This document shows positions 1 through 64,000 of a stretch of 64,000 nt of DNA, one piece after another. Below the pieces are notes generated by a model that was not told the origin of the DNA, ran no database searches, and saw only the letters and a program-made list of their open reading frames with translations. The stretch's first letter is position 1; the number at the start of each line of letters is the position of its first letter. Origin of the DNA: Acidimicrobiales bacterium (lineage in GTDB: Bacteria > Actinomycetota > Acidimicrobiia > Acidimicrobiales > JAVJTC01); the NCBI GenBank assembly GCA_040219085.1, contig JAVJTC010000002.1:62001-126000 (forward strand), in the 5' to 3' direction. The position numbers were made by a program, and so were the translations under genes.

Positions 1-467
1 TGGTGGGTGAGGCCGCGGCCGCCCAGATGCGGACCATCCTGACACGGGTGGTCGACGAGGGAACCGGACAACTCGCCGCCGTGGAGGGCTACGCGGTCGC
101 CGGCAAGACGGGGACGGCGTGGAAGCCGCTTCCCGGGGGCGGCTACGAGGACGGCGCAGGCAACTTCACGTACGTGACGACGTTCGCGGGGTTCCTGCCC
201 GCCGACGACCCGCAGATCTCGATCATCGTCGTCATCGACGAACCCTCCGCCAGCATCTACGCGAGTTTCGCATCGGCACCACCGTTCGCGGAACTGGCGC
301 GCTACACCCTGCGGCATCTGCGGATACCGCCCACCGGTGGTGTGGTCGCCGACATCCCCACTCCCGAGCCGGTCGCTGATCCGGCCCCCGACGCCCTGGC
401 GGTGGGTGTGGCGGAGGGCCCCGCCACCGACGGTGAGCTCGAGGAGGCATCCGGTGCGGGACCGTGA
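1..467 (+). CDS. ftsI: Peptidoglycan transpeptidase FtsI/PBP3 (C-terminal part)
   Basis: This is the 3' end of a class B penicillin-binding protein; its start lies outside the window. About 154 residues are visible. The KTGTA motif (residues 35-39 of the fragment) is the third active-site motif of serine transpeptidases (KTG) and is followed by the usual FAGFLPADDP strand that closes the transpeptidase domain. The tail of some 40 residues after the domain is rich in Pro, Ala and acidic residues. The enzyme cross-links septal peptidoglycan outside the membrane. Its position directly before murE is the standard dcw order and favours FtsI/PbpB over other PBPs. The stop codon overlaps the proposed murE start by 14 bp, which suggests coupled translation. 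Confidence 0.9.
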   Translation, partial: VGEAAAAQMRTILTRVVDEGTGQLAAVEGYAVAGKTGTAWKPLPGGGYEDGAGNFTYVTTFAGFLPADDPQISIIVVIDEPSASIYASFASAPPFAELARYTLRHLRIPPTGGVVADIPTPEPVADPAPDALAVGVAEGPATDGELEEASGAGP

Positions 468-1875
468 GGTGCGTCTCGCCGATCTCGCTGACGCGGTGGG
501 TGGCCGTGTCGTCGGCGACGGGGATGTCCACGTCCGCGACATCGCGACCGACTCGCGCGAGGTCCGGCACGGGGACCTCTTCGTGTGCGTCCCGGGACAC
601 ACCGTCGACGGCCACGATTTCGCCGCAGGTGCGGTGGCCGGCGGGGCGGTGGCTCTCGTCGCCGAACGTCCGGTGGCGACGGAGGTCGCAACCATCATGG
701 TCGACTCCGTACGTGCCGTGGTCGGGCCCCTCGCTGCGGCGTTCTTCGACCACCCGTCCCGCGACCTCACAGTGGTCGGAGTCACCGGGACGAACGGGAA
801 GACGACGGTCACACACCTTGTCGCAGCCGCTGCCCGCGGTGGCGGCCACAGCGCAGTCGCTCTCGGGACCCTCTCGGGTCTCCGCACGACCCCGGAGGCC
901 GTCGAACTCCAGCGCAACCTCGATCGCATGCGGGGCCAGGGTGTCGGGGTCGTCGCCCTCGAGGTCTCCTCGCACGCCCTGGCGCAGGGTCGCGTCGCAG
1001 GGACCCGTTTCGCAGTCTCGGTGTTCACCAACCTCTCACCCGAGCACCTCGACTACCACCGGACGATGGACGACTACGAGGCAGCGAAGGCGCGCCTGTT
1101 CGACCCTTCGCTGTCGCAGGCGGCGGTCGTGAACACCGACGACCCCGCCGGCCGTCGCATCGTGGCGCGCCTGGCGATCCCGTGCGTCGAGGTGTCGCCC
1201 TCGGCGACCACCGGCGTGTCGTCGGGGCCCGGGTCGACCTCGATGGACTGGCGCGGTGGATCCCTCGAGGTTCCCCTGGGAGGTTCGTTCATGGTGGCCG
1301 ACGCCCTGCTGGCCGCCGAGGCCGCACTCCTGTGCGGCGTCGACGAGGCCGCCGTCCGCGCCGGCCTCCGTTCCGTCGCCGCCGTCCCGGGTCGCTTCGA
1401 GGTGGTCGCTGACGGAGCCGACGGCGCCCTCGTGATCGTGGACTACGCCCACACGCCCGACGCGTTGGCGACGACGCTCGACTCGGCACGCTCGTTCGCC
1501 CCGGGGCGCCTCACTGTCGTCTTCGGCTGCGGTGGGGATCGCGACACCGCCAAGCGTCCGGTGATGGGCGACATCGCGGCCCGGCGTGCGGACCGGGTGG
1601 TGATCACCAGCGACAACCCCCGCACCGAGAACCCCGCAGCCATCGCGGCCGCGATCCTCGACGGCGTCGACGAGAACCATCGACCTCACGTAGAGGTCGA
1701 GCTCGATCGCCGACGGGCGATTTCCATCGCCCTCGACGATGCCGGAGTCGGCGACGTCGTGGTCGTCGCCGGGAAGGGCCACGAGACCACCCAGGACATC
1801 GGTGGCGTGGTGACCCCATTCGACGACCGTGCCGTGGTGGCATCGCTGCTGGCCCCGGGGGAGGGCGCGCCGTGA
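454..1875 (+). CDS. murE: UDP-MurNAc-tripeptide ligase MurE (meso-DAP adding)
   Basis: This cytoplasmic ATP-dependent ligase adds the third stem-peptide residue to UDP-MurNAc-L-Ala-D-Glu. The predicted protein has 473 residues, normal for MurE. The Mur ligase P-loop TGTNGKTT is at residues 111-118. The DNPR motif near residue 387 (in DNPRTENP) is the signature of enzymes that use meso-diaminopimelate rather than lysine. The GTG start at 454 is chosen because a strong GAGGAGG ribosome-binding site (441-447) sits 6 nt upstream and the protein then begins at the expected place. The reading frame stays open further upstream, but that stretch is out-of-frame ftsI sequence. The stop overlaps mraY by 4 bp. 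No murF follows, which is unusual. Confidence 0.95.
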   Translation: MRDREVRLADLADAVGGRVVGDGDVHVRDIATDSREVRHGDLFVCVPGHTVDGHDFAAGAVAGGAVALVAERPVATEVATIMVDSVRAVVGPLAAAFFDHPSRDLTVVGVTGTNGKTTVTHLVAAAARGGGHSAVALGTLSGLRTTPEAVELQRNLDRMRGQGVGVVALEVSSHALAQGRVAGTRFAVSVFTNLSPEHLDYHRTMDDYEAAKARLFDPSLSQAAVVNTDDPAGRRIVARLAIPCVEVSPSATTGVSSGPGSTSMDWRGGSLEVPLGGSFMVADALLAAEAALLCGVDEAAVRAGLRSVAAVPGRFEVVADGADGALVIVDYAHTPDALATTLDSARSFAPGRLTVVFGCGGDRDTAKRPVMGDIAARRADRVVITSDNPRTENPAAIAAAILDGVDENHRPHVEVELDRRRAISIALDDAGVGDVVVVAGKGHETTQDIGGVVTPFDDRAVVASLLAPGEGAP

Positions 1876-2903
1876 TCCGCCTGCTCCTGGCCGCGGGCCT
1901 GTCCCTGACGTTCTCGTTGGTGGGAACCCGCTTCCTCATCGACTGGTTGAGGCGTCACCGGATCGGTCAGCCCATCCGCGCCGACGGACCTGACGGTCAC
2001 CACGTGAAAGCCGGTACGCCGACGATGGGCGGTGTCGCGATCGTGGGAGGTGCAACCCTCGCCTATGTCATCTCGGACTACTACAACGGCATCTACACCC
2101 GCACGGGACTCCTCGTCATGGCGGCGATCGTCTGCGCGGCGGGGGTCGGCCTCCTCGACGACTGGATCAAGGTCTCGCGCGAGCGCAACCTCGGCCTCAC
2201 CAAGAGCTCGAAGATCGTCGGCCTCGTGAGCGTCGCCGTCGGCTGGTCGATCCTCATGGTCACCTTCACCGACGTGCACACCGAGCTCTCGTTCACCCGC
2301 CACGATTCGATCGACATCGACCTGGGTCCCGTGGGTTGGGTGATCTGGTCTTCGTTGCTCATTCTGGCAACAGCCAACGCCGTGAATCTCACCGACGGCC
2401 TCGACGGGCTGGCCGGTGGCTCGTCGCTGTTCGGCTACGCGGCGTTCGTCGTCATCAGCTTCTGGGCCTTCCGCAACCAGTCGATCTATGACATCCCCCA
2501 TGCTCTGGACCTCGCCGTGGTGGCTGCGGCGATGCTCGGGGCGTGCGCCGGCTTCCTGTGGTGGAACGCGGCTCCCGCACGGATCTTCATGGGCGACACC
2601 GGGTCGCTGGCACTCGGGACGGGGCTCGCGTGCATGGCGCTGGCGACCAACACCCAGCTCCTGTTGCCGATCATCGGCGCTCTGTTCGTGGCCGAGACGC
2701 TCTCGGTGATCATCCAGGTGGCGAGCTTCCGGATCTTCGGTCGGCGGGTGTTCCGGATGGCCCCCATCCATCACCATTTCGAACTTCTCGGCTGGCACGA
2801 GACCTGGGTCATCATCCGCTTCTGGTTGGTGGCGGGCTTCGCCACCGCACTCGCCCTCGGGCTCTACTACGCCGACTTCATCTCGACGGGGGCGGCGGAT
2901 TGA
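1872..2903 (+). CDS. mraY: Phospho-MurNAc-pentapeptide transferase MraY
   Basis: This integral membrane enzyme moves phospho-MurNAc-pentapeptide from UDP to undecaprenyl phosphate, making lipid I. At 343 residues it is of usual length, with about ten hydrophobic segments. Family motifs are all present: TPTMGG near residue 50, the DDWIK aspartate pair, NLTDGLDGLAGG, GDTGSLALG, and the His cluster PIHHHFELLGW near the C-terminus. It starts with GTG inside the murE stop (GTGA overlap) and ends inside the murD start (TTGA overlap), so it is translationally coupled on both sides. Confidence 0.96.
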   Translation: MIRLLLAAGLSLTFSLVGTRFLIDWLRRHRIGQPIRADGPDGHHVKAGTPTMGGVAIVGGATLAYVISDYYNGIYTRTGLLVMAAIVCAAGVGLLDDWIKVSRERNLGLTKSSKIVGLVSVAVGWSILMVTFTDVHTELSFTRHDSIDIDLGPVGWVIWSSLLILATANAVNLTDGLDGLAGGSSLFGYAAFVVISFWAFRNQSIYDIPHALDLAVVAAAMLGACAGFLWWNAAPARIFMGDTGSLALGTGLACMALATNTQLLLPIIGALFVAETLSVIIQVASFRIFGRRVFRMAPIHHHFELLGWHETWVIIRFWLVAGFATALALGLYYADFISTGAAD

Positions 2904-4243
2904 GCCGGGCACTCGTCGTCGGGTTCGGTGTGACCGGCCGGGCGGTCACACGGGCGCTCGTTCGACGCGGCCACGACGTCGTGGCTGTCGACGACGCCCC
3001 ATCGGCCCGGATGGCCGCCGATGCCGCGGCGGATGCAGTCGAACTCGTGGCGTCGCCGTCGCCAGGGGCCCTGGGAGCGCTCGTCGCCGACGCGGACCTG
3101 TTCGTGCCGAGCCCGGGGATCCCCGAGTGTCACGCGGCGTTCGCGCTCGCCGAGGCACGGGGGCTCGCCGTCACCTCGGAGCTGGACCTGGCGACGGACT
3201 GGGACAGCCGGCCCGTGCTGGCGGTGACGGGGACGAACGGAAAGACGACGGTCACCGACCTGCTCGTGTCGATCCTCGAGGCGACCGGTCTGGGGGTCGT
3301 CGCGGCCGGCAACACGGATGTACCGCTCGTGGCGGCCATCGACGATGCGGCCGTCGACCTGTTCGTCGTGGAGGCATCGTCGTTCCGGCTCGCGCCGACG
3401 ACGCGGTTCGCCCCCGCGGTCGCGACCTGGCTCAACTTCGCGCCCGACCACCTCGACGTGCACCGGAGCCTGGAGGTCTACGAGAGGTCGAAGGCAAAGG
3501 TGTTCGCCCGGGCGGGAGCGTGCGTCGGCAACCTGGACGATCCGGTCGTGGCCGCGCACCTCGCCGCTGTGAACGTGCCCGTCGTCGGCTTCGGGGTCGG
3601 CGCCGGAGCAGGCGGAGGTGCCGCGGCGGTGACCGTGGCCGGCGGTGATCTGACGGTGCACGGCCGATCGCTCTTGGCGGTGTCGGAACTGTGGCGGTCT
3701 CTGCCCCACGACATCGCGAATGCGATGGCTGCCGTCGCGACCATCGAAGCGGCGGCCGCCGCCGGGGTCGTGACCGTCTCCGAGTCGGTGATGGCCGGGG
3801 CGCTGCGTGGATTCGTCGGCCAGCCCCACCGGGTGGCGCTCGTCGCCGAGGTGGGCGGCGTCCGGTGGTACGACGACTCGAAGGCGACGACCCCCCACGC
3901 CGTGTTGGCCGCGCTCGCCGGCTTCGAATCCGTGGTGCTCATCGCCGGCGGCCGCGACAAGGGGGTTGATCTGGCGCCGCTTCTCGAGGGGGCGGCATCC
4001 ATCAAGGCCGTCGTCGGCCTCGGCGAGGCCGGACCCGCGGTCGTCGGGCACTTCGATGGACTGCGGCCGACGGTGCTCGCTGCCGACATGGCCGCCGCCG
4101 TGGGTCACGCCGCCGAGCTCGCGGAGCCCGGTGACGTCGTTCTGTTGTCGCCCGCCTGCGCGTCCTTCGACCAGTACGCCGACTACAGCGCTCGTGGTGA
4201 CGACTTCACCGCACGCGTCCACCGACTCTCCGAGGGGCAATGA
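2900..4243 (+). CDS. murD: UDP-MurNAc-L-alanine:D-glutamate ligase MurD
   Basis: This cytoplasmic ligase adds D-Glu to UDP-MurNAc-L-Ala. It has 447 residues. The N-terminal Rossmann-like part opens with VVGFGVTGRAV, then comes SPGIP, and the ATP-binding loop TGTNGKTT lies near residue 110. The HPD-type and GGRDKG motifs of the C-terminal domain are also present. The only start that fits the family N-terminus is TTG at 2900, which forms a TTGA overlap with the mraY stop. The open frame extends further upstream but there it only covers mraY in another frame. The stop overlaps ftsW (ATGA). Confidence 0.94.
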   Translation: MSRALVVGFGVTGRAVTRALVRRGHDVVAVDDAPSARMAADAAADAVELVASPSPGALGALVADADLFVPSPGIPECHAAFALAEARGLAVTSELDLATDWDSRPVLAVTGTNGKTTVTDLLVSILEATGLGVVAAGNTDVPLVAAIDDAAVDLFVVEASSFRLAPTTRFAPAVATWLNFAPDHLDVHRSLEVYERSKAKVFARAGACVGNLDDPVVAAHLAAVNVPVVGFGVGAGAGGGAAAVTVAGGDLTVHGRSLLAVSELWRSLPHDIANAMAAVATIEAAAAAGVVTVSESVMAGALRGFVGQPHRVALVAEVGGVRWYDDSKATTPHAVLAALAGFESVVLIAGGRDKGVDLAPLLEGAASIKAVVGLGEAGPAVVGHFDGLRPTVLAADMAAAVGHAAELAEPGDVVLLSPACASFDQYADYSARGDDFTARVHRLSEGQ

Positions 4244-5397
4244 TGGCCGCCGTCACGACCAGACCACGCCGACCGGCCGGGCTCGCCCGACCAGCGGGAC
4301 GCCGTTCGGGGACCTTCGTCTCGCTGTTCCTGCTCGTGCTGCTGTTGAACCTCATCGGTCTGGTGATGGTGCTGTCGGCCTCTTCGGTGACCTCGCTCGA
4401 CGACAACGGCTCGAGCTGGTTCCACTTCCAGCGTCAGGCCATCTGGTCGTGTCTCGCCTTCGTCGCCCTGATGGTCACGATGCGCGTCGACTACCACCGC
4501 TGGCGCCACCTCGCCCGTCCGTTCCTGGTCGTGACGGTCGGACTCCTGCTCGTCGTGCTCCTGCCCGGTCTGGGTGTGAGCGCCAACGGGGCGTCCCGCT
4601 GGATCCAGATCGGTCCCATCACGATCCAGCCGTCCGAGCTGGCGAAGCTCGGCATCGTCGTCTTCTCCGCGGACCTGCTCGCGCGGCGTGCGCCGAGTCT
4701 GCACCGCAGCGTCGCGGGGCTGCGCCCGATCGTGGTCGTCGTCGCGATACTCGCCGGGCTCATCCTGCTGCAGCCGAGTCTCGGCGCGGCGATCATCGTC
4801 GGCGCGATCGCATTCGGGGTCATGTTCGTGGCCGGCGTGCGGTTCCTTCCCCTCGCGGCCACCGCGCTCGCGAGCATGGGGCTCGCCACGGCGCTGTCGA
4901 TGTCCGCGAGCTACCGCCGCGACCGGGTCTTCGCCTTCCTCGACCCGTGGGACGACCCCCTCAACACCGGCTACCAGACCATCCAGTCCCTCGTCGGCAT
5001 CGCTTCCGGCGGACTGTCGGGGACCGGCCTCGGGACCGGGCGCGCCAAGTTCGGCTACCTCCCCTTCGCCCACACGGACTTCATCTTCGCCGTGGTCGCC
5101 GAGGAACTCGGCTGGCTGGGAGCGACGTTCGTGATCGCGCTGTTCGTCGGACTCGCGATCGTCGGAATCCGCATCTCGATGCAGTCCCGCGACCTGTTGG
5201 GAACGCTGCTCGCAGCCGGCGTCACGACGTGGTTGACGCTGCAGGCGTTCATCAACATCGGTGCCGTCGTCGGGCTGTTGCCGGTGACGGGGGTCTCGCT
5301 CCCGTTCCTGTCCTTCGGTGGTTCGGCGCTGGTGGTCAACATGGCCGCAATCGGCATCGTGCTCAACGTCGCCCGCCAGGGCAGGGTCGCCTCGTGA
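4240..5397 (+). CDS. ftsW: Lipid II polymerase FtsW (SEDS family)
   Basis: FtsW is a polytopic SEDS glycosyltransferase that polymerises septal glycan with FtsI. The protein has 385 residues with about ten membrane segments after a basic N-terminus of roughly 25 residues. Family motifs are IQPSELAKLG (the conserved PSE loop), DPWDDPLNTGYQ and the FAHTDFIFAVVAEELG segment. The genomic place (murD-ftsW-murG) separates it from RodA. It begins at ATG 4240 (ATGATG) in a 4-bp overlap with murD and ends in a GTGA overlap with murG. Confidence 0.95.
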   Translation: MMAAVTTRPRRPAGLARPAGRRSGTFVSLFLLVLLLNLIGLVMVLSASSVTSLDDNGSSWFHFQRQAIWSCLAFVALMVTMRVDYHRWRHLARPFLVVTVGLLLVVLLPGLGVSANGASRWIQIGPITIQPSELAKLGIVVFSADLLARRAPSLHRSVAGLRPIVVVVAILAGLILLQPSLGAAIIVGAIAFGVMFVAGVRFLPLAATALASMGLATALSMSASYRRDRVFAFLDPWDDPLNTGYQTIQSLVGIASGGLSGTGLGTGRAKFGYLPFAHTDFIFAVVAEELGWLGATFVIALFVGLAIVGIRISMQSRDLLGTLLAAGVTTWLTLQAFINIGAVVGLLPVTGVSLPFLSFGGSALVVNMAAIGIVLNVARQGRVAS

Positions 5398-6503
5398 CCG
5401 CGCCGATCTGGGCGGTCGTGGCGGGTGGTGGCACGGCCGGCCACGTGTTCCCCGGTATCGCGATCGGCCGGGCTCTCGTGGCGGCCGGGCATCCGCCGGA
5501 GTCGATCCACTTCGTCGGCAGCCGTCGCGGTGTCGACAGCGACCTGGTCCCCGCGGCGGGCTTCGATCTGACCGTGCTGCCCGGTCGGGGCATCCGACGT
5601 CGGCTCACCTTCGACAACGTCGCAGCGATCACGGGTCTGGCTCGTGGGCTGTGGCAGGCCCATCGTCTGCTCGGTCGTCTCCGCCCCCGCGTGGTGATCT
5701 CGCTCGGTGGCTACGCCTCCGTGCCCTGTGCCGTTGCGGCGCTCCTGCGCCGCATCCCCGTGGTGGTCGCCGAGCAGAACGCCGTACCCGGTGCCGCGAA
5801 CCGTCTCGTCGCCCGCTGGGCGCGCGCCTGTGCCGTCTCCTTCGCCGGTACGGACCTGCCGCGCTCGGTTCTGACGGGGAACCCGGTGCGTGAGGAGATC
5901 CTCGCCGTGGACCGGTCCGCAGGGCGTGCCGCGGCACGCACCCGGCTCGAAGTCCCCGTCGACCGGCATCTGATCGTCGTCTTCGGGGGTTCGCTCGGGG
6001 CCCGCCGCGTCAACCGGGCCACGGTCGACGCCTGTCGGATCCTCGCCGGACGGGGAGACCTGGCGGTCCGCCACATCGTCGGGGACCGTGACTGGGAGGA
6101 GGTCGCGGAGTCGGTCGTCGACGAGGGTGCCCTGACCCGTCGGCTCGTGCGTTTCGAGAACGACATGGCGAGCGTCTTCGCGGCTGCCGATCTCGTCGTC
6201 TGTCGGGCCGGTGCCACCTCGGTCGCGGAGCTGACCGTCACCGGCACGCCGTCGGTGCTCGTCCCCCTACCGGGCGCACCGGGTGACCACCAGAGCGCCA
6301 ATGCCCGGGCGGTCGAGCGGACGGGTGGTGCGGTGGTAGTGCCCGACGAAGAACTCGACGGGCCCCGGCTCGCGGAGCTCATCACCACCCTCCTGGGCGA
6401 CCCGGACCGCCTGGCGACCATGGGTGCAGCAGCCGCGTCCATGGCACACCGTGACGCGGCGGCCGCAGTCGCCCGTCTGGCTGAGGAGTACGCCCGTGCG
6501 TGA
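5394..6503 (+). CDS. murG: Lipid II-forming GlcNAc transferase MurG
   Basis: MurG is a peripheral membrane GT-B enzyme that transfers GlcNAc from UDP-GlcNAc to lipid I. The 369-residue product has the glycine-rich N-terminal loop GGGTAGHVFP (11-20), VVAEQNAVPG, and the second glycine-rich loop GGSLGARRVN near residue 200. CRAGATSVAEL and LPGAPGDHQSANA, near the C-terminus, form the UDP-GlcNAc pocket. The GTG start at 5394 overlaps the ftsW stop by 4 bp and puts the GGGTAGH loop at the normal distance from the N-terminus. Confidence 0.95.
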   Translation: MTAPIWAVVAGGGTAGHVFPGIAIGRALVAAGHPPESIHFVGSRRGVDSDLVPAAGFDLTVLPGRGIRRRLTFDNVAAITGLARGLWQAHRLLGRLRPRVVISLGGYASVPCAVAALLRRIPVVVAEQNAVPGAANRLVARWARACAVSFAGTDLPRSVLTGNPVREEILAVDRSAGRAAARTRLEVPVDRHLIVVFGGSLGARRVNRATVDACRILAGRGDLAVRHIVGDRDWEEVAESVVDEGALTRRLVRFENDMASVFAAADLVVCRAGATSVAELTVTGTPSVLVPLPGAPGDHQSANARAVERTGGAVVVPDEELDGPRLAELITTLLGDPDRLATMGAAAASMAHRDAAAAVARLAEEYARA

Positions 6504-7890
6504 CGCCGTCCGCCTCGACCTCGACCCGACGCATCGGCTGCGTGTCCATCTCGTCGGCATCGGTGGGGCCGGCATGAGCGCCATCGCGACGGTGCTCGCA
6601 ACTCTGGGCCATGAGGTGACCGGCAGCGACCTGCGGACGTCGCGATCGCTCGAGAGCCTCCGGGCCCGCGGCATCGACGTGCGCGTCGGTCACGACGCCT
6701 CGGCTGTGGCCGGGGTGGACGTCGTCACCAGGTCGACCGCGGTGCCCGATCACAACGTCGAGGTCGTCGCCGCGCGCGAAGCCGGGATTCCCGTTCTGTC
6801 GCGGGCCGAGGTCCTGGCGGCCCTCACCCTCCTTCGACCGACTCTGGCGGTCGCAGGTACCCATGGGAAGACGACGACCTCGTCGATGACGGCACTGGCG
6901 CTGCGTCACGCCGGCCTGGACCCCTCCTTCATCATCGGTGGCGACGTGAACGAGATCGGCTCCGGGGCCCACTGGGGCGGTGACGACGGCTGGTTCGTGG
7001 TGGAGGCCGACGAGAGTGACGGGACCTTCCTCGCACTCGATGCCGGCGCCGCCATCGTGACGAGCGTCGAGCCTGACCACCTCGAGCACTGGGGTGGGTT
7101 CGACGCGTTGAGCGACGCCTTCGGTGAGTTCCTCGCGCGCGTCGACGGACCCCGGATCGTCTACGCCGACGACCCGGGCGCAGCCGCGGTCGCCGAGCGG
7201 GTGGGTGCGTTGACCTACGGCGTGTCGGCCGATGCCGACGTCCGTCTCGTGGATCGCCGGGCCCGCCGTACGGGTTCGTCGTTCCGGCTGGAGCGCGCCG
7301 GCCAACTCCTCGCCGAGGTGACCATTCCCCTCCCCGGGCTGCACAACGCTCTGAACGCGACCGCAGCGCTCGTGGCCGCGACCGAGCTCGGAGCCGACGT
7401 GGATGCCGTCGTCGAGGCGCTCGGCCGTTTCGCCGGGGTGGCGCGTCGCTTCGAGCATCGCGGCACCGCCGGCGGAGTCACCTTCGTCGACGACTACGCG
7501 CATCTGCCGACAGAGGTCGCGGCGACCCTCGAGGCCGCACGCGGCGGCGGGTGGGACCGGATCGTGTGTGTCTTCCAACCGCACCGGTTCAGCCGCACCG
7601 AGACCCTCGCGGCGACCTTCGCCGACGCATTCGGTGACGCCGACCGCATCGTCGTGACGGACGTGTACGGCGCAGGGGAGAAACCCCGACCCGGTGTCAC
7701 GGGCAAGTTGATCGTCGACGCGGTTCTCGACGCACACCCGCGGGCCGATGTCGCATGGCTTCCCCACCGCGGCGATCTCACGGACTACCTCACCCGGCGA
7801 CTACGGCCCGGCGACCTGTGCCTCACGTTGGGCGCGGGCGACCTCCCTTCGATGGCCGATGTCGTCGCGGCCCAGCTGGAGCAGCGATGA
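6496..7890 (+). CDS. murC: UDP-MurNAc:L-alanine ligase MurC
   Basis: MurC adds the first L-Ala to UDP-MurNAc in the cytoplasm. The product has 464 residues. GIGGAGMSAI (21-30) is the UDP-binding loop and GTHGKTTT (near 120) is the ATP-binding P-loop typical of MurC. EADESDG and the DDYAH motif of the C-terminal domain are also clear. GTG at 6496 is preferred because GAGGAG (6483-6488) lies 7 nt upstream; the gene then overlaps murG by 8 bp. The stop overlaps murB (ATGA). Confidence 0.95.
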   Translation: MRDAVRLDLDPTHRLRVHLVGIGGAGMSAIATVLATLGHEVTGSDLRTSRSLESLRARGIDVRVGHDASAVAGVDVVTRSTAVPDHNVEVVAAREAGIPVLSRAEVLAALTLLRPTLAVAGTHGKTTTSSMTALALRHAGLDPSFIIGGDVNEIGSGAHWGGDDGWFVVEADESDGTFLALDAGAAIVTSVEPDHLEHWGGFDALSDAFGEFLARVDGPRIVYADDPGAAAVAERVGALTYGVSADADVRLVDRRARRTGSSFRLERAGQLLAEVTIPLPGLHNALNATAALVAATELGADVDAVVEALGRFAGVARRFEHRGTAGGVTFVDDYAHLPTEVAATLEAARGGGWDRIVCVFQPHRFSRTETLAATFADAFGDADRIVVTDVYGAGEKPRPGVTGKLIVDAVLDAHPRADVAWLPHRGDLTDYLTRRLRPGDLCLTLGAGDLPSMADVVAAQLEQR

Positions 7891-8864
7891 CGGCTCTCGA
7901 CGAGGTCGCGGGTCGGCTCGACGAGGCGCTCGGCGCCGGTCGGGTCCGACGGCGTGTGGACATCGGAACCCTGACCACCTACCGGGTCGGTGGAGCAGCG
8001 GAGGTCTTCGTGGAGCTCGACTCGGAGGAGGAACTCCTGGCCGTGGCCTCCGCGGTGGAGGACGTTCGTTGCGCCGGTGGTGATGTCGCGGTACTGGTCG
8101 TGGGGCGGGGCTCGAACCTGCTCGTGGCCGACACCGGGTTCGCCGGCGTCGCCCTGCGCCTGGGGGAGGGGTTCGCATCGATCACGATCGACGACGTCAC
8201 GGTTCGCTGCGGAGGTGCGGCGCCACTGCCGGCGGTGGCGCGTCGCACCGCTGCGGAGGGGCTCAGTGGATTCGAGTGGGCCGTAGGGGTGCCCGGCTCC
8301 GTCGGCGGCGCCGTGCGGATGAACGCCGGGGGACACGGCTCGGACATGGCGGCGTCGCTCGTCGACGCCCGCATCGTCGATCTGGCCGGGGCGACAGTGG
8401 CGACCAGGTCCGCCACGGATCTGGCACTGGGTTACCGGTCCTCTGCGCTGGGCGCCGACGACGTGGTGACATCCGCCACGATCTCACTCGTGCGGGGGGA
8501 GCGTGGCGCTGCCGAAGAGGAGATCGCGGCCATCGTCCGCTGGCGGCGCGACAACCAGCCGGGCGGTCAGAACGCCGGTTCGGTCTTCGTCAATCCGGCG
8601 GGAGACGCCGCGGGCCGCCTCATCGACCTCGCCGGGTGCAAGGGACTACGGATCGGGTCGGCGGAGGTGTCGATGAAGCATGCCAACTTCATCCAGGTCG
8701 ATCCGGGTGGTTCCGCGGCGGACGTGCGTGAGCTGATGGCGACGGTCGCCGAACAGGTCCGTCGCCACAGCGGTGTGGTGCTGAGGGCCGAGACACGGTT
8801 GGTGGGTTTCGACGAGCAGGACGTGGACGACGGGCACGACGATCGAGGAGGTCGGCGACGATGA
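7887..8864 (+). CDS. murB: UDP-N-acetylenolpyruvoylglucosamine reductase MurB
   Basis: MurB is the FAD enzyme that reduces UDP-GlcNAc-enolpyruvate to UDP-MurNAc with NADPH. The 325-residue product shows TYRVGG near residue 33, the FAD-binding GRGSNLLV, GVPGSVGGAVRMNAG, and NAGSVFVNP, whose Ser (about residue 232) is the catalytic proton donor. KHANFI and an ETRLVG ending complete the type I pattern. It starts at ATG 7887 within the murC stop and ends in an ATGA overlap with ftsQ, the usual neighbour order in Actinobacteria. Confidence 0.95.
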   Translation: MTALDEVAGRLDEALGAGRVRRRVDIGTLTTYRVGGAAEVFVELDSEEELLAVASAVEDVRCAGGDVAVLVVGRGSNLLVADTGFAGVALRLGEGFASITIDDVTVRCGGAAPLPAVARRTAAEGLSGFEWAVGVPGSVGGAVRMNAGGHGSDMAASLVDARIVDLAGATVATRSATDLALGYRSSALGADDVVTSATISLVRGERGAAEEEIAAIVRWRRDNQPGGQNAGSVFVNPAGDAAGRLIDLAGCKGLRIGSAEVSMKHANFIQVDPGGSAADVRELMATVAEQVRRHSGVVLRAETRLVGFDEQDVDDGHDDRGGRRR

Positions 8865-9634
8865 CGATCGCAATGCGGATGGACCCGCGGATCGCGGCGC
8901 GGCGCGCCGCGGTCGAGAACGAACACCAGCGACGACGGACCCGTCGGACGTTGTGGCTCGCCGCGGTGGTGCTGGCGGTCGCCGTCGCAGCGGTCGTCCT
9001 GCAGAGTTCGCTGCTCGCCGTGGACACGGTGACGGTCGAGGGCGCGGTACGCAGCGACCCCACGGTGGTCGCCGAGGTGGCAGGCATCGAGGAGGGTGCC
9101 TCCCTGCTCACGCTCGATCTGGCTGATGCGCGCGAGGCGATCGTCGCACTGCCCTGGGTGGCCGAGGTGGCCTCGGAGCGATCCTGGTCCGGCGAGGTCG
9201 TCTTCACCGTGACCGAACGCACCCCGGTGGCTGCGGTGGCCGCGGGACAGTGGTGGGCCGTCGTCGACATCGCCGGGCGTGTCCTGGAGGTCCATGAGGC
9301 GCCGCCCGCCGGCCTCGAGACCGTCGTCGGGGTGACCGCGCCGGCCGCGCCCGGCGCCTGGCTCGCAACGCGGGACCTGGCGGCGGTGGCCGTCGCGGCG
9401 CGTGCCGCTGGCGACGTCGTGGTGGGCGCGGCGACCCGTTCGGTCGCGGTGGACGAGCAGGGCGCTGTGGTGCTCGACCTCGAACAGGGCGGCCGGGTCC
9501 TCATGGGGGACGATCGCCAACTCGAGGAGAAGTTGACGGCTGTGAGAACGTTTCTCCTCGATGTCGAGTTGACATGTATGGTCACACTCGACGTGAGGGC
9601 TCCGAGTGCGCCGGTACTGAGGCGGGGTTGTTGA
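8861..9634 (+). CDS. ftsQ: Cell division protein FtsQ (POTRA domain)
   Basis: FtsQ is a bitopic divisome protein linking early and late division proteins. The 257-residue product has a basic cytoplasmic N-terminus, one membrane helix at about residues 31-51, then a POTRA-type domain (VDTVTVEGAVRSDP onward) and the FtsQ/DivIB region with VVDIAGRVLE. The C-terminal part is poorly conserved, as is normal. It lies between murB and ftsZ with no ftsA, as in other Actinobacteria. A possible ftsZ promoter begins at its stop codon. Confidence 0.88.
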   Translation: MTIAMRMDPRIAARRAAVENEHQRRRTRRTLWLAAVVLAVAVAAVVLQSSLLAVDTVTVEGAVRSDPTVVAEVAGIEEGASLLTLDLADAREAIVALPWVAEVASERSWSGEVVFTVTERTPVAAVAAGQWWAVVDIAGRVLEVHEAPPAGLETVVGVTAPAAPGAWLATRDLAAVAVAARAAGDVVVGAATRSVAVDEQGAVVLDLEQGGRVLMGDDRQLEEKLTAVRTFLLDVELTCMVTLDVRAPSAPVLRRGC

Positions 9635-9659
9635 CGTTCGCGCGCGGAGCGCGTACCGT
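9631..9659 (+). promoter_or_regulatory. Candidate ftsZ promoter
   Basis: TTGACG (9631-9636) and TACCGT (9654-9659) are separated by 17 bp, 98 bp before the ftsZ start. The -35 box overlaps the ftsQ stop. A second weaker pair, TTTGTT (9659-9664) and TTTAAT (9682-9687), is also 17 bp apart. ftsZ often has several promoters besides read-through from the dcw cluster. Confidence 0.45.
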
Positions 9660-9676
9660 TTGTTTCACGCGCGACC

Positions 9677-9723
9677 AGACCTTTAATTGTTTCGGGTCTC
9701 CAAACCTTAGACCTCAAGTTGAG
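9677..9723 (+). promoter_or_regulatory. Inverted repeats in the ftsZ leader
   Basis: Two dyads lie 35-81 bp before ftsZ. AGACC (9677-9681) pairs with GGTCT (9695-9699). CTCAA (9713-9717) and TTGAG (9719-9723) form an 11-bp palindrome around a central G, flanked by AAAC on the left and AGTTT on the right. The stretch is much more AT-rich than its surroundings. It may be an operator or an mRNA structure; no bound protein can be named. Confidence 0.5.
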
Positions 9724-9757
9724 AGTTTCGAGGGTCGCCATTGAACGGGAGAGAGAC

Positions 9758-10924
9758 ATGACGACCACTCCGCAGAACTATCTTGCTGTGATCAAGGTCG
9801 TCGGTGTGGGCGGGGGCGGCGTGAACGCCGTCAACCGGATGATCGATGCGGGGCTCCGCGGTGTCGAGTTCATCGCCGTCAACACCGACGCACAGGCGCT
9901 GCTGATGAGCGACGCCGATGTCAAGATCGACATCGGCCGGGAGTTGACCCGTGGCCTGGGAGCGGGCAGTGACCCCGACGTCGGCGCAGCGGCCGCCGAT
10001 GCCAATCGAGACGACATCGAAGAGGCCCTGGCGGGGGCCGACATGGTGTTCATCACCGCCGGCGAAGGAGGCGGTACCGGTACAGGTGCGGCTCCGGTCA
10101 TCGCCGAGATCGCACGCTCCATCGGCGCCCTCACCATCGCGGTCGTGACCCGTCCCTTCGGCTTCGAGGGTCGCCGGCGTGCCGTGCAGGCCGAGACCGG
10201 CATCACGCGACTCAAGGAGAAGGTCGACACCCAGATCGTCATCCCCAACGACCGACTTCTCAACATCTCCGATGAGAAGACGTCGGTGCTCGACGCCTTC
10301 CGCATGGCCGACGAGGTCCTGTTGCAGGGCGTTCAGGGCATCACCGACCTCATCACGACGCCCGGGCTCATCAACACCGACTTCGCCGACGTCAAGATGG
10401 TCATGAGCGACGCCGGTTCGGCCCTCATGGGCATCGGAACCTCCTCGGGTGAGGAGCGGGCGGTGTCTGCGGCCCGCAAGGCGATATCCAGTCCGCTGCT
10501 GGAGGCGTCCATCGAGGGAGCGCGCGGCATCCTGCTCACGATCACGGGCGGCAACGAACTCGGACTGTTCGAGGTCAACGAGGCCGCCGAGATCATCCAG
10601 TCCGTGGCGCACCCGGATGCCAACATCATCTTCGGTGCCGTCATCGACGACCAGATGGGCGACAGCGTCCGCGTGACGGTCATCGCCGCCGGTTTCGATC
10701 GTTGGGACGGCGAACGTGGTTCCGGGTCCACATCGTCGGCTGCCGCCACCAGCCGACCCACCGGCGCCTCACGCGGGGCCGACTCCGCCTCGGCCGCCGC
10801 GAGTACGCGTACGCGCACCGACGATGACGACGACGAGCTGTTCGGACTCACCGACCCGTTCGCGGAGTCCGATGACGGCGATGGAACCGCCGACGACTTC
10901 GACGTCCCCTCGTTCCTGCGCTGA
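9758..10924 (+). CDS. ftsZ: Cell division GTPase FtsZ
   Basis: FtsZ is the tubulin-like GTPase that forms the Z-ring. The 388-residue product has the N-terminal [14 protein letters not shown], the tubulin signature GGGTGTG at 104-110, and the T7-loop region with [11 protein letters not shown]. It ends in the conserved tail DVPSFLR, the binding peptide for SepF and other partners. A variable linker rich in Ser, Ala, Thr and Asp joins the core to that tail. ATG 9758 follows GGGAGAGAGA and gives the normal family N-terminus ([10 protein letters not shown]). Confidence 0.97.
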
Positions 10925-10928
10925 AGCG

Positions 10929-11627
10929 GTGGCGGCTGCGTCCGCACGTCGCGTCGACCTGACTCTGTCGGCCGGCGACGGGCTCGTCGCACGGGTGATC
11001 TCGACCACCGCCGCCGCGGGCGACTTCACACCCGGTGCCGACGGCCTGGCCCGCCGCCACACCGACCTGGTCGATGCGCCGTGGACGTGGCTGCAACAGG
11101 TGCACGGCGCCGATGTGGTCGTCGTCACCGCACCGGGCGACGCCGCCGGCGAAGCCGCCGACGCGGCCGTCACGACCGTTGCCGGTGCACCACTGTCGGT
11201 CCGAACCGCGGACTGCGTGCCGGTCGTGCTCGCGGGTGAGGGTGCTCTCGCTGTGGTGCACGCCGGTTGGCGGGGCCTCGTGTCGGGCGTGGTCGGTTGC
11301 TCGGCGGCTGCGATGTCGACGCTCGGCGTCGTCGCCACCGAGGCGGTGATCGGACCCCACATCTGCCCCACCTGCTACGAGTTCGGAGCAACCGACCTGG
11401 CGCGCATGGCCGACATGTTCGGGACGGCGGTCATCGCAGAGACCGGCACCGGGCGACCCGCCCTCGACCTGGACGCGACCGTGCGGTCGGCGCTCGTCGA
11501 TGCCGGCGTGACCGCCGTCGAGAGCGTTGGCGGATGTACCGCGTGTGACCCGGGCTACTGGTCACACCGTGCCCGGGGCGACATCGGACGCCAGGTCACG
11601 GTGGCCTGGCTGGAGAAGACCCTGTGA
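10929..11627 (+). CDS. pgeF: Multicopper-oxidase-like purine nucleosidase PgeF (YfiH/YlmD family)
   Basis: This family (DUF152) was long called polyphenol oxidase. Members act on purine nucleosides, and an editing role in peptidoglycan synthesis has been described for E. coli YfiH. The 232-residue product shows the metal-site His and Cys residues in QQVHGADV, RTADCVPVVLA, VVHAGWRGL and GPHICPTCYEFG. GTG at 10929, 4 bp after ftsZ, is the most likely start; the ribosome-binding site is weak, so coupling to ftsZ is plausible. The ftsZ-pgeF-yggS-sepF order is common in Gram-positive bacteria. Confidence 0.88.
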   Translation: MAAASARRVDLTLSAGDGLVARVISTTAAAGDFTPGADGLARRHTDLVDAPWTWLQQVHGADVVVVTAPGDAAGEAADAAVTTVAGAPLSVRTADCVPVVLAGEGALAVVHAGWRGLVSGVVGCSAAAMSTLGVVATEAVIGPHICPTCYEFGATDLARMADMFGTAVIAETGTGRPALDLDATVRSALVDAGVTAVESVGGCTACDPGYWSHRARGDIGRQVTVAWLEKTL

Positions 11628-12292
11628 CGATGCCACCGACCGGAGAGAGCGGCGACGTGGAGGCGGTGGCGCGCCGGCTCGCCGTCGCACGCGAGACGAT
11701 GAGCGCGGCGGGCGACGCCGCCGGTCAGGTCACGGTCGTCGCGGTGACGAAGGGATTCGGCCCCTGGGCGGTCGCTGCAGCGGAGGCCGTGGGCCTCGGT
11801 GATATCGGGGAGAACTACGCCGACGACCTGATCGCCAGGTCCGAGGTCTCGCCCGGTCTGCGCCGCCACTTCATCGGACGCCTGCAGTCCAACAAGGTTC
11901 GACCGCTGGCCGGTTCGGTCGACGTGTGGCAGAGCGTCGACCGGCTGAAGCTCGTCGAACGGATCGCCCGGTACGACCCAGGCGCGACCGTCATGGTCCA
12001 GGTCGACATCAGCGCGGAGGCCTCCAAGGGCGGCTGTGCGCCGGCGGAGACCGGCTCGCTCGTCGGTGCTGCCCGCGACGCGGGTCTCGACGTCATCGGG
12101 TTGATGGGTGTCGCCGCCGTCGCCGCCGACGGGACCGTCGCCCGACAGTTCGCGACTCTGCGCTCTCTCGTCGACGACCTGGACCTTCAGCACTGCTCGA
12201 TGGGGATGTCCGGGGACCTGGCCCTCGCGGTGGAGCAGGGCACCACGATGGTGCGCCTCGGTACCGCCCTGTTCGGCCCCCGGCCACGGTGA
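11624..12292 (+). CDS. yggS: PLP homeostasis protein YggS/YlmE
   Basis: This is a non-catalytic pyridoxal-phosphate-binding protein of the alanine racemase N-terminal (TIM barrel) fold. The 222-residue product has VVAVTKGF, whose Lys binds PLP, then GENYADD, HFIGRLQSNK, and the C-terminal SMGMSGDLALAVEQG and VRLGTALFG motifs. The GTG start overlaps the pgeF stop (GTGA). It precedes sepF as in most Actinobacteria and Firmicutes. Confidence 0.93.
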   Translation: MTMPPTGESGDVEAVARRLAVARETMSAAGDAAGQVTVVAVTKGFGPWAVAAAEAVGLGDIGENYADDLIARSEVSPGLRRHFIGRLQSNKVRPLAGSVDVWQSVDRLKLVERIARYDPGATVMVQVDISAEASKGGCAPAETGSLVGAARDAGLDVIGLMGVAAVAADGTVARQFATLRSLVDDLDLQHCSMGMSGDLALAVEQGTTMVRLGTALFGPRPR

Positions 12293-12360
12293 AGGTGATC
12301 GTGGCGCTCCCACGTCGGAGCCCGGGAGGTCCGCGCCGCCTGGATCGCCGCGTGCGAGAC

Positions 12361-12366
12361 TAGTAT
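12361..12366 (+). promoter_or_regulatory. Possible sepF -10 box
   Basis: TAGTAT lies 33 bp before the sepF start in the 106-bp gap after yggS. No convincing -35 box is visible. The call rests on its likeness to other TANNNT boxes in this window. Confidence 0.35.
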
Positions 12367-12398
12367 TCCCAGGGCCCACGACGGCTGTTGGAGATTCG

Positions 12399-12968
12399 AT
12401 GTCGGTCTGGAAAAAGACGTTGCTGTACCTCGGGCTCGGCCCCGACGAGGAGTACGAGGACTACGACTACGACGCCCACGGCGCCGGATCCGCCGACGAC
12501 GCCCGTCGGCCCGCCCCCGCCGCTGCTCAGGTACAGCGTTCGCCGCGCGGCGGTGCCGAGGATCCCGGCAACGTCAGGGCCATGCCCACCCCGCGTAGCA
12601 GCGACCCCGTCGAGGGGGACGCGCCGCGCATGCAGCCCCGCGCCGTGCGTCCCGTCGGTTCGACCACGGTGCGGCCGCGTCCGGCTCCACCGCAGGCGAA
12701 CCCCCACGTCGTGGTGCCCCACGGTTTCAACGACGCCCAGGAGATCGCCGACCGGTTCAAGTCGAAGCAGCCGGTGATCGTGAATCTCCAGGAGGTCGAG
12801 CGGGACCTCTCACGTCGGCTCATCGACTTCGCGAGCGGGCTCTGTTACGGACTCGGTGGTCACATGGAACGCGTCGCCAACCAGGTCTACCTGCTAACGC
12901 CGACCGATGTTCAGGTGACGGCCGAGGACCGCCAGCGCCTCGCTGAGCAGGGCTTCACCGAGGGCTGA
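12399..12968 (+). CDS. sepF: Cell division protein SepF
   Basis: SepF anchors FtsZ to the membrane in bacteria that lack FtsA. The 189-residue product begins MSVWKKTLLYLGLG, the expected amphipathic membrane-targeting helix, followed by an acidic DEEYEDYDYD stretch and a Pro-rich linker. The SepF fold starts near residue 105 (HGFNDAQEIADRFK, then KQPVIVNLQEVERDLSRRLIDF, which continues to FASGLCYGLGG). The ATG follows GTTGGAG. It is the only FtsZ membrane anchor seen in this cluster. Confidence 0.95.
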   Translation: MSVWKKTLLYLGLGPDEEYEDYDYDAHGAGSADDARRPAPAAAQVQRSPRGGAEDPGNVRAMPTPRSSDPVEGDAPRMQPRAVRPVGSTTVRPRPAPPQANPHVVVPHGFNDAQEIADRFKSKQPVIVNLQEVERDLSRRLIDFASGLCYGLGGHMERVANQVYLLTPTDVQVTAEDRQRLAEQGFTEG

Positions 12969-12996
12969 CCGCCTTCCCACACCCGGAGCCCCCGCC

Positions 12997-13248
12997 ATGG
13001 TGATCGTCTGCTATCTCATCCTGTTCTACATCATCGCGGTCTTCGCCCGGATCATTCTCAGCTGGTTCCCGCTGGACCCCGACGGGCCGATCGCGACCGT
13101 CGCCGGCTTCCTCTACATGGTGACGGATCCGGTTCTGACACCGCTGCGGCGCATGATCCCACCGATCCGGATGGGCGGGATGGGGCTCGACCTCTCGCCG
13201 ACGATCGTGTTGTTCGGCCTCTTTTTCCTGCAGGCCGTCATCTGTTGA
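12997..13248 (+). CDS. YggT family membrane protein
   Basis: This is an 83-residue protein with two membrane helices (about residues 3-22 and 65-82) separated by the conserved segment DPVLTPLRRMIPP. YggT/YlmG proteins lie beside sepF and divIVA in many Gram-positive genomes; an osmotic or cell-shape role has been suggested, but the molecular function is not known. The ATG at 12997 could be replaced by GTG three bases later. Confidence 0.88.
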   Translation: MVIVCYLILFYIIAVFARIILSWFPLDPDGPIATVAGFLYMVTDPVLTPLRRMIPPIRMGGMGLDLSPTIVLFGLFFLQAVIC

Positions 13249-13286
13249 CGCCCCGGGGCTGTCGCACGCGACCGGAGGCCGCGCAG

Positions 13287-13292
13287 TAGCCT
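13287..13292 (+). promoter_or_regulatory. -10 box of divIVA (likely leaderless)
   Basis: TAGCCT ends 8 nt before the divIVA ATG at 13301, so transcription would start at or next to the start codon. Confidence 0.5.
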
Positions 13293-13300
13293 TGCCTGCC

Positions 13301-14467
13301 ATGGATCTCACGCCCCAGGTGATGAAGGACGTGCAGTTCTCCGAGGCACGGCGCGGGTACGACCCGGCCGAGGTCGACGAGTTTCTCGCACGCGTAGGGC
13401 GCGCCGTCGCCCAACTCCGCCAGCAGGTGGCCGACGCTGAGGCCCGGGCGGGTTCGCCCGCGACCGGCGGCGCCGGACCACAGCTGCACGACCCCGACCG
13501 CGCCGTGCAACGCATGCTCGCCGCGGCCCAGGAGACCGCTGACCGCGTGGTGCACGATGCCGAGAGCGACTCGGTGGAGGTGCGTCGCCAGGCCGAGGCC
13601 CACGCCGTGACTGTCACCGCAGAGGCCGAGCACCAGTCCAAGAAGCTGGTCGCCGACGCCGAGGCCCACGCCGAGCGGATCAAGAGCGGTGCGCTGGCCG
13701 AGGCACGCCGACTGGTCGAGGAGACCCGGGCTCCGCTGGTCGCCGAGGTCGAGGCGCTACGCGCCGCGCGTCAGGAGCTCGCCGCCGACGTGGAGAGCTT
13801 CGAAGCTCATCTCGCACGGCGCCGCGGGGATCTCAGCGGGGTGGTCGAGGCTCTGGGCCGTCTGGTCTCCGACGAGGCGCTGGCCGGGACCGCTGCGCCC
13901 GCGATGGCCGACGTGGATCCCGAGGTCACCGAGTCGTCGATCGAGGTCGGGGTGGTCGCGGCGGAGCCCGACCCCGAGCCGGAACCTGAACCGGAGCCCG
14001 AGCCCGACCCCGAGCCGGAACCTGAGCCGGAGCCGGAACCCGAGTCTGAAGCGACGGGGTCGGCCATCCTGGACCTCACGGGCCAGGAGGCGCCGACGCC
14101 CGAGCCGATGTGGGCCGACGAGCCCGAACCGGCCGCGGAGCTGCGGCCCCGGGAGTCAGCGGCTGCGCAGGCCGATGACGGGGCGCCGCGTTCCGATGGC
14201 AGCGAGGGCGAGGTGATCCGCGGGGCGTTCGCCGAGGAGCCACCCGCCGACGGAGGCGATGCCGCGCTCGACTTCTACGAGGCGGGCGTCGACAGCGGCT
14301 ACGAGACCGGCGACGACACCGGTGGGGACTCGTTCCTCGACGAGTTGCGCCGTGCGGTCGACGACGAGGACCCGCTGGGTACACCCGACGACGATGCCGA
14401 TCGGGCGATGGCTGCCTTCTTCGACCAGGACGACGAGGAACCGAAGGGTCGCTTCCGGCGACGCTGA
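13301..14467 (+). CDS. divIVA: DivIVA/Wag31-like polar scaffold protein
   Basis: DivIVA proteins mark curved membranes and direct polar growth or division. The 388-residue product starts with the DivIVA domain (LTPQVMKDVQFSEARRGYDP, then EVDEFLARV). A long Ala-, Glu- and Arg-rich coiled coil covers about residues 35-190. A highly acidic tail then holds alternating Glu-Pro (EP/DP) pairs at residues 222-250, followed by further acidic, low-complexity sequence to a basic end (GRFRRR). The tail makes the protein longer than typical DivIVA. ATG 13301 is supported by the family N-terminus and by the -10 box 8 nt upstream. Confidence 0.85.
   Translation: MDLTPQVMKDVQFSEARRGYDPAEVDEFLARVGRAVAQLRQQVADAEARAGSPATGGAGPQLHDPDRAVQRMLAAAQETADRVVHDAESDSVEVRRQAEAHAVTVTAEAEHQSKKLVADAEAHAERIKSGALAEARRLVEETRAPLVAEVEALRAARQELAADVESFEAHLARRRGDLSGVVEALGRLVSDEALAGTAAPAMADVDPEVTESSIEVGVVAAEPDPEPEPEPEPEPDPEPEPEPEPEPESEATGSAILDLTGQEAPTPEPMWADEPEPAAELRPRESAAAQADDGAPRSDGSEGEVIRGAFAEEPPADGGDAALDFYEAGVDSGYETGDDTGGDSFLDELRRAVDDEDPLGTPDDDADRAMAAFFDQDDEEPKGRFRRR
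13964..14050 (+). repeat. GAGCC-type codon repeat encoding a Glu-Pro tract
   Basis: An almost uninterrupted run of GAG/GAA/GAC-CCC/CCG codon pairs inside divIVA encodes about 29 residues of EP and DP repeats. It is prone to slippage, so the length may vary between strains. It is a coding repeat. Confidence 0.8.
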
Positions 14468-14496
14468 GCGCCGCGGGGCCCGGCTGGAGCGCTCAG
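14464..14496. terminator. Bidirectional hairpin between divIVA and ileS
   Basis: CTGAGCGC (14464-14471) pairs perfectly with GCGCTCAG (14489-14496) around a 17-nt GC-rich loop. It overlaps the stop codons of both convergent genes. There is no T-run, so it would be a GC-type terminator or rely on Rho. Confidence 0.5.
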
Positions 14497-17400
14497 GTCC
14501 CGCCGACCACCGTCACTTCGATCCCGACGTCGGCGCCGTCCAGGGACACCCTCGGGGCATCCTCGCCCACCGGGCCGACGACCAGTTCGGTCGCGAGTAC
14601 CTGGTCGCTGATGAATCCGCGGTGGGCCTCGACGGCGGCGGCCATGTCACCGCCGACGTCGAGGGTCAGCACGATCCGGTCGGTCACCTCGAGGCCGGAG
14701 TCACGTCGGGCCTGCTGGATCGATCGCACCATGTGACGGGCCCGGCCCTCGGCGATGAGTTCCTCCGTCAGGTTCAGGTCGAGGGTGACCACGGCGTCGT
14801 TGGTGCGCAGGGCGGCCGTTCCCGGGTGTCCCTCTGCAACCAGTGAGAGTTCGAACTCGTCGCCGGTGAGGGTGTGGTCGGCGACGATGACCGAACCGTC
14901 GGCGTTGGGCGTCCACTCTCCGGCGCGTGCGCCGGCGAGGACCTTCTGCATGTCGCCACCGAGTCGGGGGCCCAGGAGTCGTCCGTTGGGCTTGAGTTCG
15001 AAGGTGATGTCCGCGTCGAGTTCGTCGGCCAGGTCGACGTGCTTCACGTTCACCTCGTCCGCGAGGAGATCGACGAACGGTGCGAGCGCCTCGGCCCCGT
15101 GGCCGTGGACGGTGAGACGCGCCAGGGGCACCCTGGCGGCGATGCCGTTGTCCTCGCGGATGCCGAGGGCGACCGACGCGACGTCGCGAGCGCGGTCCAT
15201 GGCCGCTACGAGCGCCGGGTCCCCCGGGAGGTCTGCCGCTTCGGGCCAGTCGGTGAGGTGTACCGACCGCGCACCCGTGAGACCCGTGTGGATCTCCTCG
15301 GTGACGAGTGGCAGCATCGGCGCCGCCACCCGGACCAGGGTCGTGAGCACCGTGTAGAGGGTGTCGTAGGCATCGCGCTTGGCCTCGGGGTCGACCTCGG
15401 CGGCGGGTGCCCAGAATCTGTCCCGGGAGCGGCGGATGTACCAGTTGTTGAGTGCGTCGAGGAACGCCGTGATCCGCCCGCATGCGGCCGGCAGGTCGTA
15501 GGCGTCCATGGCCGCGGTGACCTCGGTCACGAGGTCGTGGGTCTTCGCGAGCAGGTAGCGGTCCAGTACGTGGGTCGACGTGGTCCGTTCAGTCGCGCTG
15601 ATCCCGTCGGCGTTCGCGTACAGGGTGAAGAACGAGTAGGCGTTCCAGATCGGGTTGATGACGAGGCGGATGACGTCGGTGATCTCGTCGTCGTCCACGC
15701 GGACCTCGCCGCCGCGCACGACCGGCGACGACACGAGATACCACCGCAGCGCGTCGCTGCCCTTGGTCGAGAAGATCTCGGTGGGGTCCGTGTAGTTCTT
15801 GAGGCGCTTGGAGAGCTTGGCCCCGTCGGACGCGAGCAGGATCCCGTGACATATGGCGTTGCGGAACGGCGGACGGTCGAAGAGAGCGGTCGACAGCACG
15901 TGCAGCGTGTAGAACCAGCCGCGGGTCTGGTTGACGTACTCGACGATGAAATCGGCGGGGAAGTGATCCTCGAACCAGTCCCGGTTCTCGAAGGGGTAGT
16001 GGACCTGCGCGTAGGGCATGGATCCGGACTCGAACCAGCAGTCGAGCACCTCGGGTACCCGCCTCATCATCGACTTCCCGGTCGGGTCGTCGGGATTGGG
16101 CCGCACGAGTGCGTCGACGGTCGGTCGGTGGAGGTCGTCGAGGCGGACGCCGAAGTCACGCTCGATCTCGTCGAGGCTGCCGTAGACGTCGATACGGGGA
16201 TACTCGGGGTCGTCCGAGCGCCACACGGGGATCGGGGAACCCCAGAAGCGGTTCCGCGAGATGGACCAGTCCCGCGCCCCCTCGAGCCACTTGCCGAACC
16301 TGCCGTCACGGACGTGGTCCGGGATCCAGTTGATCTCCCGGTTCAGCTCCAGCATCCGGTCGCGGATGTCGGTCACCTTCACGTACCAGGAACTGAGCGC
16401 CCGGTAGATGATCGGGGTGTCCGTGCGCCAGCAGTGCGGGTAGTTGTGGTCGTAGGTGTCATGCCGGACGATCCGGCCCCGCTCCTTGAGAGCGGCGATG
16501 ACCGACGGATTGGCGTCGAAGACGTTCTCGCCCGCCCACTCGGGAACGTCGTCGGTGAAGCGTCCCTCGTCGTCGACGGGTACGACCAGGCTGATCCCGG
16601 CGGCTTCACTCACCACCTGGTCGTCCTCGCCGAAACCGGGCGCGAGGTGCACGATGCCGGTGCCGTCCGCGGTGCCGACGAAGTCGGCGAGGAGGACGCG
16701 GAATGCGTTGGGCGTGTCCGCGAAGTAGTCGAACAACGGCTGGTAGGTGCGCTCGGCGAGCTCCGCACCCGAGACGGTGCCGTGGAGTTCCGCGTCGGCG
16801 AGCTGGGGCCCGTAGCGCTCGACGGCGGCGGAGCCGAGGATCGTGTAGATGGTCCCGTCCTCGCCGGCCTCGGCCATGATCGAGTACTCGATGTCGGCCC
16901 CGACGGCGAGCGCGAGGTTCGACGGCAGGGTCCACGGTGTCGTGGTCCAGGCGAGGATGCGCATCGGCCCGGGGTCGCCCGGCCGGGGCTCCAGGTCGAA
17001 GGCAACCGTGATGGCCGGGTCCTGACGTGGTCGGGTGGCGTCGTCGAGTCGGATCTCGAAGTTCGACAGCGGGGTCTCCGCCCCCCAGCTGTAGGGCATG
17101 ACCCGGTAGGCCTCGTAGACGAGCCCCTTGTCCCAGAGCTGTTTGAAGGCCCAGATGACGCTCTCCATGTAGGAGAGGTCCATGGTCTTGTAGTCGTGAT
17201 CGAAGTCCACCCACCGGGCCTGGCGCTCGACCGTCGAGCGCCAGTCCTGGGTGTAGCGCATGACCGAACTGCGGCAGTGGTCGTTGAACTCGGCGATCCC
17301 GTAGGAGGTGATGTCGCGGCGCCCCGACACGCCGAGTTCCTTCTCGGCCTCCATCTCGGCGGGCAGCCCGTGACAGTCCCAGCCGAACCTCCGCTCCACG

Positions 17401-17690
17401 CGTCGGCCCCGCATGGTCTGGTACCGCGGGACGACGTCTTTCACGTAGCCGGTCAGGAGATGACCGTGGTGGGGGAGGCCGTTGGCGAACGGGGGGCCGT
17501 CGTAGAAGACGAACTCGTTGGCTCCACGCTCGCCGGTCTCGCGCTCTTCCACGGATGCCTCGAAGGTCCCGTCGCTCCTCCAGCGTCGCAGGATCGCCTC
17601 CTCGAGCGCCGGTAGATCCGGACGCGTCGGCACCCTCGGGTAGGGGGTGGCCGCGCTGGTGTCGTCGTTGCGGTCGGCAGGGTGGCTCAT
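14493..17690 (-). CDS. ileS: Isoleucyl-tRNA synthetase (long, eukaryote-like type)
   Basis: This cytosolic class I synthetase charges tRNA-Ile and edits valine. The product has 1065 residues, in the size range of the type 2 (eukaryote-like) IleS. The HIGH-type motif is HHGH near residue 71 (in GLPHHGHLLTGY), and the second signature is KLSKR near residue 625. GWDCHGLPAE, SWGAETPLSN and the editing-domain region with WTTTPWTLPSNLALAVG are clear. The start at 17690 (ATGAGCCACC) has GAGGTGA upstream at a workable distance; a GTG five codons earlier is possible. The gene is convergent with the dcw cluster although ileS usually points the same way as divIVA and lspA. Confidence 0.95.
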   Translation of the reverse strand: MSHPADRNDDTSAATPYPRVPTRPDLPALEEAILRRWRSDGTFEASVEERETGERGANEFVFYDGPPFANGLPHHGHLLTGYVKDVVPRYQTMRGRRVERRFGWDCHGLPAEMEAEKELGVSGRRDITSYGIAEFNDHCRSSVMRYTQDWRSTVERQARWVDFDHDYKTMDLSYMESVIWAFKQLWDKGLVYEAYRVMPYSWGAETPLSNFEIRLDDATRPRQDPAITVAFDLEPRPGDPGPMRILAWTTTPWTLPSNLALAVGADIEYSIMAEAGEDGTIYTILGSAAVERYGPQLADAELHGTVSGAELAERTYQPLFDYFADTPNAFRVLLADFVGTADGTGIVHLAPGFGEDDQVVSEAAGISLVVPVDDEGRFTDDVPEWAGENVFDANPSVIAALKERGRIVRHDTYDHNYPHCWRTDTPIIYRALSSWYVKVTDIRDRMLELNREINWIPDHVRDGRFGKWLEGARDWSISRNRFWGSPIPVWRSDDPEYPRIDVYGSLDEIERDFGVRLDDLHRPTVDALVRPNPDDPTGKSMMRRVPEVLDCWFESGSMPYAQVHYPFENRDWFEDHFPADFIVEYVNQTRGWFYTLHVLSTALFDRPPFRNAICHGILLASDGAKLSKRLKNYTDPTEIFSTKGSDALRWYLVSSPVVRGGEVRVDDDEITDVIRLVINPIWNAYSFFTLYANADGISATERTTSTHVLDRYLLAKTHDLVTEVTAAMDAYDLPAACGRITAFLDALNNWYIRRSRDRFWAPAAEVDPEAKRDAYDTLYTVLTTLVRVAAPMLPLVTEEIHTGLTGARSVHLTDWPEAADLPGDPALVAAMDRARDVASVALGIREDNGIAARVPLARLTVHGHGAEALAPFVDLLADEVNVKHVDLADELDADITFELKPNGRLLGPRLGGDMQKVLAGARAGEWTPNADGSVIVADHTLTGDEFELSLVAEGHPGTAALRTNDAVVTLDLNLTEELIAEGRARHMVRSIQQARRDSGLEVTDRIVLTLDVGGDMAAAVEAHRGFISDQVLATELVVGPVGEDAPRVSLDGADVGIEVTVVGGT

Positions 17691-17783
17691 GGGAGCGGTC
17701 GTCACCTCGGGGTCGGATCGGCCCTCCGAATCGTACAGCCGCCTCCGCCCGGGAATACCGGGGCCGGTCCGTTGTTGAGTGCA

Positions 17784-17812
17784 TTGCCAGGACCACCGCT
17801 GAGGCGTACAAT
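17784..17812 (+). promoter_or_regulatory. Promoter of the DksA-like gene
   Basis: TTGCCA (17784-17789) and TACAAT (17807-17812) are 17 bp apart. It is one of the best sigma-70-type matches in the window. The transcript would have a leader of about 60 nt before the start at 17880. Confidence 0.65.
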
Positions 17813-17879
17813 GCGCTGCTCTCACGGCCCCCGCCGGGTGCCATTGCTGCGCCGGCCCGATAAAGAACGGACGCACGAC

Positions 17880-18347
17880 ATGGCGAAATCCAAGCAGGCC
17901 GCCGAGAAGCCCCCTCGTGCGCGGACACTGGCCGACGTCCTCGCCGACGAGGACGCGATCACGCCGAACGACCACGCCGACGACAAGTTTCTGCGCCGCC
18001 AGCGCAAGTCGCTGCTCTCCGAGCGCTCGAAGTACATCGAGTCCGCCGACTCGCTCAAGGCCGAGGCGGACGCGCTCGTCGACGACCGTGAGCCCGGCGA
18101 CACCCAGTTCGACGAGGAGTCCGGTGAGGGGGACAGCCTCGCCGTCGAGCGCGAGCGGGACCTCGCCCTGAGTGCCCACGCGCGGGCTGCGGTGGAACAG
18201 ATCGAGGCTGCGCTGATGCGCATCGACAAGGGCACCTACGGCATCTGCACCGTGAGTGGCAAGCCGATTCCCAAGGAGCGGCTCAAGGCCATCCCGTGGG
18301 CGTCGGAACGTGTCGAGTACAAGGCCGGTGGCCTCGGTCGACGCTGA
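17880..18347 (+). CDS. DksA/TraR-like protein lacking zinc cysteines
   Basis: The 155-residue product has the DksA/TraR layout. There is a charged N-terminal region, a coiled coil (about 40-110) with the acidic DDREPGDTQFDEESGEG stretch, and a C-terminal GTYGICTVSGKPIPKERLKAIP motif. DksA proteins bind the secondary channel of RNA polymerase. Here the zinc finger has lost its ligands: the first CxxC is CTVS, and the second pair is replaced by PWASERVEYK. It could still bind RNA polymerase without zinc, as cysteine-poor family members do. It sits directly before lspA and has its own promoter. Confidence 0.8.
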   Translation: MAKSKQAAEKPPRARTLADVLADEDAITPNDHADDKFLRRQRKSLLSERSKYIESADSLKAEADALVDDREPGDTQFDEESGEGDSLAVERERDLALSAHARAAVEQIEAALMRIDKGTYGICTVSGKPIPKERLKAIPWASERVEYKAGGLGRR

Positions 18348-18852
18348 GGCTCCGTCCTCGGCGACCCCTCACGACCAGGACCTGTCCCGGCGTCAGATAC
18401 TCGTCGCGGTCGCGGTCTCGGCGGCGATCCTCGGTGTCGATCAGCTCACCAAGTGGTGGGCGCTCGTCGCTCTCGACGACGGTCACACGATCGACCTCGT
18501 CGGAAGCCTCAGGTTCAACCTCGTCTTCAACGAGGGTTCGGCCTTCTCCCTGGGTTCCGGGGCGGGTCGGTGGTTCGCGCTCGCCGCGGCCGTGATCTCG
18601 GTGGGCCTGCTGTGGTACGCCGGCCGCGTGGCCCGCATGCGCGAGGCGGTGGTCGTGGGTGTGGTGGCCGGTGGTGCCATCGGCAACCTCGGCGACCGCC
18701 TCTTCCGGCGCGGTGACGGCTTCGCAGGCGGTGCCGTCGTCGACTTCGTCGACCTGCAGTGGTGGCCCGTGTTCAACGTGGCCGACATGGCGATCGTCGT
18801 GGGGATCGTCCTGGTGGCGCTCGTCGGCGTCGGGTCCTCGTGGAACGACTGA
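18328..18852 (+). CDS. lspA: Lipoprotein signal peptidase LspA
   Basis: LspA is the membrane aspartyl protease that removes signal peptides from diacylated prolipoproteins. The 174-residue product has four membrane helices and every family motif: DQLTKWW, FNEGSAFSLG, GGAIGNLGDRL with catalytic Asp at 123, and VFNVADMAI with catalytic Asp at 153. The GTG at 18328 overlaps the upstream gene by 20 bp. Its C-terminus overlaps the rluD start by 13 bp. Confidence 0.94.
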   Translation: MASVDAEAPSSATPHDQDLSRRQILVAVAVSAAILGVDQLTKWWALVALDDGHTIDLVGSLRFNLVFNEGSAFSLGSGAGRWFALAAAVISVGLLWYAGRVARMREAVVVGVVAGGAIGNLGDRLFRRGDGFAGGAVVDFVDLQWWPVFNVADMAIVVGIVLVALVGVGSSWND

Positions 18853-19754
18853 CCGAGACGATCGGAGCCGCGACCGACGGCGAGCGGCTCGACCGGGTCG
18901 TCGCGCGGCTGACCGGGCGGAGTCGTTCGGCGGTGGCCGACCTCGTCACGGCGGGCGCGGTCGGAGTGGACGGCGACGTGGTCACCTCGCGGTCGCGACG
19001 CGTCGTGACCGGTGAGGTTCTGAGTGTGGAACTGCCCGATGCCGAGGACGGTCGACTACGACCCGATCCGACGGTGGAGTTCACCGTCGCCTTCGCCGAC
19101 GAGCACCTGCTGGTCGTCGACAAGCCCGCCGGTGTGGTCGTGCACCCGGGGGCGGGAAACGCCGAGGGAACCCTGGTCCACGGTCTGATCGCCCACTACC
19201 CCGAGATCGCGTCAGTGGGTGAGGAGGGTCGCCCCGGGATCGTCCATCGTCTCGACCGTGGCACCTCGGGCCTCTTGCTGGTCGCCCGGACGCCTGCGGT
19301 CCACGAGACGCTGTCGGCGATGATGGCCGCGCACTCCGTCGAGCGGACCTACGTCGGCGTCGTCGCCGGGCATGTCAGCGACGACGAGGGTGTCGTCGAT
19401 GCACCGATCGGACGCTCCAACCGTCAGCCCACCAAGATGACGGTGAGGCGGGAGGGCCGTGACGCCCGAACCGGGTACCGGGTCCTGCGGCGGGTCGACG
19501 AGCCGGTACCCGCGAGCGTGGTCGAGTTCCAGCTCGAGACCGGTCGCACGCATCAGATCCGGGTGCACATGGCCGCGATCGGTCATCCGTTGCTCGGCGA
19601 CCACGCCTACGGAGGCTCGGGTGACCTGTGTGACCGCGTGGCCCTGCACGCCCGCAGGTTGCGCTTCGCCCATCCCGTCGACGGGACACCGTGTGACGTC
19701 AGCGCGGAGATCCCCGCAGACCTCGCCGCGCTGTTGGACTCGCTCTCTGGCTGA
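18840..19754 (+). CDS. rluD: 23S rRNA pseudouridine synthase (RluD/RluA family)
   Basis: The 304-residue product has an N-terminal S4 RNA-binding domain (GERLDRVVARLTGRSRS, about 15-75) and an RluA-type catalytic domain. The catalytic Asp is in HRLDRGTSGLLL near residue 139. TKMTV, GRTHQIRVHM and HPLLGDHAYG are further family motifs. RluD makes the pseudouridines of helix 69 in the large-subunit rRNA; RluA-family members are hard to separate by sequence alone. It follows lspA, as is common in Gram-positive genomes. Confidence 0.92.
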   Translation: MERLTETIGAATDGERLDRVVARLTGRSRSAVADLVTAGAVGVDGDVVTSRSRRVVTGEVLSVELPDAEDGRLRPDPTVEFTVAFADEHLLVVDKPAGVVVHPGAGNAEGTLVHGLIAHYPEIASVGEEGRPGIVHRLDRGTSGLLLVARTPAVHETLSAMMAAHSVERTYVGVVAGHVSDDEGVVDAPIGRSNRQPTKMTVRREGRDARTGYRVLRRVDEPVPASVVEFQLETGRTHQIRVHMAAIGHPLLGDHAYGGSGDLCDRVALHARRLRFAHPVDGTPCDVSAEIPADLAALLDSLSG

Positions 19755-19768
19755 CTGTGACCGGTGCC

Positions 19769-20224
19769 TCAGGCGCGTTCGGTGGTGTCGTTGGGCCACG
19801 GCTGTTGGCCCCGGGTCATCCCGGCGATGTCAGCGAGGGTGAACGAGCCCAGCAGCTCCTTCATCCGGTCGCCGACGCACGCCCAGATCGCGAGTAGGAC
19901 GCACTGGCCCTCGTGGTCACAGGCCCCGTCCTGGTGGGGTTCGCCGAAGTCGCCGGCGACGATCGGGCCGTCCACGGCGCTGACGATCTCGCTGAGACGG
20001 ATCTCGTCGGGTGGTCGCGCCAGGAGGTAGCCGCCCCCGACTCCACGCTTGGAGCGCACCAGGCCGGCGCCCTTGAGGGCGAGGAGTATCTGCTCGAGAT
20101 ACGGCTGGGGAAGCCCCGTGCGCTCCGCGATGTCACGCACCGAGGTGGGGGTGCCGTCGCCATGGCGCAGAGCGAGTGACAACAGCGCACGGCTCGCGTA
20201 GTCACCCCGCGTCGACACCTTCAC
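19769..20224 (-). CDS. Rrf2-family regulator with Fe-S-type cysteines
   Basis: This is a 151-residue winged-helix regulator. MKVSTRGDYASRALLSLA and the recognition region QPYLEQILLALKGAGLVRSKRG are typical of Rrf2/IscR proteins. Cys 102, 108 and 116 (CDHEGQC, then C eight residues on) match the cluster ligands of Fe-S-sensing members such as IscR, NsrR and RsrR. It may therefore sense Fe-S status, nitric oxide or redox state; the ligand cannot be fixed from sequence. Its GTG start has a TAGGCT box 6 nt upstream. No suf or isc genes are in view. Confidence 0.88.
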   Translation of the reverse strand: MKVSTRGDYASRALLSLALRHGDGTPTSVRDIAERTGLPQPYLEQILLALKGAGLVRSKRGVGGGYLLARPPDEIRLSEIVSAVDGPIVAGDFGEPHQDGACDHEGQCVLLAIWACVGDRMKELLGSFTLADIAGMTRGQQPWPNDTTERA

Positions 20225-20230
20225 GACCCC

Positions 20231-20236
20231 AGCCTA
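20231..20236 (-). promoter_or_regulatory. -10 box of the Rrf2 gene (likely leaderless)
   Basis: Read on the minus strand, TAGGCT ends 6 nt before the GTG start at 20224. The overlapping CCTAGG palindrome could also take part in autoregulation. Confidence 0.5.
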
Positions 20237-20277
20237 GGAGGCTCCGCGCCGAGGCGAGCGGAACCCCCGGTCGGCAC

Positions 20278-21303
20278 TCAGTCGCGTTCGAACTGCGAAA
20301 CGAAGTCCCAGACCGTGGCGGCTGCATCGAGGTCGCGGTAGGGGCGTCCCGACAGCAGCCACTGCAGCACTGTCGTGGGTCGACCCATCCAGGCGTGACT
20401 CGCTCCGGCGACCTCGACGAACTGCACGGTGAGGTCGTCGGCGCAGCCGGCCCAGGTACGTCGTGTCACGTCGGCGTCGACGGGATCGACGGCGGTGTCG
20501 TCGGTGGTGCACCCGTTCACCTCGGCGAGGCGCTCGATGCTGAGCCGTGGCGAGAAGAAGTCGTGGCCGGATATCCCCGAACCCGGGCCACCGTCGATCG
20601 GCAGGTTCGTGTCGTCGGTGCCGTGGATGGCCATGGCCGCGACCGGTTCGTCCGGCTGACACCCGTCGATCTCGAGGGATCCCGCCTGGAAGCCGACGGC
20701 GACGATCCGGTCGCTGAGTTCGCATGCGAGCCGGTAGGCCATGATGGCGCCGTTGGAGTGGCCGGTCGCGTAGATGCGGCCCGTGTCCACACGATGGTCG
20801 GCGGCGATCTCGTCGATCATCATCGAGATGAAGCCGACGTCGTCGACACCGCGCCGCGTGTCGGAGGCGAGGCCGCAGCACGCTCCGCCGTTCCACACAC
20901 GGCTCTCACGTCGCCGCAGGATCTGCGTGCCGTCGGGGTAGGCGACGATGAACCCCTCCGACTCCGCCAGCTCGTCGAACCCGGAGGCGTCGCGGAACTG
21001 CAGACCCCAGCCGGTGCCGCCGTGCAGGGCGATCAGCAGCGGGAGCGGCTCGTCGCCCGCTGCTGTCGGCACGTGGACGTGGTACGTCCGCAGCCGCCCG
21101 TCCGGGGCGCGCAGCGAGGCGCTCACGAGTTCGCTGCCGGCGGTCGTGGCATCGCCGCCGGGTTCCTCGGCCGCCCCGCTGGTGCCGATCGCACAGGCCG
21201 TCGCCATCAGGGCGAACACGATGGCAGTGGTGATCATCGCGATGCGCCGTGAGGTGGGCGGTGCGGGTGGTGTGGGGAATGCGGTGGGCGCGGGTCGTTC
21301 CAT
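20278..21303 (-). CDS. LpqC-like secreted esterase (PHB depolymerase family)
   Basis: This 341-residue alpha/beta hydrolase is predicted to be exported. A hydrophobic signal segment (about 21-37) ends at ATAC, a non-standard lipobox, so a lipoprotein is possible but not certain. The esterase core shows the oxyanion region LHGGTGWG (94-101), the nucleophile in GHSNGA (Ser 183), the acid in IHGTDDTNLP, and the His in GASHAW. CCG and other cysteines may form disulfides. The family includes poly(3-hydroxybutyrate) depolymerases, feruloyl esterases and mycobacterial LpqC; the substrate here is unknown. It lies alone between two oppositely regulated genes. Confidence 0.8.
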   Translation of the reverse strand: MERPAPTAFPTPPAPPTSRRIAMITTAIVFALMATACAIGTSGAAEEPGGDATTAGSELVSASLRAPDGRLRTYHVHVPTAAGDEPLPLLIALHGGTGWGLQFRDASGFDELAESEGFIVAYPDGTQILRRRESRVWNGGACCGLASDTRRGVDDVGFISMMIDEIAADHRVDTGRIYATGHSNGAIMAYRLACELSDRIVAVGFQAGSLEIDGCQPDEPVAAMAIHGTDDTNLPIDGGPGSGISGHDFFSPRLSIERLAEVNGCTTDDTAVDPVDADVTRRTWAGCADDLTVQFVEVAGASHAWMGRPTTVLQWLLSGRPYRDLDAAATVWDFVSQFERD

Positions 21304-21387
21304 ACCCCTGTTATCGGGCCGATGGGCCCGGGCGGTTCACACCGCATTCCGACTGGGTCGCACGACCCAGCGGTCCCGGGCGCCCCT

Positions 21388-21393
21388 TACCCT
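21388..21393 (+). promoter_or_regulatory. -10 box of the phosphodiesterase gene (likely leaderless)
   Basis: TACCCT ends 7 nt before the GTG start at 21401. Confidence 0.45.
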
Positions 21394-21400
21394 GAGTCGG

Positions 21401-22507
21401 GTGAACGACTCCGACCAGGTCCGTCCCGACTACGGCGGGGCGTGTGTGACGAACATCGTGCCGGCACTGGTGGATCACCCCGATGCCGGCCGGGGCTGGT
21501 TGCCGGCCGTCGCGACCGATGCCGACCGGGTCGTGCTCCTCGTCCTCGACGGACTGGGCTGGCACCAACTCGAGGCGAACCGCGCCGCCATGCCAACGGT
21601 GGCAGCGATGGCCGGTGGGGCCGTGTCCACGGTGGTCCCGTCGACGACGGCGACCGCGTTGACCTCGATCGTCACCGGGACACCGCCCGGCGAGCACGGA
21701 GTGGTCGGCTACCGCATCGACATCGGAGGGGGAGAGGTACTGAACGCGCTGCGCTGGCGGACCCCGGCCGGTGACGCCCGCGAGCGGATCGTCCCCGAGG
21801 ACTTCGCGGAGGCCGAACCGTTCGGTGGCCGTGCCACACAGGTGATCTCGCCGGTCGCGTTCACGCGCAGCGGGCTGACCCGCACCCACCTGCGCGACAA
21901 CCCCTACAGGGGGTATCACGCGGCGTCGTCGATCTCGGTGGAGGCCGCGGACGCGATCGGCTCGGGGGAGACGTTCGTGTACGCGTACTACGACGGTGTC
22001 GACAAGATCGCCCATGTGCACGGCCTCGGTGAGCACCATCGGCGTGAGCTGGTGGCGGTCGATCGCATGGTCGCCGACCTGATGGAGGCTCTCCCGTCGG
22101 GGGTCGCGGTGGTGGTGACCGCCGACCACGGGCTCGTCGACTGCGACACGGAACTGGTCGCGCTCGACCCGGCGGTGACCGACGGCGTCCGGTACCAGTC
22201 CGGCGAGGCGCGTCTGCGGTGGTTGCACACCCGTCCCGGCGCGGCGGAGGACGTCGCGGACGCGGCCCGTGCCACCCTCGGCGACGACGCCTGGGTGTGG
22301 ACCCGCGAGGAGTTCGTGGCGGAGGGTCTGCTCGGTCCGGTGGTCGTGCCCACGGCGCGCGCGCGGCTCGGTGACGTCGCCGTGGCCGCGCGCGGTCGGG
22401 TCGGTTTCGCCGACGGCGACGACGCTGTGTCGACCCGCCTCTTCGGCCGCCATGGCTCGCTGACGCCGGGGGAGATGCTGGTGCCGGTCGTGGCCGCGGT
22501 GACCTGA
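21401..22507 (+). CDS. Alkaline phosphatase superfamily phosphodiesterase/nucleotide pyrophosphatase
   Basis: The 368-residue product has the metal-site pattern of the superfamily: LLVLDGLGW (first Asp), STTATALTS with the nucleophilic Thr, YDGVDKIAHVHG and TADHGLVD. These are typical of NPP-type phosphodiesterases found in Actinobacteria. No signal peptide is seen, so it is probably cytoplasmic. The substrate (a nucleotide or phosphodiester) is not clear. It is followed after 19 bp by bpa. Confidence 0.82.
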   Translation: MNDSDQVRPDYGGACVTNIVPALVDHPDAGRGWLPAVATDADRVVLLVLDGLGWHQLEANRAAMPTVAAMAGGAVSTVVPSTTATALTSIVTGTPPGEHGVVGYRIDIGGGEVLNALRWRTPAGDARERIVPEDFAEAEPFGGRATQVISPVAFTRSGLTRTHLRDNPYRGYHAASSISVEAADAIGSGETFVYAYYDGVDKIAHVHGLGEHHRRELVAVDRMVADLMEALPSGVAVVVTADHGLVDCDTELVALDPAVTDGVRYQSGEARLRWLHTRPGAAEDVADAARATLGDDAWVWTREEFVAEGLLGPVVVPTARARLGDVAVAARGRVGFADGDDAVSTRLFGRHGSLTPGEMLVPVVAAVT

Positions 22508-22513
22508 GACAGT

Positions 22514-22519
22514 TACGGT
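22514..22519 (+). promoter_or_regulatory. -10 box of bpa (likely leaderless)
   Basis: TACGGT ends 7 nt before the GTG start at 22527. Confidence 0.45.
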
Positions 22520-22526
22520 TCACGAC

Positions 22527-23108
22527 GTGAGCGACGAACCTGCGACCCACCCCGGCCCCACCGACCCCGGTCCCCCCGGCGGCGAAGGACGTGTGATCGA
22601 ACACGGGGAGCTCGTCGACGGGTCGTCCCTGCCCGACAGCGACGGTGACACCGGCGACGAGGAGCCCACCGAGTCGATCGAGCAGCCCGCCAAGGTGATG
22701 CGGGTCGGTGCGATGATGCGCCAGCTCCTCGAGGAGCTGCGCGAGGCGAGTCTCGACGAACCCAGCCGCGATCGGCTCCGGTCGATCTACGAGACGTCGA
22801 TCGCCGAGTTGTCCTCGGCGGTCTCACCGGACCTGCGCGACGAGTTGGACCGGCTCACGCTTCCCTTCGCAGGAGACGAGACCCCCAGCGAGGCGGAGCT
22901 GCGTGTGGCGGAGGCACAGCTCGTCGGCTGGCTCGAAGGCCTCGTCCAGGGGATCCAGGCGACGCTGTTCGCCCAGCAGATGGCCGCGCAGCAACAGCTT
23001 GCCAACATGCGCCAGCAGCTACCGGCGGGACCACAGGGCCGTCCGGGTGCGCCACCCGGACAGGGGCCGCAGACACCCACCGACGGCAGACACGGGACCT
23101 ATCTCTGA
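22527..23108 (+). CDS. bpa: Bacterial proteasome activator Bpa
   Basis: Bpa is an ATP-independent ring activator that opens the 20S proteasome in Actinobacteria. The 193-residue product has an acidic, disordered N-terminus, then the conserved core (VMRVGAMMRQLLEELREASL, with further conserved sequence to AQLVGWLEGLVQGIQATLFAQ) that forms the four-helix bundle. A Gln-, Pro- and Gly-rich tail ends in GTYL. The mycobacterial proteins Mpa and Bpa end in GQYL, whose penultimate Tyr docks into the proteasome alpha ring, so this ending supports the call. No proteasome subunit genes are in the window. Confidence 0.9.
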   Translation: MSDEPATHPGPTDPGPPGGEGRVIEHGELVDGSSLPDSDGDTGDEEPTESIEQPAKVMRVGAMMRQLLEELREASLDEPSRDRLRSIYETSIAELSSAVSPDLRDELDRLTLPFAGDETPSEAELRVAEAQLVGWLEGLVQGIQATLFAQQMAAQQQLANMRQQLPAGPQGRPGAPPGQGPQTPTDGRHGTYL

Positions 23109-23169
23109 GAGCGGTGGGTGTCGGCCCGCGCGGCAGGTGGGCCGGGATCGGCGCCACGGTGCGGGCCCC

Positions 23170-23198
23170 TTGAGCGGTCGTGTGCTCGGCGATAGTGT
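23170..23198 (+). promoter_or_regulatory. Candidate dnaE promoter
   Basis: TTGAGC (23170-23175) and TAGTGT (23193-23198) are 17 bp apart, about 105 bp before the dnaE start. The predicted transcript would begin near 23205, just before the DnaA-box-like repeats. Confidence 0.5.
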
Positions 23199-23217
23199 CG
23201 AATGACATCGGTGTGAT

Positions 23218-23251
23218 TCATCCACAGGCTGTGGATCAGGCCTGTGGATCA
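23218..23251. promoter_or_regulatory. Cluster of three DnaA-box-like 9-mers
   Basis: TCATCCACA (23218-23226) and, in inverse orientation, TGTGGATCA at 23230-23238 and 23243-23251 each match the DnaA box TTATCCACA or its complement at 8 of 9 positions. The last two are exactly 13 bp apart within an 11-bp direct repeat (CTGTGGATCAG). They lie between the candidate promoter and the dnaE start. Confidence 0.6.
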
Positions 23252-23303
23252 GCTGGGGACCGCCAGGTCCGTCGCCCCACACCCGGAGACCCAACGGACG
23301 GCG

Positions 23304-26300
23304 ATGCCCGACTCGTTCACCCACCTTCACGTCCACACCGAGTACTCGATGCTCGACGGGGCCGCCCGTATCGGCGAGGTCGTAGGTGCCGCGGTGGCCG
23401 ACGGCCAGCCGGCGATCGGGATCACCGACCACGGCAACATGTACGGGGTACTGGACTTCTACAAGGCGTGCCGTGACGCCGGCATCAACCCCGTCATCGG
23501 CACCGAGGCCTACATGGCCCACGACAACCGGGCCGAGCGCCCGTCGCGGCGGGGTCGCGTCGACGACTCGGGTGGTGAGACCGACGGTGGTCGCAAGCTC
23601 TACTACCACCTCACGCTTCTGGCCGAGAACGACACCGGCTACCGCAACCTGATCCAGATCGCCTCGCGGGCCTTCCTCGAGGGTTACTACTACAAGCCCC
23701 GCGTGGACTGGGAGGTCCTCGCGGACCACGCCGACGGGGTCATCGCAACCACGGGCTGTCTCGGTGGCCACGTCCTGCAGTCGCTGATGCAGGGCGACAC
23801 CGAGGGTGCCGTCACCAAGGCCGCGCGCCTCCAGGACATCTTCGGTCGCGACAACCTGTTCGTCGAACTCCAGGATCACGGAATCCCCGAGCAGCACGCG
23901 ACCAACCCCCAGCTGCTCGAGATCGCGAAGCGCATCGGCGCGCCCGTCCTGGCCACCAACGACAGCCACTACACCCACCGTGAGGACTCGGTGGCCCACG
24001 ATGCGCTCCTATGTGTGCAGACGGGTTCGCTGATGAGCGACCCCGACCGGTTCAAGTTCCACGGCGAGGAGCACTACCTCAAGTCCGCCACGCAGATGCG
24101 TTCGTTGTTCCGCGACGTTCCCGAGGCGTGTGACAACACGCTGTGGATCGCGGAGCGGGCCAATGTGGAGATCGAGTTCGGCGAGCCGAAGCTGCCGGAG
24201 TTCCCCATTCCGGAGGGCTTCGACGGCACCGACGCGTACCTTGAGCATCTCGCCTTCGAGGGTGCCCGCGAACGCTGGGGTCGTGACCTGCCCGACAAGG
24301 CCGTCGAGCGGCTCGCCTACGAGCTGCGGGTCATCTCCCAGATGGGGTTCTCGTCCTACTTCCTCATCACCTGGGACCTGATCCGACACGCGCGCGAGGC
24401 GAACATCCGGGTCGGGCCCGGGCGGGGGAGCGCCGCCGGCTGCGCCGTCTCGTACTGCCTGCGCATCACGGATCTCGACCCCATCGAGTACGACCTGCTG
24501 TTCGAGCGGTTCCTCAACCCCGGCCGCCGCCAGATGCCCGACATCGACATGGACTTCGACTCGCGGTACCGCGACGAGATGATCCGCTACGCGGCCGAGC
24601 GCTACGGGCGTGACCACGTCGCCCAGATCGTCACGTTCTCGACCATCAAGGCACGCGCCGCCGTGCGCGACGCCGCCCGCGTGCTCGGCCACCCCTACGG
24701 GCTCGGCGACAAGATCGCCAAGGCGATGCCGCCGCTGGTCATGGGACGCGACACCCCGCTGTACGCCTGTCTCGACGAGCACGAGAAGTACCGCGACGGC
24801 TATCTCATGGCCGGGGACCTGCGGGCGATGTACGAGTCCGACAGCGACGCCCGAGCGGTGATGGAGGTCGCCCGCGGCCTGGAGGGACTGCGGCGCCAGG
24901 ACGGGATCCACGCGGCGGCGGTGGTCATCACCCGCGAACCGCTCACCGATCTCGTGCCCATCCAGCGCAAGCCCGAGTCGGGTCAGGACCCCGCGGATGC
25001 TGCCGTCGTAACCCAGTACGAGATGCACGGCGTCGAGGAACTCGGTCTGTTGAAGATGGACTTCCTCGGGCTGCGCAACCTCGACGTCATCACCGACGCG
25101 CTCGCTCTGATACGTGAGGGGCGCGGCGTCGAGGTCGACATCGACCACGTCGACCTCGTTGACGAGGAGACCTTCGCTCTCCTGCAGCGCGGCGACACCG
25201 TCGGGGTGTTCCAGCTCGAGTCGGCACCGATGCGGGCGCTGATGCGCTCGTTGGCGCCGACCACCTTCGACGACGTCGCGGCGCTCGTCGCCCTCTATCG
25301 GCCGGGGCCGATGGAGGCGAACATGCACAACGACTACGCGGACCGCAAGAACGGGCGCTCCGAGATCGAGTTGATCCACGAGGATGCCGCGGAGATCCTC
25401 GCCGACACCTACGGACTCATGATCTATCAGGAGTCCATGATGCGGATCGCCCAGCGTTTCGCCGGGTACTCCCTCGAGGAAGCCGACAACCTCCGCAAGG
25501 CCTGCGGCAAGAAGATCCGCGAGAAGATGGCCGAGGAGAAGGTCAAGTTCATCGCCGGCTGCGACCGCACGGGCTACGGCGCGGAGGTCGGCGAGAAGTG
25601 GTGGGCCCAGATCGAGCCCTTCGCGGACTACGCCTTCAACAAGAGCCATTCCTACGGCTACGGGTACATCGCCTATCAGATCGCCTATCTCAAGGCCCAC
25701 TACCCCGTCGAGTACATGGCGGCGCTGCTCACCAGCGTCAAGAAGAGCCTCGAGAAGGCCGCCGTGTACCTCAACGAGTGCCGCCAACTGGGTATCGAGG
25801 TTCTCGTCCCCGACGTCAACGTGTCATCGTCGGACTTCACGGCCCTTCCTGCGACCGACGACGGGAGCGGGGGCGCAGGCGCCATTCCGTTCGGCCTGTC
25901 GGCGGTGCGCAACGTGGGCGAGGGGATCGTCGAGTTGATCATCGCCGAGCGGGTCGCCAACGGCCCGTTCGAGGATTTCTACGACTTCTGTGAACGGGTG
26001 GACCCGAGCGTTCTCAACAAGAGGGCCATCGAGTCACTCGTCAAGGCGGGCGCGTTCGACTCGCTCGGACACCCACGCAAGGGCCTCCTCGCGGTGTTCG
26101 AGAGGATCATCGACTCGACGCTCGCGCGCAGGCGCGAGCGCGACATGGGCGTCATGACCCTCTTCGGCGATGCCGACGTCGACACCGGCTTCGACGAGCG
26201 TGCCGAGATCCCCGACCTGGACTTCGACAAGACCACCAAGCTCGCCTTCGAGAAGGAGATGCTGGGTCTCTACATCAGCGACCACCCGCTCATGGGCGTG

Positions 26301-26846
26301 CAGGGCGTCCTGGCCCGCCGCTGTGACGTGACGATCCCCGAGATGCTCGAAGCCGACGACGGTCGGATCCTCAACGTCGGGGGAGTGGTCACGAACCTGT
26401 CCAAGAAGTGGACGCGCAAGGGCGACCTGATGGCGGTGTTCGAACTCGAGGACCTCGAGGGATCGGTCGAGGTGATGGTCTTCCCCCGGACCATGACCGA
26501 GCACGGGCATCTCCTCGCCGACGATTCCGTGGTGGTCATCCGCGGGCGTGTAGACGGGCGCGACGACCTTTCGAAGCTGATCTGTATGGACATCGAGGTG
26601 TTCGACACCGACGGCATCGGCGAGGCGTCACCGCTGCGGGTCCAGTTGCCCGACCACGGTCTGCGTGCCGACACGGCCGACGCCCTCAAGGACCTCCTGA
26701 GCGATCATCCCGGCGACAGCGAGGTCTTTCTGCACCTCGGCGCGACGAAGGTCCTGCGGCTGCCCGACCAGTTCTGCGTCGACACCTCCAACGGCCTCGT
26801 CGGTGAGCTGCGGATGCTGCTGGGACCCGACGCCGTCCACGTCTGA
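23304..26846 (+). CDS. dnaE: DNA polymerase III alpha subunit DnaE
   Basis: This is the replicative polymerase subunit, 1180 residues. The N-terminal PHP domain begins FTHLHVHTEYSMLDGAARIG and keeps its metal-binding His and Asp residues. The catalytic region includes GPGRGSAAG and PDIDMDFDSRYRDEMI near residue 412. The thumb and fingers hold YQESMMRIAQ and FNKSHSYGYGYIAYQ. A helix-hairpin-helix region and an OB fold (VGGVVTNLSKKWTRKGDLM) follow. The length fits DnaE1 of Actinobacteria, in which the PHP domain can proofread. ATG 23304 is the start that gives the family N-terminus. Confidence 0.96.
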   Translation: MPDSFTHLHVHTEYSMLDGAARIGEVVGAAVADGQPAIGITDHGNMYGVLDFYKACRDAGINPVIGTEAYMAHDNRAERPSRRGRVDDSGGETDGGRKLYYHLTLLAENDTGYRNLIQIASRAFLEGYYYKPRVDWEVLADHADGVIATTGCLGGHVLQSLMQGDTEGAVTKAARLQDIFGRDNLFVELQDHGIPEQHATNPQLLEIAKRIGAPVLATNDSHYTHREDSVAHDALLCVQTGSLMSDPDRFKFHGEEHYLKSATQMRSLFRDVPEACDNTLWIAERANVEIEFGEPKLPEFPIPEGFDGTDAYLEHLAFEGARERWGRDLPDKAVERLAYELRVISQMGFSSYFLITWDLIRHAREANIRVGPGRGSAAGCAVSYCLRITDLDPIEYDLLFERFLNPGRRQMPDIDMDFDSRYRDEMIRYAAERYGRDHVAQIVTFSTIKARAAVRDAARVLGHPYGLGDKIAKAMPPLVMGRDTPLYACLDEHEKYRDGYLMAGDLRAMYESDSDARAVMEVARGLEGLRRQDGIHAAAVVITREPLTDLVPIQRKPESGQDPADAAVVTQYEMHGVEELGLLKMDFLGLRNLDVITDALALIREGRGVEVDIDHVDLVDEETFALLQRGDTVGVFQLESAPMRALMRSLAPTTFDDVAALVALYRPGPMEANMHNDYADRKNGRSEIELIHEDAAEILADTYGLMIYQESMMRIAQRFAGYSLEEADNLRKACGKKIREKMAEEKVKFIAGCDRTGYGAEVGEKWWAQIEPFADYAFNKSHSYGYGYIAYQIAYLKAHYPVEYMAALLTSVKKSLEKAAVYLNECRQLGIEVLVPDVNVSSSDFTALPATDDGSGGAGAIPFGLSAVRNVGEGIVELIIAERVANGPFEDFYDFCERVDPSVLNKRAIESLVKAGAFDSLGHPRKGLLAVFERIIDSTLARRRERDMGVMTLFGDADVDTGFDERAEIPDLDFDKTTKLAFEKEMLGLYISDHPLMGVQGVLARRCDVTIPEMLEADDGRILNVGGVVTNLSKKWTRKGDLMAVFELEDLEGSVEVMVFPRTMTEHGHLLADDSVVVIRGRVDGRDDLSKLICMDIEVFDTDGIGEASPLRVQLPDHGLRADTADALKDLLSDHPGDSEVFLHLGATKVLRLPDQFCVDTSNGLVGELRMLLGPDAVHV

Positions 26847-26938
26847 GAGGACGCCCCGCGCAGTTCCGAGTTGCGAGGTCGGATCCATCCGTACTGGACT
26901 ATGTCGGGATCGGCCGGGTGAGGATCAAGGGGCAGAAG

Positions 26939-27607
26939 ATGGCAATCGACCTCGAGACGAAGGATTGCACCGCAGTCACCGACGCGGAGCTCGAGGAGAT
27001 GGCCGAGCTCAGCGGTGAGGGCACGGGGGGCCTCTCGGTGGGTGACCTGTCCAAGCAGACCGAGTTCTGGGTGCTGTCGTCGACGGCCCGCGAGAACGGT
27101 CGGCTGCGGGGTTTCTCCTTCTCCACACTCGAGCGCATCGGTGGCACGCCGGCCGTGATCATCGGTTCGGGCGCGGTCGCACGTACTTCGCGCCGCGACA
27201 CGGTCCTGCGGGGCCTCCTCGGTGAACAGTTCCGCCGGGCCCTGCTGGCATTCCCCGACGAGGACGTCGTGGTCGGCCTCCAGTTGGACCGGCCCGACGC
27301 GCTCGACGCCCTCGGAGTCCTCGACGATCTCGTGCCGCGCGAAGGTCACCGCGCCAACGGTGAACAGCGTGCCTGGGGGAAGCGGCTCGCCAAGCGCTAC
27401 GGGTCCGAGAACGGCAGCTATGACGAACGATCCTTCGTGCTGTCGGGAGACGGAGGGGCCTCGTTCCTCTTCGACCACGAGGCCGTCGAGGCGACACCGA
27501 CGCCGGGGACGGTCGAGCTCTTCGACCGGCTGGACCACGACCGTGGTGACACCCTCGTGGTCTGTGGCTGGGCGCTCGCGGAGGACCTGGAGCGCCTCGG
27601 CGCATAG
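26939..27607 (+). CDS. Hypothetical protein, possibly acetyltransferase-like
   Basis: I do not recognise this 222-residue protein with confidence. It is soluble, acidic and without a signal peptide. The central part (FWVLSSTARENGRLRGFSFS, followed by TLERIGGTPAVIIGSG) with a following RDTVLRGLLGEQFRRALLAF helix is reminiscent of a GNAT-type fold, but no clear acetyl-CoA loop is visible. ATG 26939 is chosen over GTG 26918 because AAGGGG (26927-26932) lies 6 nt upstream. It follows dnaE by 92 bp and precedes a nitroreductase by 6 bp. Confidence 0.6.
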   Translation: MAIDLETKDCTAVTDAELEEMAELSGEGTGGLSVGDLSKQTEFWVLSSTARENGRLRGFSFSTLERIGGTPAVIIGSGAVARTSRRDTVLRGLLGEQFRRALLAFPDEDVVVGLQLDRPDALDALGVLDDLVPREGHRANGEQRAWGKRLAKRYGSENGSYDERSFVLSGDGGASFLFDHEAVEATPTPGTVELFDRLDHDRGDTLVVCGWALAEDLERLGA

Positions 27608-27613
27608 GGCGCC

Positions 27614-28231
27614 GTGGAGTTCGCGGCCGCCGTCCGGACCCGCCGGATGTGCCGGAGCTTCGCGCAGCGGCCCGTCGACACCGAGACGCTCACACATCTC
27701 TTCGACCTCGCGCGTCGGGCTCCCTCCGCGGGATTCGCGCAGGGGATCGGGTTCGTCGTGCTGCGTGGCCCCGATCGCTTCGAGCGGTTCTGGGATCTGA
27801 CACTTCCGCGGCACCGTCGCGCCGGGTTCGCCTGGCCCGGGCTCCTCGACGCCCCCGTCATCGTGGTGCCCGTGGCCGACTCCAGCCGCTACCTCGAGCG
27901 GTACTCCGAGCCCGACAAGGCCCCGACGGGTCTCGGGGCCGACCCCACGGCATGGCCGGTGCCCTACTGGGTGGTCGACTGCGCGTTCGCAGTCGAAAAC
28001 CTGCTGTTGGCCGTGACCGACCGCGGCCTCGGCGCGCTCTTCTTCGGGATCTTCCACCAAGCCGGGGCGGTCAGCGAGGCCCTCGACCTCCCCGATGGAG
28101 CGGTGCCCATCGGCGCGATCGCGCTCGGCCATCCGGCTCCTGACCGTCCGAGCGCTTCGGTGCGCCGCGGCCGACGGGACCTCGACGAGGTCGTCCATGA
28201 CGGTTCCTGGGGCACACCGCTGAGCGGATAG
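27614..28231 (+). CDS. Nitroreductase-family FMN oxidoreductase
   Basis: The 205-residue product begins MEFAAAVRTRRMCRSFAQRP, the FMN-binding Arg-rich motif of the nitroreductase family. RRAPSAGFAQG and the later VDCAFAVENLLLAVTDRGLG with GALFFGIF also fit. It binds FMN and reduces an unknown substrate with NAD(P)H. The start is GTG at 27614, 6 bp after the preceding gene, so the two are likely co-transcribed. Confidence 0.85.
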   Translation: MEFAAAVRTRRMCRSFAQRPVDTETLTHLFDLARRAPSAGFAQGIGFVVLRGPDRFERFWDLTLPRHRRAGFAWPGLLDAPVIVVPVADSSRYLERYSEPDKAPTGLGADPTAWPVPYWVVDCAFAVENLLLAVTDRGLGALFFGIFHQAGAVSEALDLPDGAVPIGAIALGHPAPDRPSASVRRGRRDLDEVVHDGSWGTPLSG

Positions 28232-28234
28232 AAT
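28229..28234 (+). promoter_or_regulatory. -10 box of the NifU-like gene (likely leaderless)
   Basis: TAGAAT ends 8 nt before the ATG at 28243. Confidence 0.5.
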
Positions 28235-28242
28235 CGACCGCC

Positions 28243-28494
28243 ATGCAAGCCGACGTGGACAGCGCACTCGCCGGGATCCGGTCGATCATCCAGGCCGACG
28301 GAGGCGACATCCGACTCGTCGACGTCGACGGGGCGAAGGTCACCCTCGAGCTCGTTCTCGACAGCGCGGAGTGCCGCGAGTGCGTCATGCCCCGCGCGTA
28401 CCTCGAGCCCATGGCGCTCGACATGTTGCGGGCGGCCGTGCCGGCGGTCCGCGAGGTCACGATCGCCGACCCCCGCGAGGCGGACGGAACCTGA
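28243..28494 (+). CDS. NifU C-terminal-domain protein
   Basis: The 83-residue product is a single NifU-like domain (SIIQADGGDIRLVDVDG and the helix-strand layout that follows). Such domains act as Fe-S scaffolds or carriers through a CxxC. The motif here is CREC (Cys 44 and 47) in a context unlike the usual GACxGCP, so cluster binding is likely but its exact role is uncertain. Its stop overlaps the probable menA start (CTGA). Confidence 0.82.
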   Translation: MQADVDSALAGIRSIIQADGGDIRLVDVDGAKVTLELVLDSAECRECVMPRAYLEPMALDMLRAAVPAVREVTIADPREADGT

Positions 28495-29378
28495 CCGCGG
28501 CTCTGTGGGTCGCCGGAGCGCGTCCCCGCACGCTACCGGCGGCGGTGGTGCCCGTGCTGGTCGGCACGGCTCTGGCCGCCGAGGCCGCCGAAGGTGCCAC
28601 CGGTTCGGTCGTCTGGTGGCGCGCCGGTGCCGCCCTGGTCGTCGCGCTCGCCCTGCAGATCGCCACGAACTACGCCAACGACTACAGCGACGGTGTGCGC
28701 GGCACGGACCGTGACCGGGTCGGTCCGGTCCGCCTCGTCGGTTCCGGGCTCGTAGCGCCCCGCCGGGTTCTCGCGGCGGTGTCGATCTCGTTCGCCGTGG
28801 CCGGTGTTGCCGGCCTCGCGCTCACGATCGCCGTCGGTCCGGAGTTGCTCGTCGTCGGCGTCGTGTCGATGCTCGCCGGCTGGTTCTACACGGGCGGATC
28901 ACGGCCGTACGGTTACCACGGCTTCGGGGAGTTGTTCGTCTTCGTCTTCTTCGGCCTGGTCGCGACGGTGGGGACCTTCTACGTCCAGGTCGGGGAGGTG
29001 ACGGCGCGCGCCGTCCTGGCGGGCGCCGGGGTGGGTGCACTGGCTTGCGCGTTGTTGGTGGTCAACAACCTGCGCGACATCCCCACCGATCGTGCCAGCG
29101 CGAAGCGGACCCTCGCGGTGCGCATCGGCGACCGCGCCACGCGTGTGTCCTACGTGGTGCTGGTGGTCGGGGCCTTCGCCGTGGTCGCCGGGCTCGCACC
29201 CGGGTCGCGCTGGGTGCTGATCGGCTTCGTGGCGGTTGCGGCAGCCGTCGCACCCGTGAGGACCGTGCTGAGCGGTGCCGTGGGCCGGGACCTCGTCGGG
29301 GCCCTGGCCGGGACCGGCCGGTTGCAGCTCGTCTACGGGGTCCTGGTCACCGCGGGTATCTGGATCGGCGCGGGCTGA
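28491..29378 (+). CDS. menA: 1,4-dihydroxy-2-naphthoate polyprenyltransferase MenA
   Basis: This UbiA-type membrane enzyme attaches the polyprenyl chain to DHNA in menaquinone synthesis. The product of about 295 residues opens WVAGARPRTLPAAVVPVLVG, the MenA N-terminus. It has the Asp-rich prenyl-diphosphate site NYANDYSDGVRGTDRDR and the second motif NNLRDIPTD. Eight or nine membrane helices follow. No ATG, GTG or TTG fits the N-terminus. CTG at 28491 forms a CTGA overlap with the NifU-like stop and gives MTAALWVAGARP, so a CTG start is proposed. MenG lies 380 bp away on the other strand. Confidence 0.9.
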   Translation: MTAALWVAGARPRTLPAAVVPVLVGTALAAEAAEGATGSVVWWRAGAALVVALALQIATNYANDYSDGVRGTDRDRVGPVRLVGSGLVAPRRVLAAVSISFAVAGVAGLALTIAVGPELLVVGVVSMLAGWFYTGGSRPYGYHGFGELFVFVFFGLVATVGTFYVQVGEVTARAVLAGAGVGALACALLVVNNLRDIPTDRASAKRTLAVRIGDRATRVSYVVLVVGAFAVVAGLAPGSRWVLIGFVAVAAAVAPVRTVLSGAVGRDLVGALAGTGRLQLVYGVLVTAGIWIGAG

Positions 29379-29394
29379 CCCTGCCGGGGTGGCG

Positions 29395-29748
29395 TCAGAG
29401 CCGCTGGTTGAACTCGATGCGGTTGCCCGACGGGTCGTGGCAGAACACCTGACGACACACGCCGTCGAGCTGTCCGGGCGGGTCGGTTTCGATGCCCGAC
29501 GCCGCGAGAGTTGTACGGACCTCGTCCACGTCATCGACGAGGAACGCGAAGTGCTGGCCCGCATCGGGCGGCGGGTCCGCGACGATCAGGTGGACCTCCC
29601 GGCCGTCGCCGGCGTTCAACCATGCCCCCTTCACCGACAACTCGGGCCGCTCGAGTTTCGTCATCCCGAGAACCCCGCTGTAGAAGGCCTCGGCCGCGTC
29701 GAAGTCGGTGACGTTGATGGACACGTGGTGGATGCCGGTGACGAGCAT
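29395..29748 (-). CDS. VOC (glyoxalase-like) metalloprotein
   Basis: This is a 117-residue vicinal-oxygen-chelate protein. GIHHVSINVTDFDAAEAFY with GVLGM is the first beta-alpha-beta unit, and HFAFLVDDVDEV with the ending DPSGNRIEF is the second. The metal-site His and Glu are in place. The family includes glyoxalase I, dioxygenases and resistance proteins; the substrate is unknown. It is the last gene of the mshD-rlmN-menG strand group, 9 bp after menG. Confidence 0.82.
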   Translation of the reverse strand: MLVTGIHHVSINVTDFDAAEAFYSGVLGMTKLERPELSVKGAWLNAGDGREVHLIVADPPPDAGQHFAFLVDDVDEVRTTLAASGIETDPPGQLDGVCRQVFCHDPSGNRIEFNQRL

Positions 29749-29757
29749 GGGTAGAGC

Positions 29758-30468
29758 CTAGATCCGCGTCGCGGTGATCGCCTGAGCGGCGCCGAACGTC
29801 AGGCGGCGGTGCTCGACCGAACCGAACCCGGCGGCCCTGACCCGTTCCACCAGTTCGTCGGGAGCCGGCAGGTACTCGACGGAGCGGGGGAGGTACGCGT
29901 AGGCGGCGCCGTCGGAGAGCAGTGCGCCGATCCGGGGGACGACGGTCCCGAAGTAGAAGCCGTGGACGCGTCGCACCGTGGCGCTTGCGGGTTGGCACAC
30001 CTCGAGCAGCGCGACGCGGCCGCCCGGACGGACCACCCGGTGGGTTTCGGCCAGGAACGCGTCGAGGTCGACGATGTTGCGCAGGGCGAAGCCGCAGGTC
30101 GCCCCGTCGACGGAGGCGTCACTCAACGGCATCCGCGTCACATCGGAACGGACCAGGGGTGCGCCGGTCCTGTTGGCCGCGAGCATTCCGCCCGACATGT
30201 CGGCTCCGATCGCGACATGTCCGGCGCGGGTGAGGTCGCCGCAGAAGTCGCCGGTGCCGCAGGCGAGGTCGGCCACGACCGAGCCGGGCGGCAGTGCCAG
30301 CTCGCGCACGCAGCGCCGCCGCCATCGGACGTCGAGCCCGAAGGTCATGATGCGGTTGACGAGGTCGTACCGGGGAGCGATCCGGTCGAACATCGACGTG
30401 ACGAGGCGAGCCTTGTCGTCGCCGGTGGGGAGTTCGCCGCCGACGGTGTCGGTGGCGGCGCGGCTCAC
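29758..30468 (-). CDS. menG: Demethylmenaquinone methyltransferase MenG (UbiE)
   Basis: The 236-residue SAM-dependent enzyme makes the final methylation of menaquinone. MFDRIAPRYDLVNRIMTFGLD and the SAM loop VVADLACGTGDF are hallmarks of UbiE/MenG, as are ALRNIVDLDAFLAE and the C-terminal FGAAQAITATR. The start is GTG at 30468, which overlaps the upstream stop by 4 bp. The family usually ends near this length. Confidence 0.94.
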   Translation of the reverse strand: MSRAATDTVGGELPTGDDKARLVTSMFDRIAPRYDLVNRIMTFGLDVRWRRRCVRELALPPGSVVADLACGTGDFCGDLTRAGHVAIGADMSGGMLAANRTGAPLVRSDVTRMPLSDASVDGATCGFALRNIVDLDAFLAETHRVVRPGGRVALLEVCQPASATVRRVHGFYFGTVVPRIGALLSDGAAYAYLPRSVEYLPAPDELVERVRAAGFGSVEHRRLTFGAAQAITATRI

Positions 30469-30824
30469 CTGAACCAGATCTTCTGGTAGTCGCGGCTCAT
30501 CGGGTGGATGAGCAGCAGCAGCTGTGCCACCGGGAACATCGCGCTGAGCAGGAAGAAGGGCTCGAAGAGCTCGTCGAAGCCCTCGCGGAAGAGGAAGACG
30601 ATCAACAGGAGAGGTACGAGCATCGAGAACGCGACACCGAGTCGGTAACCGATCTTCTTCTCGTTGGCGATCAGGTAGCCCGACAGCGGGCCGACGAGGA
30701 CGGCGACGAGGCCGCGCAACGACGGCAGGCTGAGGAGGCCGAAGAAGCCGTCCAGGTACAGGAGGAGAACGGCGATCTGGAGCGTCTGGGGCTGGGTGGG
30801 GTCGGTCCATCGCCGTTGCTGCAC
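30465..30824 (-). CDS. Small polytopic membrane protein
   Basis: This 119-residue protein is not recognised. It has three or four hydrophobic segments (about 15-45, 64-80 and 88-106) and charged loops such as NEKKIGYRLG. It is translationally coupled to menG (GTGA overlap), so a link to menaquinone or membrane physiology is possible but unproven. The start is GTG at 30824. Confidence 0.65.
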   Translation of the reverse strand: MQQRRWTDPTQPQTLQIAVLLLYLDGFFGLLSLPSLRGLVAVLVGPLSGYLIANEKKIGYRLGVAFSMLVPLLLIVFLFREGFDELFEPFFLLSAMFPVAQLLLLIHPMSRDYQKIWFR

Positions 30825-30862
30825 GGCGAACAGTGTGGCACCGGCGGTGCTGCGATCCGCCG

Positions 30863-31918
30863 TCAGCGGCGACGGAGTTCCACGGGGGAAGAGTCGGGCG
30901 TGCTCGTAGCCCGTGCGCGCAGCTGCCCGCAGGCGGCGTCGATGTCTGTGCCGCGGTTGCGCCGCACCGTCGCGTTCACGCCCAGCTCGCGCAGCAGTCG
31001 ATGGAACCGGTCGATGCCGTCGCGGCTCGTACCGGGCGTGCCGAAGTCGGGCGTCGGGTTGAGCGGAATGAGGTTCACGTGGGCGCCGACCTCACGGGCG
31101 TGGGCGGCGAGGCGGCGCGCGTCGACGTCGCGGTCGTTGACGCCGGCGATCATCGCCCACTCGAACGAGACACGCCGCCCGGTTGCGGCGAAGTAGTCGA
31201 CGCAGGCCGCGACGAGGTCGGCTATCGGATACCGGCGGTTGATCGGAACGAGGGAGTCGCGCAGCTCGTCGTCGGCGGCGTGCAGAGAGACCGCGAGGTT
31301 CACCGGGAGCGGTGCCTGCGCGAGGCGCCGGATCCCGGGGATCAGCCCGACTGTCGAGATCGTCAGAGAACGGGCCGACACCCCCATCGCACCGTGGATG
31401 CGCTCGACCGCGGCCCATGTCGGGTCGAAGTTGGCGAGCGGCTCACCCATGCCCATGAACACGACGTTCGAGACCCGCCGGGGCGCCGCCGCGGCCGCAG
31501 CGCGCACGACCTGCTCGACGATCTCGCCCACGCTCAGGTGGCGGTCGAAGCCGGCCTGTCCGGTCGCGCAGAAAGAACAGGCCATCGCACATCCCGCCTG
31601 GGTGCTGACGCACACGGTGGCCCTGTCGGGGTAGAGCATGAGGACGGTCTCGACTGCTTCACCGCTGGTCAGTCGCCAGAGCCACTTGCGGGTGGTGTCG
31701 TTGTCGCCGTGGGACTCGGTGACCGCCGTGAGGGCGGCGGGCGCCGCCTCCACGAGGTGGCCCCGTAGGCCGTGGGGCAGCGTCGTCACCTCGGCGAGAT
31801 CGGCGAGGTCCGTGTAGAGCCCTCGCCACACCTGCTCGACGCGATACGCCGGCTCGTCGGCCAGCAGCGTCGCCCAGCCGGCCCGGTCGAGGTCGTAGCG
31901 GGTGGAACCGCTGCTCAC
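30863..31918 (-). CDS. rlmN: 23S rRNA A2503 methyltransferase RlmN
   Basis: This radical-SAM enzyme methylates C2 of A2503 in 23S rRNA and A37 in some tRNAs. The 351-residue product has the cluster motif CAMACSFC (Cys 110, 114, 117), VFMGMGEPLANF, STVGLIPGI, and the C-terminal VRRNRGTDIDAACGQL, which contains the resolving catalytic Cys. The GTG start at 31918 overlaps the mshD stop by 4 bp. Confidence 0.95.
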   Translation of the reverse strand: MSSGSTRYDLDRAGWATLLADEPAYRVEQVWRGLYTDLADLAEVTTLPHGLRGHLVEAAPAALTAVTESHGDNDTTRKWLWRLTSGEAVETVLMLYPDRATVCVSTQAGCAMACSFCATGQAGFDRHLSVGEIVEQVVRAAAAAAPRRVSNVVFMGMGEPLANFDPTWAAVERIHGAMGVSARSLTISTVGLIPGIRRLAQAPLPVNLAVSLHAADDELRDSLVPINRRYPIADLVAACVDYFAATGRRVSFEWAMIAGVNDRDVDARRLAAHAREVGAHVNLIPLNPTPDFGTPGTSRDGIDRFHRLLRELGVNATVRRNRGTDIDAACGQLRARATSTPDSSPVELRRR

Positions 31919-32616
31919 GTCGCCTCCACGTGGGTGCGGTAGGCGCGGTCCGTGTGGTGGCGGGTGAACCCGATGCGGTGGTAGGTGGCGACGGCCGCGT
32001 GGTTGTCGGACTCGACGTAGAGCATCCCCGTGGTGAGGCCGGCGGCGGCCAGGTGTGCCAGCCCGGCTCGCGTCAGGGCGGTGCCGAGGCCCCGGCCGGC
32101 GAAGTCGGGGTCCACGGCGATGACGTAGATCTCGCCCAGCGGGGGAGTGGTGTCACGGTGTTCCTTGGTCCAGCAGAAACCGGCGAGGCGTCCATCGCGG
32201 TCGTGCAGCAGGAAACCCTGCGGGTCGAACCACGGTTCGGCACGCCGCTCGGACAGGTCGGCCTCGGACATGTCGCCCTGCTCGGGGTGCCACGAGAAGG
32301 CCCGGTTGTTCACGGCGAGAAACGCCCCGGCGTCGTCGTCGGCGAAGGGGCGCACCACGAGGTCGGTTCCTTCGACCGGCAGGGGACAGCGCATCTGCCA
32401 CAGGTCGCGGTAGGCGTCGAAGCCGAGGTCGGTGGCGACCCGATCCAGTTCCTCGTCCACCGTGCGCACCCACAGCTGCACGGCGCCCCCGCCGCGGGAG
32501 CCGATGTCGGCGAGGATGCCGGTGAGCTCCGTTTCCAGCGTGGTGGGATCGCCGTCGTCGACGACGATGCGCCACCGGAACCCGGCGTCGAGCGGTCCGG
32601 AGAGGGTCACGGCCAT
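31915..32616 (-). CDS. mshD: Mycothiol synthase MshD (short form)
   Basis: MshD acetylates Cys-GlcN-Ins in the last step of mycothiol synthesis. The 233-residue product has the diagnostic NNRAFSWHPEQGDMSEADL and WFDPQGFLLHDRDG segments, then the C-terminal GNAT domain with EIYVIAVDPDFAGRGLGTAL and YVESDNHAAVATYHRIGF. Known MshD proteins are about 300 residues with two GNAT domains. Here the N-terminal domain, which is the degenerate one, is cut down to about 80 residues. Start ATG 32616 has TACCGT 6 nt upstream. Confidence 0.88.
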   Translation of the reverse strand: MAVTLSGPLDAGFRWRIVVDDGDPTTLETELTGILADIGSRGGGAVQLWVRTVDEELDRVATDLGFDAYRDLWQMRCPLPVEGTDLVVRPFADDDAGAFLAVNNRAFSWHPEQGDMSEADLSERRAEPWFDPQGFLLHDRDGRLAGFCWTKEHRDTTPPLGEIYVIAVDPDFAGRGLGTALTRAGLAHLAAAGLTTGMLYVESDNHAAVATYHRIGFTRHHTDRAYRTHVEAT

Positions 32617-32622
32617 GCGCCC

Positions 32623-32628
32623 ACGGTA
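32623..32628 (-). promoter_or_regulatory. -10 box of mshD (likely leaderless)
   Basis: Read on the minus strand, TACCGT ends 6 nt before the ATG at 32616. It would drive the five-gene operon mshD to the VOC gene. Confidence 0.5.
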
Positions 32629-32682
32629 CCGGCGGGTCGGTGTGCGTTTGTCGAAGCACCGCAGCGGTGGAAGTCTCGGAGA

Positions 32683-33333
32683 GTGGGACGTCCGAGATCA
32701 CCGAAGGGCCGGGCACGTGAGGCGCATCGTCGGCTCGCCGAGGAGTACCCCGACGATTTGTGCGAGCTCGACCACACGAGTCCCTACGAGTTGTTGGCGG
32801 CGACCATCCTGTCGGCGCAGTGCACCGATGCGCGCGTCAACCTCGTGACCCCGGTCCTGTTCGCCCGGTACCCGACGGCCGAGGACCTGGCGTCGGCCGA
32901 CGAGTCCGAGGTCGCCGAGATCGTGCGGTCCACGGGCTTCTACCGGTCCAAGGCCCGCAACCTCGTGGGGATGGCCCGGGGTGTCGTCGCCGACCACGAC
33001 GGGCAGGTGCCCACGCGCATGTCCGATCTGACGGAACTGCCCGGTGTCGGGCGAAAGACGGCGAACGTGGTCCGCAGCGTGGCCTTCGGGCTCCCCGGTC
33101 TACCGGTCGACACCCACGTGGGTCGGCTGGCCCTGCGCCTCGGTCTGACCACCGAGACGGACCCGGTGCGCGTCGAGGCCGCGCTCGATCCCATGGTGCC
33201 CGCGTCCGAGCGGGGGGACTTCAGTCTGCGACTCATTCTCCACGGCCGACGGGTGTGCGCGGCCCGGCGGCCGCGATGTGAAGACTGTCGTCTCTCTGAC
33301 TTCTGTCCGTCGGCGTTCGCTGCGGTGCCCTGA
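32683..33333 (+). CDS. nth: Endonuclease III
   Basis: This base-excision-repair DNA glycosylase/AP lyase removes oxidised pyrimidines. The 216-residue product has the helix-hairpin-helix LPGVGRKTANVV with the catalytic Lys, VDTHVGRLALRLG with the catalytic Asp, and a C-terminal 4Fe-4S site with Cys 192, 199, 202 and 208 (C-x6-C-x2-C-x5-C). GTG 32683 is the only good start in frame; its ribosome-binding sequence is poorly spaced. It is divergent from mshD. Confidence 0.94.
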   Translation: MGRPRSPKGRAREAHRRLAEEYPDDLCELDHTSPYELLAATILSAQCTDARVNLVTPVLFARYPTAEDLASADESEVAEIVRSTGFYRSKARNLVGMARGVVADHDGQVPTRMSDLTELPGVGRKTANVVRSVAFGLPGLPVDTHVGRLALRLGLTTETDPVRVEAALDPMVPASERGDFSLRLILHGRRVCAARRPRCEDCRLSDFCPSAFAAVP

Positions 33334-33371
33334 CCTGCAGGATCACACGCACAGTGGTCACAGCGACGCAG

Positions 33372-33390
33372 ATTCTCAGAAAGAGAGAAT
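33372..33390. repeat. AT-rich inverted repeat downstream of nth
   Basis: ATTCTC (33372-33377) and GAGAAT (33385-33390) flank a 7-nt A-rich loop. It could be part of an nth mRNA end or a protein site. It stands out because the neighbouring DNA is GC-rich. Confidence 0.4.
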
Positions 33391-33402
33391 TCCTGCCCGG
33401 AT

Positions 33403-33423
33403 GTGACCGCGCTCTGCGGTCAC
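33403..33423. promoter_or_regulatory. Perfect 8-bp inverted repeat, possible operator
   Basis: GTGACCGC and GCGGTCAC flank GCTCT. The dyad sits 7-27 bp before the TATTCT box of the candidate small RNA, covering where a -35 box would be. A third GGTCAC half site is at 33356-33361. This suggests an activator or repressor site. Confidence 0.55.
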
Positions 33424-33429
33424 CTGGGC

Positions 33430-33435
33430 TATTCT
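33430..33435 (+). promoter_or_regulatory. -10 box of the candidate small RNA
   Basis: TATTCT matches the -10 consensus at 4 of 6 positions and lies 7 nt before the first hairpin of the RNA. No -35 at the correct distance is evident; the upstream dyad occupies that place. Confidence 0.45.
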
Positions 33436-33441
33436 GATTGC

Positions 33442-33540
33442 CGTCAGGTACCCGCCACCTGACACACGGCGACGAACGGGATCCGCCGCCCGATGTCGCC
33501 AGTACCGGCGCCCCTTCGGGGGCGCCGGTGCACTTTTTCG
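33442..33540 (+). ncRNA. Candidate 6C-like small RNA (two C-rich hairpin loops plus terminator)
   Basis: This roughly 100-nt element does not code for a convincing protein. Hairpin 1 is GTCAGGT-ACCCGCC-ACCTGAC (33443-33463), a perfect 7-bp stem. Hairpin 2 pairs GGCGAC (33468-33473) with GTCGCC (33495-33500) and has an inner CGGG/CCCG stem with loop ATCCGCCG. Both loops share CCGCC. An 11-bp terminator stem with a TTCG loop and a T-run closes the unit. The layout of two C-rich-loop hairpins and a terminator is that of the actinobacterial 6C RNA, though uninterrupted runs of six C are absent. From memory, 6C RNAs lie in the same general chromosomal region as nth in Mycobacterium and Streptomyces. 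Confidence 0.6.
33504..33538 (+). terminator. Rho-independent terminator
   Basis: ACCGGCGCCCC (33504-33514) pairs perfectly with GGGGCGCCGGT (33519-33529) across a TTCG tetraloop, and TTTTT follows at 33534-33538. It is the strongest intrinsic terminator in the window. It points away from nth and ends the candidate small RNA. Confidence 0.85.
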
Positions 33541-33562
33541 ACTCGGATCGCCATCCGTCGAT

Positions 33563-33772
33563 CTACCGGGGCCGCTGTTGGCGGAGCAGGCGCCTTGCGC
33601 GACGCGCTGCCGACTCCACGAGGCGCTCGATCTCGCGCACCTCCACCGCCAGGTCCTCGCGGCCGGTCGCGTCGACCCCGTCGCCCATGTCGGCGAGTCG
33701 GGTCGCAACCTCGCTGAGGCGGGCCTCGATGGTCGAGAGTTCCCCCAGCGGCACGTCGGGTCGGCTGTCCAT
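33563..33772 (-). CDS. Small coiled-coil protein
   Basis: This is a 69-residue protein, charged and helical throughout (STIEARLSEVATRLADMGDG, then LAVEVREIERLVESAARRAR), ending in a basic tail. It is not recognised. The ATG at 33772 is preceded by AGAGGA, a good ribosome-binding site, which supports a real gene. It is divergent from hisD and convergent with the candidate small RNA. Confidence 0.6.
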   Translation of the reverse strand: MDSRPDVPLGELSTIEARLSEVATRLADMGDGVDATGREDLAVEVREIERLVESAARRARRLLRQQRPR

Positions 33773-33836
33773 GGTGTCCTCTCGTCGGGGCCGGGCACGG
33801 TCGTGAATTCCGGGCCGGGCCACCCGGCCCTCTGTG

Positions 33837-33842
33837 TAGCGT
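33837..33842 (+). promoter_or_regulatory. -10 box of hisD (likely leaderless)
   Basis: TAGCGT ends 7 nt before the ATG at 33850. It would start the hisDCBHAF transcript. Confidence 0.5.
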
Positions 33843-33849
33843 GGCGGCC

Positions 33850-35133
33850 ATGCTCCTGCGCAACCTGGACCGACGCGGTCAGGCCGATCCCGCTGCGGAC
33901 CTCCCCCGCCCCGAGATCAGCGGCGACGATCCCGTCGACGCCGTGAGGACGATCATCGCTGACGTGCGTGGCCGCGGCGACGCAGCGGTCCGCGAGCTCG
34001 GGCTCCGTTTCGACGGTGTCGTCCCCGACCCTCTGACGATCCCGCAGGACGACATGCACGCCGCACTGGCGGGGCTCGACGGAGAGGTCGTCGCGGCACT
34101 GGAGCTCGCGGCCCGCCGGATCGGGGACTTCCACCGCCTGCAGATGCCGACCTCCGCCCTGTACGAGAGCGAGGGGGTCACCGTGCGCTCGCGGGCCGTC
34201 CCGGTCGACCGGGCCGGTGTCTACGTGCCCGGAGGCCGCGCCGTGTACCCGTCGACGGTGCTGATGACGGCGATCCCCGCCCGCGTCGCCGGAGTGGCGG
34301 AGATCGCGATGTGCGTACCACCCGGCGCCGACGGGACCATCCCCGCCGTGACGCTCGCGGCGGCTGCCGTCGCCGGCGTGGACGAGGTCCACCCGATCGG
34401 CGGCGCGCAGGCGATCGCTGCGCTCGCCTACGGCACCGACAGTGTGCGTCCGGTGGACGTCATCGCCGGTCCGGGCAACGTCTTCGTCGCAATCGCGAAA
34501 CGGGAGGTCGCCGGCGACGTGGGGGTCGCTGCGGCGTTCGCCGGACCGTCGGAGGTGGTGGTCATCGCGGACGCGTCGGCAGATCCCCGACTGGTCGCGA
34601 TCGACATCGCGCTGCAGGCCGAACACGGTCCGGATGGTCTGGCCTGGCTCATCACCTGGGATCCGGCCGTGGCCGACGCGGTCGGGCGCGAACTCGCGAC
34701 GATCGTCGAGGCATCACCGCGCCGGGCCGAGATCGAGGCGACCCTCGACGGAGGCGGCTACGCGGTCCTCGTGGACGGACCGGACGCGGCCCTCGCCGTC
34801 GCCAACGCGATCGCTCCCGAGCACCTCGAGATCCAGACCGCCGACCCGGCGTCGCTGGCCGACGGTGTGCGCCATGCGGGAGCCGTGTTCTGCGGACCCT
34901 GGGCGCCGGCGTCGATCGGCGACTACGTGGCGGGACCGTCCCACGTCCTACCCACCGACGGCACCGCCCGCTTCGCCGGCGCGCTTACCGTCCACGACTT
35001 CCTGAAGGACCTGCACGTCGTGACGCTCGACCGGGCCGGGCTCGAAGCCGTCGGCCCGGCGGCGGCCACCCTCGCCGACGCGGAGGGTCTCGCTGCGCAC
35101 GCACTCTCGATCAGGGCGAGGCTCCAGTCATGA
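33850..35133 (+). CDS. hisD: Histidinol dehydrogenase HisD
   Basis: This zinc enzyme makes the last two oxidations of histidine synthesis. The 427-residue product has the HisD landmarks VYVPGGRAVYPSTVLM, GGAQAIAALAYGT, DVIAGPGN, the QAEHGPDG zinc-ligand region, NAIAPEHLEI and GPSHVLPT. ATG 33850 is preferred over GTG 33841 because of the TAGCGT box. The stop overlaps hisC (ATGA). Confidence 0.96.
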   Translation: MLLRNLDRRGQADPAADLPRPEISGDDPVDAVRTIIADVRGRGDAAVRELGLRFDGVVPDPLTIPQDDMHAALAGLDGEVVAALELAARRIGDFHRLQMPTSALYESEGVTVRSRAVPVDRAGVYVPGGRAVYPSTVLMTAIPARVAGVAEIAMCVPPGADGTIPAVTLAAAAVAGVDEVHPIGGAQAIAALAYGTDSVRPVDVIAGPGNVFVAIAKREVAGDVGVAAAFAGPSEVVVIADASADPRLVAIDIALQAEHGPDGLAWLITWDPAVADAVGRELATIVEASPRRAEIEATLDGGGYAVLVDGPDAALAVANAIAPEHLEIQTADPASLADGVRHAGAVFCGPWAPASIGDYVAGPSHVLPTDGTARFAGALTVHDFLKDLHVVTLDRAGLEAVGPAAATLADAEGLAAHALSIRARLQS

Positions 35134-36200
35134 CCCTTCCGCGCATTCGTGACGACCTGGCCCTGTTCTCGGGCTACCACTCACCCCAGCTCGACGTCGA
35201 GGTCAGGCTCAACACGAACGAGGCGCCCGTGCCGCCACCCGCGGCTTTCGTCGAGGAGCTGGCCGAGGCGGTACGCGCCGTCGCCTGGAATCGGTATCCG
35301 GACAGATCCGCCACCATCCTGCGCGAGCGCATCGCCGCACACCACGGTGTCGACCCCACGATGGTCTTCGCGGCGAACGGCTCCAACGAGGTCCTCCAGT
35401 GCCTGCTGTTGGCCTACACGGGGCCGGGCCGCCGCGTCGTCGTGTTCGAGCCGACCTACGCGCTGCACTCCCACATCGCGCACCTCGTCGGGGCGGAGAT
35501 CGTGACCGGTGAACGTGGTGACGACTTCACCGTGGACCCGGTTGCCGCGGCCGAGCTGATCGACGAGGTCGGGCCGGCGGTGGTCTTCGTGTGTTCGCCG
35601 AACAACCCGACCGGGGTCGTCGAGTCACCGGCGGTGCTGGCGTCGGTTCTCGGCGCCGCGCGCGCCGCCGGCGCGCTCGTCGTCGTCGACGAGGCCTACG
35701 GTCAGTTCGCCACGACGACCGCTGTCGACCACGTCGATGCGGATACCCCGCTGGCCGTGACGCGCACGTTCTCCAAGACATGGTCGATGGCCGCCGCACG
35801 GCTCGGCTACGTGGTGGCGCCGCCGAGCGTCGTCGAGGACCTCGAGACCGTCGTGTTGCCGTATCACCTCGACGCGGTCACACAGGTGGCCGGCACGCTC
35901 GCCTTCGACCACCTCGACGCCATGACCGAACGCGTGGCGGCGCTCGTGACCGAGCGGCGACGTCTCGTCGCGGGCCTCGACGCCCTGCCCGTCGACCAGT
36001 GGCCCTCCGGGTCGAACTTCGTGCTGTTCCGGCCCCGCGACCTCTCCGGAGACGAGGTCTGGCAGGGCCTGGTCGACCGGTCGATCCTCGTCCGGAACTG
36101 CGCGAGCTGGCCCCGATTGGAGGGTTGTCTGCGGGTCACCGTGGGCACGGAGGCGGAGAACACGTCGTTCCTCGCCGCACTTGGGGAGATACTGGGATGA
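35130..36200 (+). CDS. hisC: Histidinol-phosphate aminotransferase HisC
   Basis: This PLP enzyme (fold type I) has 356 residues. It shows LNTNEAPVPP, NGSNEVLQCLL, CSPNNPTG, the VDEAYGQF strand and TFSKTWSMAAARLGY with the PLP-binding Lys near residue 215. The start is ATG 35130 inside the hisD stop, and its own stop overlaps hisB. Related aromatic aminotransferases exist, but the operon place makes HisC clear. Confidence 0.94.
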   Translation: MTLPRIRDDLALFSGYHSPQLDVEVRLNTNEAPVPPPAAFVEELAEAVRAVAWNRYPDRSATILRERIAAHHGVDPTMVFAANGSNEVLQCLLLAYTGPGRRVVVFEPTYALHSHIAHLVGAEIVTGERGDDFTVDPVAAAELIDEVGPAVVFVCSPNNPTGVVESPAVLASVLGAARAAGALVVVDEAYGQFATTTAVDHVDADTPLAVTRTFSKTWSMAAARLGYVVAPPSVVEDLETVVLPYHLDAVTQVAGTLAFDHLDAMTERVAALVTERRRLVAGLDALPVDQWPSGSNFVLFRPRDLSGDEVWQGLVDRSILVRNCASWPRLEGCLRVTVGTEAENTSFLAALGEILG

Positions 36201-36805
36201 TGGCGACCGAGTCGAGACGGCGCGCCGCATCCGTGCGGCGCGACACCAAGGAGACCCGCATCGAGATCGACATCGATCTCGACGGCACCGGCGCGACCGC
36301 CGTCGAGACCGGGCTGCCGTTCTTCGACCACATGCTGGACCAACTGGGTCGCCACGGTGGATTCGACCTCACGATCCGAGCGGAGGGCGATCTCGAGATC
36401 GATGCGCACCACACGGTCGAGGACACGGGCATCCTCCTCGGGAAGGCCTTCGCCGAGGCGCTCGGCGACAAAACCGGCATCCGACGGTTCGCCAACGTGT
36501 CGGTTCCCCTCGACGAGGCGCTGGTGGACGTGGCGCTGGACCTCTCGGGGCGCCCGTATCTGCACTTCGAAGCCGACGCGCCCGGCGAGAAGATCCTCGG
36601 TGACCCGCCGTTCGATCCACAGCTGGTCGAGGAGTTCTGGCGCGCCTTCGTGACGAGCGCGGCGATCACGCTCCACGTGACGCTCGTGCGTGGTCGCAAC
36701 ACCCACCACGTCGTCGAGTCGACCTTCAAGGGCTGTGCCCGTGCCCTGCGCGACGCGGTGCGGGTCGAGGGGACCGGCGTGCCGTCGACCAAGGGCGTGC
36801 TGTGA
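36197..36805 (+). CDS. hisB: Imidazoleglycerol-phosphate dehydratase HisB
   Basis: This monofunctional manganese dehydratase has 202 residues. FFDHMLDQLGRHGGFDL and HHTVEDTGILLGKAF carry the metal-binding His and Glu residues, and HHVVESTFKGCARALRDA ends the domain. No histidinol-phosphatase domain is fused to it. Two ATG codons in a row open the gene (ATGATG) within the hisC stop. The stop overlaps hisH (GTGA). Confidence 0.96.
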   Translation: MMATESRRRAASVRRDTKETRIEIDIDLDGTGATAVETGLPFFDHMLDQLGRHGGFDLTIRAEGDLEIDAHHTVEDTGILLGKAFAEALGDKTGIRRFANVSVPLDEALVDVALDLSGRPYLHFEADAPGEKILGDPPFDPQLVEEFWRAFVTSAAITLHVTLVRGRNTHHVVESTFKGCARALRDAVRVEGTGVPSTKGVL

Positions 36806-37416
36806 CGGCCGGCCCCCGGCTGGCGGTCCTGGACTACGGCATCGGCAATCTACGATCTGCCCAGAAGGCATTCGAGGCGGTCGGCGCGGACGCCCGCCTG
36901 ACCGCCGACCACTCCGTCATCGAGGCCGCCGACGCCGTCGTCCTCCCCGGGGTGGGAGCCTTCGGGCGCTGTGTCGACGCACTCCGTGACGCGGACCTCG
37001 CGCGGATCGCCGTGGACGCCGCGGCGGCGGGGACGCCGTTCCTCGGTATCTGCGTCGGGATGCAGATGCTGTACCGGGGAAGTGACGAGGATCCCGGTGT
37101 CGACGGTCTCGGAATTCTCGACGGCCACGTGGCCCTCCTGCCCGCAGGTGTGAAGCGTCCCCAGATGCAGTGGAACGTGCTGGCGGCGACGCTCGATTCC
37201 CCGATGCTCGCGGGCCTCGACGGCGACTGGGTGTACTTCGTGCACTCCTACGCCGTCGTGGACAGCCCCGACGTGGCCGCCACCTGTGACTACGGCGGGC
37301 CCGTGACCGCGGCGGTCGTGAGCGACAACGTCTGGGCGACCCAGTTCCACCCCGAGAAGTCGGGTCGCGCCGGACTGCGGCTTCTCATGAACTTCGCCGG
37401 GAGCGTGCAGAGCTGA
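36802..37416 (+). CDS. hisH: Imidazoleglycerol-phosphate synthase, glutaminase subunit HisH
   Basis: This class I glutamine amidotransferase supplies ammonia to HisF. The 204-residue product has DYGIGNLRS, LPGVGAFG, the nucleophile in GICVGMQ (Cys 84), and the His-Glu pair in QFHPEKSG. The GTG start overlaps hisB, and the stop shares one base with the hisA start. Confidence 0.96.
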   Translation: MTAGPRLAVLDYGIGNLRSAQKAFEAVGADARLTADHSVIEAADAVVLPGVGAFGRCVDALRDADLARIAVDAAAAGTPFLGICVGMQMLYRGSDEDPGVDGLGILDGHVALLPAGVKRPQMQWNVLAATLDSPMLAGLDGDWVYFVHSYAVVDSPDVAATCDYGGPVTAAVVSDNVWATQFHPEKSGRAGLRLLMNFAGSVQS

Positions 37417-38153
37417 TGGACCTGTATCCCGCCATCGACCTGCGGGGCGGGCGCTGTGTGCGCCTGTTGCGCGGCGACTACGAGGCCGAGACGGCCTACT
37501 CCGACGATCCCGTCGCCCAGGCGCTCGCCTTCGCCGCCGCCGGGGCGAGATGGATCCACGTGGTCGACCTCGACGCCGCCCGGACCGGCGAGGCCCATGA
37601 CCGGGCGACGGTGGAGGCCATCGTGGCCGCGGTCGACGTACCCGTGCAGGTGGGCGGCGGGGTCCGGTCAGCCGATGCCGCCCGTGCACTCGCGGACATC
37701 GGCGTCGCACGGGTCGTCGTGGGCACCGCGGCGGTGCGTGACCCGGACCTCGTGAGCGCGATCGCCGGTGTGCAGCCGGTGGCCGTCGGACTCGACGCCC
37801 GTGGTCGCGACGTCGCAGTCTCCGGCTGGACCGAGTCCACCGGTCTCGACCTGGTGGAGCTCGCCGGTCGCTTCGCCCGGGCAGGTGCCGACGCGCTGGT
37901 CGTGACCGAGATCGGGCGGGACGGGACGATGAGCGGTCCCGACGTCGACCAGCTCGCCGCGGTGCTCGCCGTTGCGGGGGACACCGCCCTCATCGCGAGC
38001 GGTGGAGTCGGCCGGCCCGAGGATCTCGACGCCCTCGCGGCGCTGCGGGTGGACGGCTCGCGTCTGGCCGGCGTGATCGTGGGGCGGGCCATCTACGAAG
38101 GTGCCGTCGATGTCGCTGACGCCGTCACGAGACTCGCAGGACATCCACGATGA
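37416..38153 (+). CDS. hisA: ProFAR isomerase HisA
   Basis: This is a 245-residue TIM-barrel isomerase. YPAIDLRGG carries the first catalytic Asp (residue 8), and [14 protein letters not shown] is near the second phosphate site. The QVGGGVR segment is the HisA type; the bifunctional actinobacterial PriA has ELSGGIR at this place (from memory). With a separate trpF downstream, HisA is probably specific for histidine. Its stop overlaps hisF. Confidence 0.92.
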
Positions 38154-38923
38154 AGGTGGCGAGGGTCATCCCGTGCCTCGACGTGGACGCGGGCCGGGTC
38201 GTCAAGGGAATCAACTTCGTCGGGATGCGCGATGCGGGTGACCCGGTCGAGCTGGCCGCTGAATACGACCGCCAGGGAGCTGATGAGCTCATCTTCCTCG
38301 ACATCACGGCGTCGTCGGACGACCGGGACACGATCGTCGAGGTCGCAGCGCACACCGCGGAGCAGGTGTTCATTCCTTTCACGGTGGGTGGCGGCATCCG
38401 CAGCGTCGAGGATGCCCGACGGCTGCTACGCGTCGGGGCCGACAAGACGGCGGTCAACACGGCCGCCATCGCCCGGCCCGAACTGCTCTCGGAGATCGCC
38501 GCGGAGTTCGGAGCGCAGTGCGTCGTGATCGCGATCGACGCCCGGCGGTCGACGGAGCCGGGGATCGAGTCGGGCTTCGAGGTCTACACCCACGGCGGAC
38601 GGCGCCCCACGGGAATCGACGCGCTGAGCTGGGCGGTCGAGGCCGCAGACCTCGGAGCAGGCGAGATCCTGCTCACCTCCATGGACCGCGACGGCACGCG
38701 CGACGGCTTCGACATCGAACTCACCGCCGCCGTGGTGGATTCGGTAGGGGTGCCTGTCATCGCCTCGGGCGGCGTCGGGACTCTCGACCACCTGGTCGAG
38801 GGTGTGGCCGACGGCCACGCCGACGCGGTGCTCGCGGCATCGATCTTCCACTTCGGCGAGCACACGATCGCCGAGGCGAAGCGCCACATGGCGGCGCGCG
38901 GGGTGACGGTCCGCCCCGCGTGA
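38150..38923 (+). CDS. hisF: Imidazoleglycerol-phosphate synthase, cyclase subunit HisF
   Basis: This 257-residue TIM barrel forms the imidazole ring with ammonia from His[16 protein letters not shown] with Asp 11, [17 protein letters not shown] and [14 protein letters not shown] are family motifs. The start ATGA overlaps the hisA stop. It is the last gene of the tight his block; the next gene has its own -10 box. Confidence 0.96.
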
Positions 38924-38937
38924 GCGGTGTGCGCCGA

Positions 38938-38943
38938 TACCGT
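38938..38943 (+). promoter_or_regulatory. -10 box of the GroES-like gene (likely leaderless)
   Basis: TACCGT ends 8 nt before the ATG at 38952, in the 28-bp gap after hisF. Confidence 0.45.
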
Positions 38944-38951
38944 CGACCTCC

Positions 38952-39329
38952 ATGGTACCCCCAGACACCGGGTCGATCTCGGGGCCCGCGACGGCCAACG
39001 GCAGCGGCGACGACGACCGGCTCCCCATCAAGATGCTCAACGACCGGATCATGGTCCGCATCGAGGTGGCAGAGGGCGAGCGCCGCAGCACCGGCGGGAT
39101 CCTGATCCCCGCCACGGCACAGGTCGGCAAGCGTCTCGCGTGGGCCGAAGTGGTCGCCACAGGGCCGAATGTGCGTGCGATGGAACCCGGAGACCAGGTT
39201 CTGTTCAATCCGGAGGACCGCTACGAGGTCGAGGTACGCGGCGCCGACTACATCATCCTGCGCGAGCGTGACGTCCACGCCGTGGCGGCGCCCCGGCTCG
39301 AGGAGTCGAGCACCGGTCTCTACCTGTGA
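38952..39329 (+). CDS. GroES-family (Cpn10-like) protein with C-terminal LYL
   Basis: The 125-residue product has a 25-residue disordered N-terminus and then the Cpn10 barrel (IKMLNDRIMVRIEVAEGERR, GGILIPATA, WAEVVATGPNVRAMEPGDQV, EVEVRGADYIILRERDVHAV). It is not the GroES of a groESL operon, since no groEL is near. The mobile loop is altered (RRSTGGILIPATAQVGKR). After the barrel comes a short tail ending STGLYL. The last three residues fit the hydrophobic-Tyr-X pattern used by proteasome activators. I recall similar endings in other actinobacterial paralogues. It may be a co-chaperonin variant or do something else. Confidence 0.8.
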   Translation: MVPPDTGSISGPATANGSGDDDRLPIKMLNDRIMVRIEVAEGERRSTGGILIPATAQVGKRLAWAEVVATGPNVRAMEPGDQVLFNPEDRYEVEVRGADYIILRERDVHAVAAPRLEESSTGLYL

Positions 39330-39375
39330 GGCGGACCGGCGGGGAAATCACGTTCTAGGCGGGACCCGTCGGCCG

Positions 39376-39381
39376 TAGCAT
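39376..39381 (+). promoter_or_regulatory. -10 box of hisI (likely leaderless)
   Basis: TAGCAT ends 6 nt before the ATG at 39388. Confidence 0.5.
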
Positions 39382-39387
39382 TGAGCC

Positions 39388-39753
39388 ATGCCGACCAGCA
39401 CCCCTTTCACGATCGACGCCGATGCCATGGCGGAGGTCACGTTCAACTCTGACGGACTCGTTCCCGCGATCGTCCAGGAGCAGGCCACCGGCCAGGTCCT
39501 GATGATGGCCTGGATGAACGACGAGTCTCTGGCGCGGACCCTCGAGACCGGACGGACGTGGTTCTGGAGCCGGTCCCGTCAGGAGTACTGGTGCAAGGGG
39601 GAGACCTCCGGCGACCGCCAGTACGTCCGTGAGGCGTGGTACGACTGCGACGGCGACACGTTGCTGTTCGTCGTGGAGCAGGAGGGCCGCGGTGCCTGCC
39701 ACACGGGGGAAAGGTCCTGCTTCTTCCGCCGCCTCGGCGAGCCAGGAGAGTGA
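39388..39753 (+). CDS. hisI: Phosphoribosyl-AMP cyclohydrolase HisI
   Basis: This zinc enzyme carries out the third step of histidine synthesis. The 121-residue product has [19 protein letters not shown], the [15 protein letters not shown] substrate loop, and the metal ligands in [10 protein letters not shown] and [10 protein letters not shown]. No HisE domain is fused to it. The stop overlaps ygfZ (GTGA). Confidence 0.95.
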
Positions 39754-40652
39754 CCCCCGACGCCGCGACGGTCGATGTCGCGTCCGGCGAAGCCGCGCTG
39801 ACCGAGACGGTGGGCGCGGTCGAGATCGCCCGGGACGTCGTGCTCGCCGTCGGTACCGACGCGGCAACCTTCCTTCAGGGGCAACTCTCCACCGACCTGG
39901 CGGTGATGGCCGACGGCGACAGCTCCTGGACACTGGTTCTTCAGCCTCAGGGAAAGATCGACGTCCACGGTCGGGTCACCCGCCGCGCCGCCGACGACTT
40001 CGTCCTCGATGTCGACGCGGGTTGGGGCGACCGGCTTCTCGAACGACTCAGCCGGTTCCTGTTGCGCGTCGACTGCACGCTGACGCCGGTGCGGTGGCAG
40101 GCCGTGGCTCTGCGCGGGCCGGCGTCGGCTTCGGTGGCCGCGACAGCGGAGGTGGATGCGGCGGTGGACTGGCCCGGATCGGTCGGTCGTGACCTTCTCG
40201 GTCCCGAGGTCACGGTCGGTGACGCGACCTGGTGCCCACCGGAGGCGCTCGAGATCGTTCGCATCGCCGCCGGCGTCGCCCGGATGGGTTCGGAGATGGA
40301 CGACTCCACCATTCCCGCGGCGGCCGGCGTCGTCGCCGGGTCCGTCAGTTTCACCAAGGGTTGTTTCGTGGGCCAGGAACTCGTCGCACGGATAGACAGT
40401 CGCGGCGGCAACACGCCTGAGAGGCTCTGCGGTGTCGTGGGTGACGAGTCGCTGATGCCTGGCGCTGTCCTGCGGGCGGGTGGAATCGAGGTCGGCCGGG
40501 TCACCAGTGCCGCCACCTCACCCGGTCGCGGGGCGACCATCGCCCTGGCCTACATCAAGCGGGCCGTCGAGCCGCCCGTGGACGTGCTGGTCGGCACGGA
40601 CGGTTCCGACGCAGCGGTCGCCCGGGTCGTGGCGCTGCCGATCGGCGAATGA
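39750..40652 (+). CDS. ygfZ: YgfZ/IbaG-type folate-binding Fe-S maintenance protein
   Basis: YgfZ is a GcvT-like protein needed for repair or assembly of some Fe-S enzymes, including MiaB-type proteins. The 300-residue product shows [10 protein letters not shown] near residue 45, [13 protein letters not shown], and the signature [20 protein letters not shown] with the conserved Cys near residue 204. The start is GTG 39750, overlapping hisI by 4 bp. Confidence 0.9.
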
Positions 40653-40655
40653 ACG

Positions 40656-41195
40656 GTGGCCGGGCGGTCCCACTACGAGACGCTCGGCGTCGCCCGGGCC
40701 GCCACGGCGGCCGAGGTCCGCTCCGCGTATCTCGCCCTGGCCCGCCGACATCACCCGGATCGGCACACGGGAGCTGACCGGGTGACCGCGGAACGGCGGA
40801 TGCAGCGCATCAACGCCGCATGGACGGTCCTGGGAGATGCCAACCGCCGCGAGGCCTACGACCGGACACTGGACGTCCCGACGGTCGGGCCGGGTCCGAA
40901 GGGTGGGTTCCGGGCGACGGGCCACGGCCGCGTCGAGTTCACGCCGCTCGACGACACCGAGTACGGCCGATCGACCGAGGAACACCCCTACACGCGATCG
41001 CGCGCGGTGCCCCGCTGGGCGACGATGACACCGTTCGGGCTGTTCGCGCTGGCACTCGTGACCCTCTTCGGTGGTGTGATCCTCAACAGTCGCGGGGTGA
41101 TGGGACTGGGGGTCGTCGTGCTGGCGGTGTCGGCGATCGCCTTCTTCGTGATCCCGCTGCTCGCCCTCTCCGCCTCCGAGCGTGACCGCCGATAG
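40656..41195 (+). CDS. DnaJ-domain membrane protein
   Basis: The 179-residue product starts with a J domain (SHYETLGVARAATAAEVRSA) that keeps the HPD tripeptide (33-35) needed to stimulate Hsp70 ATPase. A linker follows, and two membrane helices lie at about 124-142 and 147-170 near the C-terminus. It lacks the Gly/Phe, zinc and peptide-binding parts of DnaJ, so it is a type III J protein that may recruit DnaK to the membrane. The start is GTG 40656, 3 bp after ygfZ. Confidence 0.85.
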   Translation: MAGRSHYETLGVARAATAAEVRSAYLALARRHHPDRHTGADRVTAERRMQRINAAWTVLGDANRREAYDRTLDVPTVGPGPKGGFRATGHGRVEFTPLDDTEYGRSTEEHPYTRSRAVPRWATMTPFGLFALALVTLFGGVILNSRGVMGLGVVVLAVSAIAFFVIPLLALSASERDRR

Positions 41196-41198
41196 CGT
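41193..41198 (+). promoter_or_regulatory. -10 box of trpC (likely leaderless)
   Basis: TAGCGT ends 6 nt before the ATG at 41205. The box overlaps the stop of the preceding gene. Confidence 0.5.
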
Positions 41199-41204
41199 CA
41201 GCTG

Positions 41205-41984
41205 ATGGCCACCTATCTCGACGCGATCCTGGCCGCCCACCGTGAAGCGGCCGCCGCCGACAGGCGGTCCCTCCACGTCGCGCTCGCCGAGGTGGAGCAC
41301 CTCCCGCCGGCCCGCGGGTTTCGAGACGCCATCGCCGCCGTGGACGGACTCGGCGTGATCGCCGAGGTGAAGCGCCGTTCACCGTCGAAGGGGGACCTCG
41401 CGGCCGATCTCGATCCGGCAGCGCTTGCAGGTGACTACGCGCGCGGAGGGGCGACGTGCCTCTCCGTACTGACCGACGTGGAGCACTTCGGCGGCAGCGG
41501 TGAGGATCTGGCCGCCGCGCGGTCGGCGGTGGAGGTCCCCGTGCTCCGCAAGGACTTCGTCGTGAGTGAGCTCGACGTCGTCGACTCGGTCGCCATGGGC
41601 GCCGACGCCGTGCTGCTGATCGCCGCGGCCCTCGACGACGCCGAGCTGACCGACTTCTGGGTACTTGCGACCGAGCTCGGCCTCGACGCGCTCGTCGAGG
41701 TCCACGACGAGGCCGAGGTGGAGCGTGCCCTGGCCGTGGGTGCACGTCTCATCGGGGTGAACCAGCGGGACCTCGTCACCTTCGAGGTGGACACCGAAAG
41801 GGCGGTGCGCGTCGCCGCGGTCCTGCCCGACGACGCCGTCCGGGTCGCCGAATCGGGCGTGCGGGGCCCCGCCGACGCGGCGGTTCTCGCAGCGGCGGGC
41901 TACCACGCCGTCCTGGTCGGGGAGTCCCTCGTCACATCGGGGGATCCCGCCGCCGCCGTGCGCGCCCTGCGAAGCGCCCGGTGA
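41205..41984 (+). CDS. trpC: Indole-3-glycerol-phosphate synthase TrpC
   Basis: This 259-residue TIM-barrel enzyme makes indole-3-glycerol phosphate. VIAEVKRRSPSKGDL carries the catalytic Lys, followed by VLTDVEHFGGS, LRKDFVV, LVEVHDEAE, IGVNQRDL and AESGV. It is not fused to TrpF. It is the first gene of the trpCFBA block and has its own -10 box. Confidence 0.96.
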   Translation: MATYLDAILAAHREAAAADRRSLHVALAEVEHLPPARGFRDAIAAVDGLGVIAEVKRRSPSKGDLAADLDPAALAGDYARGGATCLSVLTDVEHFGGSGEDLAAARSAVEVPVLRKDFVVSELDVVDSVAMGADAVLLIAAALDDAELTDFWVLATELGLDALVEVHDEAEVERALAVGARLIGVNQRDLVTFEVDTERAVRVAAVLPDDAVRVAESGVRGPADAAVLAAAGYHAVLVGESLVTSGDPAAAVRALRSAR

Positions 41985-42010
41985 GCCCCGATCCGGAACC
42001 CGTCCGGAGG

Positions 42011-42016
42011 TAGGGT
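42011..42016 (+). promoter_or_regulatory. -10 box of trpF (likely leaderless)
   Basis: TAGGGT ends 7 nt before the ATG at 42024, in the 39-bp gap after trpC. Confidence 0.5.
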
Positions 42017-42023
42017 CGAGCCG

Positions 42024-42695
42024 ATGTTCGTCAAGATATGTGGGATCACGACAGAGGAGGACGCGCTCCTCTCGGTGGCGATGGGCGCCGACGCCGTCGG
42101 CTTCGTCATGGCCCCGTCGACGCGCCAGATCAGCCCGACACGGGTGGGCGACATCGTGCGGCGGCTCCCCCCCGAGATCCTCACGGTGGGGGTCTTCCGT
42201 GACGAGTCACCGGAACGTGTCGTGGAGATCGTCTCCAAGTCCGGGCTGCGGGCCGCGCAGCTCCACGGTCACGAGTCGGTCGCCGACAGCGTCTGGGTGG
42301 GCGAGCGCGTGCCGATAGTCATCAAGGCTTTCCCGGCCGGCTCGCGGGAACTCGAACGCGCCGCGGACTACGAGCCCGACCTCGTGCTCATCGACGCCGC
42401 GACGCCCGGCTCGGGGGAGATGTTCGACTGGTCACTCGCCGAGGATGCCCCCCGCAGACTCCCGATCGTGATGGCCGGGGGTCTGACACCGGGCAACGTG
42501 ATCGAGGCGATCGCCAAGGTTCACCCGTGGGGCGTGGACGTGTCGTCGGGTGTGGAGAGGTCACCGGGCCGCAAGGACCCGCGTCTGGTGCGTGACTTCA
42601 TCCGGGCCGCCCGTTCGGCCCCGACGGGGGACTGGGAGCCCGTCACGGCCCCCGAGGATCTCTACGACTGGCAGCGCGACGAAAGAGGACGTTGA
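42024..42695 (+). CDS. trpF: Phosphoribosylanthranilate isomerase TrpF
   Basis: The 223-residue TIM barrel opens MFVKICGIT with the catalytic Cys, and has [41 protein letters not shown] and [16 protein letters not shown] separate TrpF is notable because many Actinobacteria lack it and use PriA for both His and Trp. The C-terminus is extended by about 25 residues beyond the barrel. Confidence 0.95.
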
Positions 42696-42696
42696 C

Positions 42697-43851
42697 ATGG
42701 CGATGCTCGAACCCTCCCCTGAGGGCCGCTTCGGTCGCTTCGGCGGCCGTTTCGTGCCCGAGACCCTGGTACCGGCGTGTGAGGAGCTGGAGAGGGCGTT
42801 CAGGGAGGCCTGGGGCGATCCTGAGTTCCGTGCCGAGCTGGACGGTCTCCTCGCGGACTACGCCGGCCGACCGTCGGCGCTCACCGAGACGCCGCGCCTG
42901 TCCGACGAGTTGGGGCTCACGCTGGTGCTCAAGCGCGAGGACCTGAATCACACGGGCTCCCACAAGATCAACAACGTGCTGGGCCAGGCGCTCCTCGCAC
43001 GCCGGATGGGAAAGACCCGCCTCGTGGCGGAGACCGGCGCCGGCCAGCACGGGGTGGCGACGGCCACGGCTGCGGCGCTCATGGGGATGGAGTGCGTCGT
43101 CTACATGGGTGAGGTGGACATCGAGCGCCAGGCGCTCAACGTCTTCCGGATGAAACTCCTCGGCGCCGAGGTGAAGCCCGCGCTGAGCGGGAGCAGGACA
43201 CTCAAGGACGCCATCAACGAGGCGATGCGGGACTGGGTCGCCACGGTCGGTGACAGCCACTACTGCCTCGGATCGGTCATGGGTCCCCACCCGTACCCGT
43301 GGATGGTCCGCGAGATGCACCGGGTGATCGGGACCGAGGCGAGGGCGCAGATGCTCGAGCGTCACGGCCGCATGCCCGACGTCGTGACGGCATGCGTGGG
43401 AGGCGGTTCGAACGCTGCGGGGATCTTCAGCGGTTTCGACGACACGGACGCGGAACTGGTCGGGGTGGAACCCGCAGGTGGCGCGGCCGTCGGTCACGGT
43501 GTGCCCGGCGTCGTCCACGGTTCGCTGTCCTATCTCATGCAGGACGAGTTCGGTCAGGTCCTCGAGGCTGAGTCGATCAGCGCGGGTCTCGACTATCCCG
43601 GGATCGGTCCTGAGCATGCGCATCTGGCCGAGAGTGGCCGGGCGCGCTACGAGTCGGTCACCGACGCCGAGGTCATCGAGGCGTTCCAGCTACTCGCGCG
43701 TACCGAGGGCATCATCCCGGCTCTCGAGCCCGCCCACGCACTCGCGTGGGTATCCCGGGACCGGGCGGCGCTCGCCGGAAAGCTCGTGCTGTTGAACCTG
43801 TCGGGGCGTGGCGACAAGGACGTCGGGCAGATGATGGACATCCTCGGCTGA
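42697..43851 (+). CDS. trpB: Tryptophan synthase beta subunit TrpB
   Basis: This PLP enzyme joins indole and serine. The 384-residue product shows [12 protein letters not shown], the PLP Lys in [10 protein letters not shown] (Lys 90), [26 protein letters not shown] and the C-terminal [10 protein letters not shown]. It is the TrpB1 type that pairs with TrpA. ATG 42697 has AGAGGA 7 nt upstream. The stop shares a base with the trpA start (TGATG). Confidence 0.97.
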
Positions 43852-44639
43852 TGGCCGACGTGGTCACACCGATCGATCTGCAGACCGCGCTCGCCGACAA
43901 GGTGGCCGCGGGGGGACGGTGTCTCGTGCCCTACGTGACCTGTGGCCTCGACGGCTGGGTCGACGCTGTCCGTGCCGCGGTCGACGCGGGCGCGGACGCG
44001 GTCGAGCTCGGTATCCCGTTCTCGGACCCGGTGATGGACGGTACGACGATCCAGGCCGCCAGTGAGCTGGCACTGCGGGCCGGAGCCGAGCCCCCGTCGC
44101 TGATCGCAGAGGCGGCGGGTCTCGACGTCGGCGTTCCGCTCGCCGTGATGACGTACTACAACATCGCGTTCCGCATGGGCCACGAGCGGTTCGCCCGGAG
44201 CCTGGTGGCCTCGGGCATCTCGGGAGCGATCCTGCCCGACCTGCCCCTCGACGAGGTCGGGCCGTGGGCGTCCGTCGCGGACGAGATCGGCGTGGCCACT
44301 GTCATGCTCGTGGCTCCGACGAGCCCCGACGAGCGGATCGTGCGCATCGCGGCGCGAGCGCGCGGGTTCGTCTACGCAGTCGGCCTGCTCGGAGTGACGG
44401 GTGAGCGCGCGGAGTTGGCGACGTCGGCCCGGTTGATCGCGGCGCGTGCCCGCGCCGTAGCGTCCATCCCGGTTCTGGTGGGTGTGGGCGTGTCGACCCC
44501 CGCCCAGGCCGTCGAGGTGTGCGAGGACGCCGACGGCGTCGTGGTGGGATCGGCGGTCGTGCGCCGCCTGATGGAGGACGGCCCCGCCGGGGTCGCCGAG
44601 GTGGTCGGCGATTTCCGCCGCGCTCTCGACGCCGGCTGA
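43851..44639 (+). CDS. trpA: Tryptophan synthase alpha subunit TrpA
   Basis: This TIM barrel cleaves indole-3-glycerol phosphate and channels indole to TrpB. The 262-residue product has VPYVTCGLDG, VELGIPFSDPVMDG with the catalytic Glu 52 and an Asp at 63, LPDLPLDEV, APTSPDERI, and VGVGVSTPAQA. It ends the trp block. Confidence 0.95.
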   Translation: MADVVTPIDLQTALADKVAAGGRCLVPYVTCGLDGWVDAVRAAVDAGADAVELGIPFSDPVMDGTTIQAASELALRAGAEPPSLIAEAAGLDVGVPLAVMTYYNIAFRMGHERFARSLVASGISGAILPDLPLDEVGPWASVADEIGVATVMLVAPTSPDERIVRIAARARGFVYAVGLLGVTGERAELATSARLIAARARAVASIPVLVGVGVSTPAQAVEVCEDADGVVVGSAVVRRLMEDGPAGVAEVVGDFRRALDAG

Positions 44640-44650
44640 CCGGCGCCTGC

Positions 44651-44690
44651 CCGCGGAATCACCGGCGCCCGCTGGAGGGTTCCGCGGAAC
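44651..44690. repeat. Palindrome before the small membrane gene
   Basis: GTTCCGCGGAAC (44679-44690) is a perfect 12-bp palindrome that ends at the base before the ATG at 44691. An upstream CCGCGGAA (44651-44658) repeats its right half. It may be an operator or an RNA hairpin that controls translation of the next gene. Confidence 0.5.
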
Positions 44691-44882
44691 ATGGGTGAGT
44701 TCCTCCTCGACATGGCGCTGCCCGCGACGGACCGGCAGGTGGCGATCCAGTGGATCGTGGCGCTCGTCGTGTGGCCGGTGGTCCTGTACGCGATGCGTGG
44801 GACGTCGCGTGATGTGCGCCTTTTCGTCTGGGGCCTCGCGGTCATGAACGTCGCGCTGTTCGGGCTCCGGACGGTGCACTGA
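44691..44882 (+). CDS. Small two-helix membrane protein
   Basis: This 63-residue protein has two membrane helices (about 18-35 and 42-59). It is not recognised. GGAGGG lies 12-17 nt before the ATG. It sits between trpA and the anti-sigma-like gene, on the opposite strand to the latter. Confidence 0.6.
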   Translation: MGEFLLDMALPATDRQVAIQWIVALVVWPVVLYAMRGTSRDVRLFVWGLAVMNVALFGLRTVH

Positions 44883-44891
44883 CCGTCCACG

Positions 44892-45182
44892 TCAGCGAGA
44901 GTCGTCGACCCCGGGACCCCTGGCGGCGAGTTCGGTGCCGAAGCGCCGCAGTCGGGCGATGGCCTCGGGGTCGGTCTCGGCGGGACCGCGTGCGAGCGAC
45001 GCCTTGATCTCGGTGTAGACGCTCTCCTCGAGTCCGCACCGGAGGCAGTCTTCGAGATGGGCGGCGACCAGGTCCGAGTCGTCGTCGAGTTCTCCATCGA
45101 GGTACGCCTGTAGGGCGCGTCCGACCTCGCGGCAGCTCAGGGGCGTGTCGGGACGCCGCCACCAGGCTCGCCGCAGTCTCAT
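44892..45182 (-). CDS. Zinc-finger anti-sigma factor (downstream of ECF sigma)
   Basis: The 96-residue soluble protein has the ZAS motif HLEDCLRC (H-x3-C-x2-C) preceded by LSCREVGRALQAYLDGEL, the pattern of RsrA-type anti-sigma factors. Such proteins hold an ECF sigma factor and can release it on thiol oxidation. ATG 45182 is chosen since CGGAG lies 6 nt upstream; it then starts 16 bp after the sigma gene on the same strand. It probably controls that sigma factor. Confidence 0.8.
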   Translation of the reverse strand: MRLRRAWWRRPDTPLSCREVGRALQAYLDGELDDDSDLVAAHLEDCLRCGLEESVYTEIKASLARGPAETDPEAIARLRRFGTELAARGPGVDDSR

Positions 45183-45198
45183 GGTGAGCTCCGTTGGA

Positions 45199-45750
45199 TC
45201 ATCGGCGGTACCTCCGAGCGACATCGGACTCGTCGAGAGCGTCGCGCATGCGCCTGCGAGCGCGATGGAGACGGCTCATGACCGTACCGACCGGAATGCC
45301 GAGTCGATCCGCTGCCTCCTGGTACGCGAGGCCCTCCATGTCGACGAGCTCCACGACGGCGCGGAACTTCTCGGGCAGGTCGTCGAGCGCAGCGGCCACG
45401 GTCGCGTCGAAGGTCGCCTCGACGACGAGAGCCTCGACGTCGAGTGCCTCTGCGTCCTCGTCGGCCAGGCGTTCGAGCGTGGTGTCGGGATCCCGCATGA
45501 GCTCCGGGCGCCTGCGGCGGACCCGGTTGATCTGGGCGTTTCGCATGATGGTGAGCAGCCAGGCGCGTGGATAGCGCCCGTCGAAACGGTCGATGGCCCT
45601 GTACGCACGCAACAGGGTGTCCTGTACGAGATCCTCGGCGTCGGTCGGGTTGCGGGTGATCGACCGCGCGACGCGGTAGAGAACGTCGAGTTCGGGCAGC
45701 ACATGGGCCTCGAACGCCTCGGCGGAGTTCGTGGCCGGTGGAGGGGTCAC
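45199..45750 (-). CDS. ECF sigma factor (SigR/SigE-like)
   Basis: The 183-residue sigma-70-family protein has region 2 (LYRVARSITRNPTDAEDLVQ, then TLLRAYRA) and region 4 (LPEKFRAVVELVDMEGLAYQ, EAADRLGIPVGTVMSRLHRA), with nothing recognisable between them. The similarity and the ZAS gene downstream point to a SigR-type stress sigma that responds to thiol oxidation, which would fit a mycothiol producer. The GTG start at 45750 has TAGGAT 8 nt upstream, which is a housekeeping-type box rather than an obvious autoregulated ECF promoter. Confidence 0.9.
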   Translation of the reverse strand: MTPPPATNSAEAFEAHVLPELDVLYRVARSITRNPTDAEDLVQDTLLRAYRAIDRFDGRYPRAWLLTIMRNAQINRVRRRRPELMRDPDTTLERLADEDAEALDVEALVVEATFDATVAAALDDLPEKFRAVVELVDMEGLAYQEAADRLGIPVGTVMSRLHRARRRMRDALDESDVARRYRR

Positions 45751-45758
45751 AGGCAGCG

Positions 45759-45764
45759 ATCCTA
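45759..45764 (-). promoter_or_regulatory. -10 box of the ECF sigma gene (likely leaderless)
   Basis: Read on the minus strand, TAGGAT ends 8 nt before the GTG at 45750. Confidence 0.5.
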
Positions 45765-45824
45765 CCTTTGCCGTCGGCGCGGCCTCGGGAATCGCGGGGC
45801 CGTCCGATGGGTTGCACGATCGTG

Positions 45825-46076
45825 ATGCGGACGACGCGCCATCGGCGAACTCGGCGCCGCCTCGACGCCTACGTCGACGCGGAACTGGCCGCCGGAGTCG
45901 TTCCCGACGTGGAACGCCACCTCGACGAGTGCCCGGACTGTCGCACCACCGTGGTGCTGATCCGACGTCTCAAGCGCTCGCTGGCACGTCTCGCTCGCGA
46001 CGATCGGACGGCCCTCGAGCGGCTGCGCGGATGGGTCGCAGCGGAGCTCACCGGGCCCCGCGGCGATCCTCGCTGA
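45825..46076 (+). CDS. Second zinc-finger anti-sigma-like protein
   Basis: The 83-residue basic protein has RRRLDAYVDAELAAG and the ZAS motif HLDECPDC (H-x3-C-x2-C), then a helical region with no membrane segment. It is divergent from the ECF sigma gene. It could be a second anti-sigma factor or a regulator of another sigma factor. The start is not certain: GTG 45822 and ATG 45807 are also in frame. Confidence 0.65.
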   Translation: MRTTRHRRTRRRLDAYVDAELAAGVVPDVERHLDECPDCRTTVVLIRRLKRSLARLARDDRTALERLRGWVAAELTGPRGDPR

Positions 46077-46130
46077 GACGCGCGCGGTGGTTCGCGACGG
46101 ACCCGCGCCACACTGCAGAGCGGGAAATGC

Positions 46131-46136
46131 TTGACT
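46131..46136 (+). promoter_or_regulatory. Possible -35 box of the HU gene
   Basis: TTGACT is a good -35 match 92 bp before the hup start, in a gap of 151 bp. No -10 at 16-18 bp spacing is convincing; TGTAAT (46168-46173) is too far. Confidence 0.3.
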
Positions 46137-46227
46137 TTCCGGGCTATTCGTACTCGCGTTGCATCGTTGTAATTCGCCCGGCCGTCCGCGGGCCCGGGCC
46201 ATGATCGCCATCGAACAGGAGAATTGG

Positions 46228-46509
46228 ATGAACAAGAGCGAACTCGTGACAGCGATCGCTGAGAAGACCGACGTCACGAAGACCGACGTCGATGCCGTAC
46301 TGACAGGTCTCTTCGACGTCGTCGCCGACGTCGTCGCCGCCGGCGACGAGAAGGTGCAGATCCCCGGGTGGATCAGCTTCGAGCAGACCACCCGGTCGGC
46401 CAGGAAGGGTCGTAACCCCCAGACGGGCGAGGAGCTGGACATTCCGGCGACCAAGGCCGTCAAGGTGTCGGCCGGTTCCAAGCTGAAGGCGGCCGCCAAG
46501 GGCGCCTGA
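46228..46509 (+). CDS. hup: HU-family nucleoid protein
   Basis: This 93-residue DNA-bending protein begins MNKSELVTAIAEKTDVTKTD. The beta-arm region has ARKGRNPQTGEELDIPATKA, the RNPxTG signature of HU. There is no Lys- and Ala-rich tail like that of mycobacterial HupB, so it is the short form. ATG 46228 follows AGGAGA with 5-nt spacing. Confidence 0.95.
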   Translation: MNKSELVTAIAEKTDVTKTDVDAVLTGLFDVVADVVAAGDEKVQIPGWISFEQTTRSARKGRNPQTGEELDIPATKAVKVSAGSKLKAAAKGA

Positions 46510-46528
46510 GCACGAACCTACGGATGAT

Positions 46529-46565
46529 CGACTGCGGGGCCCCCGAACCGGTGGCCCCGCAGTCG
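46529..46565 (+). terminator. Hairpin downstream of the HU gene
   Basis: CGACTGCGGGGCC (46529-46541) pairs perfectly over 13 bp with GGCCCCGCAGTCG (46553-46565) around an 11-nt loop. There is no T-run after it. It is likely a transcription end or an mRNA-stabilising structure for hup. Confidence 0.6.
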
Positions 46566-46610
46566 CGTCCGGCCACGCACCCGCACTTCGCCCAGCCCCG
46601 GCGGTGCGGG

Positions 46611-46616
46611 TAGGTT
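46611..46616 (+). promoter_or_regulatory. -10 box of bcp (likely leaderless)
   Basis: TAGGTT ends 6 nt before the ATG at 46623. Confidence 0.5.
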
Positions 46617-46622
46617 GCCGCC

Positions 46623-47093
46623 ATGGCAGACCAGAAGCTCGCGCCCGGTGACCGGGCACCCCAGTTCACGCTCCGCGACCAGACCGGCGAGAAGGTGAAG
46701 CTCACAGGCCTGAAGGGCCGGCGGGTGTTCGTGTACTTCTATCCGAAGGCTCTGACCCCCGGGTGTACGACCCAGTCGATCGGGCTCAGCGAGATCGCCG
46801 CTGAGGTGGGCGACACCGTGATCATCGGAATCAGCCCCGACGAACCGGACCGTCAGAAGGCCTTCGACGACAAGCACGGCCTCGGTTTCACCCTGCTGTC
46901 GGACGCCGACCACGACGTGGCCGAGCGTTACGGCGTGTGGGGTGAGAAGAAGATGTACGGGAAGTCCTACATGGGGATCATCCGTTCCGCGTTCCTGATC
47001 TCGCCGACGGGGCGGATCGAGGGCGCCTGGTACAAGGTGAGTCCGAAGGACACCCCCAAGAAGCTCCTTGCCGCGTTGAAGGCCGACTCGTGA
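46623..47093 (+). CDS. bcp: Thiol peroxidase Bcp/PrxQ (1-Cys form)
   Basis: This 156-residue peroxiredoxin reduces peroxides. FVYFYPKALTPGCTTQS holds the peroxidatic Cys near residue 48 in the TPGC motif. The resolving Cys found five residues on in PrxQ proteins (CTxExC type) is absent, so it would work as a 1-Cys enzyme with a partner thiol, perhaps mycothiol. Its stop overlaps the next gene (GTGA). Confidence 0.92.
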   Translation: MADQKLAPGDRAPQFTLRDQTGEKVKLTGLKGRRVFVYFYPKALTPGCTTQSIGLSEIAAEVGDTVIIGISPDEPDRQKAFDDKHGLGFTLLSDADHDVAERYGVWGEKKMYGKSYMGIIRSAFLISPTGRIEGAWYKVSPKDTPKKLLAALKADS

Positions 47094-47521
47094 GCCTCCC
47101 GGCACCCGCCGATGTCATTCCCCATCGTGCCCCGTTCCTGTTCGTCGACGGTCTCACGGCGCTCGAGCCGGGGGTCTCGGCGGCGGGTTGGTGGGATCTC
47201 ACGGGCGACGAGGCGTTCTTCGGCGGCCACTTCCCGGGTCGACCCACCCTGCCCGGGGTGCTCATGGCCGAGGCCATCGCGCAGCTGGGCGCGATCGCGG
47301 TACTGAGCGACGAGCGCTTCAGCGGACGTCTCCCGCTGTTCGGCGGGCTCGACGGGGCCCGCTTCCGTCGTCAGGTGTCGCCGGGCGACCGACTGGATCT
47401 GGAGGTCGAAATGGGCCGTCTGTCGGCTCGCGCCGGCAAGGGGTCAGGGCGGGCCCTCGTGGGCGGGAACGTCGCCTGTGAATGCGATCTGATGTTCGTG
47501 ATGGTCGACGCCGCGGGCTGA
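47090..47521 (+). CDS. FabZ-like 3-hydroxyacyl-ACP dehydratase
   Basis: The 143-residue hot-dog-fold protein has VIPHRAPFLFVDGL with the FabZ active-site surroundings and GGHFPGRPTLPGVLMAEAIA with the catalytic His and Glu. FabZ dehydrates 3-hydroxyacyl-ACP in fatty-acid elongation. It is convergent with the fab operon and could complete the cycle of FabH, FabG and FabF. It is coupled to bcp by a 4-bp overlap. Confidence 0.88.
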   Translation: MSLPAPADVIPHRAPFLFVDGLTALEPGVSAAGWWDLTGDEAFFGGHFPGRPTLPGVLMAEAIAQLGAIAVLSDERFSGRLPLFGGLDGARFRRQVSPGDRLDLEVEMGRLSARAGKGSGRALVGGNVACECDLMFVMVDAAG

Positions 47522-47525
47522 GCGG

Positions 47526-47546
47526 CGCCGACGGATCAGGTCGGCG
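47526..47546. terminator. Hairpin between the FabZ-like gene and fabF
   Basis: CGCCGAC (47526-47532) pairs with GTCGGCG (47540-47546) around a 7-nt loop that holds the fabF stop. It could serve both convergent genes; no T-run is present. Confidence 0.4.
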
Positions 47547-48714
47547 GTGGTGAGATCACAACCGTCGCGTTGTGTCCACCGAAGCCGAACGAGTTCGACA
47601 GGCTCGGCCCGGGCTCCCAGGGGGCCGCTGAGCCCGTCACGAGGCGCATCGTGGGCAGTTCGGGGTCCTGGGTCGCCCAGCCGGCCGTGGGTGGGATCAG
47701 GCGGTGCTCCATGGCCATCAGCACGGCCACGGCCTCCAGGGCCCCGGCGGCACCGAGCGCGTGGCCCGTGACGCCCTTGGTGGAGGTCACGAGCGGTCCC
47801 GGCTCGCCGAACACCTTGGCCATCGCCTCGGCCTCGGCAGCGTCGTTGAGGGGCGTGGAGGTGCCGTGGGCGTTGACGTGCACGATGTCGTCGGCGGACA
47901 GCTCGGCGTTCTCGATGGCGATCTCCATGCACCGCACCGCGCCCGCACCCTGAGGGCGGGGAGCGGTGATGTGATAGGCGTCGGCTGTCGTCGCGTAGCC
48001 TGCGATCTCGCCCAGGATGTCGGCACCCCGGGCCTGCGCGTGTTCGAGTTCCTCGAGGACGAGGATGGCGCCGCCCTCGGCGTGCATGAAGCCGTCACGC
48101 TCCGCGTCGAAGGGCCGTGAGATACCCGCCGCGGACGTCGCCGTCATGTTGATGAAGGCCTGCGTGCCGGTGGGCGTGTTCGTCGCTTCGGAGCCGCCGG
48201 TGATCATGACGTCGCAGCGTCCGTTTCGGATCATCTCGGTCGCGTTGCCGATGGCCTGGTTGCTCGACGCACAAGCGGTGACGACCGTCTCGCACGGGCC
48301 CCGGAACCCGTAGCGCATCGAGATGGCGGCCGCTCCGGCATTCGCCATCATCATCGGCACGAGGAACGGTGAGACGCGACGCGGGCCCTTCTCGAGGAGG
48401 ACCTGGACCTGCGTCTCGAGCGTCTGGAGCCCACCGATGCCGGTTCCCAGCAGGACACCGGTCCGATCGGGGTCCGCGCCGGGGTCACCGGACTGCTCGA
48501 GCGCCTCTGCGCCGGCCGCGATGGCGAACTGGGCGAAGCGATCCTGGCGGCGGGCGTCTTTGGGGTTGTCGAAGTAGGGGAGTGGGTCGAAGTCGGGAAC
48601 CAGACGAACCCCTTCGGGCGGATCCGCCAGGAGTCCGGCCCAGAACGCGTCCCGACCGATCCCGCACGACGCGAGGACGCCGATGCCCGTGACGACGACG
48701 CGACGGCGAGTCAT
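47536..48714 (-). CDS. fabF: 3-oxoacyl-ACP synthase II FabF
   Basis: This condensing enzyme extends acyl-ACP with malonyl-ACP. The 392-residue product has the Cys-His-His triad in TACASSNQAIG, NAHGTSTPLND and KGVTGHALGAAG, with SNSFGFGGHNATV at the end. It is the last gene of the minus-strand fab operon, 1 bp after acpP. Confidence 0.96.
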   Translation of the reverse strand: MTRRRVVVTGIGVLASCGIGRDAFWAGLLADPPEGVRLVPDFDPLPYFDNPKDARRQDRFAQFAIAAGAEALEQSGDPGADPDRTGVLLGTGIGGLQTLETQVQVLLEKGPRRVSPFLVPMMMANAGAAAISMRYGFRGPCETVVTACASSNQAIGNATEMIRNGRCDVMITGGSEATNTPTGTQAFINMTATSAAGISRPFDAERDGFMHAEGGAILVLEELEHAQARGADILGEIAGYATTADAYHITAPRPQGAGAVRCMEIAIENAELSADDIVHVNAHGTSTPLNDAAEAEAMAKVFGEPGPLVTSTKGVTGHALGAAGALEAVAVLMAMEHRLIPPTAGWATQDPELPTMRLVTGSAAPWEPGPSLSNSFGFGGHNATVVISPPPT

Positions 48715-48715
48715 C

Positions 48716-48952
48716 TCAGAGCTTCGAGGTCACGAGGTCGTAGGCGCCACCGACGGTGTCGATGCCCTCGAGTTCCTCTTCTTCGACCGTGATGTCGAAT
48801 TCCTCTTCGAGGGCCATCACGAACTCGACGAGGTCGAGGCTGTCGGCATCGAGGTCGTCCGCGAAGCTGGCCTCCTTGGTGACCAGCGCACCGTCGACGG
48901 CCAGGACCTCGACAGCGCACTTGCGGAAGCGTTCGAACTTGTCGTCACTCAC
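48716..48952 (-). CDS. acpP: Acyl carrier protein AcpP
   Basis: The 78-residue acidic protein has the phosphopantetheine site [18 protein letters not shown] with Ser 38. The GTG start at 48952 has a strong GGAGGA 5-6 nt upstream, suited to high expression. It sits between fabG and fabF. Confidence 0.96.
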
Positions 48953-48987
48953 AGTTGTCCTCCGGGGGTGTGGTTGGGTGGGGAATC

Positions 48988-49698
48988 TCAGGCGCCCATC
49001 GCGAGGCCGCCGTCCACGGGGATCACGGCGCCGGTGATGTAGCCGGCCCCCTCGGAGGCGATGAAGGTGATCGTCGCTGCGATCTCCTCCGGTGTGCCGA
49101 ATCGACCGAGCGGCACGGCCTCAGCCATCGCCGCCTGACGATCCTCGGATAGCGCGTCGATCATATCGGTGGAGATCGGGCCGGGGGCGATGACGTTGAC
49201 GGTCACCGAACGTGACGCGAACTCCTTGGCGAGCGAGCGCGCCAGGCCGACGAGGCCGGCCTTGGAAGCGGCGTAATTGGCCTGACCGGCCTGCCCCCCG
49301 AGTCCGACGACCGACGACACGAACACGATGCGGCCCCAGCGCCCGCGCATCATGGGTTTGAGCGCCCGCTTGGCGACCCGGAAGCCGCCCGTGAGATTCG
49401 CGTCGAGCACGCCGCTGAAGTCTTCCGTGCCCATCCGCAGTGCGAGGTTGTCCGCGGTGATGCCGGCGTTCGACACGAGGATCTCCACCGGACCGAGCTC
49501 CGCCTCGACCCGGCTGAAGGCCTCCTCGACGGCGTCGTCGTCGGTGACGTCGCAGCGGACCGCCACGATGTCGTCGCCGAGCGTGGGTTCCGTCGTGCGG
49601 TAGGTCACCGCTACACGGTGGCCGGCATCAGCGAGGGCCCGGGCGGTGGCCGCGCCGATGCCGCGGTTGCCGCCGGTGACGAGGGCGACGCGGCTCAC
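48988..49698 (-). CDS. fabG: 3-oxoacyl-ACP reductase FabG
   Basis: The 236-residue short-chain dehydrogenase has [16 protein letters not shown] for NADPH binding, SNAGIT, the catalytic Ser in FVSSVVG, YAASK, and the C-terminal [14 protein letters not shown] at 49698, overlapping the fabH stop by 4 bp, gives a normal N-terminus ([10 protein letters not shown]); a GTG three codons earlier is possible. Confidence 0.95.
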
Positions 49699-50624
49699 GG
49701 GTCCCACCGGATGATCGTGGCCGCGGCCGTCATTCCCGCGCCGAAACCGACGAGCAGGGCGTGGTCGCCACGCTCGAGTCGACCCTTGTCCGCTGCCTCC
49801 GCCAGGGCGAGGGGCACGGTCGCGGCGGACGTGTTGCCGGAGAACGACAGCACCTCGACGGCGCGTTCGGCTGGGATCCCGAGTCGGTCACAGGCCGCCT
49901 CGATGATGCGGATGTTCGCCTGGTGGGGGATGACCACGTCGATGTCGCCGGCGCTGAGCCCGGCTCCTTCGAGGACCTCGTTGGTGGTGTCGACCATGAT
50001 CCGCACGGCGCGGCGGAAGACCTCACGGCCGTTCATCTGCATCTTGCCGCCGAGATCGCAGTAGAGGAGCTCCTCGAGGGAGCCGTCGGACTTGAGTGAC
50101 CAGCTGAGAATCGAGTCCTCGCGGTCTTCGGAGGCCTGAAGGACGACGGCCCCGGCCCCGTCGCCGAAGAGGACGGCGGTGTTGCGGTCCTCCCAGTCGG
50201 TGATGCGGCTCAGTGTGTCGGCCCCCACGACGAGCACCGTGTCGAACCCCTGCTGGACGAAACCGCGTCCTGCCAACAGGGCGTAGACGAAACCCGAACA
50301 CGCCGCGTTGAGGTCGAAGGCCGCGCAGTTCAGGCCGAGGAGGTGCTGGAGGCCCGACGCTGTCGCGGGGACCATGCGGTCCGGCGTCGTGGTGGCGAGA
50401 ACGAGGAGGTCGATGTCGCCGCGGTCGATGCCGGCCCGGGCGATCGCCGCCTCCGCTGCGTGCTTGGCGCTCTCGGTGGTCGAGGTGCCGATGCGCCGTT
50501 CCTTGATGCCGGTGCGGTCGACGATCCAGTCGTCGCTCGTGTCAAGCGACTTCGCGAGGTCGTCGTTGGTGACGATCTTCGGGGGAAGGTGCGACCCCCA
50601 GCCGATGATCCGTGATGCGCGCAT
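49695..50624 (-). CDS. fabH: 3-oxoacyl-ACP synthase III FabH
   Basis: This initiating condensing enzyme has 309 residues. The catalytic Cys is 109 in NAACSGFVYAL, the His is in IPHQANIRI, and the Asn is in SFSGNTSAAT. DDWIVDRTGIKERRI is the FabH N-terminal hallmark. The ATG at 50624 shares one base with the fabD stop. The frame is open further upstream but that part only covers fabD. Confidence 0.96.
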   Translation of the reverse strand: MRASRIIGWGSHLPPKIVTNDDLAKSLDTSDDWIVDRTGIKERRIGTSTTESAKHAAEAAIARAGIDRGDIDLLVLATTTPDRMVPATASGLQHLLGLNCAAFDLNAACSGFVYALLAGRGFVQQGFDTVLVVGADTLSRITDWEDRNTAVLFGDGAGAVVLQASEDREDSILSWSLKSDGSLEELLYCDLGGKMQMNGREVFRRAVRIMVDTTNEVLEGAGLSAGDIDVVIPHQANIRIIEAACDRLGIPAERAVEVLSFSGNTSAATVPLALAEAADKGRLERGDHALLVGFGAGMTAAATIIRWDP

Positions 50625-51796
50625 CAGACGGTCCGGAGCCAGGCGATCGGTTGGCTCGGGGTGACCCGCTCGTCGGCGAGGGCGAGGTAGCCCATCAACT
50701 CGCCGGCGAACGGTGACCGGACCTCGGTTCCCGCCACATGGCCGATGATCCTGCCGGCTGCGATGACGGATCCGTCGGGGCAGTCGTCGACGGGGGTGAA
50801 CACTCCGCCGCAGGGACTCACCACGAGGCGTTCGGTCGCATGGAGCATCTCGCCCTCGTGGTGGCGGGCGTCGTGGGGGGTGCCGCCGATCGCCTCGAGG
50901 AGCGCGTCGATGTCGGCCGGCGCGTTGACACTGAGGCTCGTCATTTCCCGTGCGGCCCGCTTGGCCATGCCGCGCAACGCCCCGCCCGGTCCGAGTTCGA
51001 CCAGGGTGGAGAACCCGTCGTCGGCGAGGCGGTGGATGGTGTGACGCCAGCGCACGGGGCTCACGAGTTGCCGTGCGAGGAGATCGGACCACTCGGCCAC
51101 GCCCTGGTACGGCGAGGCGTCGACGTTCGCATAGACGGGATGGTCGGGCTCTCGGAAATCGGTGATGGCGAGTGCCTTGGCGAGGCGGTCCGACGCGGGT
51201 TGCATGAACGGCGTGTGGAAGGCGCCGCCCACCTGCAGCGAGACGACGCGCTTGGCGCCGCGCTCGCGTGCGATGCGGCCCGCGGCCTCGACGTCGTCGG
51301 GGTCGCCGGCGACGACGACCTGTCCGGGAGCGTTGTAGTTGGCGACCCAGACCTCGCCTTCAGCGCTGTCGCAGGCGTCTTCCACGTGCCTGTCGTCGGC
51401 GCCGAGAATCGCAGCCATCGTGCCGGTGCGCTCGTCGGCGGCCATCTGCATCGCCTCGCCGCGTTCGGCGACGAGGCGCACGCCGTCGGCGTAGTCGAGA
51501 ACGCCGGCTGCGGTCAGAGCGGTGTACTCGCCGAGGCTGTGCCCGGCGTGTGCGTTCGCGGTCACACCGGTACGTGTGACCGCGTCGAATACGACCATCG
51601 ACGTGACGAAAGTCGCCAGCTGTGCGTTGCGGGTCTCGGTGAGTTCCTCGATGTCCGCCTCCAGCAGGAGACGGCCGATGTCACGGCCGCACGCCTCTGA
51701 GGCCTCGTCGACCAGTTCCCAGGACGGATGGTTGCGCCAGGGCGCTCCCATGCCGGGCGCCTGGGACCCCTGGCCGGGGTAGGTGTAGGCGATCAT
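50624..51796 (-). CDS. fabD: Malonyl-CoA:ACP transacylase FabD with extra C-terminal biotinyl-like domain
   Basis: The transacylase domain (1-305) has YPGQGSQAPGM, the nucleophile in GHSLGEY (Ser 87), and the His in GGAFHTPFM (His 194). The protein has 390 residues, about 80 more than usual FabD. The added part (about 320-390) reads AAGRIIGHVAGTEVRSPFAG and LALADERVTPSQPIAWL, the pattern of a biotinyl/lipoyl barrel-sandwich domain, but it lacks the MKM lysine. It thus cannot carry biotin in the normal way. It may bind ACP or a carboxylase partner (inference). It is the first gene of the fab operon. Confidence 0.93.
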   Translation of the reverse strand: MIAYTYPGQGSQAPGMGAPWRNHPSWELVDEASEACGRDIGRLLLEADIEELTETRNAQLATFVTSMVVFDAVTRTGVTANAHAGHSLGEYTALTAAGVLDYADGVRLVAERGEAMQMAADERTGTMAAILGADDRHVEDACDSAEGEVWVANYNAPGQVVVAGDPDDVEAAGRIARERGAKRVVSLQVGGAFHTPFMQPASDRLAKALAITDFREPDHPVYANVDASPYQGVAEWSDLLARQLVSPVRWRHTIHRLADDGFSTLVELGPGGALRGMAKRAAREMTSLSVNAPADIDALLEAIGGTPHDARHHEGEMLHATERLVVSPCGGVFTPVDDCPDGSVIAAGRIIGHVAGTEVRSPFAGELMGYLALADERVTPSQPIAWLRTV

Positions 51797-51982
51797 CGCT
51801 GCTGAGGTACTCCCATGGGGACTCGGTCGGGGGTCTGACTCGTCTCGGCGTGTGGAGGTTTCACGGCGGCACCACCGAGGTTACGACGAAACGCGAGAGC
51901 GCGGGTGATGGCGGCGACGAGGCGCACGCCGGTGCGCCGTGGCGCGGCCGCCGACCACTCGGGAAGCTGCACTGGGCCACGC

Positions 51983-51988
51983 TAGGAT
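51983..51988 (+). promoter_or_regulatory. -10 box of tRNA-Leu
   Basis: TAGGAT lies 16 bp before the mature tRNA 5' end. The 208-bp gap between fabD and the tRNA shows no convincing gene. TAACCT on the minus strand (51878-51883) is a possible -10 for fabD. Confidence 0.45.
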
Positions 51989-52004
51989 CTGGCGGCTGTT
52001 CGTT

Positions 52005-52091
52005 GCCCGGGTGGCGGAACTGGCAGACGCGGAGGACTCAAAATCCTCTGCCCGAAAGGGCGTGCGGGTTCGAGTCCCGCCCCGGGCACCA
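52005..52091 (+). tRNA. tRNA-Leu (anticodon CAA)
   Basis: The 7-bp acceptor stem GCCCGGG/CCCGGGC, the D arm, the GAGGA/TCCTC anticodon stem with loop CTCAAAA, a long variable arm (GCCCGAAAGGGC) and the T arm with TTCGAGT are all intact. The anticodon CAA (52039-52041) reads UUG. The long variable arm confirms a class II tRNA. CCA is encoded (52089-52091). Confidence 0.97.
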
Positions 52092-52108
52092 GCTGTCGGT
52101 CCGCCCTG

Positions 52109-52693
52109 TCAGGTGGCCGTCGACACAACCTGCGCGATCAGGGCTGCGACGACGCCGAGAACCAGGAACAGGTACGACAGTTTCAGATACCGGAACTTGC
52201 CGTGCAGCAGGTAGTAGGACTGCTGGTAGATGTCGGTGGTGATCATCTCGTAGAGGGCGTAGTCGTCTTCCAGCGAAGCGGCGAGACGGCTCATGTAGCG
52301 ATCCTTCGTCACGAGCGCCGCGTGGCCGAAGAACAGCGGGTTCCCATCGTCGGGAAAGGCCACGTCGCGGGGCGGAGCGACGCTGTACTTGGGGAACACG
52401 GCGAGGACAGCCATGAACAACGCGAGCGTGACACCGACCGCGAGCGCCCCGATTCCCCATCGCAGGTCCGCGTCGTTCCACTGGGTGGCGCCGATGGACA
52501 ACAGGATCGATGACGTCGTGATGACGATGCTGGCTTTGAGGTCGGCCTGGCCGGTGAGGGTGACGAGGTTCTGCTGGGTCGTGCGCATCACATAGTCGAC
52601 GGAGTGTCGCGGCTCGACGCGACGCATCGGATGCTGGCCCACGTGCGCAGACGCTGTGGCGTGTGCGTCGTGGTCGTCGGCTGTGGTCGGCAC
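52109..52693 (-). CDS. Membrane protein resembling Pycsar effectors (PycTM-like)
   Basis: The 194-residue product has three membrane helices (about 54-69, 80-100 and 168-190). A conserved-looking NLVTLTGQADLKASIVITTS segment enters the first helix, and FFGHAALVTKDRYMSRL plus a helical stretch up to HGKFRYLKLS precede the last. This pattern resembles the Pycsar effector TM family (DUF5706), whose members disturb the membrane on sensing cyclic CMP or UMP. No nucleotide cyclase is next to it, so it would be an orphan or have a housekeeping role. GTG 52693 has GGGAGGA 6 nt upstream. Confidence 0.65.
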   Translation of the reverse strand: MPTTADDHDAHATASAHVGQHPMRRVEPRHSVDYVMRTTQQNLVTLTGQADLKASIVITTSSILLSIGATQWNDADLRWGIGALAVGVTLALFMAVLAVFPKYSVAPPRDVAFPDDGNPLFFGHAALVTKDRYMSRLAASLEDDYALYEMITTDIYQQSYYLLHGKFRYLKLSYLFLVLGVVAALIAQVVSTAT

Positions 52694-52834
52694 CTCGTTC
52701 CTCCCGTGGTCGGGTTCGAGTAGATCCGAGGCGCAGTGTTCCTGCAACGCTGAGGGAGGGGAATCCGTAGTCGCTGCGCCGTTGTTCCCCGCTCGTTCAC
52801 CGCTGGTTAACCGGGAGATCGCCCAAGGCCGGGC

Positions 52835-52840
52835 TAATCT
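52835..52840 (+). promoter_or_regulatory. -10 box of the repeat-protein gene (likely leaderless)
   Basis: TAATCT ends 6 nt before the GTG at 52847. Confidence 0.5.
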
Positions 52841-52846
52841 GCCGCC

Positions 52847-54247
52847 GTGAGCGACGACAACTCGGGTCAGTGGGGGGTCGAGGGCGACTCGGCCCCCGGT
52901 GAAGGTTGGTGGCGGGCCTCCGACGGGCGTTGGTACCCACCCGAGAGTGCTCCCGGCGCAGTGCCGGAGATCCCCACGGCATCTGCGGACCCCGAGCCGC
53001 TCACCCCCTACGCCCCGACCGCCGCCCAACCGGCGGTGACGGGCCCCGTCGAGGGTGGCGACGGCACAGCCGGTGGTGGTTCGAAGCTCAACCCCGTCCT
53101 GTTGATCGTCGTCGGGGTGGTCGTGGTGGGCGCGATCATCGCCGGCATCGTGATCGCCACATCCGGCGGGGACGACGCCGACGAGATCGACATCGCCGAC
53201 GGATCACCAACGCCGACAGCGACGAGCGAAGCGACCCCCGAGCCCAGCGCGGAGGCGACGCCGACCGACACGGTGCCACAGGATCCCACCGCCACCGCTG
53301 AACCGACGGCTGACCCGACCGCGACCACCACGCCGACCCCGGATCCGACGCCGACGGACACGCCCAGCCCGGTCTCGGACAACTGCCGCTACCTGGGCAT
53401 CGACTCGTTCGGCGACATGCAGATCGCGCTCGACGTCACGAGTCCTATCACCGCCGAGACCCTCCTGATCGGCTATCTCGTGCTCGGTCCCGACGGGGAC
53501 GTGCTCGACGAATCCGACGTCTTCGTGGATCTCGTGGCCGAGGGCGAACAGCTGTCGCTGCCGACCGACACGTTCACCGCTGCGCCCACCGGGGTCGGCG
53601 TCGCCGACATCACATGCGAGGTCGGCCCGATCGATTCCGCCGTGCCGTTCTTCGAGGTGTTGCCGTTCCCCCCGGATGCGCAGTGCCGCGTCGCGGGACT
53701 GACCGACTTCGACGACGTCGCGGTCGATCTCGCATTCACCTCGAGTGCGCCGGCTGTCGTCGACGCAACAGCGATCATCGGCCTGTACCTCGACGGGGCC
53801 CGGATCGCGACCGTCACGACGTTCGTAGACCGGCTCCTTCCCGCTGAGTCCATTGCGCTGGCCGTCGAGACGTTCGAGGTGCTCCCCCCGGGCCGGTCAC
53901 CCGAGGATCTCGAATGTGCGCTTCTGGGTGTCACCGACGACGACTTCGAACAGGAATGGTCATCTCCGGTGGCCAGTGACACCTGCATCGTCACCGGCGC
54001 GGACTCCTTCGGTGACGTCCAGGTGGAGCTCGTCGTCACGAACCCGTTCCCGGAGCCGATCGAGCTCGACGTCCTGTATGTGATCCGTGATCCGGAAGGG
54101 GCGCGAGTGTACTCGGTCTACGCGCTGACCGGGTCTGCGGAGGTCGGCGAGACGATCATCGTCGACCACGACAGCTTCTCGGAGCTACCCGCCGGCCTCA
54201 GCGCCCTCGACGTCAGCTGCGAGATTCTCGGGATCCTCCGGTTCTGA
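52847..54247 (+). CDS. Membrane-anchored surface protein with three ~100-residue repeats
   Basis: The 466-residue product starts with GEGWWRASDGRWYPP (19-32), a DUF2510-like motif. One membrane helix is at about 83-104. A Thr-, Pro- and acid-rich linker (110-175) is followed by three repeats, each with a Cys near its start and end: 180/257, 280/357 and 380/458. The repeats begin with forms of C-x-(I/V/L)-x-G-x-(D/T)-x-F-x-D and keep a period of almost exactly 100. The domain is probably outside the cell, with one disulfide per repeat. The function is unknown. The gene is divergent from the PycTM-like gene. Confidence 0.75.
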   Translation: MSDDNSGQWGVEGDSAPGEGWWRASDGRWYPPESAPGAVPEIPTASADPEPLTPYAPTAAQPAVTGPVEGGDGTAGGGSKLNPVLLIVVGVVVVGAIIAGIVIATSGGDDADEIDIADGSPTPTATSEATPEPSAEATPTDTVPQDPTATAEPTADPTATTTPTPDPTPTDTPSPVSDNCRYLGIDSFGDMQIALDVTSPITAETLLIGYLVLGPDGDVLDESDVFVDLVAEGEQLSLPTDTFTAAPTGVGVADITCEVGPIDSAVPFFEVLPFPPDAQCRVAGLTDFDDVAVDLAFTSSAPAVVDATAIIGLYLDGARIATVTTFVDRLLPAESIALAVETFEVLPPGRSPEDLECALLGVTDDDFEQEWSSPVASDTCIVTGADSFGDVQVELVVTNPFPEPIELDVLYVIRDPEGARVYSVYALTGSAEVGETIIVDHDSFSELPAGLSALDVSCEILGILRF

Positions 54248-54290
54248 GTGTCGGAGCCCGGACCGCCCCGACCACCGGTGACACTGCCCT

Positions 54291-54296
54291 TAGACT
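54291..54296 (+). promoter_or_regulatory. -10 box of the coiled-coil/pdtaR pair (likely leaderless)
   Basis: TAGACT ends 6 nt before the ATG at 54303. Confidence 0.5.
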
Positions 54297-54302
54297 GCGG
54301 CG

Positions 54303-54596
54303 ATGTCGCGTGCACTCATCGAGCGTCGTCTCGTGGAGGTCACCGGTCGCCTGAAGCGGCTGCGTGAGGAGTTGAGCGTGGCCGCCGAACAACTCGCGCG
54401 GCTCGCCGACGACGCCGACGACGCGCGGCTGCGCGCACTCGTCTCGGAGACCCCGTTGGCCGATCGTGACCATCGCGACGCGGACCGCCATGCGGAGGCC
54501 ATGCGTCGTCATCACGCCGCTGTCGTCGCGGAGATCCGCGAGCTGGAACGGTCCCAGGACGAGCTGCTCGACCGGCTCACCGCGGGGCCGGCGTGA
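54303..54596 (+). CDS. Small coiled-coil protein before pdtaR
   Basis: The 97-residue protein is charged and helical (RRLVEVTGRLKRLREELSVA, then HHAAVVAEIRELERSQDELL), with no membrane part. It is not recognised. It overlaps pdtaR by 4 bp (GTGA), so the two products are made together and may interact. Confidence 0.7.
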   Translation: MSRALIERRLVEVTGRLKRLREELSVAAEQLARLADDADDARLRALVSETPLADRDHRDADRHAEAMRRHHAAVVAEIRELERSQDELLDRLTAGPA

Positions 54597-55174
54597 ACGG
54601 CGGCCCCCGGCTGGTGATCGCCGAGGACGAGGCGATCATCCGTCTGGACCTGGTCGAGATGCTCTCCGACGAGGGTTACGACGTCGTCGCCGACACCGGC
54701 GACGGGGACGAAGCGATGCGACTCGTACGGGCCCACCGTCCCGACCTGGTGCTCGTCGACATCAAGATGCCCGGACGCGACGGGCTCGACGTCGCCCGGG
54801 AGGTCCACGCCGAGGCCCTGTGCGGTGTGCTCGTGCTGACGGCGTTCTCCCAGCGTGAGCTCGTCGCGGAGGCGACGGCGTCGGGAGCTCTGGCGTATCT
54901 GGTGAAGCCCTTCGAGCGTGCCGAGCTCGTCGCGGCGGTCGAGGTCGCCCTCGCCCGCCACGCCGAGATCGCGAACCTCCTCGGCGAGGCCCGCGAGCTC
55001 ACCGAGCGGCTCGAGACACGCAAGGTCGTCGATCGGGCCAAGGGCCTGTTGATGGACGAACACGGGATGCGTGAGGCGGAAGCCTTCTCGTTCATGCAGA
55101 AGACGGCCATGGCGCAGCGTCGCACGATGCGGGTGGTCGCAGCCGACATCCTCGTCGGCGACCTCCGACCCTAG
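54593..55174 (+). CDS. pdtaR: ANTAR-domain response regulator PdtaR
   Basis: The 193-residue product has a receiver domain (phospho-acceptor Asp 56 in VLVDIKMPGRDG, with Thr and Lys in LTAFSQ and LVKPF) and a C-terminal ANTAR RNA-binding domain (about 125-185; KVVDRAKGLLMDEHGMREAE). In mycobacteria PdtaR pairs with the kinase PdtaS and acts as an antiterminator on target RNAs. No kinase is in the window. Confidence 0.93.
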   Translation: MNGGPRLVIAEDEAIIRLDLVEMLSDEGYDVVADTGDGDEAMRLVRAHRPDLVLVDIKMPGRDGLDVAREVHAEALCGVLVLTAFSQRELVAEATASGALAYLVKPFERAELVAAVEVALARHAEIANLLGEARELTERLETRKVVDRAKGLLMDEHGMREAEAFSFMQKTAMAQRRTMRVVAADILVGDLRP

Positions 55175-55175
55175 A

Positions 55176-55181
55176 TAGGGT
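55176..55181 (+). promoter_or_regulatory. -10 box of polA (likely leaderless)
   Basis: TAGGGT ends 6 nt before the ATG at 55188 and overlaps the region just after the pdtaR stop. Confidence 0.5.
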
Positions 55182-55187
55182 CCGGCC

Positions 55188-57869
55188 ATGGCGCCGGTCA
55201 TGCTCATCGACGGGAACTCACTGACGTACCGCGCCTTCTTCGCGCTGCCGACCGACATGGCGACGGCGAGTGGCCAGGTCACCAACGCCGTCTTCGGGTT
55301 CACCTCGATGCTGATCAACCTGGCGCGTGACCACCGGCCGGACCGGATCGCCGTCGCATTCGATCTGCCCCAGCCCACGTTCCGTCACGAGCGCATCCCC
55401 ACGTACAAGGCCAACCGGTCCGAGGCCCCCGACATCCTCCGTCAGCAGATGGGCCTGGTCCGTCAGGTGATCGGGAGCCTGGGGATTCCGATCCTCGAGC
55501 AGGCCGGGATCGAGGCCGACGACATCATCGCCACGCTCGCGACCCAGGCACGCGACGCGGGACACGAGACCATCGTCGTGACCGGCGACCGCGACGCCTA
55601 CCAACTCGTCGAGGACCCGCTCGTGCGGGTTCTCTACAACAAGCGTGGGGTGTCCGACTACGTCCTCTACGACGAGGCCGGGATCGCCGACCGCACGGGC
55701 GTCGCCCCCGCCGACTACGTGACCTACGCGGCACTGCGCGGCGACAAGTCCGACAACCTGCCCGGTGTGCCCGGCGTGGGGGAGAAGACAGCCGCCAAGC
55801 TCGTCAACGCCTACGGGGACCTCGACGGGATCTTCGCCCATGCCGCGGAACAGACGCCGAAGCTCGCGGAGAACCTCGCGGCCAACGAGGAACAGGCCCG
55901 TCTCAACGCCGAGGTGATGATCCTCATCCGCGACGCCGATCTCGGCGTGACCGTCGATGACCTCGTCGCCGCGGAGATGGACACCGACGAGGTCCGCAAG
56001 CTGTTCGACTTCCTCGAGTTCCGCACCCTCTATGACCGCCTCGGCGACGCGTTCGCAACCGACCTCGGACCGGCGATGGGTTCGCTGACCGTGATCGAGG
56101 CCGAGGTGGAGGTCCTGAGCTCGGCCGCGGAGGCCACCGCCGCGCTGGCGGCACTCGCGTCCGGAGACGGGACCACCGGTGTCGCCGGTGCGTGGCGCGG
56201 CACGCCGGGGCGCTCAGAGCTGGGGGGCGTCGCCTTCGTCCGGTCACCCGCCGACGGCGACGTCGTGTGGGTGCCGGCGGATCTGCTGTCCGACACCGCC
56301 GTCGCGGCAGCGCTCGGTGACCTCGTCGCCGCGGACGGTCGACCGCTGGCCGCGCACGGCGCCAAACCGCTGCTGCGCTCGCTGCTCGAATTCGGGGTCG
56401 ACGTGCGCACGCTCGAGGTCGACACCATGTTGGCCGCCTACCTCCTCGATCCCGCCGAGCAGCGCTACGACCTGCCCGAGCTCCTCGCCCGTCATGCGCG
56501 CTGCGAGCTACCCGACGGCGCCCCTGCGACGGAGGGCCGACTCGATCTCGACGGCGAGGCGGTGGAGGTGCCCACCGCGGCGGGGCGCGAGGCGCTCGGT
56601 GTCGCGCATCTCGTCGACCCGATCCGTGCGGCCCTCGACGCACAGGGGGTCCTGGCTCTCCACGACGACATCGAGATCCCGCTCGTGCGGGTCCTCGCCA
56701 AGATGGAGCACGTCGGTGTGGGCGTCGATGTCGCCGAGCTCGAGGCGCTGCGCGACGGACTCGTCGCCGAATGCGACCGCCTCCGGGCGGCGATCGTCGA
56801 GGACGCCGGTGAGGACTTCAACGTCAACTCCACGAAGCAGCTACGCGAGGTCCTCTTCGACAGGCTGGGGCTCACCCCGCAGAAGAAGACGAAGACCGGA
56901 TACTCGACCGATGCCGCGTCCCTGGAGAAGCTCCGTGGTGAGCACCCGATCATCGAGAACCTCCTCGACTATCGCGAGGTCGAGAAGCTGCGGTCCACCT
57001 ACGGCGAGGGTCTGCTGGCCGAGGTCGGTGAGGGCGACCGGATCAGGGCCACCTTCAACCAGACCGTCGCGCGCACGGGCCGTCTGAGCTCCGACGCGCC
57101 CAACCTGCACAACATCCCTGTGCGCACCGAGACCGGGCGTGCGTTCCGCAGGGCGTTCGTGGCGGCGCCGGGCCACCAGCTCCTCGTCGCCGACTACGAC
57201 CAGATCGAACTCCGCTGCATCGCCCACCTGGCCGAGGACCCCGGGCTGATCACGGCGTTCGAGGCCGGCGACGACATCCACACGGCCACCGCATCGCGGA
57301 TCTTCTCGGTCGACGCGGACGCCGTGACGATCGAGCAGCGTTCGAAGGCGAAGATGGTGTCGTACGGCCTGGCCTACGGCATGGAGGCCTACGGGCTCGG
57401 CCAGCGACTGTCGATCCCCACCGACGAGGCCCAGCAGATTCTCGATGCCTACTTCACGGCGTTCCCGGCGGTCCACGACTACATGGAGCGCACCGTCGAC
57501 CAGGCCCGTGAACGTGGCTACACCGAGACGCTCTTCGGCCGGCGGCGTCAGATCCCCGAGCTCTCGTCGTCGAATTTCCGGATCCGCCAGGCGGGCGAAC
57601 GCCAGGCGATGAACGCGGGGATCCAGGGGCTCGCCGCTGACATCTTCAAGGTCGCCCTCGTGGAGATCGACCGGAGCCTCGACGAGACGGGCCTCGCGAC
57701 GCGTCTGATCCTGCAGGTGCATGACGAGGTGATGTGTGAGGTGCCCGCCGGCGAGGAGGACGCTGCGGCTGATCTCGTCGTCGCGGCGATGACGGGGGCG
57801 TTCGACCTGCGTGTCCCGCTGGCCGTCGAGCCGGCCTTCGGCCCCAACTGGGCCGACGCCAAGTCCTGA
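55188..57869 (+). CDS. polA: DNA polymerase I
   Basis: The 893-residue product has an N-terminal 5' nuclease (MLIDGNSLTYRAFFALP; GVPGVGEKTAAKLV) and a C-terminal polymerase with motif A VADYDQIELRCIAHL, the O helix RSKAKMVSYGLAYGM and motif C QVHDEVMCEV. The central 3'-5' exonuclease fold remains, but its DxE and other metal residues are missing, so proofreading is lost. In the O helix a Tyr takes the place of E. coli Phe 762. It lies beside pdtaR, as in mycobacteria. Confidence 0.96.
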   Translation: MAPVMLIDGNSLTYRAFFALPTDMATASGQVTNAVFGFTSMLINLARDHRPDRIAVAFDLPQPTFRHERIPTYKANRSEAPDILRQQMGLVRQVIGSLGIPILEQAGIEADDIIATLATQARDAGHETIVVTGDRDAYQLVEDPLVRVLYNKRGVSDYVLYDEAGIADRTGVAPADYVTYAALRGDKSDNLPGVPGVGEKTAAKLVNAYGDLDGIFAHAAEQTPKLAENLAANEEQARLNAEVMILIRDADLGVTVDDLVAAEMDTDEVRKLFDFLEFRTLYDRLGDAFATDLGPAMGSLTVIEAEVEVLSSAAEATAALAALASGDGTTGVAGAWRGTPGRSELGGVAFVRSPADGDVVWVPADLLSDTAVAAALGDLVAADGRPLAAHGAKPLLRSLLEFGVDVRTLEVDTMLAAYLLDPAEQRYDLPELLARHARCELPDGAPATEGRLDLDGEAVEVPTAAGREALGVAHLVDPIRAALDAQGVLALHDDIEIPLVRVLAKMEHVGVGVDVAELEALRDGLVAECDRLRAAIVEDAGEDFNVNSTKQLREVLFDRLGLTPQKKTKTGYSTDAASLEKLRGEHPIIENLLDYREVEKLRSTYGEGLLAEVGEGDRIRATFNQTVARTGRLSSDAPNLHNIPVRTETGRAFRRAFVAAPGHQLLVADYDQIELRCIAHLAEDPGLITAFEAGDDIHTATASRIFSVDADAVTIEQRSKAKMVSYGLAYGMEAYGLGQRLSIPTDEAQQILDAYFTAFPAVHDYMERTVDQARERGYTETLFGRRRQIPELSSSNFRIRQAGERQAMNAGIQGLAADIFKVALVEIDRSLDETGLATRLILQVHDEVMCEVPAGEEDAAADLVVAAMTGAFDLRVPLAVEPAFGPNWADAKS

Positions 57870-57882
57870 CGGCGATGAACCG

Positions 57883-58632
57883 ATGACGGGGGGTCACGGC
57901 GAGGGCCACTGGTTCGCCCCCGTGGCCGAGCACCTCGGTGAGGCGTACCTGCGCTACTCGTTCACGAGGGGGACCCGCCAGGAGGTGGACTTCCTCGTCG
58001 AGGTGCTGGAACTCGAACCACCGATGAGAGTGCTCGACGTGGGCTGCGGACCGGGGCGTCACGCCCGGGTTCTGGCCGAACGGGGTTTCGAGGTCGTCGG
58101 CGTCGACATCTCGCCCCGCTTCGTCGAGATCGCCCGGCGCGACGCCCCGCCGGGCCTGACCGTGGTCTGTGCGGACGCCCGCACCATCGACGAGGTCGGT
58201 TCGTTCGATGCGGCGATCTCGCTGTGTCAGGGAGCCTTCGGGATCAGCTCGGCGGCCCAGGTGTCGGCCGACGACGTCATCGCGGGTGACGCGACGATCC
58301 TCACGGCGATGGCGCGCTCGCTGCGCAGGTCCGGACGCCTCGCCGTGTCGGCGTTCTCCGCGTACTTCCAGGTCCGGGACCTCACCGAGGGTCACGGCTT
58401 CGACGCCTCGACCGGAGTGCACCACGAGGAGCCGGAGATGATCGGGCAGGACGGCTCGGTCCGGACGTTCGACCTCTGGACGGCGTGTCTGACCCCACGT
58501 GAACTGCGGCTGCTGGCAGCCGATGCCGGCCTGGCCGTCGACGAGATCTGGTCGGTCACGCCGGGTCGCTACGGTCGGCGTCCGCCGTCGATCGACGAGC
58601 CCGAGTTCCTGCTGACCGCCAGACCGCGCTGA
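57883..58632 (+). CDS. SAM-dependent methyltransferase (class I)
   Basis: The 249-residue product has the SAM-binding loop VLDVGCGPGRHARVLAERG (about 49-67), then VVGVDISPRFVEIARR and DAAISLCQGAFG. It resembles small-molecule methyltransferases of the UbiE/type 11 group. The substrate is not evident. ATG 57883 follows polA by 13 bp; no clear promoter lies between, so it may be co-transcribed. Confidence 0.8.
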   Translation: MTGGHGEGHWFAPVAEHLGEAYLRYSFTRGTRQEVDFLVEVLELEPPMRVLDVGCGPGRHARVLAERGFEVVGVDISPRFVEIARRDAPPGLTVVCADARTIDEVGSFDAAISLCQGAFGISSAAQVSADDVIAGDATILTAMARSLRRSGRLAVSAFSAYFQVRDLTEGHGFDASTGVHHEEPEMIGQDGSVRTFDLWTACLTPRELRLLAADAGLAVDEIWSVTPGRYGRRPPSIDEPEFLLTARPR

Positions 58633-58646
58633 GCATCCGCCGCCCA

Positions 58647-58674
58647 TTGCGTGCAGGCGGGCCGCTGGTAGCAT
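58647..58674 (+). promoter_or_regulatory. Promoter of rpsA
   Basis: TTGCGT (58647-58652) and TAGCAT (58669-58674) are 16 bp apart. The transcript would have a leader of nearly 100 nt, where S1 autoregulation is usual. Confidence 0.55.
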
Positions 58675-58776
58675 CGAAACCCGGTCCGAGGCCGAAGTGG
58701 CCCGTGTCCACCCGACCGATGTCCGGTCCCGAGGTGGGTGACCGTCGTCCCTGTCCGAATCCGAAAACGAGAATCC

Positions 58777-60291
58777 GTGTCCGACCAGCCCACACCCGAG
58801 ACCGCCGCCCCAGGATCCGTCGCCACGCTCGACGACTCCCAGTTCGGGACCTTCGCTCCCGACGGCACGTACATCCCACGCCAGATCGTCGGGGAGGACA
58901 TCCCCGACACCGAACTCGAGTCGGCATACGACGCCACCATGGTCTCGGTCGAGGACGGCGCGCTGGTCGACGGGATCGTCGTGAAGGTCGACGCGGACGA
59001 GGTGCTGCTCGACATCGGCTTCAAGTCCGAGGGCGTGATCCCGGCGCGGGAACTGTCGATCCGCAACGACGTGGATCCCTCCGAGGTCGTCAGCGTCGGT
59101 GATTCGGTCGAGGCCCTCGTTCTCCAGAAGGAGGACAAGGAGGGTCGCCTGATCCTGTCCAAGAAGCGCGCCCAGTACGAGCGTGCGTGGGGCCGGATCG
59201 AGGAGATCAAGGAAGCCGAAGGTGTCGTGACCGGGCCGGTGATCGAGGTCGTCAAGGGCGGTCTGATCGTCGACATCGGGCTGCGCGGCTTCCTGCCCGC
59301 ATCCCTCGTCGAGTTGCGCCGCGTGCGTGACCTCCAGCCCTACGTGGGCCAGGAGATCGAAGCCAAGATCATCGAGCTCGACAAGAACCGCAACAACGTG
59401 GTCCTGTCCCGTCGGGCATGGCTCGAGGAGACCCAGAAGGAACAGCGCGAGGAGTTCCTCGACAACCTCAAGCCGGGCGAGCGACGCAAGGGCGTCGTCT
59501 CCTCGGTCGTCAACTTCGGTGCCTTCGTGGACCTCGGTGGGATGGACGGGCTCGTCCACGTCTCGGAGCTGTCCTGGAAGCACGTCGACCACCCCAGCTC
59601 GGTCGTCTCCGTCGGTGACGAGGTCGAGATCCAGGTCCTCGAAGTCGATCTCGACCGTGAACGGATCAGCCTCTCGCTCAAGGCCACCCAGCAGGATCCC
59701 TGGCAGGAGTTCGCCTCCAACCACCGCGTCGGCGAGCTCGTCTACGGCCGGGTCACCAAGCTGGTGCCCTTCGGTGCGTTCGTGCAGGTCGGTGAGTCCA
59801 TCGAGGGACTGGTGCACATCTCGGAGATGTCGACGCACCACGTCGACGTCCCCGAGCAGGTGGTCACCCCCGGCGAGGAGCTGTGGGTGAAGATCATCGA
59901 CATCGACCTCCAGCGCCGTCGGATCAGCCTCTCGATCAAGCAGGCGGCCGAAGGTGGCGTTGTCGCCGCGGAGTACCAGGAGCACTTCGGCGAGCACGCC
60001 TACGACGACGAGGGCAACTACATCGGTCCCCAGGGCGACGAGGCCTCCACCGAGCAGATGGACGAGGCATGGGCCGCGTACTACGCCGAGTACGGCGAGG
60101 GTGCGGACGCGTCGGCCCCGGCCGCTCCGGACGGGCCTGCCCCGTCACCACCCGCTGCTGCGCCTGCTGAGGCGGTGGCACCCGCCGAGGCCTCTGTCGA
60201 GGCTGAGGTGGCTGCGGCGCCTGCCGAGGCTGAGCCGCCCGCTGCTGAGGTTGCGGTACCGGGCGAGCCCGCCGACGAAGCGACTTCCTGA
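58777..60291 (+). CDS. rpsA: Ribosomal protein S1
   Basis: This 504-residue RNA-binding protein has four S1 domains (about 59-130, 145-210, 228-300 and 315-385), with hallmarks DEVLLDIGFKSEGVIP, GLIVDIGLRGFLPASL, NFGAFVDLGGMDGLVHVSEL and PFGAFVQVGESIEGLVHISE. The tail from about residue 440 is rich in Ala, Pro and Glu. Four domains are usual in Actinobacteria. GTG 58777 (MSDQPTPE) is preferred; GTG 58738 is possible but would add basic residues not seen in the family. Confidence 0.94.
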   Translation: MSDQPTPETAAPGSVATLDDSQFGTFAPDGTYIPRQIVGEDIPDTELESAYDATMVSVEDGALVDGIVVKVDADEVLLDIGFKSEGVIPARELSIRNDVDPSEVVSVGDSVEALVLQKEDKEGRLILSKKRAQYERAWGRIEEIKEAEGVVTGPVIEVVKGGLIVDIGLRGFLPASLVELRRVRDLQPYVGQEIEAKIIELDKNRNNVVLSRRAWLEETQKEQREEFLDNLKPGERRKGVVSSVVNFGAFVDLGGMDGLVHVSELSWKHVDHPSSVVSVGDEVEIQVLEVDLDRERISLSLKATQQDPWQEFASNHRVGELVYGRVTKLVPFGAFVQVGESIEGLVHISEMSTHHVDVPEQVVTPGEELWVKIIDIDLQRRRISLSIKQAAEGGVVAAEYQEHFGEHAYDDEGNYIGPQGDEASTEQMDEAWAAYYAEYGEGADASAPAAPDGPAPSPPAAAPAEAVAPAEASVEAEVAAAPAEAEPPAAEVAVPGEPADEATS

Positions 60292-60299
60292 CCACAGGG

Positions 60300-60327
60300 G
60301 CGGAGGTGGGGGAGACCCCGCCTCCGC
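60300..60327. terminator. Hairpin between rpsA and the NarL-type gene
   Basis: GCGGAGG (60300-60306) pairs with CCTCCGC (60321-60327), and an inner GGGG/CCCC stem closes a GAGA loop. It sits between two convergent stops. No long T-run follows, so its strength is uncertain. Confidence 0.6.
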
Positions 60328-61023
60328 TCAGGTCAACTCGACGATTCCCTGGCGGACACCTTCGATGACCGCCTGGGTCCGGTCACGCACACCGAGCTTC
60401 GAGTAGATCGAAGCCAGGTGGTTCTTGACGGTCTTCTGGCTGATGAACAGCCGCTCGGCCACCTCGGTCGTGGAGAGCCCGTCGGTGATCAACTGGAGGA
60501 CCTCCTCCTCACGTGGTGTCACGAGGGACTCGGTGCGCGTGCGGCCGTTGCCGCTGTGGTGGGTGGCACCGTTGGAGGTTCGCGGCGTCGTCTCGGAACG
60601 GGAACCGCCGCCGGCGGGACGCGCGAGGTGCGGCTTCATGTGCGGGTCGATGACCGTCTGGCCCTCGGCGGCGAGTCGGGTCGCCGTCACGAGCTCACGC
60701 ATCGAGCAGGTCTTGAGGAGATAGCCACACGCTCCCGCGCGCACCGCGCGGGTCAGCATCTCGCGCTCGGTGTGCATGGTCAGGATGACGACCCGGGTGC
60801 CGGGGAGCAGGTCGCGGATGCGACTGCAGGCCTCGAGGCCGTCCATGTCGGGCATCGAGATGTCGGTGAGCACGACGTCCGGCTCGACCTCACGTGCGCG
60901 TTCGAGTGCCTCACGCCCGGTGGCTGCGGTGCCCACGACATCGACACCGGCCTCGACGAACGCCCGGTGGACGCTCTCGCGCATCAGTGTGTGGTCGTCC
61001 ACGATGAGAAGCCGATACGTCAT
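60328..61023 (-). CDS. NarL/FixJ-type response regulator
   Basis: The 231-residue product has a receiver domain (Asp 54 in VVLTDISMPDMDG; LTMHTEREML; YLLKTC) and a LuxR-type HTH (about 165-225; LVTPREEEVLQLITDGLSTT then EVAERLFISQKTVKNHLASI). A Ser-, Gly- and Thr-rich linker separates them. No kinase gene is adjacent, so it is an orphan here. GGGAGGGG lies before the ATG at 61023. Confidence 0.9.
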   Translation of the reverse strand: MTYRLLIVDDHTLMRESVHRAFVEAGVDVVGTAATGREALERAREVEPDVVLTDISMPDMDGLEACSRIRDLLPGTRVVILTMHTEREMLTRAVRAGACGYLLKTCSMRELVTATRLAAEGQTVIDPHMKPHLARPAGGGSRSETTPRTSNGATHHSGNGRTRTESLVTPREEEVLQLITDGLSTTEVAERLFISQKTVKNHLASIYSKLGVRDRTQAVIEGVRQGIVELT

Positions 61024-61125
61024 TCAGCCCCTCCCAGTGGCTCGGCGGCGTCTGACCCGTCCTTCGTGGGACTGATATCGGCAGGTCGGGGTGTCGTGTT
61101 GAGTCATCCGGCCCATATGAGCCTG

Positions 61126-61131
61126 TAGTTT
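61126..61131 (+). promoter_or_regulatory. -10 box of coaE (likely leaderless)
   Basis: TAGTTT ends 7 nt before the ATG at 61139. Confidence 0.5.
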
Positions 61132-61138
61132 CGGGCGG

Positions 61139-61771
61139 ATGCTGGAAGTCGGACTCACCGGGGGAATCGGCGCAGGCAAGTCCACGGTGGCCACGCTGCT
61201 GGTCGCGCGGGGGGCGGTCCTCATCGACGCCGATGCGATCGTGCGCGAGCTCCAGGAGCCCGGTGAACCCGTCTTCGACGCGATGGTCGCCCACTTCGGG
61301 CCGAGCATCGTCGGCCCGGACGGAACGCTGGACCGGCCCGCCGTCGCGTCCGTCGTCTTCTCGGACCCCGACGAACTGGCCGCTCTCAACTCCCTGGTCC
61401 ACCCGGCCGTCGTGGCCGAGATGACGCGGCGCCGTCGGTCCCTGGCGGGGACCGACGAGACGGTCGTGCTCGACATACCGCTGCTCGTGGAGGGCGGCTA
61501 CCGCGACGTGGCCGTGATCGTCGTCGATGTCGATCCCGAGGTGGCCGTGCGGCGATTGGTCGAGGGCCGCGGTCTCGACGAGTCCGACGCCCGGGCGCGC
61601 GTCGCCGCGCAGGCATCGCGGGCCGACCGCCTCGCAGCGGCCGACTTCGTCATCGACAACTCGGGTGACCCCGACGACCTGACGGCCGAGGTCGACCGTT
61701 GCTGGGAGTGGATCGGCTGCCTTCCTCGGCCCGAGCCCGGCACGCTTCCCCCGGATCTGCGCGATGTCTGA
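61139..61771 (+). CDS. coaE: Dephospho-CoA kinase CoaE
   Basis: This enzyme phosphorylates dephospho-CoA in the last step of CoA synthesis. The 210-residue product has the P-loop GGIGAGKST (8-16), [20 protein letters not shown] and [11 protein letters not shown]. The C-terminus lacks the UPF0157 domain that is fused to CoaE in mycobacteria. It lies next to uvrB, as in other Actinobacteria. Confidence 0.93.
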
Positions 61772-61793
61772 CGAGGCTGTCGCACCACGTCGG

Positions 61794-61799
61794 TAGGAT
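61794..61799 (+). promoter_or_regulatory. -10 box of uvrB (likely leaderless)
   Basis: TAGGAT ends 7 nt before the GTG at 61807. No clear LexA box is visible next to it. Confidence 0.5.
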
Positions 61800-61806
61800 C
61801 GGCCGG

Positions 61807-63888
61807 GTGAGCACTTCCCCGGCCAAAGCCTCCCCGGCCAGGGAGGCATCCCCGTCGTCGCCGGCTTTCGTGATGCGCGCCGAGTTCGAGCCCGCCGGTG
61901 ATCAGCCTGCCGCCATCGAGGCGCTGAGCAAGGGGCTCGAGCGTGGCGACCGCTTCCAGACCCTGCTGGGGATCACAGGGTCGGGCAAGAGCGCCACCAT
62001 CGCGTGGACCATCGAGAAGGTGCAGCGGCCGACGCTCGTGATCGCACCGAACAAGTCGCTGGCCGCCCAGCTGGCGAACGAGCTGCGGGAGTTCTTCCCC
62101 GACAACCGGGTGGAGTACTTCGTCTCCTACTACGACTACTACCAGCCCGAGGCGTACATGCCCTCGAGCGACACCTACATCGAGAAGGACTCGTCGGTCA
62201 ACGACGAGATTGACCGGCTCCGCCATGCGTCCACGTCGGCGCTGCTGACCCGCCGGGACGTGATCGTCGTCGCGTCGGTCTCGTGCATCTACGGCCTCGG
62301 TGGTCCCGACGAGTACCGCGAGCAGTTGTGCGTCGTACGGGTGGGGGAGTCGCACGACCAGCGGGACATCCTCCGCCAGCTCGTGGACATCCAGTACGAG
62401 CGCAACGACGCCAATCTCGTGCGCGGCAAGTTCCGTGTCCGTGGGGACACGCTCGAGGTCCACCCGGCCTACGAGGAGACGGTCGCACGCATCGAGTTCT
62501 TCGGCGACGAGGTCGAACAGATCTCGATCGTCGACCCGGTCACCGGTGAGCGCCTGCGCACGGTGGACGAACTCGTCGTCTTCCCGGCCACCCACTACGT
62601 CGCGTCCGAGGAGCGGATGAGGGCCGCCATGGGTCGCATCGAGAAGGAGTTGCAGACCCAGCTCGCCCGCTTCGAGGAGGAGGGGAAGCTCCTCGAGGCC
62701 CAGCGCCTGCGGATGCGCACCGAGTACGACCTCGAGATGATGGCCGAGGTCGGCTACTGCAACGGGATCGAGAACTACTCGGCGCCGATCGACGGTCGTG
62801 CGCCGGGGGAGCCGCCGTTCACGCTGCTGGACTACTTCCCCGAGGACTTCGTGACCGTCATCGACGAGTCCCACGTCGCGGTACCCCAGATGCACGGCCA
62901 GTACGAGGGCGATCGCAGCCGCAAGGAGACCCTCATCGACCACGGGTTCCGACTCCCATCGGCGGCGGACAACCGACCGCTGACCTTCGACGAGATCATG
63001 GCCCGCATCGGCCAGACCGTGTTCCTGTCGGCCACGCCGGGCGCCTACGAGATCGACGTGTCCGATCAGGTGGTGGAACAGATCGTCCGCCCGACCGGGC
63101 TGATCGACCCCGAGGTGATCGTGCGGCCGACGAAGGGCCAGATCGACGACCTGGTGGGCGAGATCAACGAGCGGACCGAGGCGGGGGGTCGGATCCTCGT
63201 CACCACGTTGACGAAGAAGATGTCCGAGGACCTGACCGACTACCTGTTGGAGCTCGGCCTGCGGGTCCGCTACCTCCACAGCGAGGTCGACACCATCGAA
63301 CGGATAGAGATCCTCCGTGATCTCCGTCTCGGGGAGTTCGACGTGCTGGTCGGGATCAACCTCCTACGGGAGGGTCTGGACCTCCCCGAGGTGTCACTCG
63401 TCGCCATCCTCGACGCCGACAAGGAGGGTTTCCTGCGGTCGGAGACCTCTCTGATCCAGATGATCGGACGCGCTGCGCGTAACGTCGACGGTCAGGTGGT
63501 GATGTACGCGGACCAGATGACGGACTCGATGCAGAGGGCCATCTCCGAGACCAACCGCCGACGCGGTCTGCAGCAGGCCTACAACGAGGAACACGGGATC
63601 GACCCCCAGACGGTCCGCAAGGCCGTCACCGACATCCTCGCGATGATCCGGCCGGGCGCGGCCACCGCGCCGGTGCCCGGCGACGGTGAGCGCCGGATGC
63701 GTCCCGGCGAGCGTGAGCGTCTCATCGAGAGCGTGTCAGAGCTCCCCCACGAACAGATCGAGAGGCTGATCTCCACCTTGACGACCGAGATGAACGACGC
63801 CGCGGCGGATCTCAAGTTCGAGTACGCCGCGCGGTTGCGTGACGAGATCAAGGAGCTCAAGCGGGAGCTCCGGGAGCTGGTGGGCTGA
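61807..63888 (+). CDS. uvrB: Excinuclease ABC subunit B
   Basis: UvrB checks DNA damage in nucleotide excision repair. The 693-residue helicase-like protein has the P-loop GITGSGKS (55-62), the beta-hairpin region [26 protein letters not shown], the YxGDR-type segment, and motifs V and VI ([29 protein letters not shown]). A UVR domain (about 655-690) ends the protein. GTG 61807 is supported by the -10 box; ATG 61873 (MRAEFEP) is an alternative. Confidence 0.96.
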
Positions 63889-63892
63889 GGCG

Positions 63893-64000
63893 ATGGCGGA
63901 CCGGTTGGTCATCCAGGGTGCGCGCGAGCACAACCTGCGCGACGTCTCGCTCGAGCTGCCACGCGAGAAGCTCATCGGTTTCACCGGGATCTCGGGATCC
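63893..64000 (+). CDS. uvrA: Excinuclease ABC subunit A (N-terminal part)
   Basis: The first 36 residues are visible ([20 protein letters not shown] and on to the start of the first Walker A loop, GFTGISGS). UvrA loads UvrB on damaged DNA. The gene begins 4 bp after uvrB and runs out of the window. Confidence 0.93.

Follow-up and report, generated by a model that had tools for sequence, protein, structure and literature searches.

A candidate small RNA gene with two C-rich-loop hairpins, located between nth and hisD in the order Acidimicrobiales, and its relation to 6C RNA

The gap downstream of nth (endonuclease III) in the genome of an Acidimicrobiales bacterium raises the question whether an independent small RNA (sRNA) is encoded at this locus and, if so, whether it is a form of the actinobacterial 6C RNA (RF01066) or a member of a separate class. 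A preliminary description, made from the sequence alone, had listed here a -10 box (TATTCT), two hairpins with CCGCC in the loops, and an 11-bp terminator stem with a TTCG loop and T-run, and had left the choice between divergent 6C and new class. All of these elements are present in the sequence. We then analyzed the unit within the window, i.e., the whole 64,000-nucleotide stretch of contig JAVJTC010000002.1 to which all coordinates refer, and compared it with the related genomes.

Anatomy and neighbours of the candidate unit

The -10 promoter element TATTCT is located at 33430-33435 on the forward strand, as are all parts of the unit, and is separated by 7 bases from hairpin 1 (33443-33463), in which the stem strands GUCAGGU and ACCUGAC enclose the loop ACCCGCC (33450-33456). 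Hairpin 2 (33468-33500) consists of a 7-bp outer stem (33468-33474/33494-33500), an internal loop and an inner stem CGGG/CCCG closing the loop AUCCGCCG at 33481-33488. An intrinsic terminator follows at 33502-33539, with a stem (33502-33531) of 11 Watson-Crick pairs extended by one G-U and one G-C pair to 13 bp, a UUCG loop, and ACUUUUU after the stem. The start of the RNA was predicted from the -10 box at about 33442-33443 and its end from the T-run, giving a predicted gene of about 97 nt at 33442-33539, in agreement with the fold and the relatives. The minimum free energy of the fold was -60.1 kcal/mol (z = -6.15 against shuffled sequence), and the terminator was the sole one detected within 32600-34000, where 0.2 would be expected. 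A perfect 8+8 inverted repeat, GTGACCGC-GCTCT-GCGGTCAC, was also observed at 33403-33423 just upstream of the -10 box; it is possibly an operator of this genome, and a role as a conserved operator was rejected for lack of conservation in relatives.

As the preliminary description had it, the unit lies between nth (32701-33333, forward strand, start approximate) and a small predicted coiled-coil gene (33563-33772, reverse strand), the latter being convergent with the sRNA terminator. The coiled-coil protein gave matches in the window's own genome only, at E 1e-5. The conserved neighbours, as judged from the locus comparison, are nth on the upstream side and hisD (33850-35133, forward strand) on the downstream side, and the gene order in most loci is rlmN, GNAT, nth, RNA, hisD. 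In genomes devoid of the sRNA, other genes are usually found directly 3' of nth. A sequence TAGCGT was noted 7 bases upstream of the hisD ATG (window 33837-33852), with similar TAnnnT sequences in many relatives. As judged from such signals, hisD appears to be leaderless and to carry its own promoter downstream of the sRNA.

Distribution, covariation, and transcription signals

By a blastn-type search with a 166-base query, strong matches were detected in genomes from the order's other families, and almost all of them begin at hairpin 1. The exact pattern of both loops was found in at least 119 stretches over the GTDB species genomes, and at least about 90 matches were left, among the matches listed, when the hairpin 1 stem was required as well. 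Most of the records listed were, by title, Acidimicrobiales, Acidimicrobiia, Ilumatobacter, Microthrix, Aquihabitans or unclassified Actinomycetes. R1, a covariance model built from both hairpins, matched 39 of the 247 genomes examined in the class, and its matches over 296 genomes of the phylum were confined to members of the same order. A rebuilt version (R2) detected the sRNA in 128 of the 248 genomes in the order, among them 101 of the 189 good ones, a lower bound because search filters lose weak matches, and the sRNA was nearly always single in a genome.

One cultured carrier is Aquihabitans sp. G128 (NZ_CP077604.1), in which the core of the sRNA (L110) occupies 1512037-1512101 on the minus strand. 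Two records titled Bifidobacterium breve (L069; CAMAYJ010000022.1) and Acidobacteriota (L122; JAGWNV010000026.1) bear the Acidimicrobiia nth-RNA-hisD locus, and these record titles look wrong. One weak match suggestive of a viral copy (L276, 28.6 bits) consisted of TCCCGCCGCC/ATCCGCCGCC without matching stems and was discarded on inspection; another (L177, 35 bits), lacking both the loops and nth, was regarded as a chance match. One genome (G015) carries its copy away from nth, and second, paralogous copies off nth were observed in three loci of the genus g29 (L296, L297, L298) and in L300 (genome G624). Each of these displaced copies retains the hairpins and the terminator, and that of G624 is preceded by an exact TATAAT. 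Since the sRNA is present at loci away from nth, it forms a unit of its own.

The stems were then examined for compensatory changes. Among 99 aligned members, both-side changes were observed in 16 of 18 pairs, with a covariation score of 0.418 against 0.160 for shuffled and at most 0.081 for slid partners, in an alignment that was fitted to the structure and so leans towards it. With a MAFFT alignment made without structure, the covariation was 0.246, the shuffled value 0.129 and the slid values no higher than 0.090. When changes were placed by parsimony on an nth protein tree (78 proteins), 87 pair-to-pair double changes were obtained, as against 4, 6, and 4 for the slid controls. Both hairpins contributed, with both-side changes in 6 of 7 pairs of hairpin 1 among relatives and compensatory changes in 7 of 7 pairs of the hairpin 2 outer stem. 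In contrast to the outer stems, which are free to vary, the loops CCCGCC and UCCGCCG are near-invariant in the 99 members, and the loop-closing pairs GGU:ACC and GGG:CCC likewise scarcely change; a module YCCGCCRCC is common to both hairpins. In genomes G054 and G251, both hairpins read GGGTCCCGCCACCC, with the first stem being CCGGGTCCCGCCACCCGG in G251 and CTGGGTCCCGCCACCCGG in G054. At three loci (L176, L178, L179), the CCGCC loop of hairpin 1 is lost and GGGAUCCGCCGCC is kept in hairpin 2, making these possible natural single-loop variants. That the loops stay fixed while the stems around them vary points to contact of the loops with a partner.

The signals for transcription were also conserved. 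In 92 of 119 members, a TAnnnT sequence begins 19-24 nt before CCCGCC, with 0-3 in the other 6-nt bins. The -35 signal was weak yet above the control spacings, 5-of-6 matches being found in 8 members against 1.5. Hairpin 2 is succeeded by a terminator stem of 8 bp or longer in 114 of 115 members, and in 79 cases the tail is T-rich, as compared with 13 of 115 shuffled tails. The preliminary description had made its case hang on conservation and covariation among relatives; both were found, the unit being conserved with paired changes in both stems, and the proposed gene, in which two C-rich-loop hairpins precede a terminator, holds as a conserved and covarying element. Chance is ruled out by this conservation and covariation together with the constant position of the -10 box and the presence of the terminator among relatives. 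As far as comparison of sequences can tell, the unit is very probably a real, stand-alone sRNA gene.

Relation to 6C RNA

The nth-hisD sRNA resembles 6C RNA in being an independent sRNA, about 100 nt long, with a promoter of its own (predicted here), two C-rich-loop hairpins and apparently redundant loops. The placement of 6C in the wider region of nth, stated in the preliminary description, holds in part: of 11 6C-bearing genomes tested, 8 have 6C on the nth strand, 9-18 kb downstream of nth, with a distance of 59 kb in one genome and no linkage in two. In sequence, however, the two RNAs differ. The search with the 6C model that had been proposed gave 15.3 bits on the window against a cut-off of 47 (E 8.9), out of register on hairpin 2 and the terminator, and the 6C cut-off of 47 bits was reached by no genome of the class. 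Reciprocally, R1 scored true 6C at 7-14 bits only, i.e., at noise level. Unlike 6C, with loops of at least six C residues, the nth-hisD sRNA has the loops CCCGCC and UCCGCCG, and it carries a third, separate terminator hairpin. Its neighbours are nth and hisD instead of the HAD hydrolase and ssd genes that were seen by eye at known 6C loci; no match to HAD hydrolase or ssd was detected in the window. The mycobacterial 6C RNA B11 sits between Rv3660c and Rv3661 (PMC2764107).

Both RNAs were found in two genomes, G054 and G251, which bear the nth-hisD sRNA and, at different loci, a 6C-like RNA with 46.2 and 39.8 bits, respectively, below the cut-off of 47. The 6C-like RNA of these genomes (L180 in G054, L181 in G251) has two loops of 6-8 C and lies beside ORFs resembling pyruvate-dehydrogenase-type subunits. 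Two forms of one ancestral gene would be expected to replace each other, although the coexistence may have come about through duplication. Because of the score of 15.3 against 47 bits, the absence of C6 loops, the separate terminator, the different neighbours and this coexistence, the nth-hisD sRNA is like 6C in anatomy but is not a 6C member by the tests made. Of the two options left by the preliminary description, the new class fits best, and the divergent 6C was unsupported by any sequence model.

A question of descent remains beside that of membership, and any answer to it is compatible with the function proposed below. The sRNA might be a deeply diverged 6C, both deriving from a common ancestral gene, with the C-runs changed into CCCGCC and UCCGCCG, a terminator hairpin gained and a 6C-type mechanism retained. 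Such an origin would account for the shared architecture of two C-rich-loop hairpins, for the location of 6C downstream of nth in most 6C-bearing genomes, and for the fact that 9 of 70 noise-level R1 matches overlap true 6C on the correct strand, about 1 being expected by a rough chance estimate. It is at odds, however, with the low and out-of-register RF01066 score, the equally low score in the reverse direction, the separate loci of both RNAs in two genomes and the absence of the HAD hydrolase and ssd genes, and also with the structure of 6C itself, since in L185 T-residues come after the second C-loop hairpin itself. We regard this descent as less likely than not. An origin within Acidimicrobiia without descent from 6C, leading by convergence to two interchangeable C-rich loops that act as a duplicated seed (YCCGCCRCC) on a broad G-rich regulon, and so to a general post-transcriptional regulator of the order, is put forward here tentatively, at somewhat less than even probability.

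Possible mode of action and meaning of the new family

The unit probably represents a trans-acting regulatory sRNA of about 97 nt, specific to an Acidimicrobiales-type order of Actinomycetota, with its loops as antisense seeds for G-rich mRNA sites. Each YCCGCCRCC loop would serve as an antisense seed for GGYGGCGGR-type sites in mRNAs. Where such a site overlaps a ribosome-binding site or lies close to one, pairing would prevent translation or make the mRNA less stable. Either loop could stand in for the other, as in B11, with which no sequence is shared. In the case of Mycobacterium abscessus B11, either C-rich loop represses a leader with a six-G tract, and repression fails in the double-loop mutant only (PMC10470900). 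The loss of the hairpin 1 loop in three genomes, with the hairpin 2 loop kept, fits redundant loops.

The search for targets was performed at several levels. Two genomes, sampled to about 10% and with home-made gene calls, showed no enrichment of GGCGG at gene starts, and the complementarity of gene starts to the real loops was not clearly above that to permuted loops. The pairing of the loops with GGCGG in mRNA leaders, as suggested in the preliminary description, is plausible but is not accompanied by an excess of GGCGG at gene starts. A peak of GGTGG near the starts derives from GTG start codons. A general anti-Shine-Dalgarno role was rejected, since in these samples the gene starts have no excess of GGCGG before them and the real loops do not clearly outscore permuted ones. 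These negative tests weaken a general role against ribosome-binding sites and would leave a small regulon standing. An order-wide search for GGTGGCGGGAA upstream of ATG, using this one long pattern and a reversed control that is not composition-fair for Gly codons, gave no recurring target gene, and most of the 30 fetched matches were inside coding frames. As to hisD as a cis target, GGCGG precedes hisD in the window but is absent from the majority of relatives, and the gene seems to lack a leader; this candidate was also rejected.

The main rival to mRNA pairing is a protein partner, in which case the twin hairpin modules would titrate an RNA-binding protein, for instance one of KH-domain or cold-shock type with a preference for C-rich loops, and mRNA pairing would be secondary. 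The loop-closing pairs GGU:ACC and GGG:CCC are part of the conserved module, as is common in protein sites, and the module occurs in two copies per RNA, as is typical of sponges; the failure to find target enrichment is in line with the same idea. The partly paired letters next to the loops may, however, equally form an extended antisense seed, and the closest architectural relative, B11, acts by pairing (PMC10470900). We judge a protein-titrating RNA to be unlikely, though far less so than a structured 3' untranslated region or terminator belonging to nth, or an element acting in cis on hisD. In most members the unit lies just 3' of nth and in the same orientation, which would suit the latter, but an independent RNA is indicated by the fixed-distance -10 box in 92 of 119 members and by the survival of the unit at other loci. 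A cis effect on hisD is further opposed by the apparent leaderless promoter of this gene and, in the window, by the intervening convergent gene. A 3' or cis-acting element is very improbable, and a trans-acting sRNA that pairs with mRNA remains the preferred reading.

By search against Rfam 15, no family reached its cut-off at this unit, nor in 20 related loci. Weak matches such as istR (21.4 bits, cut-off 45) were rejected as chance. C-rich single-stranded loops, likely antisense seeds, are a feature shared with Staphylococcus aureus RNAIII and other mycobacterial sRNAs, the C-rich stretches of the latter having been noted (PMC2764107). There is, however, no common sequence or structure model with these RNAs, and the CCGCC seed of the nth-hisD sRNA is, in contrast to theirs, duplicated and frozen order-wide. 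No paper linking Acidimicrobiia or Acidimicrobiales with small RNA was found among the open-access papers searched. On the strength of the sequence comparisons, we propose that the nth-hisD sRNA is a new, previously uncatalogued sRNA family of two-C-rich-loop design. No Hfq is known in the host group. A widespread environmental lineage, including Microthrix, Ilumatobacter and many uncultured soil and aquatic groups, would thereby gain an order-wide sRNA with a clear and testable seed, and the question is made testable whether the C-rich-loop sRNAs of Actinomycetota come from one gene near nth or have originated repeatedly in Hfq-less bacteria.
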